In this document: positions 1-47,166 of the stretch, in pieces | How the letters are laid out: each line of letters begins with the position of its first letter | Numbering within the stretch: the stretch's first letter is position 1 | Made by a program: the position numbers and the translations under genes | Notes under the pieces: generated by a model | The model's database searches: none | Told to the model about the DNA's origin: nothing | What the model saw: only the letters and a program-made list of their open reading frames with translations | Source of the DNA: Nesterenkonia salmonea | Lineage (GTDB): Bacteria > Actinomycetota > Actinomycetes > Actinomycetales > Micrococcaceae | Direction of reading: 5' to 3' | Assembly: GCF_005771525.1 (NCBI RefSeq) | Contig: NZ_VAVZ01000029.1 | Coordinates: forward strand, 1 to 47,166 | DNA length: 47,166 nt

Positions 1-72
1 TGAATGGATCTCCCAGTCTCATAACCGCTCAGCCCGGGGGTCTCACCTCAGTCTGGCAGAGAGGGACCCGCG

Positions 73-867
73 ATGCGAACTTTGAAAACGAAGGAGCCGA
101 AAGGCAGACCTGTGCTTCTGGAGCAGTTCCCTCAACACGGACAACTGCTACCCGCTGCGTTGACTGGCTCAGTGCTCATCGGGTCACTGGTGCTGGCCGG
201 ATGCTCCGCAGCAGAAGAAAAAAGACAAACACCCACGACGGGCACCCCAACCAGTGAGGCGTCTGAGGAGACCCAGGACCCAGAGAACGTAACGCCCCAA
301 AACAATGGCAGCTCTAGTGATGGGTTGATCGATGTCGATGGCGGCTACACCCAAGAAGAACAACTCGCAGAACTCGAGATCGTCGTAGAGATCATGCAAG
401 AACACTTCGGCGACGACGTCGCCACCATCAATGGAGAACCATGGACCGCTGAACGCCACGACGCAGAAGTCGCCGCCCGACCACGCGGCGACAACCTGTA
501 TCGGCAGGAGGTGAGGTTCGATATCCCGCCACAGGATTTAGAAGAACTCTATGCCACCGCAGAACAGATCGCTGAGGAACTCGGCCTCACCGAAAACATC
601 AACAACAGCAACGGCATAGGCCCCCACGGGCGCATCTTCTACGGCGCAGGACGAGAAGAAGGGCGTGTCTTCCTCGTCCAGGGAAGGTCCTCTGAACGAG
701 CATCAAACGCTACCTACTTGACCCGACACTCAGATCACGAAACCGTCATCGCCGCCTACGAACGCGTCGTCGACAAAAACCGACAAGAACGCGAGGCAGA
801 GTTCGGTCCAGATAATCCCCGTCAGATGGAAGACCTTGAACTAGACGACGGCGAGGGGTCCGACTGA
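73..867 (+). CDS. Putative secreted lipoprotein, function unknown
   Basis: 264 residues. A hydrophobic stretch at about residues 27-41 ends in a lipobox, LAGC, with the lipidated cysteine at residue 44, so the protein is probably exported and anchored to the outer face of the membrane. After the cysteine comes a Thr/Ser/Glu-rich low-complexity linker (45-90) and then a folded domain of about 160 residues rich in acidic residues. The C-terminus is strongly acidic. The start is supported by a GAGAGGGA ribosome site 8 nt upstream; the n-region before the hydrophobic core is unusually long (about 26 residues). It resembles actinobacterial LppA/DUF4853-like lipoproteins in layout, but I cannot assign a family with certainty. 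It is convergent with ohr. Confidence 0.75.
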   Translation: MRTLKTKEPKGRPVLLEQFPQHGQLLPAALTGSVLIGSLVLAGCSAAEEKRQTPTTGTPTSEASEETQDPENVTPQNNGSSSDGLIDVDGGYTQEEQLAELEIVVEIMQEHFGDDVATINGEPWTAERHDAEVAARPRGDNLYRQEVRFDIPPQDLEELYATAEQIAEELGLTENINNSNGIGPHGRIFYGAGREEGRVFLVQGRSSERASNATYLTRHSDHETVIAAYERVVDKNRQEREAEFGPDNPRQMEDLELDDGEGSD

Positions 868-957
868 CGCTGGCAGGTCCTGCGCTGTTGCTAGGCCTGC
901 CAGCGCACGCCGGAGGCCCTATGTGCAGTCTGGGGACTCCACGGCACATAGGGCCTC
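868..957. terminator. Two tandem stem-loops between convergent genes
   Basis: Directly after the lipoprotein stop codon a perfect 10-bp stem (868-877 with 896-905) is followed by a perfect 14-bp stem (913-926 with 944-957, 17-nt loop). They fill the gap between the lipoprotein gene and ohr, which converge here, so a bidirectional terminator is the natural reading. Neither has a clear U-tract, so this is inferred from position and symmetry. Confidence 0.6.
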
Positions 958-993
958 ACTGGTGGCGAGGTGCGCCACCCTACTGCGCAAAGG

Positions 994-1422
994 TCAGTCG
1001 TCTGAGACGGTGATCTCTACGTCAATGTTGCCGCGGGTGGCCTTTGAGTAAGGGCAGAAGTCGTGAGCCTTTTGCGCCAGGTCTTCCGCTGTTTCCTGAT
1101 CCACATTGGGCAGTACCACCTCAATAGTGGCGGTCAACGCCATGCCCCCGGCGTCATCGCCACCGATGCCGATCTTCACGCCGACTGAGGAATCGCTCGC
1201 GTCTGCACCGGCCTCACCAGCCATTTTGCGCAGTGCACCGTGGTAGCAGGCGGCATAGCCTGCGGCGAAGAGCTCCTCGGGGTTGTTGCCATCACCGGAG
1301 CCACCCAGTTCCTTGGGCGCAGCCAGTTTCAGGTCCAGTGACCCGTCGGCAGTTTTTACCTGCCCGTTGCGGCCATCGCCGCTGGCAAGAGCTTCTGCGG
1401 TGTACTTCACGTCTACTGCCAT
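994..1422 (-). CDS. ohr: Organic hydroperoxide resistance protein (Ohr/OsmC family)
   Basis: 142 residues, the normal Ohr length. Ohr is a cytoplasmic thiol peroxidase that reduces organic and lipid hydroperoxides, using two cysteines kept reduced by lipoylated partners. Both family cysteines are present: Cys59 in AAGYAACYHGAL and Cys123 in HDFCPYSKATRGN. The second motif with the following RGN is typical of Ohr rather than of OsmC. An AAAGGA ribosome site lies upstream of the ATG. No OhrR-type regulator is next to it; a decayed MarR remnant lies 10 kb away and is not obviously related. It is divergent from galK. Confidence 0.93.
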   Translation of the reverse strand: MAVDVKYTAEALASGDGRNGQVKTADGSLDLKLAAPKELGGSGDGNNPEELFAAGYAACYHGALRKMAGEAGADASDSSVGVKIGIGGDDAGGMALTATIEVVLPNVDQETAEDLAQKAHDFCPYSKATRGNIDVEITVSDD

Positions 1423-1572
1423 GAGGGGTTCCTTTCGAACGGGTTTCGTGACGAGCCGCGCGTGGCGTCGTCGTTTTCTTGCTCTTCTACACCACCACAG
1501 TATGGACCGACTGGCTAGTGGTTCAGTTCAGCGGTGCGCGGATACGCCTCGTCAGTGGCAGAATTGGAGCCT

Positions 1573-2904
1573 ATGCGTGACAACTCCGCCCGCTGGCTGG
1601 CGCCCGGGGACCCTGAGTCCATCTCTGTGGCATTGGCTACCCGATTCTCACAGGTGTACAACTACGACCCCGAGGGCGTGTGGTTCGCCCCGGGAAGAGC
1701 CAATCTCAACGGCGAACATATCGACTTTCACGGTGGGCGATGCCTGCCCATGGCCTTGCGGCACGGTACCTATGTGGCCGCAGCCCCAAGAACCGACGGG
1801 GTGCTGCGGTTGCGTACTCTGGATCCCTCACTCGACACAGGCATTGTGGAAATTCACGACGCCGCATCCTCGCCGGTTCCCCCTGAGGTTCCCTCCTGGA
1901 CGACCTATGTTTCAGGTGTGCTTTGGGCGATGGCTGAGCTGAAGGACGAGCACCCTGAGCTTCAGCTGCGCGGTGGGACGGGCGCCGATGTGCTCATACG
2001 ATCCACACTGCCCATTGGGGGCGGCCTGTCCTCTTCGGCCTCCTTGGAGTGTGCCGCCGCGCTGGCTTTTGTGGCGATGGGTACTCCGTTGGGTGCCGAG
2101 AACCATGGCGATGACCTCACCCGTGCCCTGACTGATTCGTTGCGCGCAGTGCTAGCGCAGGTCTGTATCAGGGCTGAGGTGGAAGTTGTCGGTGCGGGCA
2201 CCGGGGGTCTGGATCAGACCACCTCGCTGCGGGCAGCCGAAGGCAAGCTGGTCTCGTTGGACTGCCGGGACTTCACTGTGAAGCGGACCGACATTTCCTT
2301 TTTGCTGCGGGACTACCGCTTCCTGGCTGTCGATACTGGTCAACCGCATCAGCTGGCTGATGGGCGTTTCTCTGCTCGCCGCGCCGAGTCTGAAGCGGCC
2401 GCCGCGGTGCTGGGGGTAGATCGGCTGCGCGACGCCCTTCCAGAGAAACCGAAAAAGGCAGATGTGGAACTGAAACTTGAAGAGTTCGACAGCGCGCTTG
2501 AAGCTGGGGCTGATCTGGGTGAGGTGGACGCCGGAGGCTGCCGACGGCGTTTGAAGCATGCTCTGACGGAGATGCTGCGCAGTGAAAAGATCCACAAGAT
2601 CCTCAATGGTGACGCCCATGGTGTGGACAACACAGCAGACCTGGTGGGCGACCTTATGTCCGCCGGTCACACCTCCATGAAGGAATGTGCGGAGGTGAGT
2701 TTCACTCTGGCTGACCAGGTGGTGGACGCCGTGGTGCAAGCAGGAGCATCGGGCGCCCGGCTCATCGGTGGCGGATTCGGCGGGTCAGTGCTGGTTCTGG
2801 TCCCCCGCAGCCGCATGGAGGACATCACCACAGCGGCCTCTCGGCTCTCTCCTGACGTCCGTTTTCTGGAGGTAGTCCCATCACCGGCAGCCCGGGCAGT
2901 CTGA
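1573..2904 (+). CDS. galK: Galactokinase (GHMP kinase family)
   Basis: Phosphorylates galactose to galactose-1-phosphate with ATP, the entry step of the Leloir pathway. About 443 residues from the chosen ATG. The galactokinase signature reads GRANLNGEHIDF (about residues 41-52; usual form GRVNLIGEHTDY). The GHMP ATP-binding loop is GGGLSSSASLE, and the C-terminal GHMP motif is GARLIGGGFGGS. A substrate-loop segment with GGLDQ is also present. The ATG at 1573 has GGAG just upstream; an in-frame GTG at 1534 would add 13 residues. No galT or galE is nearby, so the gene stands alone. Changed residues in the signature motif leave sugar specificity slightly open. Confidence 0.88.
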   Translation: MRDNSARWLAPGDPESISVALATRFSQVYNYDPEGVWFAPGRANLNGEHIDFHGGRCLPMALRHGTYVAAAPRTDGVLRLRTLDPSLDTGIVEIHDAASSPVPPEVPSWTTYVSGVLWAMAELKDEHPELQLRGGTGADVLIRSTLPIGGGLSSSASLECAAALAFVAMGTPLGAENHGDDLTRALTDSLRAVLAQVCIRAEVEVVGAGTGGLDQTTSLRAAEGKLVSLDCRDFTVKRTDISFLLRDYRFLAVDTGQPHQLADGRFSARRAESEAAAAVLGVDRLRDALPEKPKKADVELKLEEFDSALEAGADLGEVDAGGCRRRLKHALTEMLRSEKIHKILNGDAHGVDNTADLVGDLMSAGHTSMKECAEVSFTLADQVVDAVVQAGASGARLIGGGFGGSVLVLVPRSRMEDITTAASRLSPDVRFLEVVPSPAARAV

Positions 2905-2928
2905 CCCGCACCGGCCACTGAGCCCTCC

Positions 2929-3741
2929 TCAGCGCATGGGAATCAGGTCTACGCCATGGTCGGTGGGCAGCTCACCATCGATGGTGGCCGTGACCAGCGC
3001 AGATTCCAAAATGATGCCGCCGTCGTGGTTATCCAGGAATGCAGTGTCCGCGGCGTCTCTGCCGGTCGCAATGCGCACAAGTGACTGACGCGGCGCTAAC
3101 CAGGTCGAGTCAACAGCAACCCACTGTCCATCCACAATGGCCTCAGCCACCGCATGGAAATCCATGGGGTCACATCCGGGTGCATAGACGGCGACTAGCC
3201 GGGCCGGGATATGCATGGCTCGCAGGAGGGCGACCACTAGGTGAGCGTAATCGCGGCAGACTCCCGCCCCAGCCAATAACGTGTCCGTGGCACCATCAAT
3301 TGGGTCACTCGAACCAGGTACATAGCTCAGTCGAGCGGCAACGAACTCACTGACATCCGAAATCTTCTGCTCTATAGACCGAGACAGATCGAATTGGCCC
3401 GCCACGAACCCATAAAACTTGTCACATTCGGCGTACCTGCTGGGCCGCAGAAAACGAGACCGGTCGTACTCCTGCGCCAAAAGCGGTTCAGCCTGACCCT
3501 CCACACGGGCCCGGTATTGGACGGTGAGCCGGCCAGGACCAACATGTAAGCGGTGAATTCGTCCGCCGCAACCTGAAGAGATCTCTTCCGGTGTGAGGAT
3601 CTGGTCATCCAGCACCATGTGGAGGGACTCATCAACGCTCAGCCCAGGCAACTGCGCCACAGCAATCTGGAACTCAAGTTCAGTCTTGGCGGTCACCTCA
3701 ACCTCGAGGGTTGAAGACACGTCCCGAGGCATCATCGTCAT
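2929..3741 (-). CDS. Transglutaminase-like cysteine protease-fold protein
   Basis: 270 residues. The N-terminal half is a beta-rich domain of the kind that precedes bacterial transglutaminase-like domains. The catalytic triad is visible: Cys162 in GVCRDYAHL, His196 in DFHAVAEA and Asp211 in VAVDST. Proteins of this type are cytoplasmic and of unknown substrate; some are encoded with peptide-ligase genes, but none is seen here. There is no signal peptide. The ATG has no ribosome site; a TAGACT hexamer ends 6 nt upstream, suggesting a leaderless mRNA. Converges with galK (24-bp gap) and diverges from pcp. Confidence 0.85.
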   Translation of the reverse strand: MTMMPRDVSSTLEVEVTAKTELEFQIAVAQLPGLSVDESLHMVLDDQILTPEEISSGCGGRIHRLHVGPGRLTVQYRARVEGQAEPLLAQEYDRSRFLRPSRYAECDKFYGFVAGQFDLSRSIEQKISDVSEFVAARLSYVPGSSDPIDGATDTLLAGAGVCRDYAHLVVALLRAMHIPARLVAVYAPGCDPMDFHAVAEAIVDGQWVAVDSTWLAPRQSLVRIATGRDAADTAFLDNHDGGIILESALVTATIDGELPTDHGVDLIPMR

Positions 3742-3747
3742 AGTGCC

Positions 3748-3753
3748 AGTCTA
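3748..3753 (-). promoter_or_regulatory. Candidate -10 element, leaderless transglutaminase-like gene
   Basis: On the minus strand the hexamer TAGACT ends 6 nt before the ATG at 3741, and no Shine-Dalgarno sequence is present. The spacing puts the transcription start at the start codon. No -35 match was recognised. Confidence 0.45.
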
Positions 3754-3864
3754 GGCACCCCGCGCGGCAAGATGACAATGCGGTGCCCCAAGTCACCCTA
3801 CCGAAGCACCTAGGACCCAAGAGCACCCTTTGACTTCACAGGCGCCCCTGGACAAGCTTGACCC

Positions 3865-4533
3865 ATGGCAGACCCGCACCGAATACTCGTCTCAGCATTC
3901 GAACCCTTCGGCGGCGCGGCCCAGAACCCATCCCAGAACGTCGTCCAGGAACTCATTCGCCGGGCAGAGCGAAACCAGCTCATAGCCCAAAAGGAGCACC
4001 GCGGCGTCGTGCTGATCCCGGTCTTACTACCCGTAGAGTTCACCACCGCAGCGCAGATCCTGGCCCACGCCGCCTCGGAACACTCTCCGCGGCTGGTGAT
4101 CTCGGTGGGGCTGGCAGCCGGAACCGACACGATCCGACTCGAACGGGTGGGCCTAAACCTGCGGGATGCACGGATCCCGGACAATGCAGGCGCCCAACCG
4201 GCGGACCAGCCGATCGTGGACAGCGGAAAACCCGCACTTTTCAGCACACTGCGCCTGAAATCGGCCTTCAAGCGCATCACCGAGGCCAATATTCCATCAA
4301 CACTGTCCCTCTCTGCGGGCAGCTACGTGTGTAACGACGTGCTCTATTCGATCCTGCACCACCTGCGCGATCAGGGTCCGGAGATCCGGGCTGGTTTCGT
4401 CCACGTGCCGGACCTCCACGCCCCGGATTCGACGCTGACTGTCGGTCAAGCAGCCACAGCTCTGGACCTGTTGATCTCCGAGTCGCTCATATTCGAGCCG
4501 GACGCGCACACACCACTGGGAAACCTGCATTGA
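3865..4533 (+). CDS. pcp: Pyrrolidone-carboxylate (pyroglutamyl) peptidase I
   Basis: Cytosolic cysteine peptidase of family C15 that removes N-terminal pyroglutamate from peptides. 222 residues, matching the family length. The N-terminal hallmark FEPFGG (12-17) is followed by NPS. The catalytic triad residues fit: Glu93 in LERVGLN, Cys156 in GSYVCNDVLY and His180 in GFVHVPDLH. The RIPDN segment (103-107) is also characteristic. The ribosome site is weak (no clear purine run before ATG 3865). The gene is divergent from the transglutaminase-like gene and may be expressed alone. Confidence 0.93.
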   Translation: MADPHRILVSAFEPFGGAAQNPSQNVVQELIRRAERNQLIAQKEHRGVVLIPVLLPVEFTTAAQILAHAASEHSPRLVISVGLAAGTDTIRLERVGLNLRDARIPDNAGAQPADQPIVDSGKPALFSTLRLKSAFKRITEANIPSTLSLSAGSYVCNDVLYSILHHLRDQGPEIRAGFVHVPDLHAPDSTLTVGQAATALDLLISESLIFEPDAHTPLGNLH

Positions 4534-4666
4534 AATCATCTATCCAGCTAAGTGCCAAGATTCGACGCCAGGATTGACCTTCCGCCCAGGTCGCTTTCAG
4601 AGTAGGTCCTTACCGTTATGAAACGTACTAAGCACTTTCCGCCTATCCGCGTGCAGCGAGGTGACC

Positions 4667-4876
4667 ATGACGTCACAACAGCAGGATGAAGCCCATACCG
4701 GCTTCGGACTTCGGCTTGTCCGCCGCGAGAAGGACAACGACCACCGGGCTCCGAACCGTGACGATTCCGAGAATCTCGGTTTCGCCGCATCGAACAGAGC
4801 GGTCACTGTCACACTGATCATCGGTATCTCCCTGATGGTCCTGATCCTGATGCTTCCCTACCTCAGCGAACTCTGA
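4667..4876 (+). CDS. Small single-pass membrane protein, unknown function
   Basis: 69 residues. A charged, hydrophilic N-terminal half (Gln/Asp/Arg-rich) is followed by one strong hydrophobic helix at about residues 46-64 and a short tail, so a C-tail-anchored topology is likely. I chose ATG 4667 because GAGG sits 5 nt upstream; a GTG two codons earlier overlaps that ribosome site. No family recognised. Codon use resembles the neighbours, which supports a real gene, but length limits certainty. Confidence 0.6.
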   Translation: MTSQQQDEAHTGFGLRLVRREKDNDHRAPNRDDSENLGFAASNRAVTVTLIIGISLMVLILMLPYLSEL

Positions 4877-4912
4877 ACCAGTCTGAGCGGAGCATCCACG
4901 CCTCCTCGCCTG

Positions 4913-4928
4913 CCGATAGTCTTATCGG
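4913..4928. promoter_or_regulatory. Short dyad immediately upstream of a membrane-protein gene
   Basis: CCGATA-GTCT-TATCGG is a perfect 6-bp dyad with a 4-nt spacer ending 3 nt before the ATG at 4932. It contains TAGTCT, a possible -10 element 9 nt before the start codon, so it could be an operator overlapping a promoter. Confidence 0.3.
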
Positions 4929-4931
4929 AGA

Positions 4932-5369
4932 ATGAGTAGGAAAAAGAAGCCCACCGGTACCCGCAGCCGGAAACGCCAGCCGCCGAAAACTCAACCGAGA
5001 ACTACAACAGCCCAGCCCCCAGGTTCTAAACGCCGGGCGGCTACGCGCTACTCACTACAGGCGGCCCGGTACCTCTGGGCGCTCGTCACCGGGCTGGTCA
5101 TTGCAGCCCTCTTGTTCGAACCCACGATGGTCTGGACACTCGGCGTCGGCGTTTTCATGATCGCCAATGCTGAACTGCTCGGACTCTGGCTGGTGGTCGC
5201 TGGCTACGGCATGTCCTGCCTGCCAGTGACATTCGGCCTCTTGGTCGCAACTGGGCGCTTCTGGTTCAGCCTCACCCACGGACTGTGGACCGGGGCCGTG
5301 TACTCCGTGGCTGGATTCTTCTTCCTGGAACAAATCATCGGGCTCCTGAGCCCCTACGGGATGAGTTAG
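4932..5369 (+). CDS. Polytopic membrane protein, unknown function
   Basis: 145 residues. The first 40 residues are very basic (Lys/Arg/Thr/Pro-rich) and should stay cytoplasmic by the positive-inside rule. Three to four hydrophobic segments follow at about 46-63, 66-92, 96-110 and 113-139. No catalytic motif or family recognised. It lies 55 bp after the small membrane-protein gene and converges with dnaB. A ribosome site is not convincing (GGAGA abuts the ATG); a TAGTCT hexamer 9 nt upstream suggests a nearly leaderless transcript. Confidence 0.65.
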   Translation: MSRKKKPTGTRSRKRQPPKTQPRTTTAQPPGSKRRAATRYSLQAARYLWALVTGLVIAALLFEPTMVWTLGVGVFMIANAELLGLWLVVAGYGMSCLPVTFGLLVATGRFWFSLTHGLWTGAVYSVAGFFFLEQIIGLLSPYGMS

Positions 5370-5425
5370 ATCGCCCCTACTGCCTCAGTGAGATGTGTAG
5401 CCAAAGGGAAAGCTCAAGGATCCGG

Positions 5426-6790
5426 CTAGAAGTCCCGGGCCATATCGCGGAACCGCTGGAAGTGTCCCTGGAACGCAACGGTGATATCCCTGGCAGGGCC
5501 GTTACGGTTCTTGGCCACAATAATGTCCGCCTCACCAGCGCGCTCGGTCTCCTTGTCGTAGACCTCCGGCCGGTGCAGCAGCATGACCATATCGGCGTCC
5601 TGCTCAATGGCACCGGATTCACGCAGATCCGAGACCTGTGGTTTCTTATCCGGCCGCTGCTCAGAACCACGGTTCAGCTGTGACAACGCAATAATCGGCA
5701 CATCGAGTTCCTTGGCCAGCAGCTTCAACGTTCGGGAGAACTCGCTGACCTCTTGCTGGCGGGACTCCACGCGCTTGCCAGACATCAGCAGCTGAAGGTA
5801 GTCCACCACCACCAGTTTCAGATTCTCCCGCTGCTTCAGCCGGCGGCACTTGGCCCGAATTTCCATCAGGGTCAGGTTCGGCGCATCGTCAATGAACAGT
5901 GGAGCCTGCTCCAGCTTGTCCATAGCCCGAGCCATTTTCTCCCAGTCCTGATCCTTCAGGCTCGAGCCCTTCCGCAAATCACCGAAGAGCACCTGAGACT
6001 CAGCCGCCAACAGGCGCATAGTCAACTCAACCTTGCTCATCTCAAGGGAGAAGAACGCCGTCGTCATCCGATGGGTGACAGCCGCAGACCGGGAAAAGTC
6101 CAACGCCAAAACAGATTTACCCATTGCCGGGCGAGCAGCGATCACAATCAGCTGACCACCATGGAATCCGTGAGTAAGCTCGTCCAGCTCACGGAAGCCG
6201 GTGGGGATACCAGAAAGCGTCCCATCATTGGCAGCATTGAGCTCGATCTCTTCAATGGTCGGTGCCAGCACCTCAGAGAGCCGCGAATAGTCCGAGGTCT
6301 GGCGGTTCTCCGCCACATTGTAGATCTCTGCCTGAGCCTCATTGACGATGGAATCCACCTCGCCGTCTGAGGTGTGCCCCAACTGCACAATCTTGGTTCC
6401 CGCTTCAACCAAGCGGCGCAGAACCGCGCGTTCACGAACAATGTCCGCGTAAAAGGCAGCATTCGCGGCGGTGGGCACCGCCTGGGCCAGGTTGTGCAAA
6501 TACGCCGGACCGCCGATCCGCTGCAGCTGCTGAGTCTTGGTGAGCTGGTCGGAGATCGTGACCACATCGGCCGGTTCCCCGCGACCATAGAGATCAATGA
6601 TCGCTTCAAAGATCATCTCGTGCGCCGGCCGGTAGAAGTCGCCTCCGCGGACCACCTCCACCACATCGGCGATCGCGTCCTTGGAGAGCATCATGCCCCC
6701 CAGGACCGACTGCTCGGCCACCATATCCTGCGGGGGAGTGCGCGATTCAGCGCCAGCACCAGTGCTGGGGTTATAGGTCTCCACACTCAT
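5426..6790 (-). CDS. dnaB: Replicative DNA helicase DnaB
   Basis: Hexameric 5'-3' helicase that unwinds DNA at the replication fork. 454 residues from the chosen ATG. The N-terminal primase-binding domain (about 20-130) begins with the typical PPQDMVAEQSVLGGMM. The RecA-like motor follows, with Walker A ARPAMGKSVLALD, the FFSLEM motif, Walker B VVVDYLQLL and the C-terminal LSQLNRGSEQR segment. No intein interrupts it. The start at 6790 is preceded by GAGGAG at a 9-nt spacing; an upstream GTG at 6811 would place that ribosome site inside the gene. It lies 94 bp downstream of the condensation-domain gene on the same strand. Confidence 0.97.
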   Translation of the reverse strand: MSVETYNPSTGAGAESRTPPQDMVAEQSVLGGMMLSKDAIADVVEVVRGGDFYRPAHEMIFEAIIDLYGRGEPADVVTISDQLTKTQQLQRIGGPAYLHNLAQAVPTAANAAFYADIVRERAVLRRLVEAGTKIVQLGHTSDGEVDSIVNEAQAEIYNVAENRQTSDYSRLSEVLAPTIEEIELNAANDGTLSGIPTGFRELDELTHGFHGGQLIVIAARPAMGKSVLALDFSRSAAVTHRMTTAFFSLEMSKVELTMRLLAAESQVLFGDLRKGSSLKDQDWEKMARAMDKLEQAPLFIDDAPNLTLMEIRAKCRRLKQRENLKLVVVDYLQLLMSGKRVESRQQEVSEFSRTLKLLAKELDVPIIALSQLNRGSEQRPDKKPQVSDLRESGAIEQDADMVMLLHRPEVYDKETERAGEADIIVAKNRNGPARDITVAFQGHFQRFRDMARDF

Positions 6791-6883
6791 GCAGACACAC
6801 TCCTCAGACACCTTGTGGGATTCACGCGAGCTCCCACTCTACCGGCTACACCAGACAACACACTACGACGCCGTCTTGGACTC

Positions 6884-8260
6884 TCAGTGCCCCGATCCAG
6901 CCTTGATTGCCCGCAGCGCCTGATGCTCCAAGGGGGCGCGCAATCCGTAGACGAGTCCGGCAAGCCAGGTGCGCATAGAACGCCTCGCCTGCCGAGTGTC
7001 CGGGTACCGGCAGCGCAGGTGCATACCGGTCTGGTTGATCACGAACCAGATCATGACTCCGTCTGTCCGGATCACCGCAGAAACATGCTGGGGGTTGAGT
7101 TCATCATCGACGTTGACAGGCAGTTTCCGGTGATCCAACCACGACATCGCGAACATACCTGGGTCCTGGGGCATGCCACCGTAGGGGCGCATAATCGGAG
7201 CCAGCGGATAGGACCCGAGCCGGATAGCTTCCTTCACCGCGGCGTAACAGGCCTGGTAGTCGTCGTCGTGGTTTTCCAACACAGAATTAGTGATGAACCA
7301 CCCCACAGAGTTGAACCAGCGAGACTCATGGCGGGAGTGCACAGGGAACACTGCCCGCAGCGGACCTCCGGACAGCTCAGCTGCGAGCCGGGTCATCACT
7401 GACACCGCCACGGCAATCAGACGCACTTTGTGCTCTGCCGCGTGAGCTTCCACCTGAGCGAGCTCATCGGCATCGAACACATCGCGAATCTCAACAAACT
7501 CACCCACCGGCTGTGACACATCACCTAAGTCAAGTGGGAACCGAGGCATCGAGTTGCCGCCGGCTTCGAGGATGTCACTCCACCGCTCAACCACCTCCTT
7601 CGGCGGAGCCGGGTGCTCCTCAAGCACCTGTGAATGTGCGGCAAAAGACTCCACAGCAGGCAGACCAGTATCAAGGGGCCGGCCATCGAGCAGATTCTGG
7701 ACACAAGTGGCGAGATCGCGAGTCAGCACCAGCAGACTCCACGCATCTACATGAGCGTGATCGGATCCGATGATGACCTGCGGTGTCTCCGTTCCCGCCT
7801 CATCCTCGATCACGCATAGCCGGTAGGAGGGCGCTTCCAAGGAGCGGCACACCAGGTCGAAGTGCTCGCGCAACACCGTGCGCAGGGCAGGCGGGGTGAG
7901 CACCGAGCCCTCACCCAGCTGTTCCCACTCCCCCGGAGCCACCTCCACAGGGTTCAGAGTCAGATTCGTCCCATTCCCCCCAGCCTGCTCATCCCAGGAG
8001 AACACACTGCGCAGGGTGCCGTGGCGGTGGACGACCTCAATCCATCCCTGCGCGATGATCTCGCGATCAGCATGAACAGGAAGGGAAAAGCTCACCGCCA
8101 TCCACGAACCGGGGCGTGAGCCGAAACTGACATGCCGGTCCTGGTCAAAAGACACCGGAAGGCGTTCAGCATCAGGGGAATCAGTCATCTCTGCGCGGAT
8201 GGAGTAGCTGTACACCCTGCCGGGCTGCACCTGCATCTGCGAGACATTGGTCAGCCGCAT
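6884..8260 (-). CDS. Stand-alone condensation-domain/acyltransferase-like protein
   Basis: 458 residues, no signal peptide or membrane helix. The segment DHAHVDAWS (167-175) carries the HxxxD signature (His168, Asp172) of the CoA-dependent acyltransferase superfamily, which includes NRPS condensation domains, PapA-type and wax-ester acyltransferases. Overall layout (two roughly equal halves, with a floor-loop-like region after about 300) fits a single condensation domain. No adenylation or carrier-protein gene is in the window, so it may esterify or amidate a small metabolite or lipid. The ATG has no ribosome site, but TACACT ends 6 nt upstream, indicating a leaderless mRNA. It is divergent from the alpha/beta hydrolase gene and precedes dnaB. 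Substrate unknown. Confidence 0.75.
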   Translation of the reverse strand: MRLTNVSQMQVQPGRVYSYSIRAEMTDSPDAERLPVSFDQDRHVSFGSRPGSWMAVSFSLPVHADREIIAQGWIEVVHRHGTLRSVFSWDEQAGGNGTNLTLNPVEVAPGEWEQLGEGSVLTPPALRTVLREHFDLVCRSLEAPSYRLCVIEDEAGTETPQVIIGSDHAHVDAWSLLVLTRDLATCVQNLLDGRPLDTGLPAVESFAAHSQVLEEHPAPPKEVVERWSDILEAGGNSMPRFPLDLGDVSQPVGEFVEIRDVFDADELAQVEAHAAEHKVRLIAVAVSVMTRLAAELSGGPLRAVFPVHSRHESRWFNSVGWFITNSVLENHDDDYQACYAAVKEAIRLGSYPLAPIMRPYGGMPQDPGMFAMSWLDHRKLPVNVDDELNPQHVSAVIRTDGVMIWFVINQTGMHLRCRYPDTRQARRSMRTWLAGLVYGLRAPLEHQALRAIKAGSGH

Positions 8261-8266
8261 ACGCGT

Positions 8267-8272
8267 AGTGTA
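8267..8272 (-). promoter_or_regulatory. Candidate -10 element, leaderless condensation-domain gene
   Basis: TACACT on the minus strand, 6 nt before the ATG at 8260, with no Shine-Dalgarno sequence between. Position predicts transcription beginning at the start codon. Confidence 0.45.
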
Positions 8273-8338
8273 GGCGGGTGCGGCATCACCGGTGTGTCGC
8301 TGCGGAAACTCTCAGTTAATATTCATCTGGAGACTTAG

Positions 8339-9175
8339 ATGTGCCGGAACCACCGGCACCAGCACAAGAAGGTGAAGAACACCGCCGTGGCTATGTTCCA
8401 AACAACAGGAGCCAAACTCGCCTATGAGGTGGAGGGCCCGGACTCCGGTCCGCTCTTCGTCCAGATGCATGGACTGACATCCTCAGCGTGGCGGGAGCAT
8501 CGTGCTGGCTTGGACGTGACCGGTCAGCTCGATGGGTTTCGTGTGTTGCGCTTCGACTCACGGGGCCATGGATCCTCCACAGGCCGCGCGGTCCCGGAGG
8601 ATTACCTGTGGTCACAGCTGGCAGAGGACTTGCTGGAACTGCTGGACGCCATAGCCCCCGGTGAACAGGTCCACACTGGCGGCCCTTCGATGGGTGCGGC
8701 GACACAAATCTGTGCGGCACTGAAAGATCCCCAGAGGTTCGCCTCGCTGAGCCTGCTCGTGCCGCCCACGGCATGGGCAACACGCAGTGCACAAACTGAT
8801 CAGTACCTGCGCTCGGCCGAACTCGTAGAAGACCATGGCATTGGCGCTTTCGTGCGAATGGGTGAATCCATGCTTCCACCCCCTGCGCTGGCTGACCGTC
8901 CGCGTGAGCGCGTTCCCGCAGTTAGCCAGGAACTCCTTCCGTCCATACTGCGCGGAGCCGCTATGACCGACCTGCCAAGTGTTGAAGACGTCGCCCAGCT
9001 GGAGGTACCGATCCAAATCCTTGCATGGGTAGACGACCACGCTCATCCAGTCTCTACTGCGGAGAAGCTGAACCGGCTGCATGCAGAGTCGCAGTTGTCG
9101 ATTGCAGAGACTCCCGAGGACCTGGCAACCTGGCCCACTCGGGTCGCTACCTTCGTGGAGCGCCACCGCCGTTGA
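8339..9175 (+). CDS. Alpha/beta-hydrolase fold protein
   Basis: 278 residues from ATG 8339, which has GGAG six nt upstream. Homology-like sequence begins only at the internal Met19 (8393), so the basic first 18 residues may be dispensable. Fold markers: oxyanion HG in QMHGLTSS, strand-turn FDSRGHG, nucleophile elbow GGPSMG and the acid-strand segment ILAWVDDHAHP. The usual catalytic His near the C-terminus, normally in a GH motif, is not evident: the corresponding segment reads AETPEDLATWP. It may therefore be a non-hydrolytic member or use a displaced histidine. Substrate unknown. Divergent from the condensation-domain gene; the two could act on related metabolites, but this is only inference. 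Confidence 0.8.
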   Translation: MCRNHRHQHKKVKNTAVAMFQTTGAKLAYEVEGPDSGPLFVQMHGLTSSAWREHRAGLDVTGQLDGFRVLRFDSRGHGSSTGRAVPEDYLWSQLAEDLLELLDAIAPGEQVHTGGPSMGAATQICAALKDPQRFASLSLLVPPTAWATRSAQTDQYLRSAELVEDHGIGAFVRMGESMLPPPALADRPRERVPAVSQELLPSILRGAAMTDLPSVEDVAQLEVPIQILAWVDDHAHPVSTAEKLNRLHAESQLSIAETPEDLATWPTRVATFVERHRR

Positions 9176-9185
9176 GCCGGAATGT

Positions 9186-9283
9186 GATCGGATCGCCGAA
9201 CCGGCCCGCTCGGGGTTGTTCGGCAGGATCACGACCAACCGGCCCTGATCCCCTTCCCATTGCCTAGGTTCGGCGATCCGATC
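9186..9283. repeat. Perfect 17-bp inverted repeat with structured 64-nt loop
   Basis: GATCGGATCGCCGAACC at 9186-9202 pairs exactly with 9267-9283. The loop contains two further, mutually exclusive small stems: GGTTG 9214-9218 with CAACC 9236-9240, and GGATCA 9226-9231 with TGATCC 9246-9251. It begins 10 nt after the hydrolase stop codon. It could be a terminator, a small structured RNA or a non-autonomous repeat; no U-tract follows, and no target duplication was recognised. Confidence 0.6.
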
Positions 9284-9305
9284 TGCAGTTCGTCCCTGAG
9301 AGATC

Positions 9306-9351
9306 TCAGGACAACCGCGAACGTCCCCAGTCTGGGACGCGCTTGTCCTGA
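9306..9351. repeat. Interrupted inverted repeat
   Basis: A 9-bp outer stem (9306-9314 with 9343-9351) encloses a 6-bp inner stem (CGTCCC 9322-9327 with GGGACG 9334-9339), separated by unpaired bases. This is the second of several dyads in this gene-free region. There is no U-tract. Confidence 0.5.
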
Positions 9352-9376
9352 TCACTCCGTGACGCCAATAAGAGAA

Positions 9377-9394
9377 GCGTGAGAGCTCTCACGC
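9377..9394. repeat. Perfect 18-bp palindrome
   Basis: GCGTGAGAGCTCTCACGC has no spacer and reads identically on both strands, the form expected of a homodimeric protein-binding site. A smaller dyad, GTGTGT-CATA-ACACAC, lies at 9432-9447. No adjacent start codon explains it as an ordinary operator. Confidence 0.5.
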
Positions 9395-9578
9395 GGATGC
9401 ACGCCGGAGATTACCGGCCAATATCCACGTCGTGTGTCATAACACACAGGAGCCCCCGCTCTACCGAAAAACCTCAAACTGATCCCCTGGAAGGGGCCTA
9501 AGGTCTCCGAAAGGCGAAGAGGGACGATTGACACTGTAGGCCCGTGAACGCGCCCGGGCAATAGGTCCCTCACAAGGC

Positions 9579-9811
9579 CCTGTGGATAAAATGTGGAGTG
9601 CGCGGCGTGTCGTGTGAAGAACCTGAGGGAAACGTGTGGATAAAGCTGTAGATATCTCTGGGATATCCTTCTGACTAGGAACGATGTAGCGACACGCTGT
9701 GAGTTAAAAGTTTTTCTCACCACTTTTTTCGACAGCACCAGGCACTTGCTGTTCACCCTAAGTTGGGTGTATAGCCATCTTTGGACGACCGTTTTCCACA
9801 GAATCTCCACA
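9579..9811. promoter_or_regulatory. Ectopic DnaA-box cluster resembling oriC
   Basis: Two perfect DnaA boxes in the TGTGGATAA orientation lie at 9581-9589 and 9635-9643. An inverted near-box TTTTCCACA lies at 9792-9800, followed by a weaker box ending at 9811. An A/T-rich patch sits between them (about 9703-9729). The first box is embedded in CCTGTGGATAAA, identical to 37625-37636 in oriC, and both are followed a few bases later by TGGAGTG. The inverted box is followed by GAATC as in oriC: TCCACAGAATC at 9795-9805 and 37811-37821. Box order and orientation match. It could titrate DnaA, be a vestigial or secondary origin, or regulate the downstream gene. Confidence 0.65.
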
Positions 9812-9872
9812 GGCTGCGCGGCGTGTAGTGAGTTACTTGAACGTGAGGCCTGTCATGTTCGCATGTAACTCT

Positions 9873-9884
9873 TTCAAATTTGAA
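9873..9884. promoter_or_regulatory. 12-bp palindrome upstream of monooxygenase gene
   Basis: TTCAAATTTGAA is a perfect palindrome 61 nt upstream of the start codon at 9946, a reasonable place for a repressor site of the MarR/TetR size class. No intact regulator is adjacent. Confidence 0.35.
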
Positions 9885-9945
9885 GTACTCTTAAGGGGTA
9901 CGAGTTTTCATCGCCTCTTCTTTTCCTACTCTTCGCAGGAGCGCT

Positions 9946-11079
9946 ATGCAGTTCGGTATCTTCTCCATCGGTGACATCACCCCGGATCCCACTACCGGAC
10001 GGGTACCTACCGAACATGAACGGATCAAGTCCACGGTGGCTATTGCCAGGAAAGCCGAAGAAGTGGGGCTTGATGTTTTCGCCATTGGCCAGCACCACAA
10101 TCCCCCGTTCGTGGCTCCGGCCAATCCGCCGATCTTCATGGCGCACATCGCTGCCCAGACTGAGCGTCTTCTGCTCTCCACCGCCACTACGCTCATCACT
10201 ACGACGGACCCGGTGCGCATCGCTGAGGATTACGCCTATGTCCAGCACCTCAGTGACGGTCGGATCGATCTGACTCTGGGCCGGGGGAACACGGGTCCGG
10301 TCTATCCCTGGTTTGGTAAAGACATTCGCGCAGGGGTTCCTCTGGCCGTGGAGAACTACGCTCTGCTGCACCGACTGTGGAGGGAAGAAGAGGTGGAGTG
10401 GAAAGGCCGGTTCCGGACGCCACTGCAGAACTTCACGGCGACCCCCCGGCCACTCGACGGCACCCCACCATTCGTCTGGCACGGATCGATCCGATCCCCG
10501 GAGATCGCAGAACAGGCCGCCTATTACGGTGACGGCTTCTTCCACAACAACATCTTCTGGAACAAGGAGCACACCGGCCGGATGGTTGACCTTTACCGGG
10601 AGCGCTACGCCCATTACGGGCACGGCAGCCCCGAGCAGGCCATCGTCGGCCTGGGCGGTCAAGTGTTCATGCGGCCGAATTCACAGGACGCCGTGCGCGA
10701 GTTCCGGCCGTACTTCGATCGCGCGCCGGTCTATGGCGGCGGCCCTTCGCTGGAGGACTTCACGGAGATGACCCCACTGACAGTGGGCACCCCCGACCAG
10801 GTGATTGAGAAGACACTGAGCTTCCGCGACTACGCCGGGGACTATCAGCGCCAGCTGTTCCTGATCGATCATGCTGGACTGCCGCTGGAGACCGTACTGG
10901 AGCAGATTGAGATCTTGGGCGAAGAGGTCGTCCCGGTTCTTCGCAGGGAAGTCGCCTCACGCGCCCCAGAAGGCACCCCTGCGGCACCGACGCATCAACT
11001 CCTCCGCGAACGCCACAGGGCGGGCTTCGATCCGGTTCCAGGCGGCAGCACCTCAGCTCGGGACGCTGTTGCCTCCTAG
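9946..11079 (+). CDS. Luciferase-like FMN-dependent oxidoreductase (CE1758-like)
   Basis: 377 residues forming a bacterial-luciferase-type TIM barrel. The N-terminal MQFGIFSIGDI, the AEDYAYVQHLSDGR and LGRGNTGPVYPWFG segments, and WHGSIRSPE are typical of the flavin-dependent LLM class, in particular the CE1758 subfamily known from Actinobacteria. Such enzymes use reduced FMN supplied by a separate reductase; the substrate here is unknown. The last 40 residues are Ala/Pro/Arg-rich and probably disordered. A GGAG ribosome site precedes the ATG. The gene is flanked upstream by the DnaA-box region and downstream converges with a MarR remnant. Confidence 0.88.
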   Translation: MQFGIFSIGDITPDPTTGRVPTEHERIKSTVAIARKAEEVGLDVFAIGQHHNPPFVAPANPPIFMAHIAAQTERLLLSTATTLITTTDPVRIAEDYAYVQHLSDGRIDLTLGRGNTGPVYPWFGKDIRAGVPLAVENYALLHRLWREEEVEWKGRFRTPLQNFTATPRPLDGTPPFVWHGSIRSPEIAEQAAYYGDGFFHNNIFWNKEHTGRMVDLYRERYAHYGHGSPEQAIVGLGGQVFMRPNSQDAVREFRPYFDRAPVYGGGPSLEDFTEMTPLTVGTPDQVIEKTLSFRDYAGDYQRQLFLIDHAGLPLETVLEQIEILGEEVVPVLRREVASRAPEGTPAAPTHQLLRERHRAGFDPVPGGSTSARDAVAS

Positions 11080-11097
11080 CGACCCTGTAAGGGCCCC

Positions 11098-11298
11098 TCA
11101 GGTATCATGACGGCGATAGACGGGTCCCAACGTCTCGTCTGGATCTAGTCGCCTGAGCATGGCGTCGGTGATCTCCCGTAACTGGTCGACTTGCTCGTCA
11201 GTCAACACATCAAGGACATGTCTGCGCACCGCTTCGCAGCTGGGCATCCAGCACTCCGGGGCGCCCGAGTTAGCCTCGACATCATCCTGATCGCCCAT
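11098..11298 (-). pseudogene. MarR-family regulator remnant (C-terminal part only)
   Basis: The minus strand encodes a peptide whose last 45 residues (from 11235 to the stop at 11098), beginning EAVRRHVLDVLTDEQ and continuing through LREITDAMLRRLDP, match the C-terminal helix pair of MarR-family regulators. The DNA-binding winged-helix part, about 100 residues, is absent: upstream sequence runs into the DoxX remnant on the opposite strand. A nominal reading frame continues to 11658, but that part is antisense to DoxX and does not look like MarR. Read as one half of a divergent pair that lost its shared promoter region. Confidence 0.7.
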
Positions 11299-11307
11299 GG
11301 CTAGTAG

Positions 11308-11669
11308 AAGTTCAATGAGTGGACCGTTGCCAGTACCACCGGGTCCTTCGACGGGATGGGCGTTCCCGCGCCGTCGATGACTGCGCCATTGCTGGCGGGT
11401 CTTGAGCTGATTGGCGGAGCCCTGCTGATTCTGGGACTGCTCACGCCTGTGATCGCGGCACTGAATGCCATTTCGATGCTCGCAGCGTTGGCCATCGTGC
11501 CCGCACCTGCGGGGATTTTCGTTGACGCTGGCGGCTACGAGCTTGTGCTGGCGATCTTCGCGGGCCTGATCGTTCTGGCGGGACTCGGCGGCGGTCGCAT
11601 AAGCGTTGATCAGCTGATCGGTCCTGCTCGTAAGCTCTCCAAGCGCCAGGTCATACATCTGGGCATGAG
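11308..11669 (+). pseudogene. DoxX-family membrane protein remnant, both ends damaged
   Basis: In-frame sequence from 11308 resembles the interior of DoxX proteins: KFNEWTVASTTGSFDGMGVP, then APLLAGLELIGGALLILGLL and two further hydrophobic segments. The first 30-35 residues, which normally hold the first membrane helix ending in a HG motif, are missing, and a TAG at 11305 closes the frame. At the 3' end the frame has no stop of its own; it runs through the rplI terminator to 11778, antisense to rplI. DoxX proteins are small quinone-linked or redox membrane proteins often next to MarR regulators. Probably non-functional. Confidence 0.7.
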
Positions 11670-11718
11670 AAAAGGGGGCCGCGTTTCATCCTTGATGGAT
11701 GGAACGCGGCCCCCTTTT
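11670..11718. terminator. Strong bidirectional terminator after rplI
   Basis: A perfect 16-bp stem, AAAAGGGGGCCGCGTT (11670-11685) with its complement at 11703-11718, extends further with one G-U pair to a 5-nt loop. In the minus direction the stem ends in UUUU, ending the rpsF-ssb-rpsR-rplI operon 20 bp after the rplI stop. Confidence 0.9.
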
Positions 11719-11737
11719 GCGTCAGTGGCTGTGGTGC

Positions 11738-12190
11738 CTACTTGGCCGGAACGACCTGCAGGTCCAGGGTCGCTGTGACCTCGGCGTGCAGCTTCACAGT
11801 CGCGGTGTAGTGTCCAACGGCTTTGATGCGAGCAGGCAGCTCGACGGTGCGCCGATCGATGCTTCCCAGGCCTGCGGCCTGGACGGCCTCAGCAATCTGG
11901 GCTGCTCCGACGGTGCCGAACAGGCGGCCAGACTCGCCGGTTTTCACACCGACCTGCACTGTGCGTGCCTGCAGCTTCTCGGCGATGGACTGAGCCTCTT
12001 CGACAGTAGCGATTTCGCGGGCCTTGCGGGCCTGACGAATACGCTCCACGTCTTTTTCGCCGCCTTTGGTCCAGGTCAACGCGTAGCCGCGGGGCAGCAG
12101 GTAGTTGCGCGCGTAGCCGTCTTTGACCTCGACGACATCGCCGGGGGCACCGAGGCCGGTGACTTCCTGAGTCAGGATGAGCTTCGACAT
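11738..12190 (-). CDS. rplI: 50S ribosomal protein L9
   Basis: 150 residues, the standard length. The N-terminal domain that binds 23S rRNA carries the family signature: [20 protein letters not shown] at about residues 19-38. The long connecting helix (about 40-75) and the C-terminal domain with [15 protein letters not shown] follow. A purine-rich AAGGAA ribosome site precedes the ATG. Last gene of the rpsF operon, 28 bp after rpsR, followed by a strong terminator. Confidence 0.97.
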
Positions 12191-12218
12191 ATCAGTAGTT
12201 CCTTTCCTTCCTCAGTAA

Positions 12219-12461
12219 TCAGCCGCGGCCAGCGCCGGAGTACGGCAGCAGGGCCATTTCGCGGGCATTCTTGATCGCCTGGGCGATCTTGCGCTGCTCC
12301 TGGACCGATACTCCGGTCACACGGCGGGCGCGGATCTTGCCACGGTCGGAGATGAACTTCCGAAGCAGGGCAGTGTCCTTGTAGTCAATGACCTTGATGT
12401 CAGCAGCCTTCAGCGGGTTCGCCTTGGGCTTTGGCTTCTTGGTGATATCAGCCTTTGCCAT
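12219..12461 (-). CDS. rpsR: 30S ribosomal protein S18
   Basis: 80 residues from the ATG at 12461, which has GGAG 7 nt upstream; a Met six codons earlier is less likely because it lies before that ribosome site. The S18 core is clear: [19 protein letters not shown] followed by [19 protein letters not shown]. There are no cysteines, so this is the zinc-independent form. It pairs with S6 on the 30S platform. It lies 74 bp downstream of ssb in the same operon. Confidence 0.97.
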
Positions 12462-12535
12462 CGTGGTGCTCCTTTTCATGATGGGGAGCCCGCGCTCTTA
12501 CGCGGGATGGTGAATAGTTGTCAGTAAGTAAAGCG

Positions 12536-13099
12536 TTAGAACGGGGGTTCGTCGTTGCTGCCGGCGTCCCAGCCGCCGCCCTGCGAAGGCTGTCCGCCCC
12601 AGGGGTCCGACTGTTGCCCGCCGCTGTTGGGCGAGCCTCCGCCGAATCCACCGGGTTGCTGGCCTCCTCCGAACCCACCGCCCGGGTTGCCACCGCCTTG
12701 GTTGCCACCGAATCCGCCGCCGCCCTGGCGGGGCGCCTGACGTTCGATCTTGGCCGTGGCGTAACGCAATGAGGCGCCAATCTCGTCGACGTCGAGTTCC
12801 CAGCTGGTCCTGTTGTTGCCCTCTTTGTCCTCGAAGCTGCGAGCTTTGAGGCGTCCTTGAGCAACAACGCGTGTGCCCTTTGTCAGCGATTCGCAGACAT
12901 TTTCCGCAGCTTCACGCCAGAGTGAGCAGCGGACGAAGAGTGTTTCTGCGTCCTTGTACTCATTGGCCTGACGGTCGAAGTAGCGGGGTGTGGAAGCGAT
13001 GACAAAGTTGGTCACCGGTGCCCCGGAGGGAGTGAACCGGAGCTCTGGGTCAGCGGTCAGGTTTCCGACGACGGTGATGACAGTTTCGTTATAGGCCAT
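12536..13099 (-). CDS. ssb: Single-stranded DNA-binding protein
   Basis: 187 residues. The OB-fold spans about 1-110 ([14 protein letters not shown], then the [14 protein letters not shown] and [12 protein letters not shown] segments). A long Gly/Gln/Pro-rich linker of repeated GGG units (about 120-178) leads to the acidic tip NDEPPF, the docking site for replication and repair partners. SSB coats single-stranded DNA at forks. It sits between rpsF and rpsR, the normal arrangement, 58 bp downstream of rpsF. Confidence 0.97.
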
Positions 13100-13157
13100 G
13101 TGGTGTACCTCTTTTCAGTAGTTCGTGTACCAAATATTCTGGGCCCAGATGCCTGTC

Positions 13158-13457
13158 TTAGGCGACCTTGAACTCTTCAGGGCGGATGATCTTGGTGCGC
13201 AGAATAGTCTCATTCAAGCGCAGCAGACGGTCCAGCTCTTTAGCGGAGTCAGGGGTGGAGTGGAAATTCACGACGGCGTAAATCGCCTCAGTCTTCTTCT
13301 GAATCTCGAAAGTCAGCTGACGGCGTCCCCAAATGTCGACCTCGTCGACGGTTCCACCATCTTTCTTGATCAGTTCCATGTACTTGCCCAGTGTGGGCTC
13401 TACGGTGCGCTCGTCGACCTCAGGGTCGACCAGCACCATTAGTTCGTAATGACGCAT
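13158..13457 (-). CDS. rpsF: 30S ribosomal protein S6
   Basis: 99 residues from the ATG at 13457, which has a strong GGAGG site 9 nt upstream; an open frame extends 34 codons further but crosses this ribosome site and the leader. The S6 fold is recognised from [34 protein letters not shown] and the C-terminal [15 protein letters not shown]. It forms a heterodimer with S18 on the ribosome. First gene of rpsF-ssb-rpsR-rplI. Confidence 0.97.
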
Positions 13458-13484
13458 TATGAACCCACCTCCTTCGGTCTTGCG

Positions 13485-13503
13485 GTCACGGGATTTCCGT
13501 AAC
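13485..13503 (-). promoter_or_regulatory. Leader hairpin upstream of rpsF (possible S6:S18 site)
   Basis: In the rpsF mRNA leader a 7-bp stem (GTTACGG with CCGTGAC, one G-U, 5-nt loop) is followed by GACCGCAAGACCGAAGGAGG leading into the ribosome site. In many bacteria rpsF mRNA carries an autoregulatory structure bound by S6:S18 that contains an exposed CCG; two CCG triplets occur here. A possible -10, TAACAT, lies at 13558-13563 on the minus strand, which would give a leader of about 95 nt. The match is by position and partial motif only. Confidence 0.35.
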
Positions 13504-13595
13504 AGGAGGTTCTTTGCGTGGTGTTCCATGCCGACAGTCATCGGCACAGACCGCACCATGTTACCCCTAATCCCGGATGAGTACGAACGGGCTGG

Positions 13596-14909
13596 TCAGA
13601 CTGTGAGCTCCTGGGTGAAGAAGGCAATCACAGCGTCGCGCAGATAGGCGATGTCATCGACCCCACACATCTCCCGGGCCGAGTGCATGCTCAGCAGCGG
13701 GACCCCTACATCCACGGTCCGCAGACCCAACCGAGTAGCGGTGATGGGTCCGATCGTTGAGCCACAGGGAATGTCATTATTGGCCACGAACTCCTGACTG
13801 GGCACCCCAGCGGCCCGGCACACCTGCGCCCACATCGCCGCACCAGGGGCGTCGGTGGTGTACCGCTGATTGGCGTTGATCTTCAGCAGCGGCCCGGCAT
13901 TGGGCAGGGGCCGGTTCGCCGGGTCGTGGCGCTCTGAGTAGTTCGGATGCACCGCGTGGCCGGCATCGGCGCTCAGATGCCATGATCCCGCGTATGCCTG
14001 GGCGCGCTGTGACACTGTTGCCTGTAAACCCTCGTAGATGCGGTCGAGCACTTCCTCCAAAAACGGTCCGGCCGCTCCTGAACGAGATGCTGAGCCTAGC
14101 TCCTCATGGTCGAAAGCGGCCAGTATGGGAATGACACCAGCTGAGCCGTCCGCGGCGCAGATTGCCTGCAAGCCCGCATACACCGAGGAGAGGTTGTCCA
14201 GCCTGCCGGAGGCTAGGAACTCATTCTTGGTACCGAACCGGGCTGGTGCCTGAGCGTCAGCGATCACGACGTCGTAGCCGTCCACCTGGTCTGCTCCCAC
14301 CCCGGCTGAGCGACTGACCAGATCCAGGACATCAGCTTCAGCAGCCGCCTCCTGGGACCCGGCTACCGCCAGGATCGGCATAGTCTGCTGCTGCTTGCCC
14401 AACTTCACGCCGTCATTATTGACTTGGCGGTCCAGGTGGATCGCCAGTTGCGGGATGCGCGCTACTGGTCCCGTAGCAGCCAGGTGGGTGGCGCCGTCGC
14501 GCGTGACGATTCGACCTGCCAGGCGCAGCTCGCGGTCCAGCCACGAATTCAGCAGCGGGCCGCCGTAGACTTCCACACCTGCCTGAACCCACCCCTGTCT
14601 GACGACAGTGGACTTTGGTTTCAGTTTGAACCCAGGAGAGTCGGTATGGGCACCAAGCACACGCAGCGGCGTCGTGGGCCCTGCGCCCTGTGGAATAACC
14701 CAAGCCAAGACGGCGCCATCACGAACCACCACGTATCTTCCGGGCTCAACGGGCCAGTCCTGGTGTTCACCGAGATGCGTGAAGCCAGCCTCAACCAATC
14801 GTTGCGCGGTGACCGCTGCGGCGTGATAGGACGACGGCGACTCTGTGACGAAGCTGCTGAGGTCCTCGATGAGTTCATCGGTACTCAATGCTGTGGGGGT
14901 TGACATCAT
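13596..14909 (-). CDS. M18-family zinc aminopeptidase
   Basis: 437 residues, the normal size for this cytosolic dodecameric, di-zinc aminopeptidase (aspartyl aminopeptidase-like, removing N-terminal residues from peptides). Metal ligands and catalytic segments: GAHTDSPG (His88, Asp90), SGRLDNLSS, DHEELGS, DAGHAVHPNYSERHDP and the C-terminal LLSMHSAREM. The start at 14909 is chosen because TAGGAT (14917-14922, minus strand) ends 7 nt before it, a leaderless arrangement. The next Met codon (14906) is also possible. It lies 22 bp after the response-regulator gene but appears to have its own promoter. Gene name not certain (apeB/pepC-like). Confidence 0.92.
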   Translation of the reverse strand: MMSTPTALSTDELIEDLSSFVTESPSSYHAAAVTAQRLVEAGFTHLGEHQDWPVEPGRYVVVRDGAVLAWVIPQGAGPTTPLRVLGAHTDSPGFKLKPKSTVVRQGWVQAGVEVYGGPLLNSWLDRELRLAGRIVTRDGATHLAATGPVARIPQLAIHLDRQVNNDGVKLGKQQQTMPILAVAGSQEAAAEADVLDLVSRSAGVGADQVDGYDVVIADAQAPARFGTKNEFLASGRLDNLSSVYAGLQAICAADGSAGVIPILAAFDHEELGSASRSGAAGPFLEEVLDRIYEGLQATVSQRAQAYAGSWHLSADAGHAVHPNYSERHDPANRPLPNAGPLLKINANQRYTTDAPGAAMWAQVCRAAGVPSQEFVANNDIPCGSTIGPITATRLGLRTVDVGVPLLSMHSAREMCGVDDIAYLRDAVIAFFTQELTV

Positions 14910-14931
14910 TCTTCCCATCCTACGGCTGGGT

Positions 14932-15762
14932 TCAGCCGATGAGCCCAGATTGGTAGACGTAGACCACGGCCTGAACCCGGTCGCGCAGCTGCAGCTTGTT
15001 GAGGATTCGGCGCACATGAGTTTTCACTGTCGCTTCGGACAGGAAGAACCGCTCAGCGATCTCCGCGTTCGACAAACCTTCAGCAACCGCGAAGAGCATT
15101 TCTGCTTCCCGTGCAGTGAGGGCTTCGCGTATTACGCCGTCGTCGAGCGCGGTCGCGATCTGCTGTCCTGAGGGTGAACTTCCCGTCGCCTCGTCTGATG
15201 AAGCTGACCCCGTGCGGGGTCCGCCGGCGTCCTCGCCGGGGCTCTGAGCCACAGCGCCAGATGTCCGGTGCGCGGGGGGTCTGCTGTGCTGAGAGGCCGG
15301 AGCTGGCGAGGACGGAGACTGAGACTGGCGCACGTACATCTCCAAAAGGCGCCGAGTGATGCGGGGGGCTACGACCGCGTCACCGGAGGCGACCACACGG
15401 ACCGCATCCACCAGGTCCTCCGGCTCCACATCCTTGAGCAAGAACGCGCTGGCACCGGCCTGCAGTCCGGAAAACGCGTACTCATCCAGGTCAAACGTGG
15501 TGAGAATAATTACGCGCACATCACCGAAACGTTCAACGATCCGCTCTGTGGCCTCGATGCCGTCCATTCGCGGCATTCGCACGTCCATCAGCACCACATC
15601 CGGGAGCTCTTGGCCCAAAGAGTCCAGGGTCTCCAGAGCTTCCCGACCGTCGCCGGCTTCAGCGACTACCTGGAGATCGTCCTCTCCTTCCAGAATGAGC
15701 TTGAATCCCATCCGCAGCAGGTGCTGGTCATCCACCAACATGACCTTGATCGTCTCGCTCAT
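14932..15762 (-). CDS. NarL/LuxR-type two-component response regulator
   Basis: 276 residues from ATG 15762, which overlaps the kinase stop codon (ATGA), so the two are translationally coupled. Receiver domain about 4-125 with phospho-acceptor Asp60 in VVLMDVRMPRMDG and conserved Lys110. C-terminal LuxR-type helix-turn-helix about 212-276 (LTAREAEMLFAVAEGLSNAE, then SEATVKTHVRRILNKL). Between them lies an unusually long Ser/Pro/Gly/Ala-rich linker, about 145-205, where most relatives have 15-25 residues. Presumably activates the upstream ABC exporter operon in response to the partner kinase. Confidence 0.95.
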   Translation of the reverse strand: MSETIKVMLVDDQHLLRMGFKLILEGEDDLQVVAEAGDGREALETLDSLGQELPDVVLMDVRMPRMDGIEATERIVERFGDVRVIILTTFDLDEYAFSGLQAGASAFLLKDVEPEDLVDAVRVVASGDAVVAPRITRRLLEMYVRQSQSPSSPAPASQHSRPPAHRTSGAVAQSPGEDAGGPRTGSASSDEATGSSPSGQQIATALDDGVIREALTAREAEMLFAVAEGLSNAEIAERFFLSEATVKTHVRRILNKLQLRDRVQAVVYVYQSGLIG

Positions 15763-17216
15763 CCCGTTCCCTTCTTGGCGGCTGCTGGTGGTTCGAGTAC
15801 GGCCCGCACCATCCAACCCCGATGCTTGCCCGGTCCGGCATAGACCGAACCGTTGTAAAAGCTTGCCCGCTCCTGCATTCCTTGGATTCCCAATTGGGAC
15901 CCAATCGACTCACGCCTGGTCCCCGGAGCCGGCGGAATACCATCGTCAGTGATGGTGATGATCACCTGTTCCTCACCGATCAGTCCCAGCGCCTGCTGTT
16001 CTTTCGCAGAGAATCCCTGTTCACTGAGCCGGTCACAATCTTCATCCTCGGTGGCCATGAGGTGTTCGATACCGACCTCCACCCGGTTGACCCCGCGGCC
16101 GTAGCGCAGAACATTGGTCAGCGACTCTTGGATGATGCGGTGGACCGTCAGGCCGAATGCCGCGTCATCCGGAAGAGCGGGACCTGACTGCTCCACATGA
16201 AGGGAAACTCCGGCCTGTCGGAAACTTTCGTAGAGGCCCTCCAGAGATTCGGTGATGGGACGCCGAACCGTGTCTGGGGCGTCCCCCGTCCGCAGCACTC
16301 CGATGACTCGGCGCATATCAGCCAGGGCACCGCGCCCGGTTGCCGAGACTTCACCGATCACTTCAGCCGCTCGCTCTGGGTTCTTCTTAGCCACCACCCG
16401 GGCTCCGTCAGCCAAAGAGACCATCACGGAGAGCGAGTGAGCCACTACGTCATGCATCTCCCGGGCGATCCGGTTTCGTTCGCCCAGCTGCGCCAATTGA
16501 TGCGATTTCCGCGCCCAGTTGACAATTTCGCGCTCATGACGGTGCCCGCGGCGCACTGCGGCACCAATGCCAGCGGAGATTCCCACCACAAAGAACATCA
16601 CCACAGCGGTGACCACTAGCGCCTCAAATGCTCCAAGCCCCTGGGTCGAGTAGTAGTCCGCCCAGAAGCCCCCTCCGTGGTGAGCCAGCCACACATCAGC
16701 GACGAGCAGGGTGCTGTACCCCAAGGCGCAGGCCGGCAGCGCCGCCAGTAGGCTCCACTTCAGTCCGTAGTGGAGGCCGACCGAATAGGCAGCCAGACAG
16801 AGTCCCATCATTTGTGCGCCCTGCCACGGGTAGTGGAAAAGCATGGCAGCCTCGAAGAGGGCGACCAGCACCAAGACGGTCAGCGGGCGCGCTCGGCGGA
16901 AACAAAGGGCTGCCGAAATCACAACGATTCCTAGGGCCAACCACCAGGCGTCGTCCCCCATATCCACGAACGCGAGCGGGAAGGACCACAGGGCGTAGAG
17001 GACGTACACCCCCACGACCACTGCATTCATGCACCGTGGGTGCCTGCGAAACCAGCCTCGTAGTCCTGGTCGGCGGATCAGGCCCAGGTCGTCCCATCCG
17101 CTGATCGACTCTGAAAGATTGGCGGGCTCTTCCGACACCGCTTCCACTGACCCCGGTGATGAGGGGAGCATGGCACCGCCGCCTGTCGCGGTGTCCTGCG
17201 GAGGCGGCGTCGTCAT
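15759..17216 (-). CDS. Membrane sensor histidine kinase (HisKA_3/NarL-type)
   Basis: 485 residues. A hydrophilic N-tail of about 60 residues precedes five to six membrane helices (about 63-220) with short loops and no large extracellular sensor domain, the pattern of intramembrane or transporter-coupled kinases. The dimerization helix carries ERNRIAREMHDVVAHSLSVM with phospho-acceptor His255. The ATPase domain has RIIQESLTNVLRYG (N box) and a degenerate G1 box, ITDDGIPP. A region of about 25 residues rich in Glu/Asp between N and G boxes is longer than usual. Lies 12 bp after the ABC permease gene and overlaps the regulator by 4 bp. Confidence 0.93.
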   Translation of the reverse strand: MTTPPPQDTATGGGAMLPSSPGSVEAVSEEPANLSESISGWDDLGLIRRPGLRGWFRRHPRCMNAVVVGVYVLYALWSFPLAFVDMGDDAWWLALGIVVISAALCFRRARPLTVLVLVALFEAAMLFHYPWQGAQMMGLCLAAYSVGLHYGLKWSLLAALPACALGYSTLLVADVWLAHHGGGFWADYYSTQGLGAFEALVVTAVVMFFVVGISAGIGAAVRRGHRHEREIVNWARKSHQLAQLGERNRIAREMHDVVAHSLSVMVSLADGARVVAKKNPERAAEVIGEVSATGRGALADMRRVIGVLRTGDAPDTVRRPITESLEGLYESFRQAGVSLHVEQSGPALPDDAAFGLTVHRIIQESLTNVLRYGRGVNRVEVGIEHLMATEDEDCDRLSEQGFSAKEQQALGLIGEEQVIITITDDGIPPAPGTRRESIGSQLGIQGMQERASFYNGSVYAGPGKHRGWMVRAVLEPPAAAKKGTG

Positions 17217-17228
17217 GCTTCTATCTCA

Positions 17229-18098
17229 TCATGCGTCGCGGTGACTAAACCGGAGCGCACCCAATGTCATGGGCACTGCGACCCAGATCAGCAGTCCGAC
17301 ATATGCCTGCCATGCTTCCAGAGCGGGAACCATGGAGAACTCGCCGGCATTCGGATTCACCGCGTTGTCCACCAGGTTCATGTACTCAGCCTGCATCAGC
17401 ACTTCCACCCACGCGGCGTTGCCGGTCACTCCGTAGAGGATCGACAGCACCATCTGCAGGACGAACATGATGACCGCCAGGATCACGATGCCGCCAGCCG
17501 AGCTGCGCAGCAGCAGCCCGAGACCGAAGCCCAGCAGCGAGGTCAGCACCACGGAAACCCACGAAGCAGCGTACATCCCCGCGATCTCAGCATCGAAGAT
17601 GTCGCCCAGACTCAAGGGCTCAGCGATGATGCTGGTCAGCCCGTGGCTGAGCAGGACCATCACGGCTGTCACCGCAGCCGTCCAGATCACCAGGGCAAGC
17701 CCTTTGGCGCTCAGCAGCAGGAAACGCTGCGGAACTGCGGTGAGACTTGAGCGGATGGCTCCGGTGGAGTACTCAGTGGTAATCGCGATGACGCCCAGGG
17801 AGCCCAGGAGGATCATTGCGAAGTAGCTGCCGGCCTGACCCTGGATAGCTATCTGGAGCGCGTCACCGGCCATTGCCGAATCGTCGGCCGCGAACTGCTG
17901 GAAGGAGAACGCCACTGCGCCGGCGATGAACACACCCAGCGCGACGGTGATGATGGAGAGCCACCAGCTGGTGCGCAGGGCTTTGAGCTTGGCGAACTCC
18001 GAACGAGCTGCTGCGAGAAAACTCACCCCCGAGAGCGTGCTGTCAATGGTGAAGGTGCGCGGTGTCGCGGTGGCGGTATTGATGTGCGTGGTGTTCAC
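17229..18098 (-). CDS. ABC-2 type exporter permease subunit
   Basis: 289 residues with about six hydrophobic segments. An N-terminal EFAKLKALRTSWW motif, typical of ABC-2 permeases working with BcrA-type ATPases, sits before the first helix, and EYSTGAIRSSLTAVPQR follows the second. The GTG start overlaps the ATPase stop (GTGA), indicating coupled translation. With the ATPase it should form a small-molecule or peptide-antibiotic exporter; the linked two-component system suggests inducible cell-envelope or drug defence. The substrate cannot be deduced. Confidence 0.88.
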   Translation of the reverse strand: MNTTHINTATATPRTFTIDSTLSGVSFLAAARSEFAKLKALRTSWWLSIITVALGVFIAGAVAFSFQQFAADDSAMAGDALQIAIQGQAGSYFAMILLGSLGVIAITTEYSTGAIRSSLTAVPQRFLLLSAKGLALVIWTAAVTAVMVLLSHGLTSIIAEPLSLGDIFDAEIAGMYAASWVSVVLTSLLGFGLGLLLRSSAGGIVILAVIMFVLQMVLSILYGVTGNAAWVEVLMQAEYMNLVDNAVNPNAGEFSMVPALEAWQAYVGLLIWVAVPMTLGALRFSHRDA

Positions 18099-19018
18099 TG
18101 GGCAGCCTCCTCAAAAGCTCCGCCGGACCGGTATTCGACGTGGTCGCCAGTCAGTTTCATGTATTCATCCTCCAGTGTGGTCAGCTGCGGGGTCAGCTCA
18201 TGGAGAACCACCTGCGCTTCCAGGGCCCGGCGCCCAATGCTCCGCGGATCAAGCCCGGTCACCTGAAGGGTCTCCGCGTCAATGTGACTGATCGACACAT
18301 CCCGTGCCGTCAGTGCGTTCGCCAAGTCGGACGTCTGCTCAGTGCGGACCAGCACCCGCTGCTCACCTGAGTTGAGCAGCTCCTGGATGGGGGCGTCAGC
18401 GATGATCCGACCGCGGCCCAGCACAATAAGGTGATCCGCCGTCTGCGACATTTCGCTCATCAGATGGGATGAGACGAAGACCGTTCGACCCTCAGCAGCC
18501 ATCTGCCGGGCCAGGCTCCGAACCCAGCGCACACCCTCCGGGTCGAGCCCGTTGACCGGCTCATCAAACATCAGCACTGCCGGATCCCCCAGCAGCGCGG
18601 CAGCAATGCCCAGGCGCTGGTTCATCCCCAAGGAGTACCCCTTGATGCGTTTGCCGGCGACCTCACCCAACCCGGTCAGCTCAATGACATGCTGAACCCG
18701 CGAAGCACTGATGCCATGCGTGGCCGCCAAGACCTTCAGGTGGGATTTCCCGGTCCGTCCCGGGTGGGTGGCCCCGGCGTCCAGGACTGCCCCCACAGTG
18801 CGCATGGGTGCCTTGTGCTGGGAGAACTGTTTTCCATCGATGGTGATGGAGCCGGAGGTCGGCCTGTCCAGACCAACTGCCATGCGCATTGTGGTGGACT
18901 TCCCCGACCCGTTGGGTCCCAGGAAGCCGGTGACCTTGCCGGGCTGCAGCTGGAAGCTGATGCCGTCGACTGCGTTCTTCGAGCCGTACCTCTTGTGCAG
19001 ATTCTCTGCGGTGATCAT
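18095..19018 (-). CDS. ABC exporter ATP-binding subunit (BcrA/DrrA type)
   Basis: 307 residues. Walker A GPNGSGKST (34-42), signature region YSLGMNQRLGIAAALLGDP and Walker B VLMFDEPVNGLDPEG, followed by the H-loop SSHLMSE. The variant signature SLGMNQ in place of LSGGQ is characteristic of the BcrA/DrrA class. The C-terminal 90 residues form the extra domain of that class. First gene of an ATPase-permease-kinase-regulator unit on the minus strand, with 4-bp overlap, 12-bp gap and 4-bp overlap between members. A GAGAG ribosome site precedes the ATG. Confidence 0.95.
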   Translation of the reverse strand: MITAENLHKRYGSKNAVDGISFQLQPGKVTGFLGPNGSGKSTTMRMAVGLDRPTSGSITIDGKQFSQHKAPMRTVGAVLDAGATHPGRTGKSHLKVLAATHGISASRVQHVIELTGLGEVAGKRIKGYSLGMNQRLGIAAALLGDPAVLMFDEPVNGLDPEGVRWVRSLARQMAAEGRTVFVSSHLMSEMSQTADHLIVLGRGRIIADAPIQELLNSGEQRVLVRTEQTSDLANALTARDVSISHIDAETLQVTGLDPRSIGRRALEAQVVLHELTPQLTTLEDEYMKLTGDHVEYRSGGAFEEAAQ

Positions 19019-19128
19019 CTCTCGCGCTCACTTCCCGCCGTGCGTCATTCACCTCAGCCGGATCTCCGGCCTGTGCATACCAGTGTTCTCCACCGGCAGG
19101 CTGAGCACATCACCCCGCAGACTGATCT

Positions 19129-20310
19129 TCACGTACCCCTGTAGGACCATGCCCGGAAGGGGACTTCTACAGGGCCGCGGCGGAACCGGCTGAACCACAG
19201 GTGGGAAAGTGCCAGCTGGGCCAGCCATATTCCAAGAACGACGACGCCGACAGTCACCTCAGACAGTTGCCCGCCAAGACCGAAACCCACACCTGAGAAG
19301 AGGATGACCATGATCAGTGACTGACCCAAGTAGTTGCTCAGTGACATGCGCCCGGCCGGGGCCAGGGCTGCCGTGAGCCTTTCGGCCGATCGGAAGAGCA
19401 CCATGAGAAGCACCACATACCCGCAGGCCTGCACTGGTCCCGCAGCAAAGTTCACAGCGGTGCCCAACAACTCCGCGCCGATCCCGGGCACATAACCGGT
19501 GCTGCCCGGGGATCCCCACGTCAGGAGGGCAGCGATGCTGCTCAGCGCCAGCCCGACCGCAAGGGTCGGCACCCCGATACTCATCAGGCGTTTGGTACTG
19601 AACTCTCCGGCGACGATGCGCTCCACCAATCGAGCCCGGCCGACCACAAGACCCACGAGGAACGCAGCAAACGCCACTGGTCCTTGGACGAACAGCACCG
19701 AGACCAACGCTGACGGGTAGGCAGCCAGCTGGAAGGCGAACCACTGAGTGACTGATCCGGTATACGCGGCCACCGCGTCCTGAGGGTTTCCGAAGGCCAG
19801 GGCGGCGTCTCCCATCGTGTCTTCCAGAGTCATGGTGACCAGCCCCAGTACAACCAGAACGAAGACCATGACGGCGTAGATCACACCGGCGGTCAGCAGA
19901 GCTGCCCTGGTGGAGATCCTGCGCATCCCTAGGAGGATGAAGCCGAGGATTCCGTAGGCCAGGAGGATGTCTCCTGCGAACAGGAAGAGTCCGTGCAGCA
20001 GACCCAGAGTGATCAGCGCTGTGAAGCGTCGGATCGAGCGTCGTGTCTCACTGGCGCCGGACTCGTACGCTCTGGCCCAGGCGAAAACAAAGCTCAGTCC
20101 AAAGAGGAAACTGAACAGGACGTAGGACTTTCCTTCGAAGACCAATGAGACACCGAAGCGCACGAGCTGGTCGGCAGTTGACCCTTCAGCATCGCCACGC
20201 ATCCCCGTGGTGAGCATCTCTGGGTGGGCGAAGAACCAGATGTTGACGCTGAGAATCCCCAGCAGAGCAAGGGATCGCAGCGCGTCGACTGCGTTCACCC
20301 GTGGGTTCAT
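19129..20310 (-). CDS. DUF418-family polytopic membrane protein
   Basis: 393 residues with about ten hydrophobic helices. The N-terminal VDALRSLALLGILSVNI segment and the C-terminal LSNYLGQSLIMVILFSG segment are diagnostic of the DUF418 family (YeiB-like), related to the acyltransferase-3/heparan acetyltransferase fold and of unknown function. Its start codon overlaps the ino1 stop by one base (TGATG), so it is translated from the ino1 mRNA. The 110 bp after its stop show no clear terminator. Confidence 0.9.
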   Translation of the reverse strand: MNPRVNAVDALRSLALLGILSVNIWFFAHPEMLTTGMRGDAEGSTADQLVRFGVSLVFEGKSYVLFSFLFGLSFVFAWARAYESGASETRRSIRRFTALITLGLLHGLFLFAGDILLAYGILGFILLGMRRISTRAALLTAGVIYAVMVFVLVVLGLVTMTLEDTMGDAALAFGNPQDAVAAYTGSVTQWFAFQLAAYPSALVSVLFVQGPVAFAAFLVGLVVGRARLVERIVAGEFSTKRLMSIGVPTLAVGLALSSIAALLTWGSPGSTGYVPGIGAELLGTAVNFAAGPVQACGYVVLLMVLFRSAERLTAALAPAGRMSLSNYLGQSLIMVILFSGVGFGLGGQLSEVTVGVVVLGIWLAQLALSHLWFSRFRRGPVEVPFRAWSYRGT

Positions 20311-21395
20311 CAGCGGTCGACCTCACCGCGGATGAACGCTTCGACCTTTTCGTGCGCTACAGAGTCGTGGAACTGTTCCGGCGGGGACTTCATGAAGTAG
20401 CTCGACGCTGAAAGCAGGGGCCCTCCGATGCCTCGGTCCAGACCAATCTTTGCCGCCCGGACCGCATCAATGATGACGCCGGCCGAGTTCGGGGAGTCCC
20501 AGACTTCAAGCTTCAGCTCAATGGACAGGGGCGCATCGCCGAAGTTGCGGCCTTCGAGCCTGATATAGGCCCATTTGCGGTCGTCCAGCCATGGCACATA
20601 GTCACTCGGTCCAATGTGAACATCGCGGTCGGCCAGTTTGGCTGATGTGTTGGATGTCACCGCTTGCGTCTTGGAGACCTTCTTTGAGGTCAGCCGATCT
20701 GGCTGGAGCATGTTCATGAAGTCCATGTTTCCGCCGAAGTTCAGCTGGTACGTGCGGTCAAGGTGCACACCCCGGTCCTCCAGAAGATGCGCCAGCTCGC
20801 GGTGGGTGATCGTGGCACCCACCTGAGATTTGATGTCATCGCCGACAATCGGCAGCCCTGCATCGGTGAACTTCTGCGCCCACTCTGGTGTCCCGGCAAT
20901 GAACACCGGCAGAGCGTTGACGAACGCACAGCCGGCGTCGATCGCTGCCTGAGCGTAGAATCTGGCCGCCTCTTCTGAGCCGACGGGGAGGTAGCAGACC
21001 ACGACCTCTGCGCGGGCCTCTTTCAGTGCTGCGACCACGTCCACTGGGTCGAATGCTGATTCATCGATGGTTTGCCGGTAGTAGTCACCAAGACCGTCCA
21101 TTGTGGGACCGCGCTGGACATTGACGCTGCTGTAGGGCACATCGGCGAGTTTGATGGTGTTGTTCTCGCTGGCGGTGATCGCTTCCGAGAGGTCTTTGCC
21201 GACTTTTTTGTCGTCGACATCAAAGGCTGCCACGAACTTCACATCGTTGATGTGGTAATCGCCGAAGCGCACATGCATCAGACCCGGAACGTCCTGATCG
21301 TCTTGGGCGTCTTTGTAGTACTCAACTCCCTGAACCAGTGATGCTGCGCAGTTGCCGATGCCCACAAGGGCTACCCGGACCGGATTTTCTGACAC
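20310..21395 (-). CDS. ino1: myo-Inositol-1-phosphate (inositol-3-phosphate) synthase
   Basis: Converts glucose-6-phosphate to inositol-phosphate with NAD, the first step toward phosphatidylinositol and mycothiol in Actinobacteria. 361 residues from the GTG at 21395, which has AAAGGA 9 nt upstream; an open frame continues 31 codons further without a better site. NAD-binding loop [17 protein letters not shown] (about 6-22), [37 protein letters not shown] and [12 protein letters not shown] are family motifs, and the C-terminal [16 protein letters not shown] segment is conserved. Short actinobacterial/archaeal form. Coupled to the DUF418 gene. Confidence 0.96.
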
Positions 21396-21475
21396 GGAAT
21401 CGTTTCCTTTCGATTGCTGCAGGTAGGAGGGCACGGGACTGACCCGCTCCCGTGGTCGCCACTCCCTGCTCATCA

Positions 21476-21481
21476 TAGGCT
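21476..21481 (+). promoter_or_regulatory. Candidate -10 element, leaderless GT87 gene
   Basis: TAGGCT ends 7 nt before the in-frame GTG at 21489 and no ribosome site is present, which decides the start of the downstream gene. Confidence 0.45.
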
Positions 21482-21488
21482 GGGGCAT

Positions 21489-22856
21489 GTGACCAAGATG
21501 CTCCAGCCTATGTCAGACCCACTGGTGGACCACCTGTCAGACCGTTGGGGCGGTCCGACGGGCACCCGTGCGCGCTCTGGACGCGGCAGCGCGCGGGGTG
21601 CAGCCCGCATTCTGACGGCGCTGACTGCCATGGGAGTCCTTCTGGCCCTGCTGGCCTCCCAGTACTGCCGCATCAACGGCTGGGGCGGCACCGGCGTGTA
21701 TCACTGGGGCTGCTATTCGGATGTCTCAGCGCTGTGGGCGTCCCGGGACTTCGATCAACACCCCTGGGCTCCGTTTTTGAGCTCCTACTCCGGCTTTGAG
21801 TATCCCGCACTGACCATGTTCCTGGCCTCCGCTGTGGCCTCCGCGACCCACGGTGTTGATGGCGTGCTGGGCGGGACTGCGCTGGACTACTGGGGTGAGC
21901 GCACAGGTCTGCTGTATTGGGACCTGACGTTCCTCGCCGGGGCGCTGGCCTGGTTCGTTCTGACACTTGCGGTGCTGAAGGCCGCAGGAGCTCGGCCGTG
22001 GAACGCTGCCATTGTTGCGTTGTCGCCAGCCATCATCTTTGGGGTAGGGATCAACTGGGACATTTTTCCCGCTGCAGCACTGGCGCTGGCTGTGCTCTTC
22101 TGTCTGCGCAGGAAGTGGCTGATCGCTGGGGTGCTGTTGGGGATTGGAGCATCCTTCAAGCTGTACCCGCTGTTCCTATTGGGTGCCGTCTTCACGTTGG
22201 CCGCGCGCACCCTTCTGCGCAAAGAAAAGGGCGACGACGCCGTCGAGTGGGCTGATTGCGCCAGGATGGCTGTGGGCGGCGTGCTCGCCTGGACTCTGAT
22301 CAATGTTCCGGTGATGGTGACGAACTTTTCTGCGTGGAGTGAGTTCTATGTCTTCTCTGCTGAGCGGGGCGCCGGTTGGTCCTCGATCTGGCAGGTCTGG
22401 GGAGTGATTTCTGGCTCGGCGTTATCGGCCGACGCCGTCTCCGGCTGGAGCTTCGCTCTGTTCGCCGCCAGCTGCGCCGCAGTGTTGGTGATCGGTGTAA
22501 CCGCTCGCCAACGTCCTGATGTGGTGCAGCTCCTGCTGCTGATTGTGGCGGCCTTCATGATCTTCAATAAGGTGTACTCCCCACAGTTCATGCTGTGGTT
22601 GGTTCCGTTGATCGCATTGGCAGGATTGAGACTGCGTGACGTGCTGATATGGCACGTGTTCCAACTACTGCATTTCTGGGCCATCTGGATGCATCTTGCG
22701 GCGCAGGTCAGTGAGGCTGAACCGCAGCACCTCTTCGACGAGAAAATCTATGTGGCCGCAGTGTTCGGTCATGTTCTGTCAACGGTGTACATCTGCGTGA
22801 TGGTCATCAGAAATATGTACCGAACTCAGTCCGTGTCTTCAGCGTCCTCACCATAA
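21489..22856 (+). CDS. Polyprenyl-phosphate-dependent glycosyltransferase, GT87-like
   Basis: 455 residues with about ten to twelve membrane helices, resembling the GT87/DUF2029 group of GT-C fold mannosyl- or arabinosyltransferases that use polyprenyl-phospho-sugars outside the membrane. The first large loop has [11 protein letters not shown] and [13 protein letters not shown], where GT-C enzymes keep acidic catalytic residues. A later [15 protein letters not shown] segment is typical of the group. The GTG start is chosen from the leaderless promoter; downstream ATGs at 21498 and 21510 are alternatives. In Actinobacteria this family often lies near ino1, which suits a role in phosphatidylinositol mannoside or wall glycan synthesis. 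Its 3' end overlaps the DUF4333-like gene by 31 bp in antisense. Confidence 0.85.
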
Positions 22857-23065
22857 CTGGCGATTTCCGCCTCGTATTCGATGTCGTTGCCATCGACGCT
22901 CACGATCTCCACATCAACAGAGCCGGCGCTGGCGGAGTCGGTGAACTCACACGTCATCCGCTCGCCCTCCTCGGCTTCCATATCCTCAGGGCAGTCCACC
23001 TCGTGGGGTACATCTTCGGGGAACTCGGCGTCGAGTCCAACAACTACTCGTGTGGTCCTGTTCAT
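22826..23065 (-). CDS. Small acidic DUF4333-like protein
   Basis: 79 residues, about one third acidic. The core, VDCPEDMEAEEGERMTCEFT followed by VDVEIVSVDGNDIEYE, matches the pattern of DUF4333 domains (two Cys about 15 apart, then beta strands), which normally follow a signal peptide or membrane anchor. Here there is no export signal, so it is either a free cytoplasmic version or a cut-down gene. A GAGAGAG purine run precedes the ATG. It converges with the GT87 gene and lies downstream of no obvious partner. Confidence 0.65.
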   Translation of the reverse strand: MNRTTRVVVGLDAEFPEDVPHEVDCPEDMEAEEGERMTCEFTDSASAGSVDVEIVSVDGNDIEYEAEIASYGEDAEDTD

Positions 23066-23101
23066 TTTCTGCTCTCTCTTAGATCAATAGCTTGTTGTGC
23101 C

Positions 23102-24526
23102 TTACGGGTTCTCGTCGGCCCACTGCTTGAGCAGCGCGACCGCGGCGTCGTGATCCAGCGGCCCATTCTCCATCCGGTGGTCGAGCAAGAACTTATAGGC
23201 CTTACCCACCTGCGGTCCGGGCGGAATGTCCAGGATCTCCATAATCTGCTCACCGTTGAGGTGGGGACGGATCTTCGCCAGTTCCTCTTCTTCCTGCAGC
23301 TCACTGATCCGGGTCTCCAGATCGTCATAGGCATGGGCCAGCCGGGCGGATTTCTTCCGGTTCCTCGTGGTGACATCCGAGCGGGTGAGCCGATGCAGTC
23401 GCTCCAACTGGTCGCCAGCGTCTGTGACATAGCGGCGGACGGCGGAGTCGGTCCACCCTTGGTCGCCGTAGCCGTAGAAACGCATGTGAAGCTCCACCAG
23501 GTGTGACACAGCCCGGGTGCTTTCTTTGTCGAACTTCAGTGCCTGCATGCGTTTGCGTGTGAGCTTGGCCCCCACCACATCGTGGTGACGGAAACTCACT
23601 CCACCGCCGGGTTCAAATCGGCGAGTCTTGGGTTTGCCGATGTCGTGCATCAGGGCCGCGAACCGCAGGACGAAATCGGGCCGCGGCACTGGGCCCTCCA
23701 AGCCGGTCTCCAGCTCCATGGCTTGTTCCATCACCTGCAGGGAGTGTTGGTAGACGTCCTTATGCCTGCGGTGCTCGTCATCGGTCAGCTTCAGCGCAGG
23801 GATCTCGGGCAGCACAACCTCGGCCAGTCCCGTCTCGACCATCACATCGATTCCCGCCCGGGGGTTCTTGCCGCAGATCAGCTTCACCAGCTCAGCCTGG
23901 ATCCGCTCCGCAGAGACGATCCGCAGCCGGTCTGCCATCTCAGTCATCGCCTCACGCACCGGCTCCGCCACATTGAGGCCGAGCTGAGAGGCGAACCGGG
24001 CCGCGCGCATCATGCGCAGCGGGTCATCGCTGAAACTCTCCTGGGCCGTAGCTGGGGTGCGCAGCACTCCGCTGGCCAGATCCCGCACACCGCCGTGCGG
24101 GTCAATGAGTTCAAAGCTGGGCAGCCGCAGCGCCATGGAGTTCACCGTGAAATCCCGGCGAACCAGGTCATCGGCCAGCGACTCGCCGAACTGCACCTTG
24201 GGCTTGCGTGACGTAGGGTCATACGCTTCAGACCGGTAGGTCGTGACCTCAAGCGTCTGGCCGCCGCGCCGGATCCCGATCGTCCCGAACGCCCGGCCGA
24301 TGTCCCAATGGGCATCCGCCCACCCGCCGACTGCGGCGATTATCTGGTCAGGGGTCGCGTCAGTGGTGAAGTCAAGGTCCGGAGACTGACGCCCCAGGAA
24401 GAGGTCGCGCACCGGTCCGCCCACCAGAGAGAGGTCGTGACCGGCACGGGCAAACACCTCACCAAGCTCGACGACGACGTCAGGTATTTCGGCACCTGCA
24501 GGGAAGCCTTGGGGGAGGGAAACCAT
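23102..24526 (-). CDS. pcnA: CCA tRNA nucleotidyltransferase / poly(A) polymerase family
   Basis: 474 residues. Adds or repairs the 3' CCA of tRNAs. Head domain: GGPVRDLFLG (36-45) and SPDLDFTT with catalytic Asp50/Asp52, followed by RRDFTVNSMAL and the RMMRAARFASQLG neck motif. A C-terminal HD domain (HKDVYQHSLQVM, then LMHDIGKPKTR) marks the actinobacterial class with phosphohydrolase activity. The open frame extends 200 codons further upstream, but that part is antisense to the NUDIX gene and is not coding. ATG 24526 or GTG 24529 is the start. Divergent from NUDIX and murJ, as in many Actinobacteria. The tRNAs in this window lack encoded CCA, so this enzyme is needed. Confidence 0.95.
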   Translation of the reverse strand: MVSLPQGFPAGAEIPDVVVELGEVFARAGHDLSLVGGPVRDLFLGRQSPDLDFTTDATPDQIIAAVGGWADAHWDIGRAFGTIGIRRGGQTLEVTTYRSEAYDPTSRKPKVQFGESLADDLVRRDFTVNSMALRLPSFELIDPHGGVRDLASGVLRTPATAQESFSDDPLRMMRAARFASQLGLNVAEPVREAMTEMADRLRIVSAERIQAELVKLICGKNPRAGIDVMVETGLAEVVLPEIPALKLTDDEHRRHKDVYQHSLQVMEQAMELETGLEGPVPRPDFVLRFAALMHDIGKPKTRRFEPGGGVSFRHHDVVGAKLTRKRMQALKFDKESTRAVSHLVELHMRFYGYGDQGWTDSAVRRYVTDAGDQLERLHRLTRSDVTTRNRKKSARLAHAYDDLETRISELQEEEELAKIRPHLNGEQIMEILDIPPGPQVGKAYKFLLDHRMENGPLDHDAAVALLKQWADENP

Positions 24527-24556
24527 CACGCTGAACAGTTTTACACATGCCCCAGT

Positions 24557-24562
24557 TAAAGT
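24557..24562 (+). promoter_or_regulatory. Candidate -10 element, leaderless NUDIX gene
   Basis: TAAAGT ends 6 nt before ATG 24569 and no ribosome site is present. Confidence 0.45.
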
Positions 24563-24568
24563 AGGTAC

Positions 24569-25114
24569 ATGACCAACGCGGAAACCGGAGGTGAACGGCG
24601 CACCCCCCTGACAGTGTCGATGGGTGCTCGCCGTGCCAATGGTTCTGCTCTGGGGCGCTCGAGCCGGCACCTGCCCACAGTTGAAGAAGTCAGTGCGGGC
24701 GGCGTCGTGATCACCCCAGCTTCTAAGGGTTTTGATGTGGCGATCATTGCCCGCTACAACCGCGGAGGCCGCCTGGAGTGGTGTCTGCCTAAGGGCCACC
24801 CGGAAGGTGATGAGAATTATGAGGAGGCTGCGGTCCGCGAGGTGGAGGAAGAGACCGGGATCGCCGGATCGATCCTGACGAACCTCGGCAGCATCGAGTA
24901 CTGGTTCACTGTGCCCACCCACCGGGTGCACAAAACTGTCCACCACTTTCTGCTCGAGGCGGTGGGTGGTGAACTGACCATCGAAAAGGACCCCGATCAT
25001 GAAGCGGTGGACGTTGCGTGGGTCAATCTGGAGGACCTTGACCGGGTTCTCTCCTTCCCGAACGAGCGGCGGATCGTCAAGCTCGCCAGGCAGGTCATCC
25101 AGGACTCCTTGTGA
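24569..25114 (+). CDS. NUDIX hydrolase
   Basis: 181 residues. A basic N-terminal region of about 35 residues precedes the NUDIX fold. The 23-residue Nudix box starts at Gly76 (GHPEGDENYEE) and ends REVEEETGI, with all metal-binding glutamates. Hydrolyses a nucleoside diphosphate linked to another moiety; substrate unknown, although the AGGVVI start and LPKGHPEG are like MutT/Ap4A-type relatives. Placed directly before murJ (22-bp gap) and divergent from pcnA, an arrangement conserved in Actinobacteria. Leaderless start inferred. Confidence 0.93.
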   Translation: MTNAETGGERRTPLTVSMGARRANGSALGRSSRHLPTVEEVSAGGVVITPASKGFDVAIIARYNRGGRLEWCLPKGHPEGDENYEEAAVREVEEETGIAGSILTNLGSIEYWFTVPTHRVHKTVHHFLLEAVGGELTIEKDPDHEAVDVAWVNLEDLDRVLSFPNERRIVKLARQVIQDSL

Positions 25115-25122
25115 GTACCAGC

Positions 25123-25128
25123 TATAGT
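25123..25128 (+). promoter_or_regulatory. Candidate -10 element, leaderless murJ
   Basis: TATAGT ends 8 nt before ATG 25137, within the 22-bp gap after the NUDIX gene; the intervening CGCCACCG has no ribosome-binding potential. Confidence 0.5.
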
Positions 25129-25136
25129 CGCCACCG

Positions 25137-26936
25137 ATGACCCCCACACCTTCTTCCTACCGTCCACGCCACCGGGGCGTGGCGCAGACACCCAGCCGGC
25201 CCGCCGAGAACTCCGTTCCAGCGCAGCCCGCTGAGCAGAACACCAGCGACGACGCCCCCGCCCATGTGCCCCGTTCCGGGATGGCTGCAGCCTCAACACT
25301 GATGGCCGCAGGAACCACCGTCTCCCGTGTGCTGGGGTTTGTGCGAACTGCTTTGCTGGGCATCGCCATCGGTGCCACCACCACCATGGCGGATGTGTTC
25401 GAAAAGGCTAATTCGATCCCGAACATCATCTATGTGCTTTTGGCTGGTGGCATGTTCAATGTGGTGCTGGTGCCACAGCTCATCAAGGCGGCGAAGGCAC
25501 CGGATAAAGGTGCGGATTACACGTCACGTCTGCTGACTCTCACGGTGGTGGTCCTTGGCGCCGCAGCACTGATCATCACTCTTGCGGCCTACCCCATCAT
25601 CTCTGCGTTGACCTACAACTGGACCGAGGCCCAGCTGGCCCTCGGGACGGCATTCGCCCTGTGGACCCTGCCGCAGATCTTTTTCTACGGGCTCTACGCT
25701 GTGGTGGGTCAGATCCTCAACGCCAACGCCAAATTCGGCTGGTACATGTGGGCCCCGGTGTTGAACAACGTGATCGCCATTGGGTTCGTCGTCGTGTTCA
25801 TCATCAGCTTTGGCAGCTACTCCGCTGAGGGCAATCAAGCGGCTGAATGGACCACCTCGCAGACAGTGGTCCTCGCCGGCGGACATACCCTCGGGGTCAT
25901 CGCGCAGGCGGCGCTGCTGCTCTGGCCGCTGTCCAAGCTGGGCATCTCACTGAAGCCCAAATTCGGAGTCCGGGGCCTGGGTTTGGAACAGACTGGCAGG
26001 ATTGCGCTGTGGACGCTTATCACCATGATGGTGGGCAACTTCTCCACGCTGCTGCATATGCGGCTGGTATCCGGCGCCACAGTTGTGCGTGAAGGGCTGG
26101 TGGACGGGGCCGGGCTGCCGGGCGAATACGCGGCGAATATTGCGGAGCTCATTGTTCTGCTGCCCCATTCGGTGTTCGTCCTCTCCATAGCCACAGTGCT
26201 GTTCAACCAGATGACCGCCTCCATGCAGAACTCCGACTTCTCCTCCGCCCGGACAACCCTCAACCGGGGGCTGCGCATCTTCGCCATACCCGTGATGTTC
26301 TCCACCGTGGTTTTCGTGGTGCTGGCGGGTCCCATCGGCCGGCTCTTCGGCGGTAACGATGCCGATTCGATCCTGGCCGGCGCAGCTATCGGGCAACTTC
26401 TGCTGATCTACGCTGTGGGGCTGCCCTTCCGCTCCGCGCAGTTCTACCTCATGCGCACCTTCTACGCTGCGGAGGATGCCAAAACGCCCATGGTGGTGAC
26501 CTGCATTCTTGCCCCTGTGGGCCTGATCATCACCTACACCTGTGCGGCCCTGCTGCCCACCCAGTATCTGCCGTATGTGGTGGTCACACTGTTCAGTGCG
26601 CTCAATATCGCCCGGACCCTCATATTCCACCGGATAGCAGTGGCTCGGTGGGGTCCCTACGGCCTCGGAAGTGTGCTTCAGGCATACATCAGTGCGGGCT
26701 TCGCCGCCTTGGCAGCCGGATGTGCTGGCTTCCTCGTACTGACTCCTTTCGGCGGCTTCACCTGGGGCTTCGCGTGGAATTCCATTGCCACAGCAGCAGT
26801 GACCTGCTCCGTCGTCGTCGCTGTCATGGGTCTTGTCTACTTTGTGGTGCTGCGAGCGGCTAAGGTCCGCGAGTTTGGGGAGTTCCTGGAGCCTGTGGCT
26901 CGGCGCGTACCGGCGCTGGCGCGCCTGGCACCGTGA
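25137..26936 (+). CDS. murJ: Lipid II flippase MurJ (MviN family)
   Basis: Flips the peptidoglycan precursor lipid II across the cytoplasmic membrane. 599 residues. The first 45 are Pro/Ala/Arg-rich and cytoplasmic, then about fourteen membrane helices of the MOP superfamily. Typical segments: STLMAAGTTVSRVLGFVRTA, ANSIPNIIYVLLAGGMFNVV and VLLPHSVFVLSIATVLFNQM (about 310-365). Not fused to the pseudokinase and carbohydrate-binding domains seen in the mycobacterial homologue; a separate pseudokinase-like protein follows instead. Leaderless start inferred from TATAGT. Confidence 0.96.
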   Translation: MTPTPSSYRPRHRGVAQTPSRPAENSVPAQPAEQNTSDDAPAHVPRSGMAAASTLMAAGTTVSRVLGFVRTALLGIAIGATTTMADVFEKANSIPNIIYVLLAGGMFNVVLVPQLIKAAKAPDKGADYTSRLLTLTVVVLGAAALIITLAAYPIISALTYNWTEAQLALGTAFALWTLPQIFFYGLYAVVGQILNANAKFGWYMWAPVLNNVIAIGFVVVFIISFGSYSAEGNQAAEWTTSQTVVLAGGHTLGVIAQAALLLWPLSKLGISLKPKFGVRGLGLEQTGRIALWTLITMMVGNFSTLLHMRLVSGATVVREGLVDGAGLPGEYAANIAELIVLLPHSVFVLSIATVLFNQMTASMQNSDFSSARTTLNRGLRIFAIPVMFSTVVFVVLAGPIGRLFGGNDADSILAGAAIGQLLLIYAVGLPFRSAQFYLMRTFYAAEDAKTPMVVTCILAPVGLIITYTCAALLPTQYLPYVVVTLFSALNIARTLIFHRIAVARWGPYGLGSVLQAYISAGFAALAAGCAGFLVLTPFGGFTWGFAWNSIATAAVTCSVVVAVMGLVYFVVLRAAKVREFGEFLEPVARRVPALARLAP

Positions 26937-27013
26937 TCAACTCCGAGTACACAGATATCCCCGGTAGGCTTAGCCATCGACGATTCTGATAAGTACACCG
27001 GGAGGAATAGCTC

Positions 27014-28255
27014 GTGCCCCAGCCGTTAGGCATCGGCGATGTGGTGGGCGGTCGCTACCGCATCACTCGCCACGTGGTGACCTCGGCCGACCAGGACATA
27101 GTCTTCCAGGCCACCGATCAGGTCCTAGGCCGCGAGGTCTCTGTCTTGCTGGCCTCCCGCGCGAACGCTAAGCAGGTCGCCACCTCGGCGAAGGAACTTG
27201 CCACAGGAGAGCGACATTCTCATGTGGAGGTTCTAGACCTCGGCCTCGCGGAAGACCGCACTTTCCTCATTTCCACCCTGGTTGATCCCAATGATCTGCT
27301 GGATCTCGTAGTTCCTGACAGTGCGCCCTTCGTGGAGCCCTACTACACCGATTCGTTGGGCTCGGAGCTCTTCGGACGTTCGCGGGAGATGCAGCCCCAG
27401 ACGTATGACGACGACGCCGAGTACTACGCACGGCTCCACTCTGGACGCGCCTCCGGAGAGAGGGAGCAACGCAGGCGCGATCGCAGACCCGCATTCTTGG
27501 ACAAGGTCACCCCAGCTCATCGGCCCGCCCCTACTCCTGAACCGCAGCACACTCAGGCCGAGCTGGAGTCAGCACTTGAGTCGGCGGGCGATGCCCACGG
27601 GTTGAGCCAGGAAATCAGTCGCATCGAGTTTTCGCTCCGCACCGATCTGGATGAAGTCAGTGTGAGCTCAGCAGCTGATTCGGCTGAGGACACGATTTCA
27701 GCCGTGAAGCAAAGACCTGAAGCCCAAGCAACAGCGCCTGCTGGTGACCTGGCTTCAGAGTCTCCTTCATCAGATAAGCCATTCGATGTCTCGGCACCGC
27801 AGGACCCGGTCTCCGAGCCTGTCCCAGCAGCTGAGCTGCATGCTGAGCCGGACAAGCCCGTCTCAGCCCAATCTGAGCCAGCAGTGGATGATCTCATTGC
27901 TGAGGGTGAAGAGGTAGTGGACAACCCGCCCGAAGAGCCGCTGGAAGAGTACGACCGGCACAATCTTGACCAACTGGCACCGCCGCACCCTGATGAGAAC
28001 TCGCATGCCGGGCCATCAGGTCCTATGGACCCTACAGAAGGTGCCGGTGCTTCCCAAGATCCTGCCAGTTTTACGAGTCTCATCAGTGCTGTGAAGACCA
28101 ACTCCCCCACAGCATTCCCCACCTCTGCGCCCAAAGCACAGCCTCAGTCGGACGAGCGGGCCTCCCCTCAGCTCAGTCGCTGGATTGCAGCCGGGGTTCT
28201 TGGCATTCTTATCCTGATAGCTGCCATCATCGTATTCACAGCTCTCACGAGCTGA
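27014..28255 (+). CDS. MurJ-linked membrane protein with kinase-N-lobe-like domain
   Basis: 413 residues, GTG start with GGGAGGAA upstream. Residues about 5-95 (VVGGRYRITRHVVTSADQDI, later HSHVEVLDLGLAEDRTFLIS) look like the N-lobe of a Ser/Thr protein kinase, but the HRD, DFG and glycine-loop motifs are absent, so no kinase activity is expected. Residues about 100-380 are Glu/Pro/Ser/Ala-rich and probably disordered. A single membrane helix (about 391-411) closes the chain, with almost nothing after it, so the domain is cytoplasmic. In mycobacteria a pseudokinase domain is fused to MurJ and recruits FhaA; the position here 77 bp after murJ suggests an equivalent, split regulator of lipid II flipping. 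The link is inference. Confidence 0.7.
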   Translation: MPQPLGIGDVVGGRYRITRHVVTSADQDIVFQATDQVLGREVSVLLASRANAKQVATSAKELATGERHSHVEVLDLGLAEDRTFLISTLVDPNDLLDLVVPDSAPFVEPYYTDSLGSELFGRSREMQPQTYDDDAEYYARLHSGRASGEREQRRRDRRPAFLDKVTPAHRPAPTPEPQHTQAELESALESAGDAHGLSQEISRIEFSLRTDLDEVSVSSAADSAEDTISAVKQRPEAQATAPAGDLASESPSSDKPFDVSAPQDPVSEPVPAAELHAEPDKPVSAQSEPAVDDLIAEGEEVVDNPPEEPLEEYDRHNLDQLAPPHPDENSHAGPSGPMDPTEGAGASQDPASFTSLISAVKTNSPTAFPTSAPKAQPQSDERASPQLSRWIAAGVLGILILIAAIIVFTALTS

Positions 28256-28325
28256 TTGGAATATCCCGCCGCAGAGACCTGTTGGCTACATCGACACCTT
28301 TCGATACATCAAGGACGTACTTACT

Positions 28326-29327
28326 GTGACTCACCAAATGCCCGATCAGGTTCACGACGTCATCATCGTTGGCTCAGGACCCGCCGGATACACCGCTGCT
28401 GTATACACAGCCCGCGCTAATTTGAGCCCCATCGTCTTGGCCGGCTCAGTCACTGCTGGTGGTGAGCTCATGAACACCACAGACGTGGAAAACTTCCCAG
28501 GATTCCCTGAGGGAGTCATGGGTCCTGACCTCATGATGAACATGGAAGCCCAAGCCCGTCGGTTCGGTGCAGATATTCGCAATGAGGATGCCACAGCCCT
28601 GAAGCTCGACGCCCCCATCAAGGAGATCACACTCGGCTCCGGGGGGACTCTGCACGCCCGGTCTGTCATCTTGGCTACGGGTTCGGCGTACCGGGAACTC
28701 GGTGTACCGGGAGAAAAGCAACTGTCGGGCCACGGTGTGAGCTGGTGCGCAACGTGTGATGGTTTCTTCTTCCGCGACCAGGTCATTGCGGTCGTCGGTG
28801 GTGGCGATTCGGCGATGGAGGAAGCTCTCTTCCTCACTAAGTTCGCCTCCAAGGTGTATGTCATCCACCGCAGAGACTCCTTGCGCGCCTCCCAGATCAT
28901 GGCAGACCGAGCGAAGGCTAATGAAAAGATCGAGTTTATCTGGGACACCGAGGTCATTGAGGTCCGTGGCGATGGCAAAGTCAGCGAACTTGAGTTGCGT
29001 AACCTTGTTGACGGCACGGAATCAACCCTTGACGTGTCAGGTCTCTTTGTGGCCATCGGTCATGACCCTCGAGTCCAGCTGTTCGCTGATCAAGTGGATC
29101 TAACCTCCGAGGGCACGGTTCAGGTGGAGGGGCGGACATCACGGACATCGCTGCCTGGTGTCTTCGCTGCTGGTGATGTTCTCGATCCCCATTACCGCCA
29201 AGCCATCACAGCTGCTGGATCTGGTTGTGTCGCTGCACTGGACGTTGAAGAGTACCTCGCTGACACAGCAGATACCGATGCCGCAGAAGCTCACCAGACG
29301 CCGAAGGTCGACGTAGCCGCCGGCTGA
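28326..29327 (+). CDS. trxB: Thioredoxin reductase
   Basis: FAD/NADPH enzyme that reduces thioredoxin. 333 residues. FAD-binding GSGPAG (16-21), redox-active CATC (Cys141-Cys144) in SWCATCDGFFF, NADPH-binding VVGGGDSAMEEALFL and C-terminal FAD motif GVFAAGDVLDPHYRQ. GTG start with AAGGA 10 nt upstream; an internal ATG at 28338 is an alternative. The last 20 residues form an Ala/Thr-rich tail. Followed 37 bp later by trxA, forming a two-gene unit. Confidence 0.97.
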   Translation: MTHQMPDQVHDVIIVGSGPAGYTAAVYTARANLSPIVLAGSVTAGGELMNTTDVENFPGFPEGVMGPDLMMNMEAQARRFGADIRNEDATALKLDAPIKEITLGSGGTLHARSVILATGSAYRELGVPGEKQLSGHGVSWCATCDGFFFRDQVIAVVGGGDSAMEEALFLTKFASKVYVIHRRDSLRASQIMADRAKANEKIEFIWDTEVIEVRGDGKVSELELRNLVDGTESTLDVSGLFVAIGHDPRVQLFADQVDLTSEGTVQVEGRTSRTSLPGVFAAGDVLDPHYRQAITAAGSGCVAALDVEEYLADTADTDAAEAHQTPKVDVAAG

Positions 29328-29364
29328 GAGCGCATCACTGACCCCTGAATGAAAGGAACATCCC

Positions 29365-29688
29365 ATGGCTGAGATCAAAGCCGTAACCGACGCCACGTTC
29401 GAGGACGATGTCCTCAAAGCCGACAAAACAGTCCTGGTCGACTTCTGGGCTGAATGGTGCGGCCCCTGCCGGGCACTTGGACCCGAACTCGAAAAGCTAG
29501 CCGACGAGCACACGGCCAAGATCGAGGTTGTCAAGCTCAATGTAGATGAGAATCCCGGAACTGCTGCCAAGTATGGCATTACCTCCATTCCCGCCGTTTT
29601 TGCCTTCGACGGTGGGGAAAAGGTTCATGCATCCATCGGGGCAAAGCCCAAGCCAGCTCTAGAGCAGGAGTTCGCCCAGTGGCTGTAA
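29365..29688 (+). CDS. trxA: Thioredoxin
   Basis: 107 residues with the active site WCGPC (31-35) and the cis-proline segment TSIPAVFAF. Cytosolic disulfide reductant, recycled by the upstream TrxB. An AAAGGAA ribosome site precedes the ATG. Transcription ends at the hairpin that begins 38 bp after the stop. Confidence 0.98.
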   Translation: MAEIKAVTDATFEDDVLKADKTVLVDFWAEWCGPCRALGPELEKLADEHTAKIEVVKLNVDENPGTAAKYGITSIPAVFAFDGGEKVHASIGAKPKPALEQEFAQWL

Positions 29689-29716
29689 GCTCTGAGTTCG
29701 CGATCCGGTACTAGCC

Positions 29717-29730
29717 GTTTCACGTGAAAC
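29717..29730. other. parS: parS site 1
   Basis: Perfect GTTTCACGTGAAAC palindrome, the centromere-like ParB site. Its right end merges with the stem of the trxA terminator. Confidence 0.93.
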
Positions 29731-29765
29731 GTCCCCCCTGAAGAGTCTTCAGGGGGGACGTTTTT
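29727..29765 (+). terminator. Rho-independent terminator of trxBA, shared with parB side
   Basis: A 17-bp stem (29727-29743 with 29747-29763) containing CCCCCC/GGGGGG and followed by a T-run through 29765. The inverted A-tract makes it usable from both sides, so it can also end parB transcription. The first bases of the stem are the last bases of parS site 1. Confidence 0.92.
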
Positions 29766-29789
29766 ATGTGCTGCAGCTGCGTTGCCTAG

Positions 29790-31031
29790 CTATCTTTGTA
29801 CGTAGACACCCATATGCTCAAGAATTCGCTCCAAATCTTCCAATGAGGCGAAGTCGATCGCAATCCGACCCTTCTTCGCACCAAGGCTAATCTTTACCTG
29901 GGTATCCAGACGGTCAGTTAAGGCCTCCGCATACTCATCTAACTCCTGAATCCGCGTCGCTGTCGGCAGCCGGTGCGTTCCACGTGAAACGGTGTCAGAT
30001 TCCTGCCGTCCTTTCACAAGGAGCGCTTCTTCCTCAGCGCTGCGCACAGAGAGTCCTTCCGACACGATGCGCTGGGCGAGTTCTTCCATATGCTTTTCGT
30101 CGTCAATGCTGAGCAGCGCCCGAGCGTGTCCAGAGGACAGAACTCCGGCAGCGACTCTTCTTTGTACCCCGGCCGGTAGCTTCATCAAACGCAGAGTATT
30201 CGAAATCTGAGGCCGGGATCGCCCAATACGGCGCGACAGCTCTTCTTGGCTGATATCGAAATCGTCCAGAAGCTGCCGGTAAGCTGCGGCTTCTTCTAGC
30301 GGATTCAGTTCGGATCGATGAATATTCTCAAGCAGAGCATCCCGCAGCAGATCCTCGTCCGCTGTCTTCCTCACAACCGCAGGAATCGTCTCGCGGCCTG
30401 CTGTCTGCGATGCGCGCCAACGCCGCTCACCCATGATCAGTTCAAAGTGGTCGTGCTCCAGAGGACGGACGACAATAGGTTGCAGTACACCTACCTCTCG
30501 GACTGAGTGAATGAGTTCAGCCATGTCCGTCTCATCAAAAACCTCTCTGGGCTGCCGAGGGTTAGGGCGTATGCGGTCAACCCGGACATCCATAAACACT
30601 GCTCCCGCGGCCGAGCTGGTTGCCGTTTCACGTGAAACCGGGGGCTCAGCGGCTTCTGTACTTTGAGTCTCACGAAGGTTTGCGGGGGACTGGGTTCCCA
30701 AAACATCCGGCATTTCAGCTCGCCTCGTGCCCTGCTTTCGGCGCGAGGTAGTCAGATTGCGGGGCGAATTGCTAGTTCGTGTTTTCGGTGAATCTGATGC
30801 CGTTTCACGTGAAACACGCTGAGTTTCGAGATGAGACTTAGCGGAAAAGAAGACATCTATGGGTCTCTCAGGCGCCCCGGTGGTTCGAGACACGTCAATG
30901 GGTTCCGGCTCAATCTCAGGTTCCAGCGCCGGTACGGCACGAACGGCCGCCCCGGAGACTCCGTCCTCGCTATCACTATTAATGAGGGCACCGAGCCCTC
31001 GTCCCAGTCCCCGCTTCTTTCGTTCCGCCAC
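29790..31031 (-). CDS. parB: Chromosome partitioning protein ParB
   Basis: DNA-sliding CTPase clamp that loads at parS and spreads to organise the origin region. 413 residues from the GTG at 31031, which has GGAGG 5 nt upstream. The N-terminal RKKRGLGRGLGALI binds ParA. A long linker of about 110 residues follows, then the ParB/Srx domain (VDRIRPNPRQPREVFDE, CTP motif GERRWRAS), an HTH domain (ISQEELSRRIGRSRPQISNT) and the C-terminal dimerization region. The linker is longer than in many relatives and its coding DNA carries three parS sites. Transcribed after parA. Confidence 0.96.
   Translation of the reverse strand: MAERKKRGLGRGLGALINSDSEDGVSGAAVRAVPALEPEIEPEPIDVSRTTGAPERPIDVFFSAKSHLETQRVSRETASDSPKTRTSNSPRNLTTSRRKQGTRRAEMPDVLGTQSPANLRETQSTEAAEPPVSRETATSSAAGAVFMDVRVDRIRPNPRQPREVFDETDMAELIHSVREVGVLQPIVVRPLEHDHFELIMGERRWRASQTAGRETIPAVVRKTADEDLLRDALLENIHRSELNPLEEAAAYRQLLDDFDISQEELSRRIGRSRPQISNTLRLMKLPAGVQRRVAAGVLSSGHARALLSIDDEKHMEELAQRIVSEGLSVRSAEEEALLVKGRQESDTVSRGTHRLPTATRIQELDEYAEALTDRLDTQVKISLGAKKGRIAIDFASLEDLERILEHMGVYVQR
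29977..29990. other. parS: parS site 2 (one mismatch), inside parB
   Basis: GTTCCACGTGAAAC differs from the perfect palindrome at one position. It lies within the parB coding sequence. Confidence 0.75.
30625..30638. other. parS: parS site 3, inside parB
   Basis: Perfect 14-bp parS palindrome in the linker-coding part of parB, where it encodes the V-S-R-E-T peptide. Confidence 0.93.
30802..30815. other. parS: parS site 4, inside parB
   Basis: Perfect 14-bp parS palindrome in the linker-coding part of parB, 177 bp from site 3, encoding a second V-S-R-E-T peptide. Confidence 0.93.
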
Positions 31032-31103
31032 TCTGTCCTCCAACTCTGTGTGTTAATCCCCCAATTGTAGATGCGTCTGGTCTCTTCAGAAGGCGACTGC
31101 GCC

Positions 31104-31117
31104 GTTTCACGTGAAAC
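31104..31117. other. parS: parS site 5, between parB and parA
   Basis: Perfect 14-bp parS palindrome about 75 bp upstream of the parB start. Confidence 0.93.
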
Positions 31118-31261
31118 AACTTCGTATGCCATCTGATTCATGGGGTGGACCAGCGGCCATCTGCACACACCGCACCAAGGAATATGGTTGTCACCACTGT
31201 TAGGCGTTGCCTTCAGCCACCTAACCTCGTGTCGTTCACAGAACCTAGATTCCACGGATAA

Positions 31262-31275
31262 GTTTCACGTGAAAC
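31262..31275. other. parS: parS site 6, between parB and parA
   Basis: Perfect 14-bp parS palindrome 18 bp after the parA stop codon. Confidence 0.93.
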
Positions 31276-31292
31276 CGCCACCTCTGAGATTC

Positions 31293-32183
31293 CTAGTTGC
31301 TGCGCTTCACAATCTCAGCAGCTGCTTCAAGGTATGCCAGTGCGCCTGACGACGAGCGATCGTAGGAGATGACGGACTGTTGATAGCTCGGTGCCTCAGC
31401 GATCCGGACACTGCGTGGGATCTTTGAGGACAGCACCTCCTCCGCGAAGTGCTCCTTGACTTCGCTGACTACCTGCGAGGCAAGGTTGGTTCTACCGTCG
31501 TACATTGTCAGCAGGATCGTCGAAACCCGCAGCACAGGGTTCAAATGCTTTTGAATCATGTGAATATTATTCAACAGCTGACTCAGACCCTCCAGTGCGT
31601 AGTACTCACATTGGATAGGAATGAGAACTTCTTGGGCTGCCACGAACGCATTAACGGTCAACAATCCCAGGCTAGGCGGACAATCAATAAAGACGTAGTC
31701 CAACCTTTCTTGACCCTGGCTCTCACGATGACGGAAGTACTCTTCCAATGCACGCTGTAGTCGTTGTTCCCTGGCGACCAAAGACACCAGCTCAATCTCC
31801 GCGCCGGCGAGGTGAATAGTGGCCGGTACAACTGACAGGCCATCAACGTCTGGACAGTCAGCGACCACATCCGCCAGAGAAAGATCATCAATCAGCACAT
31901 CGTAGATGGAATCCGTATCCGCCGAGTGGGGGATCCCCAAAGCCGTCGAGGCGTTGCCCTGGGGGTCGATATCGATGACTAAAACGTTGAATCCCTGATC
32001 TGCTAGGGCCGCTGACAGATTCACCGTAGAGGTTGTCTTTCCAACCCCGCCCTTTTGATTGGAAACAGTAAAAATTCGTGTTTCCGCTGGTCTTTCCAAG
32101 GCGAGTCCCGAGAGTTTTCTGCGGCGGTCCTGTTCATCCTTCAACTGGGCAGCAAGCGGGGAGTCGGACAAGGATTCGGTCAT
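31293..32183 (-). CDS. parA: Chromosome partitioning ATPase ParA
   Basis: Walker-type ATPase that forms nucleoid gradients to move ParB-parS complexes. 296 residues from ATG 32183. Deviant Walker A KGGVGKTT (44-51) with the signature lysine, switch II DYVFIDCPPSLG, and ALEGLSQLLNNI. The first 33 residues form a basic/acidic extension. I prefer 32183 because TAGTCT (32191-32196, minus) ends 7 nt upstream, indicating a leaderless mRNA; a GTG at 32213 would add ten residues. Separated from parB by 261 bp holding two parS sites. Confidence 0.96.
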   Translation of the reverse strand: MTESLSDSPLAAQLKDEQDRRRKLSGLALERPAETRIFTVSNQKGGVGKTTSTVNLSAALADQGFNVLVIDIDPQGNASTALGIPHSADTDSIYDVLIDDLSLADVVADCPDVDGLSVVPATIHLAGAEIELVSLVAREQRLQRALEEYFRHRESQGQERLDYVFIDCPPSLGLLTVNAFVAAQEVLIPIQCEYYALEGLSQLLNNIHMIQKHLNPVLRVSTILLTMYDGRTNLASQVVSEVKEHFAEEVLSSKIPRSVRIAEAPSYQQSVISYDRSSSGALAYLEAAAEIVKRSN

Positions 32184-32190
32184 AGGAACA

Positions 32191-32196
32191 AGACTA
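32191..32196 (-). promoter_or_regulatory. Candidate -10 element, leaderless parA
   Basis: TAGTCT on the minus strand, 7 nt before ATG 32183, without a ribosome site. Confidence 0.45.
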
Positions 32197-32268
32197 TCGC
32201 CTTCAGCTGACACCTGAGGAGTCGACCCTCAGCCCATGCTGGACACACAGCTGAGTGCCCAAGGCAAA

Positions 32269-32943
32269 CTAGCGCCGTCTGGTGCGAACGATCGTCGTCG
32301 GCTCTTCGAGAACTTCTTCACCCAGTGTCTGAACTTCAGGGGCGCGCAGCCTGAACCGCTTCAGCGACTTCTGAGCAGCCTCAATTTCATCCTTCACCGA
32401 GCGTCCCTTGAAGAAGATGAGCTGCCCCTTGTCATCGAGAAGGGGGACCGTCATGGGTATGAGCTTCTTCAGTGCTGACACAGCTCTGGCCGTGACCACA
32501 TCTGCCATGACTTCGTCAGCGACTTCCTCGGCCCGAGCTCGGATGACCTGCACATTCTCCATGCCGAGGTCCTTGATCACCATATCCAGCCAGTCCACAC
32601 GCCGTTCCATCGGTTCAATGAGAGTGAACTCAAGATCGGGCCGGACAAGTGCCAACGCAATCCCCGGCAGTCCCGCCCCGGAGCCGACGTCAGCGACTGT
32701 GCCGGACTCAGGCAGCTCCGGCCCCAGCACTGCGCAGTTGAGAACATGGCGTGCCCACATCCGGGGGACTTCACGTGGCCCGAGAAGGCCGTGGGTGATG
32801 CCTGTGGTGCAGAGATGCTCAACATAACGCTCAGCCAGTGCTAAGCGGTCTCCGAAGAACCTCTCGGCAGCCTCACGTTGCCGCCCCTGAAGTTCAGGAA
32901 CCGGTGCCAGCTCTTCTCGGGCTTCGGAGAAAGGTTCAGTCAT
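32269..32943 (-). CDS. rsmG: 16S rRNA m7G527 methyltransferase RsmG (GidB)
   Basis: Methylates N7 of G527 in 16S rRNA using SAM; loss gives low-level streptomycin resistance in several bacteria. 224 residues. SAM-binding VADVGSGAGLPGIALALVRP, then LIEPMERRVDWLD and VVTARAVSALKKLI. An AAAGG site lies about 10 nt before the ATG. 15 bp downstream of jag in the rpmH-rnpA-yidD-yidC-jag-rsmG series. The C-terminal basic RTRRR is common in the family. Confidence 0.96.
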   Translation of the reverse strand: MTEPFSEAREELAPVPELQGRQREAAERFFGDRLALAERYVEHLCTTGITHGLLGPREVPRMWARHVLNCAVLGPELPESGTVADVGSGAGLPGIALALVRPDLEFTLIEPMERRVDWLDMVIKDLGMENVQVIRARAEEVADEVMADVVTARAVSALKKLIPMTVPLLDDKGQLIFFKGRSVKDEIEAAQKSLKRFRLRAPEVQTLGEEVLEEPTTIVRTRRR

Positions 32944-32958
32944 AGTGGGTGACCCTTT

Positions 32959-33504
32959 TTACTCAGCCGTGACAACGACGTGACGTCGTTTGCCTTCGCC
33001 TTCGGACTCAGAGATCATTCCTGCATCAGCAATGAAGTCGTGGACGATCTTGCGCTCATAAGCGCTCATTGGTTCCAGGTGTGACTGTTCGGCGCCGGAC
33101 TTGACTTCGCTGATGGCCTTTTCTGCCAAATGCTTGAGTTCGTCATTGCGGGCGGCACGGTGACCGTTAATATCCAAGACGAGTCTTGTGCGATCACCGG
33201 TTGCTGTGAGGACAGCCAATCGAGTGAGTTCTTGGAGCGCGTCGAGGGTCTCACCCTTATTGCCCACCAAATCCTGGAGCTCTTCTCCACCGTCTTCAGC
33301 CTGAATGGAGATGAAGGTGCGTTCACCCCGGATTTCGATCTCGATATCACCGTCGAGGTCAACGATGTCTAGCAGCTCCTCCAAGTAGTCCGCAGCCACG
33401 TCCCCTTCATCAGCGCCAGTGTCCTCGTTTGTTACGGCAACCTCGGAGGCCTTCGCCTCCGAGCTCTCGTCAACGAGCTGGTCTTGGGTGGTCTGTTCGC
33501 TCAT
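32959..33504 (-). CDS. khpB: RNA-binding protein KhpB/Jag (KH-R3H)
   Basis: 181 residues. An acidic N-terminal tail (1-55) is followed by a KH-like domain (IEIRGERTFISIQAEDGGEE, then LVGNKGETLDALQELTRLA) and an R3H domain ending with the typical RRHVVV. The Jag-N domain found in Firmicutes is absent, as usual in Actinobacteria. Binds RNA, probably with KhpA, and is linked to cell-envelope control. Its start overlaps the yidC stop by 4 bp. Confidence 0.93.
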   Translation of the reverse strand: MSEQTTQDQLVDESSEAKASEVAVTNEDTGADEGDVAADYLEELLDIVDLDGDIEIEIRGERTFISIQAEDGGEELQDLVGNKGETLDALQELTRLAVLTATGDRTRLVLDINGHRAARNDELKHLAEKAISEVKSGAEQSHLEPMSAYERKIVHDFIADAGMISESEGEGKRRHVVVTAE

Positions 33505-34514
33505 CGCTGTCCCTTTTTCTTCTTCTTTTTCTTCTTCTTCGGCTGGGCGGTGGGGCCTTTGTGCTGGCCCTTGGGCTTCTCAGCCTCTTCACGCGCCTTG
33601 CGGGCATCTTCGCCCACTGGCGGCAGTCCTTTGGTTGCTCGCCGCAGGTTCAGCTCTTTCTCGGCGAGCGAGCCGGGGGTTGGGTTGTTCCGGATAACCC
33701 ACCACTGCTGACCCATGGTCCAGAAGTTGGTGGCAGTCCAGTAGATGAGGACACCCACGGGGAAGTAGACACCACCGAAGATGAACACCAGAGGAAGCGC
33801 ATAGAGCATGATCTTCTGTGTCTGGGCGAACTGACCCGTCAGCGCTGCTTCCGACATGTTCTTCTGCATCAGCTGCTTCTGAGTGAAGAACTGTGTGCTG
33901 ACCATCATGATGATCATGACCGTGGTGAGGGCGATAACGGCCACAGTGCCGCCCATGAGGGCTGGGTCTCCCTGGACAGCGCCCAGCAGAGTGTCGGGCA
34001 TGCCGACTTCGAAGATCCGAGAGTTGGCGAAGCTCGTTACTTCCCTGCTGGAAAGCGCGTAGTAGCCCTCTTCCTGGTAATCGACGTCGCCAGTGCCCAT
34101 CCGTCCGGACCCGCCGATACGGTTCAAACACCAGAAAAGTGCCAAGAAAATCGGCATCTGCGCCAGAATGGGCAGACATGTCATGAACGGATTGACCTTG
34201 TGCCGCTTGAACAATGCCTGCTGCTCGGAGACCTGAGCCTGGCGGGAGACCGGGTCCTTCTTGCCCTTGTATTTGGCCTGCAGTTTCTTCAGCTCAGGCT
34301 GGATGATCTGCATCCCGCGCTGAGACTTGATTTGGCGCACAAACAGCGGGATCAAAATGATCCGAATGACGAGCACCAGCAACAGGATTGATAGTGCCCA
34401 GTTCCAACCCGAGCCTTCAGGCAGGCCCACCATAGTCAGCAGACTGTGCCAGGCACTCAGGATGAAGGACACTGCCCAGCTGAAGGGCCACATAATAGTG
34501 TCTAGGAAAGCCAT
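33501..34514 (-). CDS. yidC: Membrane protein insertase YidC
   Basis: 337 residues with five predicted membrane segments: an N-terminal helix (about 10-30), one at about 38-58, and three more within about 115-265. Family motifs include KYKGKKDPVSRQAQ and LPILAQMPIFLALFWCLNR. It inserts proteins alone or with SecYEG. The cytoplasmic C-terminus ends in nine consecutive lysines followed by GQR, which probably contacts the ribosome. 4-bp overlap with jag. No lipobox in the N-terminal helix. Confidence 0.96.
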   Translation of the reverse strand: MAFLDTIMWPFSWAVSFILSAWHSLLTMVGLPEGSGWNWALSILLLVLVIRIILIPLFVRQIKSQRGMQIIQPELKKLQAKYKGKKDPVSRQAQVSEQQALFKRHKVNPFMTCLPILAQMPIFLALFWCLNRIGGSGRMGTGDVDYQEEGYYALSSREVTSFANSRIFEVGMPDTLLGAVQGDPALMGGTVAVIALTTVMIIMMVSTQFFTQKQLMQKNMSEAALTGQFAQTQKIMLYALPLVFIFGGVYFPVGVLIYWTATNFWTMGQQWWVIRNNPTPGSLAEKELNLRRATKGLPPVGEDARKAREEAEKPKGQHKGPTAQPKKKKKKKKKGQR

Positions 34515-34601
34515 TACTCTCTCAGGGTGTCAGGTCCGGCGGCAGCACTGTTGTGAGCCGGACACGTGGAGGGTGAGAAAACCAACCTTCAGGGTACTTG
34601 A

Positions 34602-34988
34602 TCAGTCTGGATCTCGAGGAATCGGGGGGTGGTTGAGTCGCACAATGTCTGGAAGTTCCTCTTCGGGCCATACTCGTGGAGAGGCCGGCACGTGGTTGAC
34701 GCCGCCTCCGGTGAACGGATTACACCGCAGGACCCGCCAGGCAGTCAGAGCACTGCCGCGAACTAGACCGTGTACCGTCACTGCTTCGAGGCCGTAGGCG
34801 GAACAGCTTGGATAGAACCCGCAGACTTGTCCGTAGAGCGGTGAGACGAGTTTCCGCCAAATCGTGATGAACGCAATCAATGGGTACGCCGCGGCACGTC
34901 GCCACCACGGCCAATAGTTGTGGTGGATCTCTTCTTCCGTAGGAGGCGACGGCTCGGAGTCACCATCTGAGTGGGTCTGAGACGCCAT
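34602..34988 (-). CDS. yidD: Membrane protein insertion efficiency factor YidD
   Basis: 128 residues from ATG 34988 (GAGGGAG site close upstream). The short YidD domain holds the conserved FYPSCSAYGLEAV and LTAWRVLRCNPFTGGGVNHV segments with its cysteines. It is preceded by an acidic tail of about 30 residues and followed by an extra 30-residue Pro-rich tail. A GTG at 35051 overlapping the rnpA stop (GTGA) would give 149 residues and is an equally reasonable start. It assists YidC-mediated insertion in an unclear way. Confidence 0.9.
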   Translation of the reverse strand: MASQTHSDGDSEPSPPTEEEIHHNYWPWWRRAAAYPLIAFITIWRKLVSPLYGQVCGFYPSCSAYGLEAVTVHGLVRGSALTAWRVLRCNPFTGGGVNHVPASPRVWPEEELPDIVRLNHPPIPRDPD

Positions 34989-35047
34989 TTCTCCCTCACC
35001 CGAGATGGTGTGGGCCTCGTCGTAGAAGTCGCTGTGCCGGATCCAGG

Positions 35048-35422
35048 TCACTGGCGCTGTGCCTTTCTCAACGATCGGCGCAGGCTGGATTCCACATCGG
35101 CGCGCAGCGTCCTGTGGTCAGCAGCAGCGGCATCTGCTAGAGCTCTGACAGCAAAGTCAACGCTGAGACCATCTGGTAGGGCCATCTGCGGACTTTGCAT
35201 CAGCTCAGCGACGATATGTCGCAATCGCCGTGTTGTCCTATGCCTTACAACGGCGTTGCCGACAGTCTTTGACACGATGAAACCACATCGCCATCGCGGT
35301 CCTGCGGGTTTGCTCAGGAGCCGGGCCGAGACCACGACGGTGGCACTTCCCGCCCTGCTTCCGCGTCGCATCACCGTAGCGAAGTCCTGTGATGTGGTCA
35401 GGCGATGGGGCGCGGGAAGCAT
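35048..35422 (-). CDS. rnpA: Ribonuclease P protein component
   Basis: 124 residues from ATG 35422 (MLPAPHRLTTSQDFATVMRR, the usual actinobacterial N-terminus); an in-frame ATG ten codons earlier lies within the upstream hairpin. The RNR motif is represented by VGNAVVRHRTTRRLRHI, where typical proteins have KRNR(V/I)KR. Assists the RNA subunit in tRNA 5' processing. Overlaps the possible yidD GTG start. Confidence 0.94.
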   Translation of the reverse strand: MLPAPHRLTTSQDFATVMRRGSRAGSATVVVSARLLSKPAGPRWRCGFIVSKTVGNAVVRHRTTRRLRHIVAELMQSPQMALPDGLSVDFAVRALADAAAADHRTLRADVESSLRRSLRKAQRQ

Positions 35423-35449
35423 AGATCTACGGTACTCCGATAGGCATGA

Positions 35450-35486
35450 CAACGGCCCACCCCAAGAAATCTGGGATGGGCCGTTG
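35450..35486. terminator. Hairpin between rpmH and rnpA
   Basis: CAACGGCCCA (35450-35459) pairs perfectly with 35477-35486, and CCCA/TGGG extends it around a short loop. No U-tract follows in the minus direction, so it may attenuate or mark RNA processing between the highly expressed rpmH and the weakly needed rnpA. Confidence 0.55.
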
Positions 35487-35503
35487 CCGCTGTTCTTATG
35501 CGC

Positions 35504-35641
35504 TTATGCCGAGAGCTTCTGGCGGCCGCTACGACGGCGGGCCGAAATGATGGAACGGCCGGCGCGGGTCCGCATGCGGGACCGGAAGCCGTGTTTGCGG
35601 CTGCGGCGGCGATTGCTCGGCTGGAAAGTCCGCTTGGTCAC
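35504..35641 (-). CDS. rpmH: 50S ribosomal protein L34
   Basis: 45 residues, with the invariant [19 protein letters not shown] and [15 protein letters not shown] segments. The GTG start at 35641 has GGGAG 6 nt upstream. First gene of the leftward operon and divergent from dnaA. Confidence 0.97.
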
Positions 35642-35730
35642 TGTGTACTCCCAATGTGATGGACGTGAAGTCTTTGCAGGCCCCGAAACAACTGCGCAAG
35701 AGCGCGCAAATAGTCCAGGGTGATCTGTCA

Positions 35731-35760
35731 ACAGTAGGCGGGCAGGGCTACTGGCGTCAA
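35731..35760 (-). promoter_or_regulatory. Candidate rpmH promoter
   Basis: Minus-strand TTGACG (35755-35760), 18-nt spacer, TACTGT (35731-35736). It would give a leader of about 80 nt before rpmH. Confidence 0.4.
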
Positions 35761-35845
35761 GTTTCCGCATTGACTCATCCGTCTAGCGTGCTGCGCACAT
35801 CCTTGTGAGAGCCCGTCAGGTACCGATTCCCACAGATTCAGGACG

Positions 35846-35854
35846 TTATCCACA
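35846..35854 (+). promoter_or_regulatory. DnaA box upstream of dnaA
   Basis: Perfect TTATCCACA 64 nt before the dnaA start, with weaker copies at about 35826-35834 and 35860-35868. It fits DnaA autoregulation of its own gene or an accessory part of the origin. Confidence 0.75.
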
Positions 35855-35917
35855 GTTCTTGTGGAATACTATCCGGAACAGGATTGCCCGACCACAAGTC
35901 AGTTATGAGGGAGTAGC

Positions 35918-37441
35918 GTGTCCGCCGACTCCAAGTCCTCCGTATCTTCACAATGGCAGCAAGTGCTCACGGAACTTCGGGAGAATCACGGCATCACCGG
36001 GCTGAAGCTCGCCGATGTTGCCCGAGCCGTTCCACAGTCAGACCAGCTCATTGGGGATACTCTGCTTCTCGCGGTTCCGCATGAGCGAGTGCGTCAACTG
36101 CTTCACTCCACGCTTCAGGCCGAACTCTCTGAGGCTCTGCACACAGTGTTTGGAAAAGACATTCTGTGCGCCTACGTCATCGACCCTGAACTCGCCAAGG
36201 CGCAGCGGGAAAAAGAAGACCCCGCTCCTATTGCCTCGACCCCGCATAGGGCTTCGCCACAGCCGCACCGCCAGGAATCCCACTCTGAGCCAGTTCCTTT
36301 CCGTCCGGCTGAGCGGCCCAACCGGGCCTACACGGCGGGGACACCGGAAACAGCAGCGCACTCACGGCCCGTTCCGACTCCTGCAGATCCGGCGACATCC
36401 GGCAGCTACGAGACCTCTCGGCTGAACCCGCGCTATACATTCGACACATTCGTCATCGGGTCCTCGAACCGATTCGCTCACGCTGCAGCGAACGCTGTGG
36501 CGGAAGCACCCGCCAAGGCCTATAACCCGCTGTTCATCTACGGTGACTCGGGCCTGGGCAAGACACACCTCTTGCATGCGATTGGCCACTACGCACAGCG
36601 CCTTTACTCCGGAATCCGGGTCCGGTACGTGAACTCAGAGGAGTTCACGAATGATTTCATCAACTCCATCCGTGATGATGAGGGTGCGAGTTTCAAACAT
36701 CTGTACCGCAACGTGGACATCCTGCTCCTGGATGACATCCAGTTTCTCGCGGACAAAGAACGAACCGTGGAGGAGTTCTTTCACACCTTCAACACGCTCT
36801 ACAACAACAACAAGCAAGTTGTCATCACTTCCGATGAGCCCCCGAAGAGGCTCTCTGGGTTCGAAGAGCGGCTGCGTTCTCGGTTCGAATGGGGACTGAT
36901 CACCGATATTCAGCCACCGGACTTGGAAACACGCATCGCGATCCTGCGCAAGAAGGCCAATGCTGAGAACTTCTCATGTCCTGATGATGTGCTCGAATAC
37001 ATCGGTTCAAAGATCTCGACCAATATTCGTGAGCTCGAGGGTGCTCTCATCCGGGTCACAGCATACTCTGCGCTGAACAAGCAGGAGGTTGATCTGTCTC
37101 TGGCTGAACAGGTGATGCGAGACCTCATTTCTGATGATCACGCCAAAGAGATCACCGCTCAGCAGATCATCAACGCGACCGCTGAGTACTACACGTTCAC
37201 GGTGGAAGACCTCATGTCGAAGTCTCGTAGCCGTAATCTCGTCACGGCGCGGCAAATCGCCATGTACCTGCTGCGTGAGCTGACAGAGATGTCGCTGCCG
37301 AAGATCGGACAGGAGCTCGGTGGACGTGACCATACGACTGTCATCTACGCAGAACGCAAGATTCGTGAGCTGATGGCCGAACGGCGGGCTGTTTTCAACC
37401 AGGTGACTGAGCTCACCAACAAAATCAAGCACGGTCGATAA
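35918..37441 (+). CDS. dnaA: Chromosomal replication initiator DnaA
   Basis: 507 residues. Domain I about 1-95; domain II about 96-165, Pro/Arg-rich; AAA+ domain III with Walker A GDSGLGKT (209-216), Walker [17 protein letters not shown]; domain IV with the DNA-binding signature [15 protein letters not shown] near the C-terminus. GTG start with GAGGGAG upstream. Binds the TTATCCACA boxes in the following intergenic region. Divergent from rpmH. Confidence 0.98.
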
Positions 37442-38003
37442 ATGATCTCTTGTGGGGTTCCACGCTGGGACGAATCACAGGCACCGGGACTGCTTCGTAC
37501 ACATCTCACACTGATGTAGTTCCGCGGGATGAGCGCATCCAGGTCTGATTGACAGAACGGTATTCCACAGTTTTCCTCACATATCCACAGGTAGGGGTGG
37601 ACTGTGGCCCTTCCTGAATGCACACCTGTGGATAAACCAGTGGAGTGTGAGTGGAACTTTTCCATACATCTGTGGATAACTGCACCTGATCTGGGGATGA
37701 AGCCTTGGGACCCTCATAAATCCTCCCCGTGTAGTTCACACAGCAGACCGGAACAACCCACGGTCGAATGCACAAGCCGTTCAGGCCCAGCAAGCACCAA
37801 GAAGTAGTTATCCACAGAATCCACAACAGTTACTACCACCTCTGATCTTTAAACTTAGAAATTCTCTCGACAAGCAACTGTTCTGTTCCCGGGTGCTAGA
37901 TGTTGTGGTCAAAAGCAAGACTTTCGGCATATCTGGTAGAGACTGTAAGCTCGTCCCTCAGACACACCTGGCCGAATGCTTGACTTTGTGAGGGAGCCCC
38001 ACA
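37442..38003. other. oriC: Chromosomal replication origin oriC (dnaA-dnaN intergenic)
   Basis: 562 bp without a gene. Perfect DnaA boxes at 37627-37635 and 37671-37679 (TGTGGATAA orientation) and 37808-37816 (TTATCCACA orientation). Near-matches at 37561-37569, 37581-37589 and 37817-37825. An A/T-rich stretch at about 37845-37870 after the last box is the likely unwinding element. Position between dnaA and dnaN, and gene orientation diverging around it, agree with the origin. The promoter of dnaN must lie in its right part. Confidence 0.92.
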
Positions 38004-39131
38004 GTGCAGTTCACCGTAGACCGAGACGTACTGTCCGAGGCGGTGTCCTGGGCTGCCCGTTCGCTCTCACCCAGACCACCGGCTCCTGTGCTTTCGGGCT
38101 TGCTCATCACAGCCAAGGACCAACAAGTCGTGATCTCCAGCTTCGACTATGAGGTCTCCGCGCAGCTCAGCATTGACGCGGAAGTCTCCGATGAAGGCAC
38201 AGTTCTCGTCTCTGGGCGGCTTCTCAATGACATTGTGAAGTCACTGCCTCATGCTTCAGTGACCGTCTCGTTGGAAGAGACGAAAGTCATTCTGACGTGC
38301 AAGTCATCAACGTTCACGCTGACCACAATGCCGGTGGATGAATACCCTGATCTTCCTGCCCAACCGGAGGTTGCAGGTGTTGTGGACGGCTCAGCTTTTG
38401 CCCGCGCCGTCTCTCAGGTGATTACAGCTGCCGCTCGAGATGACACGCTGCCGTTGCTGACAGCTGTGAAACTCGAAATCGAAGGTGAAACCATCACTTT
38501 CTTCGCCACCGACCGGTACCGCCTGGCGATGCGGGAAATCACGTGGCGTCCGAGTGATCCCTCAATTTCCACCTCGCTGCAGATCAAAGCTAAGACCCTC
38601 AACGAAGTCGCAAAGTCCTTGGCGGGAGCGGGAGACCTCTCCTTGGCAATTTCTAACGACGACGCCCTCGTTGGCTTTTCCTCCGGTGGGCGCCGCACCA
38701 CAAGCACCCTGGTCGACGGCGACTACCCGAAGATCCGGCAGCTCTTCCCAGAAGAAACCCCCATCCACGCTGTGGTCAACACTGCGGAACTCATCGAAGC
38801 GGCACGCCGCGTGTCCCTGGTGTCCGAACGCAACGGGTATATCCGACTGCAGTTCACCGAGGACAATCAGGTCACCTTGGATGCGGGAGTTGATGACAAC
38901 GCCTCAGCCTCGGAAGCTGTTGGTGCCCACCTCAGTGGAGAACCCATCACCGTAGGCTTCAATCCCAGCTATCTCAACGAGGGGCTCGGAGTCTTTGACA
39001 CCGAATTCCTGCGCTTCAGCTTCGTCTCCGCTCCCAAACCCGCCATGATCACTGGTCAGCAGGAAGGTGAGGGAGAGAACTCAACAGACTTCCGCTACCT
39101 ACTGATGCCAGTGCGCTTGCAGGACCGCTGA
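38004..39131 (+). CDS. dnaN: DNA polymerase III sliding clamp (beta subunit)
   Basis: 375 residues, three repeated clamp domains of about 120 residues each. Recognised from MQFTVDRDVLSEAVSWAARS, TDRYRLAMREITW and the C-terminal YLLMPVRLQDR (usual form YLLMPMRL). Forms the ring that tethers polymerase III. GTG start with AGGGAG about 8 nt upstream. Followed 21 bp later by recF; the gnd gene that lies between them in some relatives is absent. Confidence 0.98.
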   Translation: MQFTVDRDVLSEAVSWAARSLSPRPPAPVLSGLLITAKDQQVVISSFDYEVSAQLSIDAEVSDEGTVLVSGRLLNDIVKSLPHASVTVSLEETKVILTCKSSTFTLTTMPVDEYPDLPAQPEVAGVVDGSAFARAVSQVITAAARDDTLPLLTAVKLEIEGETITFFATDRYRLAMREITWRPSDPSISTSLQIKAKTLNEVAKSLAGAGDLSLAISNDDALVGFSSGGRRTTSTLVDGDYPKIRQLFPEETPIHAVVNTAELIEAARRVSLVSERNGYIRLQFTEDNQVTLDAGVDDNASASEAVGAHLSGEPITVGFNPSYLNEGLGVFDTEFLRFSFVSAPKPAMITGQQEGEGENSTDFRYLLMPVRLQDR

Positions 39132-39152
39132 TCGACGAGACTCTGAGGCACT

Positions 39153-40382
39153 GTGCGGCTTTCTCACCTCATTCTGCACAATTTCCGCAGTTACGCGGAC
39201 GCTGACCTCACTCTGCACCCGGGCCCCAATGTGCTTTTGGGGTACAACGGGGTAGGAAAGACCAATATTGCCGAGGCCATGGGGTATTTGTCGAGTCTTT
39301 CGTCCCACCGCGTGACTCATGATGCTCCGCTGATCCGCCATGGTGAGTCTCAGGCCATCATTCGGGCACAAGCTCATCGTGGCCGGCGTGAGGCATTTCT
39401 GGAACTTGAGATCAATCCAGGAAAATCCAACCGAGCGCGGATCAACCGTGGATCTCCGGTCAGGGCCACGGAAGCCCTAGGTATCCTACGCACCGTGCTC
39501 TTCGCACCGGAGGACTTAGAACTGGTGAAGGGATCCCCCACGGTTCGGCGCCGCCTGTTCGACACACTGGCCGTTCAGCTGCACCCCTCGCTGGGTCAAC
39601 TCGGACTGGAGTACGGGAAGGTGCTCCGGCAACGCAACGCACTGCTGAAATCCATTCGTCACCAAGGGTTCACGCCCACTCACGAATCCACACTGGAGGT
39701 GTGGGATGCTCAACTTGCTCAGGTCGGCGGACGTCTCCTCCGGGCCCGCCTTGATGTCCTTGGGTCCCTCCGGCCGCATGTGAGTCAGGCGTATCAGGAC
39801 CTTTCCCACTCAGTGCGCACCGCACGCATGCGCTACCTATCCTCACTTACTGGTCACGATGAGGACAGCGAGGAGCGCACCACCCCGCGTTCTTCACAGT
39901 CGGAGACTGATATCTCTGCACTGGAGGAAGCTTCCAGCGAGCAATTGATGCAGCAGATTCTCCAGGGCCTGCAATCAGTGCGGAAAAGAGAACGAGAACG
40001 AGGTATTACTCTGATCGGGCCCCACCGGGATGACGTCGACTTCAGCCTTGATACGACGCCTGTCAAGGGATACGCCTCTCATGGCGAAACCTGGTCCTAC
40101 GCCTTAAGTCTGCGGCTTGCGAGCTATCGGGTGATGATCGACGACGACCCCCAACCAGGCGCGGAACCCATACTCATCCTCGATGATGTATTCGCTGAAC
40201 TTGATGCCCGCCGCAGGCGGCGCTTAGCCGAGCTTGCCACAGGTGCTGAACAGGTAATGGTCACCGCCGCGGTGGACGACGACGTCCCTGAGTCCCTGCT
40301 CAGCAATGCGTACAGAATCGAGTCAGTGGACCAGATCAGCCACGCCACTCGCACTGGACCTGCTCAGGCTGAACATGACTGA
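39153..40382 (+). CDS. recF: DNA replication/repair protein RecF
   Basis: 409 residues, SMC-like ABC ATPase that helps load RecA at gaps. Walker A GYNGVGKT (30-37), GPHRDDVDFSL, and Walker B region LILDDVFAELDARRRRRL. N-terminal MRLSHLILHNFRSY is typical. GTG start with GAGG upstream. A Ser/Glu-rich insert of about 25 residues (about 230-260) is poorly conserved. Its stop overlaps the DUF721 start by 8 bp. Confidence 0.97.
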   Translation: MRLSHLILHNFRSYADADLTLHPGPNVLLGYNGVGKTNIAEAMGYLSSLSSHRVTHDAPLIRHGESQAIIRAQAHRGRREAFLELEINPGKSNRARINRGSPVRATEALGILRTVLFAPEDLELVKGSPTVRRRLFDTLAVQLHPSLGQLGLEYGKVLRQRNALLKSIRHQGFTPTHESTLEVWDAQLAQVGGRLLRARLDVLGSLRPHVSQAYQDLSHSVRTARMRYLSSLTGHDEDSEERTTPRSSQSETDISALEEASSEQLMQQILQGLQSVRKRERERGITLIGPHRDDVDFSLDTTPVKGYASHGETWSYALSLRLASYRVMIDDDPQPGAEPILILDDVFAELDARRRRRLAELATGAEQVMVTAAVDDDVPESLLSNAYRIESVDQISHATRTGPAQAEHD

Positions 40383-40923
40383 AAACCAAGAGGTTCCCGA
40401 TGCAGCCACCACCCTGTTCAACAGGTTTCGCAAATCTGCTGAAGACCGTGGACAACAACGTCTGCGCAGACCCCCAAAGAACCTCTCGCTCAATTCCGAT
40501 CCCCGGGCAGTATCGCGAGCCGCCGATGGCGGCACAGCTCGGCAGTCAACGCAGCAGCGGGAAGACCTCCGTGATCCAAAGCTGCTCGGAGAAGCACTCA
40601 ACACCCTGATCAGGAGTCGCGGATGGACGGCCCCAGTGGCGGTCGGTTCTGTCATCAGCAGATGGGATCAGTTGGTCGGTGACGCGATTGCCGAACATTG
40701 CCGACCGGAGACCTTCGAAGACGGTGTGGTCATCGTCAACTGCGACTCAACAGCATGGGCGACCAACCTCAAGCTGATGAAACCGAAGATCATGGATGTC
40801 TTTGAACAGGAGCTCGGCAAAGGAATTGTCACCGAGATCGACATTCGGGGCCCGCAAGCACCAAGTTGGAAGAAGGGTCGGTATTCAGTTCGCGGCAGAG
40901 GCCCCCGTGACACCTACGGATAA
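40375..40923 (+). CDS. DUF721 (DciA-like) protein
   Basis: 182 residues from the ATG overlapping the recF end. The N-terminal 85 residues are polar and likely disordered. The DUF721 core (about 90-155: RGWTAPVAVGSVISRWDQLV, GDAIAEHCRPETF, VNCDSTAWATNLKLM) is related to DciA, the ancestral loader of DnaB in bacteria lacking DnaC/DnaI. That role is plausible here because no dnaC/dnaI is seen, but it is inferred. The C-terminal YSVRGRGPRDTYG is conserved in actinobacterial members. Confidence 0.93.
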   Translation: MTENQEVPDAATTLFNRFRKSAEDRGQQRLRRPPKNLSLNSDPRAVSRAADGGTARQSTQQREDLRDPKLLGEALNTLIRSRGWTAPVAVGSVISRWDQLVGDAIAEHCRPETFEDGVVIVNCDSTAWATNLKLMKPKIMDVFEQELGKGIVTEIDIRGPQAPSWKKGRYSVRGRGPRDTYG

Positions 40924-41031
40924 CCGTGTGCTGGCGTTCTGCGGAGAGGGCTTTCCGGTCTTTTGCGCGTTCATTGAACTAGCTCTGGAGGAGAAAACGC
41001 CTCTATGACGATATGCCGCATCGACGCCTAA

Positions 41032-43251
<2,220 letters not shown>

Positions 43252-43318
43252 GTGACCACGTACTGGGGATTGCCCAGGCGTCGTCGTCAGCTGTTGAAAC
43301 CTCGAAGGAAGAGAATAC

Positions 43319-45922
43319 GTGAGCGATAACACTCCAGAGAACCCGGACGTTCCGGCCCCCTTGACCGGCGTGGAAGTCGACCGTGTGCGGCAGATTGATC
43401 TGCAGACGGAGATGAAGCGGTCCTATCTGGACTACGCGATGGCCGTAATCGTCGGCCGTGCCCTGCCTGACGTTCGCGACGGTCTGAAGCCTGTCCATCG
43501 GCGCGTCCTCTACGCCATGTATGACGGCGGCTTCCGTCCCGACCGGTCGTTCAACAAGTGTGCACGCGTGGTCGGCGAGGTCATGGGTTCTTACCACCCG
43601 CACGGCGACTCAGCGATCTACGATGCCCTCGTGAGGCTCATCCAGGATTGGGTGATGCGCTATCCGCTGGCCACCGGCCAAGGGAACTTCGGAAACCCCG
43701 GCGACGACGGCGCCGCCGCACCCCGTTACACCGAGACCAAGATGGCCCCCCTAGCCATGGAAATGGTCCGGGACATCAACGAGGACACCGTTGACTTCCA
43801 GGACAACTACGACGGTAAGCAGCAAGAACCCGTAGTGCTGCCCGCCAGGTTCCCGAACCTGCTGGTCAATGGCTCCTCCGGCATCGCGGTGGGCATGGCC
43901 ACGAACATTCCTCCGCACAACCTTCGCGAGGTTGCCTCAGGCGTCCAGTGGTACCTGCAGAATCCTCAAGCCTCACGTGAAGAGCTCCTAGAGGCCCTTC
44001 TGGAACGTGTTCAGGGACCAGACTTCCCTACCGGGGCCCAAATTCTGGGTACCCAGGGTATTGAGGACGCCTATCGCACCGGCCGCGGATCCATCACCAT
44101 GCGTGCAGTGGTCAGTGTGGAAGAACTCCAGGGCCGTTCCTGCCTGGTGGTCACCGAGCTTCCGTACCACGCGAACCCTGACGCACTCGCCCGTAAGATC
44201 GCCTCCCTGGTCAAAGACGGAAAAATCGGCGGTATCGCTGAGATTCGCGATGAGTCCTCGGGCCGGACCGGTCAGCGCCTGGTGATCATTCTCAAGCGTG
44301 ACGCCGTGGCCAAGGTGGTCCTGAACAACCTGTACAAGCACACCCAGCTGCAGGACAACTTCTCCGCGAACATGCTCGCACTCGTGGACGGCGTGCCCCG
44401 CACGCTGAGCCTGGACGCATTTGTGCACCACTGGGTGTCACACCAGATCGAGGTCATCGTCCGGCGTACTCGCTTCCGGCTGGCCAAGGCTGAGGCGGAG
44501 GCCCACATCAAGGTCGGCCTGCTCAAAGCGCTCGATGACATTGACCGGGTCATCGAGACCATCCGCGGCTCGGCCAATGTGGATGAGGCTCGCGAAGGCT
44601 TGAAGCGGCTGCTGGACATTGACGACAGCCAGGCCACCGCCATCGTGGACATGCAGCTGCGCCGTCTGGTGGGTCTGGAACGGCAGAAGCTGCAGAACGA
44701 ATACGACGAGCTGATGCGCATGATCGAGGACTTCCGAGCAATCCTCGCCAGCGAGGACCGGCAACGGCAGATTGTCAGTGATGAACTCACCACCATTGTG
44801 GACAAATTCGGTGACGAGCGCCGGACTCATATTCTCCGCGGCTACGGCGGTGACATGTCCATGGAGGATCTCATCCCGGAAGAGGATGTGGTGGTCTCCA
44901 TCACCCGTGACGGTTACGTCAAGCGCACCCGCATTGACAACTACCGTGCCCAAATCCGGGGTGGCAAGGGAGTCCGCGGCGCCCAGCTGAGGGTTGACGA
45001 CGTCGTCGAGCATTTCTTTGTCACCACCACGCACCACTGGATCTTGTTCTTCACCAACCTGGGAAGGGTTTACCGCACCAAGTGCTATGACCTCATGGAA
45101 TCTGGCCGTGATTCGAAGGGCCAGCACGTGGCCAATGTTGTGGCATTCCAACCGGATGAGAAGATCGCTGGAGTCCTAGCGCTGAAGAACTACGACGACG
45201 CCGACTACCTTGTCCTGGCCACCAAGTCCGGTTTGGTGAAGAAGACCAAGCTCACTGACTACGATTCACCCCGGCAGGCTGGCGTGATCGCCATCAACCT
45301 GCGTGAGGATGATGAGCTGGTCTCAGCGAAGCTGATCACCGCTGAGGATGACCTGATGCTGGTCTCCCGGAACGGCCAGTCGCTGCGTTTCACCGCCACT
45401 GACCAGGCGCTTCGCCCCATGGGTAGGGCGACCTCCGGTGTCACCGGTATGAAGTTCCGTGCCGATGATGAACTGCTCACCGCTGATGTGGTCGCCGAGG
45501 ACTCCTATGTGTTCATCGTCACTGAGGGCGGTTTCGCCAAACGCACCCATGTCGATGACTACCGGATCCAGGGCCGCGGCGGTCTTGGTATCAAAGTTGG
45601 GAAGTTCGTCGAGGATCGCGGCAACCTGGTCGGTGCCATGGTGGTGGAAGAGGACGACGAAGTGCTTGTGGTCATGAATTCCGGCAACGTGGTTCGCTCC
45701 GCAGTGTCAGGCGTTCCACCGCGCGGACGCGACACGATGGGTGTCATATTCGCGAAGCCGCGTAAGAATGACCGCATCCTCAAAGTGGCCAAGTCTTCCG
45801 GCGCAGCATTGGCTGCAGCAGGCGAAGAAGTAGGCTCTGAGGACGGCTCGGAAGGCACGCCAGCTGATAACGAAGCCGCAACACCTGAAGTAGAGGTTCA
45901 GGATTCTGAGAGCTCCGAATAG
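43319..45922 (+). CDS. gyrA: DNA gyrase subunit A
   Basis: 867 residues. Breakage-reunion domain with catalytic Tyr137 in AAAPRYTET. The quinolone region [15 protein letters not shown] retains the Ser (98) and Asp (102) equivalent to E. coli Ser83/Asp87, so no classical resistance change is seen. The beta-pinwheel C-domain has the GyrA box [10 protein letters not shown]. The last 45 residues are acidic and Ala/Glu-rich. GTG start with GAAGGAAGAG upstream. Same strand as gyrB. Confidence 0.98.
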
Positions 45923-45982
45923 TCATATGCAGTACCGTGGTCTCTCGATGAGTACGACTTCTCACGCCCATGGAGGTCTTTT

Positions 45983-46633
45983 GTGAGCGAAAGCAACGAC
46001 GGACAGACGAGCCAGACCGGCGCGTCTGAGGCTAAACGGCGCTTCCCTGCGCCTAGGCCGCGTGGTGCCACGCTGACCAACATGCCGGCAATCAAGGAAG
46101 AGATCGCCCCCGCGCCGCAGAACGCCGGGGCACCGGGGCCCAGACCCTCTGCTCCGCGTCCGCGCCCCAGCCAAGGCAGACCGGTGGCTCGCCCGCAGCC
46201 TGCTGCGCGTCCGGCCACCGGACGGCAAGCGCAGCCCCTGGTGCGGCCCACGCCTAAGGCGAAGGTCCGCAAAGCTCGACTGCTGGTCTCCAAGGTTGAC
46301 CCGTGGTCAGTGCTGAAGATGAGCTTCCTGCTCTCGGTGGCGCTGGGCATCATGCTCGTGGTCTGTGCCGTGACCCTGTGGTCCATGATGGACCTCACTG
46401 GTGTGTTCGACCGGGTCAACGACCTTGCAGGTCAGATTCTCGGAGGCAACGGTGACGCAGGCGGATTCCAGCTTCAGGAGCTGGTCACTGTGGGCCAGAT
46501 TGCCTCTTTCGCCACCATTATCGCGGTGGTGAACGTGGTGCTGTTGACGGTGCTGTCCATGTTGGCGGCAGTGCTGTACAACCTCTCAGCGTCTCTGGTG
46601 GGTGGCATCGGCGTCACTCTGACGGACGACTGA
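45983..46633 (+). CDS. DUF3566 membrane protein
   Basis: 216 residues. The first 100 are Pro/Ala/Arg-rich and cytoplasmic. The DUF3566 domain follows (KVRKARLLVSKVDPWSVLKM) with two membrane helices, about 113-135 and 174-205, the second followed by NLSASLVGGIGVTL. GTG start with GGAGG upstream. Genes of this family lie directly after gyrA in most Actinobacteria; function unknown. Confidence 0.92.
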   Translation: MSESNDGQTSQTGASEAKRRFPAPRPRGATLTNMPAIKEEIAPAPQNAGAPGPRPSAPRPRPSQGRPVARPQPAARPATGRQAQPLVRPTPKAKVRKARLLVSKVDPWSVLKMSFLLSVALGIMLVVCAVTLWSMMDLTGVFDRVNDLAGQILGGNGDAGGFQLQELVTVGQIASFATIIAVVNVVLLTVLSMLAAVLYNLSASLVGGIGVTLTDD

Positions 46634-46637
46634 TTTG

Positions 46638-46664
46638 TTGGACTCGTCAGCGCTGGTGTAATGT
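46638..46664 (+). promoter_or_regulatory. Candidate promoter of the tRNA unit
   Basis: TTGGAC, 15-nt spacer, TAATGT, ending 39 nt before tRNA-Ile. The spacer is shorter than usual, which lowers confidence. Confidence 0.35.
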
Positions 46665-46703
46665 GTAGTGGTCGCTCTCCGGGCGATTGATGGAGCAGGT
46701 TTC

Positions 46704-46777
46704 GGGCGTATAGCTCAGGCGGTTAGAGCGTCACACTGATAATGTGAAGGTCCGTGGTTCAAGTCCACGTACGCCCA
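46704..46777 (+). tRNA. ileT: tRNA-Ile (GAT anticodon)
   Basis: 74 nt. Acceptor stem GGGCGTA/TACGCCC with discriminator A, anticodon stem TCACA/TGTGA with loop CTGATAA giving GAT, T-arm with GTTCAAGTC. The 3' CCA is not encoded; the sequence goes on as CT and then the start codon of the next gene. Confidence 0.97.
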
Positions 46778-46779
46778 CT

Positions 46780-46899
46780 ATGAAACGAATCCTGGTAGTA
46801 GCAGCCGCGGTCACAGGCATTGTCATGTACCGCGAGTGGAAGAAGAATGAAGAAACGCGTCAGGTCTGGAACCAGGCCACCGATGCTGTAAAAAACTAA
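46780..46899 (+). CDS. DLW-39 family small protein
   Basis: 39 residues: a short hydrophobic helix (about 4-16) followed by a charged helix, REWKKNEETRQVWNQATD. It lies between tRNA-Ile and tRNA-Ala as DLW-39 family members do in Actinobacteria, and the QVW motif corresponds to their DLW. Function unknown. Its ATG begins only two bases after the tRNA-Ile 3' end and there is no room for a ribosome site. Confidence 0.8.
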   Translation: MKRILVVAAAVTGIVMYREWKKNEETRQVWNQATDAVKN

Positions 46900-46910
46900 A
46901 TACCCATTAC

Positions 46911-46983
46911 GGGGCCTTAGCTCAGTTGGTAGAGCGCCTGCTTTGCAAGCAGGATGTCAGGAGTTCGAGTCTCCTAGGCTCCA
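46911..46983 (+). tRNA. alaT: tRNA-Ala (TGC anticodon)
   Basis: 73 nt. Acceptor stem GGGGCCT/AGGCTCC with one G-U pair and discriminator A, anticodon stem CTGCT/AGCAG with loop TTTGCAA giving TGC, T-arm with GTTCGAGTC. CCA is not encoded. Confidence 0.97.
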
Positions 46984-47044
46984 CAGATTGGTTAGATGCG
47001 GAGTATCGCCCGCATGGGCCGCGAAAGTAGCAAAACCCCAGGTC

Positions 47045-47079
47045 AGAGCCCCTCTCCTCAGTTGGAGAGGGGCTCTTTC
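47045..47079 (+). terminator. Terminator after tRNA-Ala
   Basis: Perfect 13-bp stem AGAGCCCCTCTCC (47045-47057) with 47064-47076, loop TCAGTT, followed by TTC. It ends the tRNA-Ile/DLW-39/tRNA-Ala unit. The last 87 bases of the window show no recognisable gene. Confidence 0.9.
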
Positions 47080-47166
47080 GTGTCTGGGGTCGCTCCGGTG
47101 GGTTATAGGCAAGAATGTGTGTACACGTTGGCCCCGGATCCTTGATCTGACGCCGATGTAGGGTCC

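Follow-up and report, generated by a model that had tools for sequence, protein, structure and literature searches.

DARS1 and DARS2 of Escherichia coli are non-coding groups of DnaA boxes that lie outside oriC. According to excerpts of PMC5720831, no homologues of DnaA regulators have been identified in many bacteria, among them the mycobacteria. Clusters of DnaA boxes repress untimely initiation in Streptomyces coelicolor and Bacillus subtilis, as summarised in parts of PMC4585315 and PMC10950094. DnaA was found bound upstream of dnaB in Mycobacterium tuberculosis by IDAP-seq and at the homologous position in M. smegmatis by ChIP-seq, and one DnaA mutant ties the mycobacterial site to dnaB expression (PMC7738170, in extract). 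A DnaA site at dnaB is thus already known; the titles and abstract openings listed by a literature search contained no description of an ordered array of the kind reported here in the Micrococcaceae, of its breadth, or of its uncoupling from dnaB.

The stretch of DNA analysed here (the window, 47,166 nucleotides) is contig C63 of a genome of Nesterenkonia, a genus placed in the Micrococcaceae. Judged by the gene next to the site, N. haasae is its closest named relative (94%). It contains six perfect TTATCCACA boxes, at 9581 (−), 9635 (−), 35846 (+), 37627 (−), 37671 (−) and 37808 (+), against 0.12 expected, and none of 100 shuffles reached six. A first-pass annotation had confined the perfect boxes of the window to the site near 9.6 kb, the region before dnaA (the box at 35846..35854, +, in our box scan) and oriC, and all six were found there. 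It had also described two perfect boxes followed by an inverted near-box in the order seen at oriC. The order is indeed the same, reading −, 54, −, 157, + at the site and −, 44, −, 137, + in the dnaA-dnaN intergenic region (37442..38003, +) that was used as oriC for comparison. At 9792 the near-box reads TTTTCCACA, and 11 bp beyond it there is a weaker ATCTCCACA. The blocks CCTGTGGATAAA, TGGAGTG and TCCACAGAATC, reported as shared, were each found in place at both the site and oriC, and the A/T-rich patch described between the boxes is real (50-mer from 9697, 58% AT); all letter-level claims of the annotation hold.

A genome-wide box count, which the annotation had proposed as a check, gave 27 perfect boxes in the source genome (3.28 Mb). 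Perfect boxes less than 100 bp apart occur at three places only: the site, oriC and contig C53:51238-51365. Comparable box density at random intergenic sites was tested only through this count of close perfect boxes. The idea that DnaA boxes have come together by chance in a long intergenic stretch could draw on the excess of boxes elsewhere in the genome, the reversed control pattern occurring 9 times as against 27, but it is refuted by conservation of the boxes and their spacing across the genus, the family and beyond, and we give it practically no weight.

The site belongs to a conserved, non-coding element of about 290 bp, over which ORFs are common to at most three genomes. A 17-genome alignment, together with nhmmer and model matches, places the whole element at 9395..9812, and the core recognised by model R1 spans 9528-9811. 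The element was found in all 18 mapped Nesterenkonia genomes, namely these 17 and G004 (G006, which is 79% complete and lacks a dnaA match and a close match to the monooxygenase gene described below, stood outside the model search), and it is carried by each of the 23 genomes of the genus that the family draw listed. G016 is 62% complete, and its matches to these two genes are fragmented. An absence of conservation in close relatives had been named beforehand as a possible refutation; the element is conserved and this refutation fails. The recurrent layout consists of boxes A (−) and B (−), 54-55 bp apart, box C (+) after about a further 156-167 bp, and box D 11 bp beyond C, and in most Nesterenkonia it sits upstream of or near the orthologous monooxygenase gene. 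The DnaA boxes are thus conserved in position, with single boxes missing in some genomes when one mismatch is allowed.

Between genomes the identity of boxes A, A′, B, C and D was 0.81-0.96. Over the whole element it was 0.60, compared with 0.485 at four-fold sites of the neighbouring gene, and the element exceeded these sites in 109 of 120 pairs (16 genomes). The alignment of about 290 bp also contains several invariant non-box blocks: GCGGCGTGTC at 9602..9611, TCTGACTAGG and GATGTAGCGACAC at 9670..9695, and TTGC and GGGTGTATA at 9746..9773. Positions remaining after removal of the boxes and of these blocks showed 41% identity, a contrast that is partly circular and overstated, the blocks having been picked by eye on the alignment used for the identity count. 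A further block, GGATGCACGC-(short stem)-GCCAATATCCAC, also given as GGATGCACGC-short stem-GCCAATATCC, is conserved at the left end (9395..9421) in Nesterenkonia; part or all of it lies left of the element in 5 of 34 loci from other genera, and its small stem shows some covariation, with a few compensatory changes.

In the window the site lies 26 kb from dnaA, and the distance is 21-51 kb in the 15 Nesterenkonia that have both on one contig. The element is inverted relative to dnaA in four of these (G003, G004, G012 and G016). It thus comprises several DnaA boxes that are outside oriC yet near it, as would be expected of a titration site.

The interval from box A to box B has a regular internal structure. 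Box A is perfect (9581..9589, −; mean pairwise identity 0.87 in 17 genomes), as is box B (9635..9643, −), which is at offset 54 here and at offset 55 in most relatives. Between them, on the same strand, are weak box-like sites at offset 11 (A′, 9592..9600, with an identity of 0.95 over 9592-9597), offset 32 (9613..9621, TTGTGCACA-like in many relatives) and offset 43 (9624..9632, from the offset scan). Box-like 9-mers at offsets 0, 11, 32, 43 and 55 gave z values of 11-18 in the 17 genomes, which are overstated because the shuffles ignore relatedness, and the same five offsets were the only ones with more than 4.3 of 9 matches in 29 sequences from other genera. The missing step is offset 21, and this helical slot is filled by the conserved GCGGCGTGTC. 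Boxes C (9792..9800, +; TTTTCCACA here, perfect in G002, G003 and G007) and D (9803..9811, +) form a pair 11 bp apart that runs in the direction opposite to A and B. The DnaA of E. coli favours box pairs separated by 2-3 bp, an 11-12 bp register (PMC11317965, in extract), and by analogy the register of the array is the same as this preferred spacing. The 11-bp register together with the E. coli preference therefore leads us to infer a directional DnaA oligomer, which would use A and B as anchors and have C/D facing the opposite way, as they do at oriC.

From the letters, three readings had been proposed: a duplicated origin fragment, a secondary initiation site and a DnaA-titration site. These fared unequally, and the link to dnaB described below was missed. 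Local alignment of the site to oriC, which had been suggested as a check, gave a better score than any of 500 shuffles, though solely on account of box A and its neighbour; when boxes with up to two mismatches were cut out, 387 of 500 shuffles equalled the score. A likeness carried by the boxes, in an element with conserved blocks of its own and its own history at dnaB, does not support a duplicated origin fragment, and duplication of oriC was rejected on the absence of similarity beyond the boxes. Secondary initiation is unlikely as well: the element adjoins neither dnaA nor dnaN, and no DnaA-trio run of at least three was found at 9395-9946. One such run occurs at oriC and 16 in the window, which makes this a weak test. 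The AT-richest 50-mer near the site (9862-9911) contains the palindrome TTCAAATTTGAA and goes with the monooxygenase gene, and for this reason was rejected as an unwinding element. The cumulative minimum of GC skew, at 44,477, is uninformative as an origin test. A second replication origin or a copied piece of oriC would account for the shared −, −, + order, the spacings at oriC being shorter by about one and two helical turns (44 as against 54 and 137 as against 157), and weak model matches do fall at oriC, in one of 40 order-level matches, in G045 and as second hits in L424, L426 and L428. Against this stand the lack of similarity outside the boxes, the lack of a trio run at the site and the separation of the strong homologue from dnaA in 40 of 40 genomes, and we regard such an origin as scarcely credible. 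The titration reading is the closest of the three to the one favoured below, and remains unproved.

The distribution of the element was followed with profile R1, built from sequence only and searched against genomes of the family. It matched 253 of 295 genomes in 30 of 32 genera, nearly always in single copy. No match with the model was found in g21, and that in G039 (E 0.004) is probably due to chance. In the 40 genomes in which dnaA was looked up, the element was on the same strand as dnaA and apart from it in every case; it lay 27 to 260 kb upstream in the 26 whose distance could be read without crossing the contig start, and nearer to dnaA, at 21 and 24 kb, in G043 and G044. A second profile, R2, had matches in 275 of 396 order-level and 256 of 296 class-level genomes; some of the matches counted here fall at oriC or at other clusters of boxes, and they were sorted only for named loci.

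Outside Nesterenkonia, the element is directly upstream of dnaB in 32 of 34 Micrococcaceae loci, and in 12 of the 34 the gene for ribosomal protein L9 lies within 1.5 kb on its other side. Among 40 order-level matches, hand-picked non-randomly from those listed over 14 families, 34 are in the dnaB position, one is oriC and five are at neither (L334, L336, L344, L349 and L351). At class level, the 30 best matches include 27 new loci, of which 25 are in the dnaB position; two of the 27 are order-level, and L368 and L378 were not placed. Species-named genomes outside Nesterenkonia, which may overlap the numbered ones so that the counts are not independent, have the element at dnaB in 10 of 13 cases: Citricoccus zhacaiensis, Enteractinococcus coprophilus, Candidatus Yaniella excrementigallinarum, Rothia halotolerans, Kocuria tytonis (a short match), Streptomyces coeruleorubidus, Streptomyces sp. 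HM190, Planotetraspora kaengkrachanensis, Catenulispora pinistramenti and Actinomadura kijaniata. The exceptions are Brevibacterium linens, whose weak match has no dnaB in its vicinity, and two genomes without a match to the model, those of Tessaracoccus sp. OS52 and Bowdeniella nasicola. The DnaB matches of many genera (L320, L321, L323, L324, L328, L340 and others) are split by a long insert, a pattern that we take to be the one inteins in dnaB would give.

A profile-independent control looked for T[TGC]NTCCACA within at most 700 bp upstream of 28 class-draw dnaB loci, three of which had only 161-317 bp of upstream sequence. At least one core was present at 22 of the 28 loci and none at the other six, and 43 boxes were counted in all, compared with 1.08 expected from block shuffles. 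A homologue directly upstream of dnaB is thus the usual arrangement in the inspected relatives, and the element is very probably a genuine DnaA-binding element homologous to this dnaB-upstream region.

In this Nesterenkonia genome the element does not adjoin dnaB (5426..6811, −; TIGR00665, 535 bits). About 2.7 kb and two genes lie between them, a condensation-domain gene (f2; 6884..8260, −; PF00668) and an alpha/beta-hydrolase gene on the opposite strand (f6; 8339..9175, +; PF00561), and for this reason we call it a displaced variant. The 700 bp directly upstream of the window's own dnaB contain no box-like core. On the far side are rplI, rpsR, ssb and rpsF (11738..13559, −), and the order in relatives points to an older arrangement rpsF-ssb-rpsR-rplI-element-dnaB. 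In each of the 12 Nesterenkonia with an element facing dnaB, these two genes again lie between, and the distance is 2.6-3.2 kb. Five of 17 genomes (G003, G004, G007, G012 and G016) have dnaB on the opposite side, directed away from the element, and in all 17 the element is within about 5.5 kb of dnaB. The flank of G008 is inverted, and its contig ends before dnaB. In G004 (L158) about 155 bp separate the start of the dnaB match from the C/D end of the element, which is opposite to the usual side.

Since the inverted genomes retain the element, it has been kept where an ordinary dnaB-promoter role is impossible. Mismatches summed over boxes A-D were 3-5 in G003, G007, G008, G012 and G016, compared with 2-6 in the other 12 genomes of the alignment, which leaves out G004. 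From these counts the boxes look equally well kept where dnaB points away. Core HMM scores were 188-234 in the five pointing-away genomes and 218-256 in the 12 facing ones, uncorrected for relatedness.

The nearest rival to a stand-alone role is that the element still controls dnaB. A DnaA-tuned transcript would then start on the minus strand, run antisense through the hydrolase gene and continue through the condensation-domain gene into dnaB, and species with an inverted element would use another promoter. Such control would fit the adjacency of dnaB in most inspected relatives, the constant proximity and the 12 of 17 facing arrangements in Nesterenkonia, which would allow a long-range role. 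The lower HMM scores of the pointing-away genomes speak against the stand-alone reading. Control of dnaB would also fit the under-expression of dnaB in a DnaA mutant that binds less at the mycobacterial site (PMC7738170, in extract) and the membership of Caulobacter crescentus dnaB in the DnaA regulon (PMC8203912, in extract). A promoter-like motif on the minus strand, TTGCCC-N17-TACAGT (9533..9561), noticed on visual inspection of the alignment at the flank turned towards dnaB in other genera, is conserved and counts in the same direction, but a stricter consensus scan missed it and found nothing there. Moreover, a plus-strand gene stands in the path in 12 of 12 facing genomes (in the window it is the hydrolase gene, to which a transcript running from the element into dnaB would be antisense), and dnaB points away in five of 17. 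Continued control of dnaB is therefore possible but doubtful. The motif is conserved even where it does not face dnaB, a point that counts against the stand-alone reading.

The right-hand neighbour in the window is a gene for a CE1758-family luciferase-like monooxygenase (LLM; 9946..11079, +; TIGR04036), and here and in 11 other Nesterenkonia this gene follows the element by about 60-260 bp. The element might accordingly be read as the promoter-operator of a neighbouring gene, LLM or hydrolase, repressed or activated by DnaA. This reading takes its support from the 12 genomes in which LLM follows, but LLM is not the right neighbour in G010, G011, G015, G017 and G018, nor in G004. The first five have a glutaminase-family gene (f22; PF04960 for the G010 copy) in its place and keep the element, no match to LLM or hydrolase lies beside the element among the other-genus loci listed (L209-L247), and the LLM gene has a palindrome of its own. 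A monooxygenase promoter was rejected on the ground that the element persists where a different gene lies to its right, and we consider a promoter-operator of either neighbour very unlikely. The AT-rich palindrome, TTCAAATTTGAA (9873..9884), goes with the LLM gene and not with the element. With the pattern used, it or a near version was located in 12 of 17 genomes, 26-87 bp ahead of the LLM start, also in G004, G011 and G017, where LLM is away from the element, and it is perhaps an operator.

A structured RNA was also considered. RNAalifold predicted a consensus fold of −21.4 kcal/mol from the 17 genomes, with double changes in 2 of 33 predicted pairs, and on this covariation an RNA gene was rejected. 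Rfam gave no match in the window except two tRNAs elsewhere. A short RNA running from the minus-strand promoter-like motif to a hairpin at 9394-9377 likewise found no support, the best 40-nt hairpin lying beyond z = −2 in only 2 of 17 genomes, and no consistent terminator hairpin was found in the 17.

Further DnaA-box clusters came to light. The cluster at C53:51238-51365 (L009:7239-7366) contains four perfect boxes, including a head-to-head pair separated by 1 bp, and directly follows a rhomboid gene (PF01694). At least two box-like sites lie within 900 bp after the gene in 28 of 30 rhomboid-homologue loci, and none were found in the remaining two, G012 and a Streptomyces HM190 paralogue. By position this cluster may correspond to the Rv0010c-Rv0011c DnaA site in the extract of PMC7738170. 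Profile R2 also matched in two loci of family f11, L344 and L349, that contain a UvrD-type helicase gene (PF00580 and HRDC in L344; assigned by eye in L349), and these are perhaps another conserved DnaA-box cluster.

With two genes intervening, dnaB pointing away in five of 17 genomes and the boxes seemingly as well kept there, we favour a stand-alone DnaA-binding control locus, a reservoir or modulator derived from the dnaB upstream region, and consider it the probable reading. We likewise think it probable, on sequence grounds, that the Nesterenkonia element acts chiefly on DnaA and initiation rather than on dnaB. Boxes, register, conservation, the dnaB position elsewhere and the displacement here are what we observed, and from them we infer DnaA binding in this organism, the direction of its effect and a partner factor. 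The site would be an ordered DnaA-binding array whose ancestor lay directly upstream of dnaB. Boxes A and B, the strong ones, would act as nucleation points for DnaA, the weaker sites between them would be filled in one direction along a single helix face, and the resulting complex would meet DnaA bound to the C/D pair; a second factor may occupy the conserved non-box blocks. This complex would, in the inspected relatives, mostly sit beside dnaB and probably tune dnaB as well. In Nesterenkonia, where two genes have come to lie between and some elements are inverted, selection would act chiefly on the DnaA complex itself, and the most likely role would be to restrain or time initiation, either as an oriC-linked reservoir of DnaA or as a site that modulates its activity. 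A broader proposal, which we put forward as tentative, is that of a class-wide actinobacterial DnaA control locus, born upstream of dnaB and acting on DnaA itself, which would store DnaA or alter its nucleotide state with a partner at the non-box blocks. If this were true, Nesterenkonia would be a natural experiment in which the function has been cut loose from dnaB and yet kept.

The proposed locus resembles several known systems to different degrees. E. coli datA is, like the site, a non-coding group of DnaA boxes outside oriC with further protein sites (PMC5835720, in extract), and the likeness to datA and DARS is one of layout. The B. subtilis clusters (Okumura 2012, as cited in the extract of PMC4585315) are oriC-proximal and said to repress initiation, and are alike by description. 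Those of S. coelicolor (Smulczyk-Krawczyszyn 2006, as cited in extracts of PMC4585315 and PMC10950094) lie near oriC, as the site does. Two Streptomyces genomes have the element directly upstream of dnaB. From the cosmid names, one of the S. coelicolor clusters may be the dnaB-upstream one. The site of M. tuberculosis (Rv0057) and M. smegmatis is, like the element's relatives, a DnaA-binding region upstream of dnaB, with experimental evidence of binding in the report excerpted above. Several genomes of family f22 gave no match to R2, and the equivalence with the mycobacterial site therefore rests on position, not on alignment. Unlike that site, the Nesterenkonia element is two genes away from dnaB and is turned round in some species, and a widely conserved, oriC-linked array with a defined site map and such dnaB-uncoupled species would make it possible to separate the proposition that DnaA tunes dnaB from the proposition that this DNA tunes DnaA.
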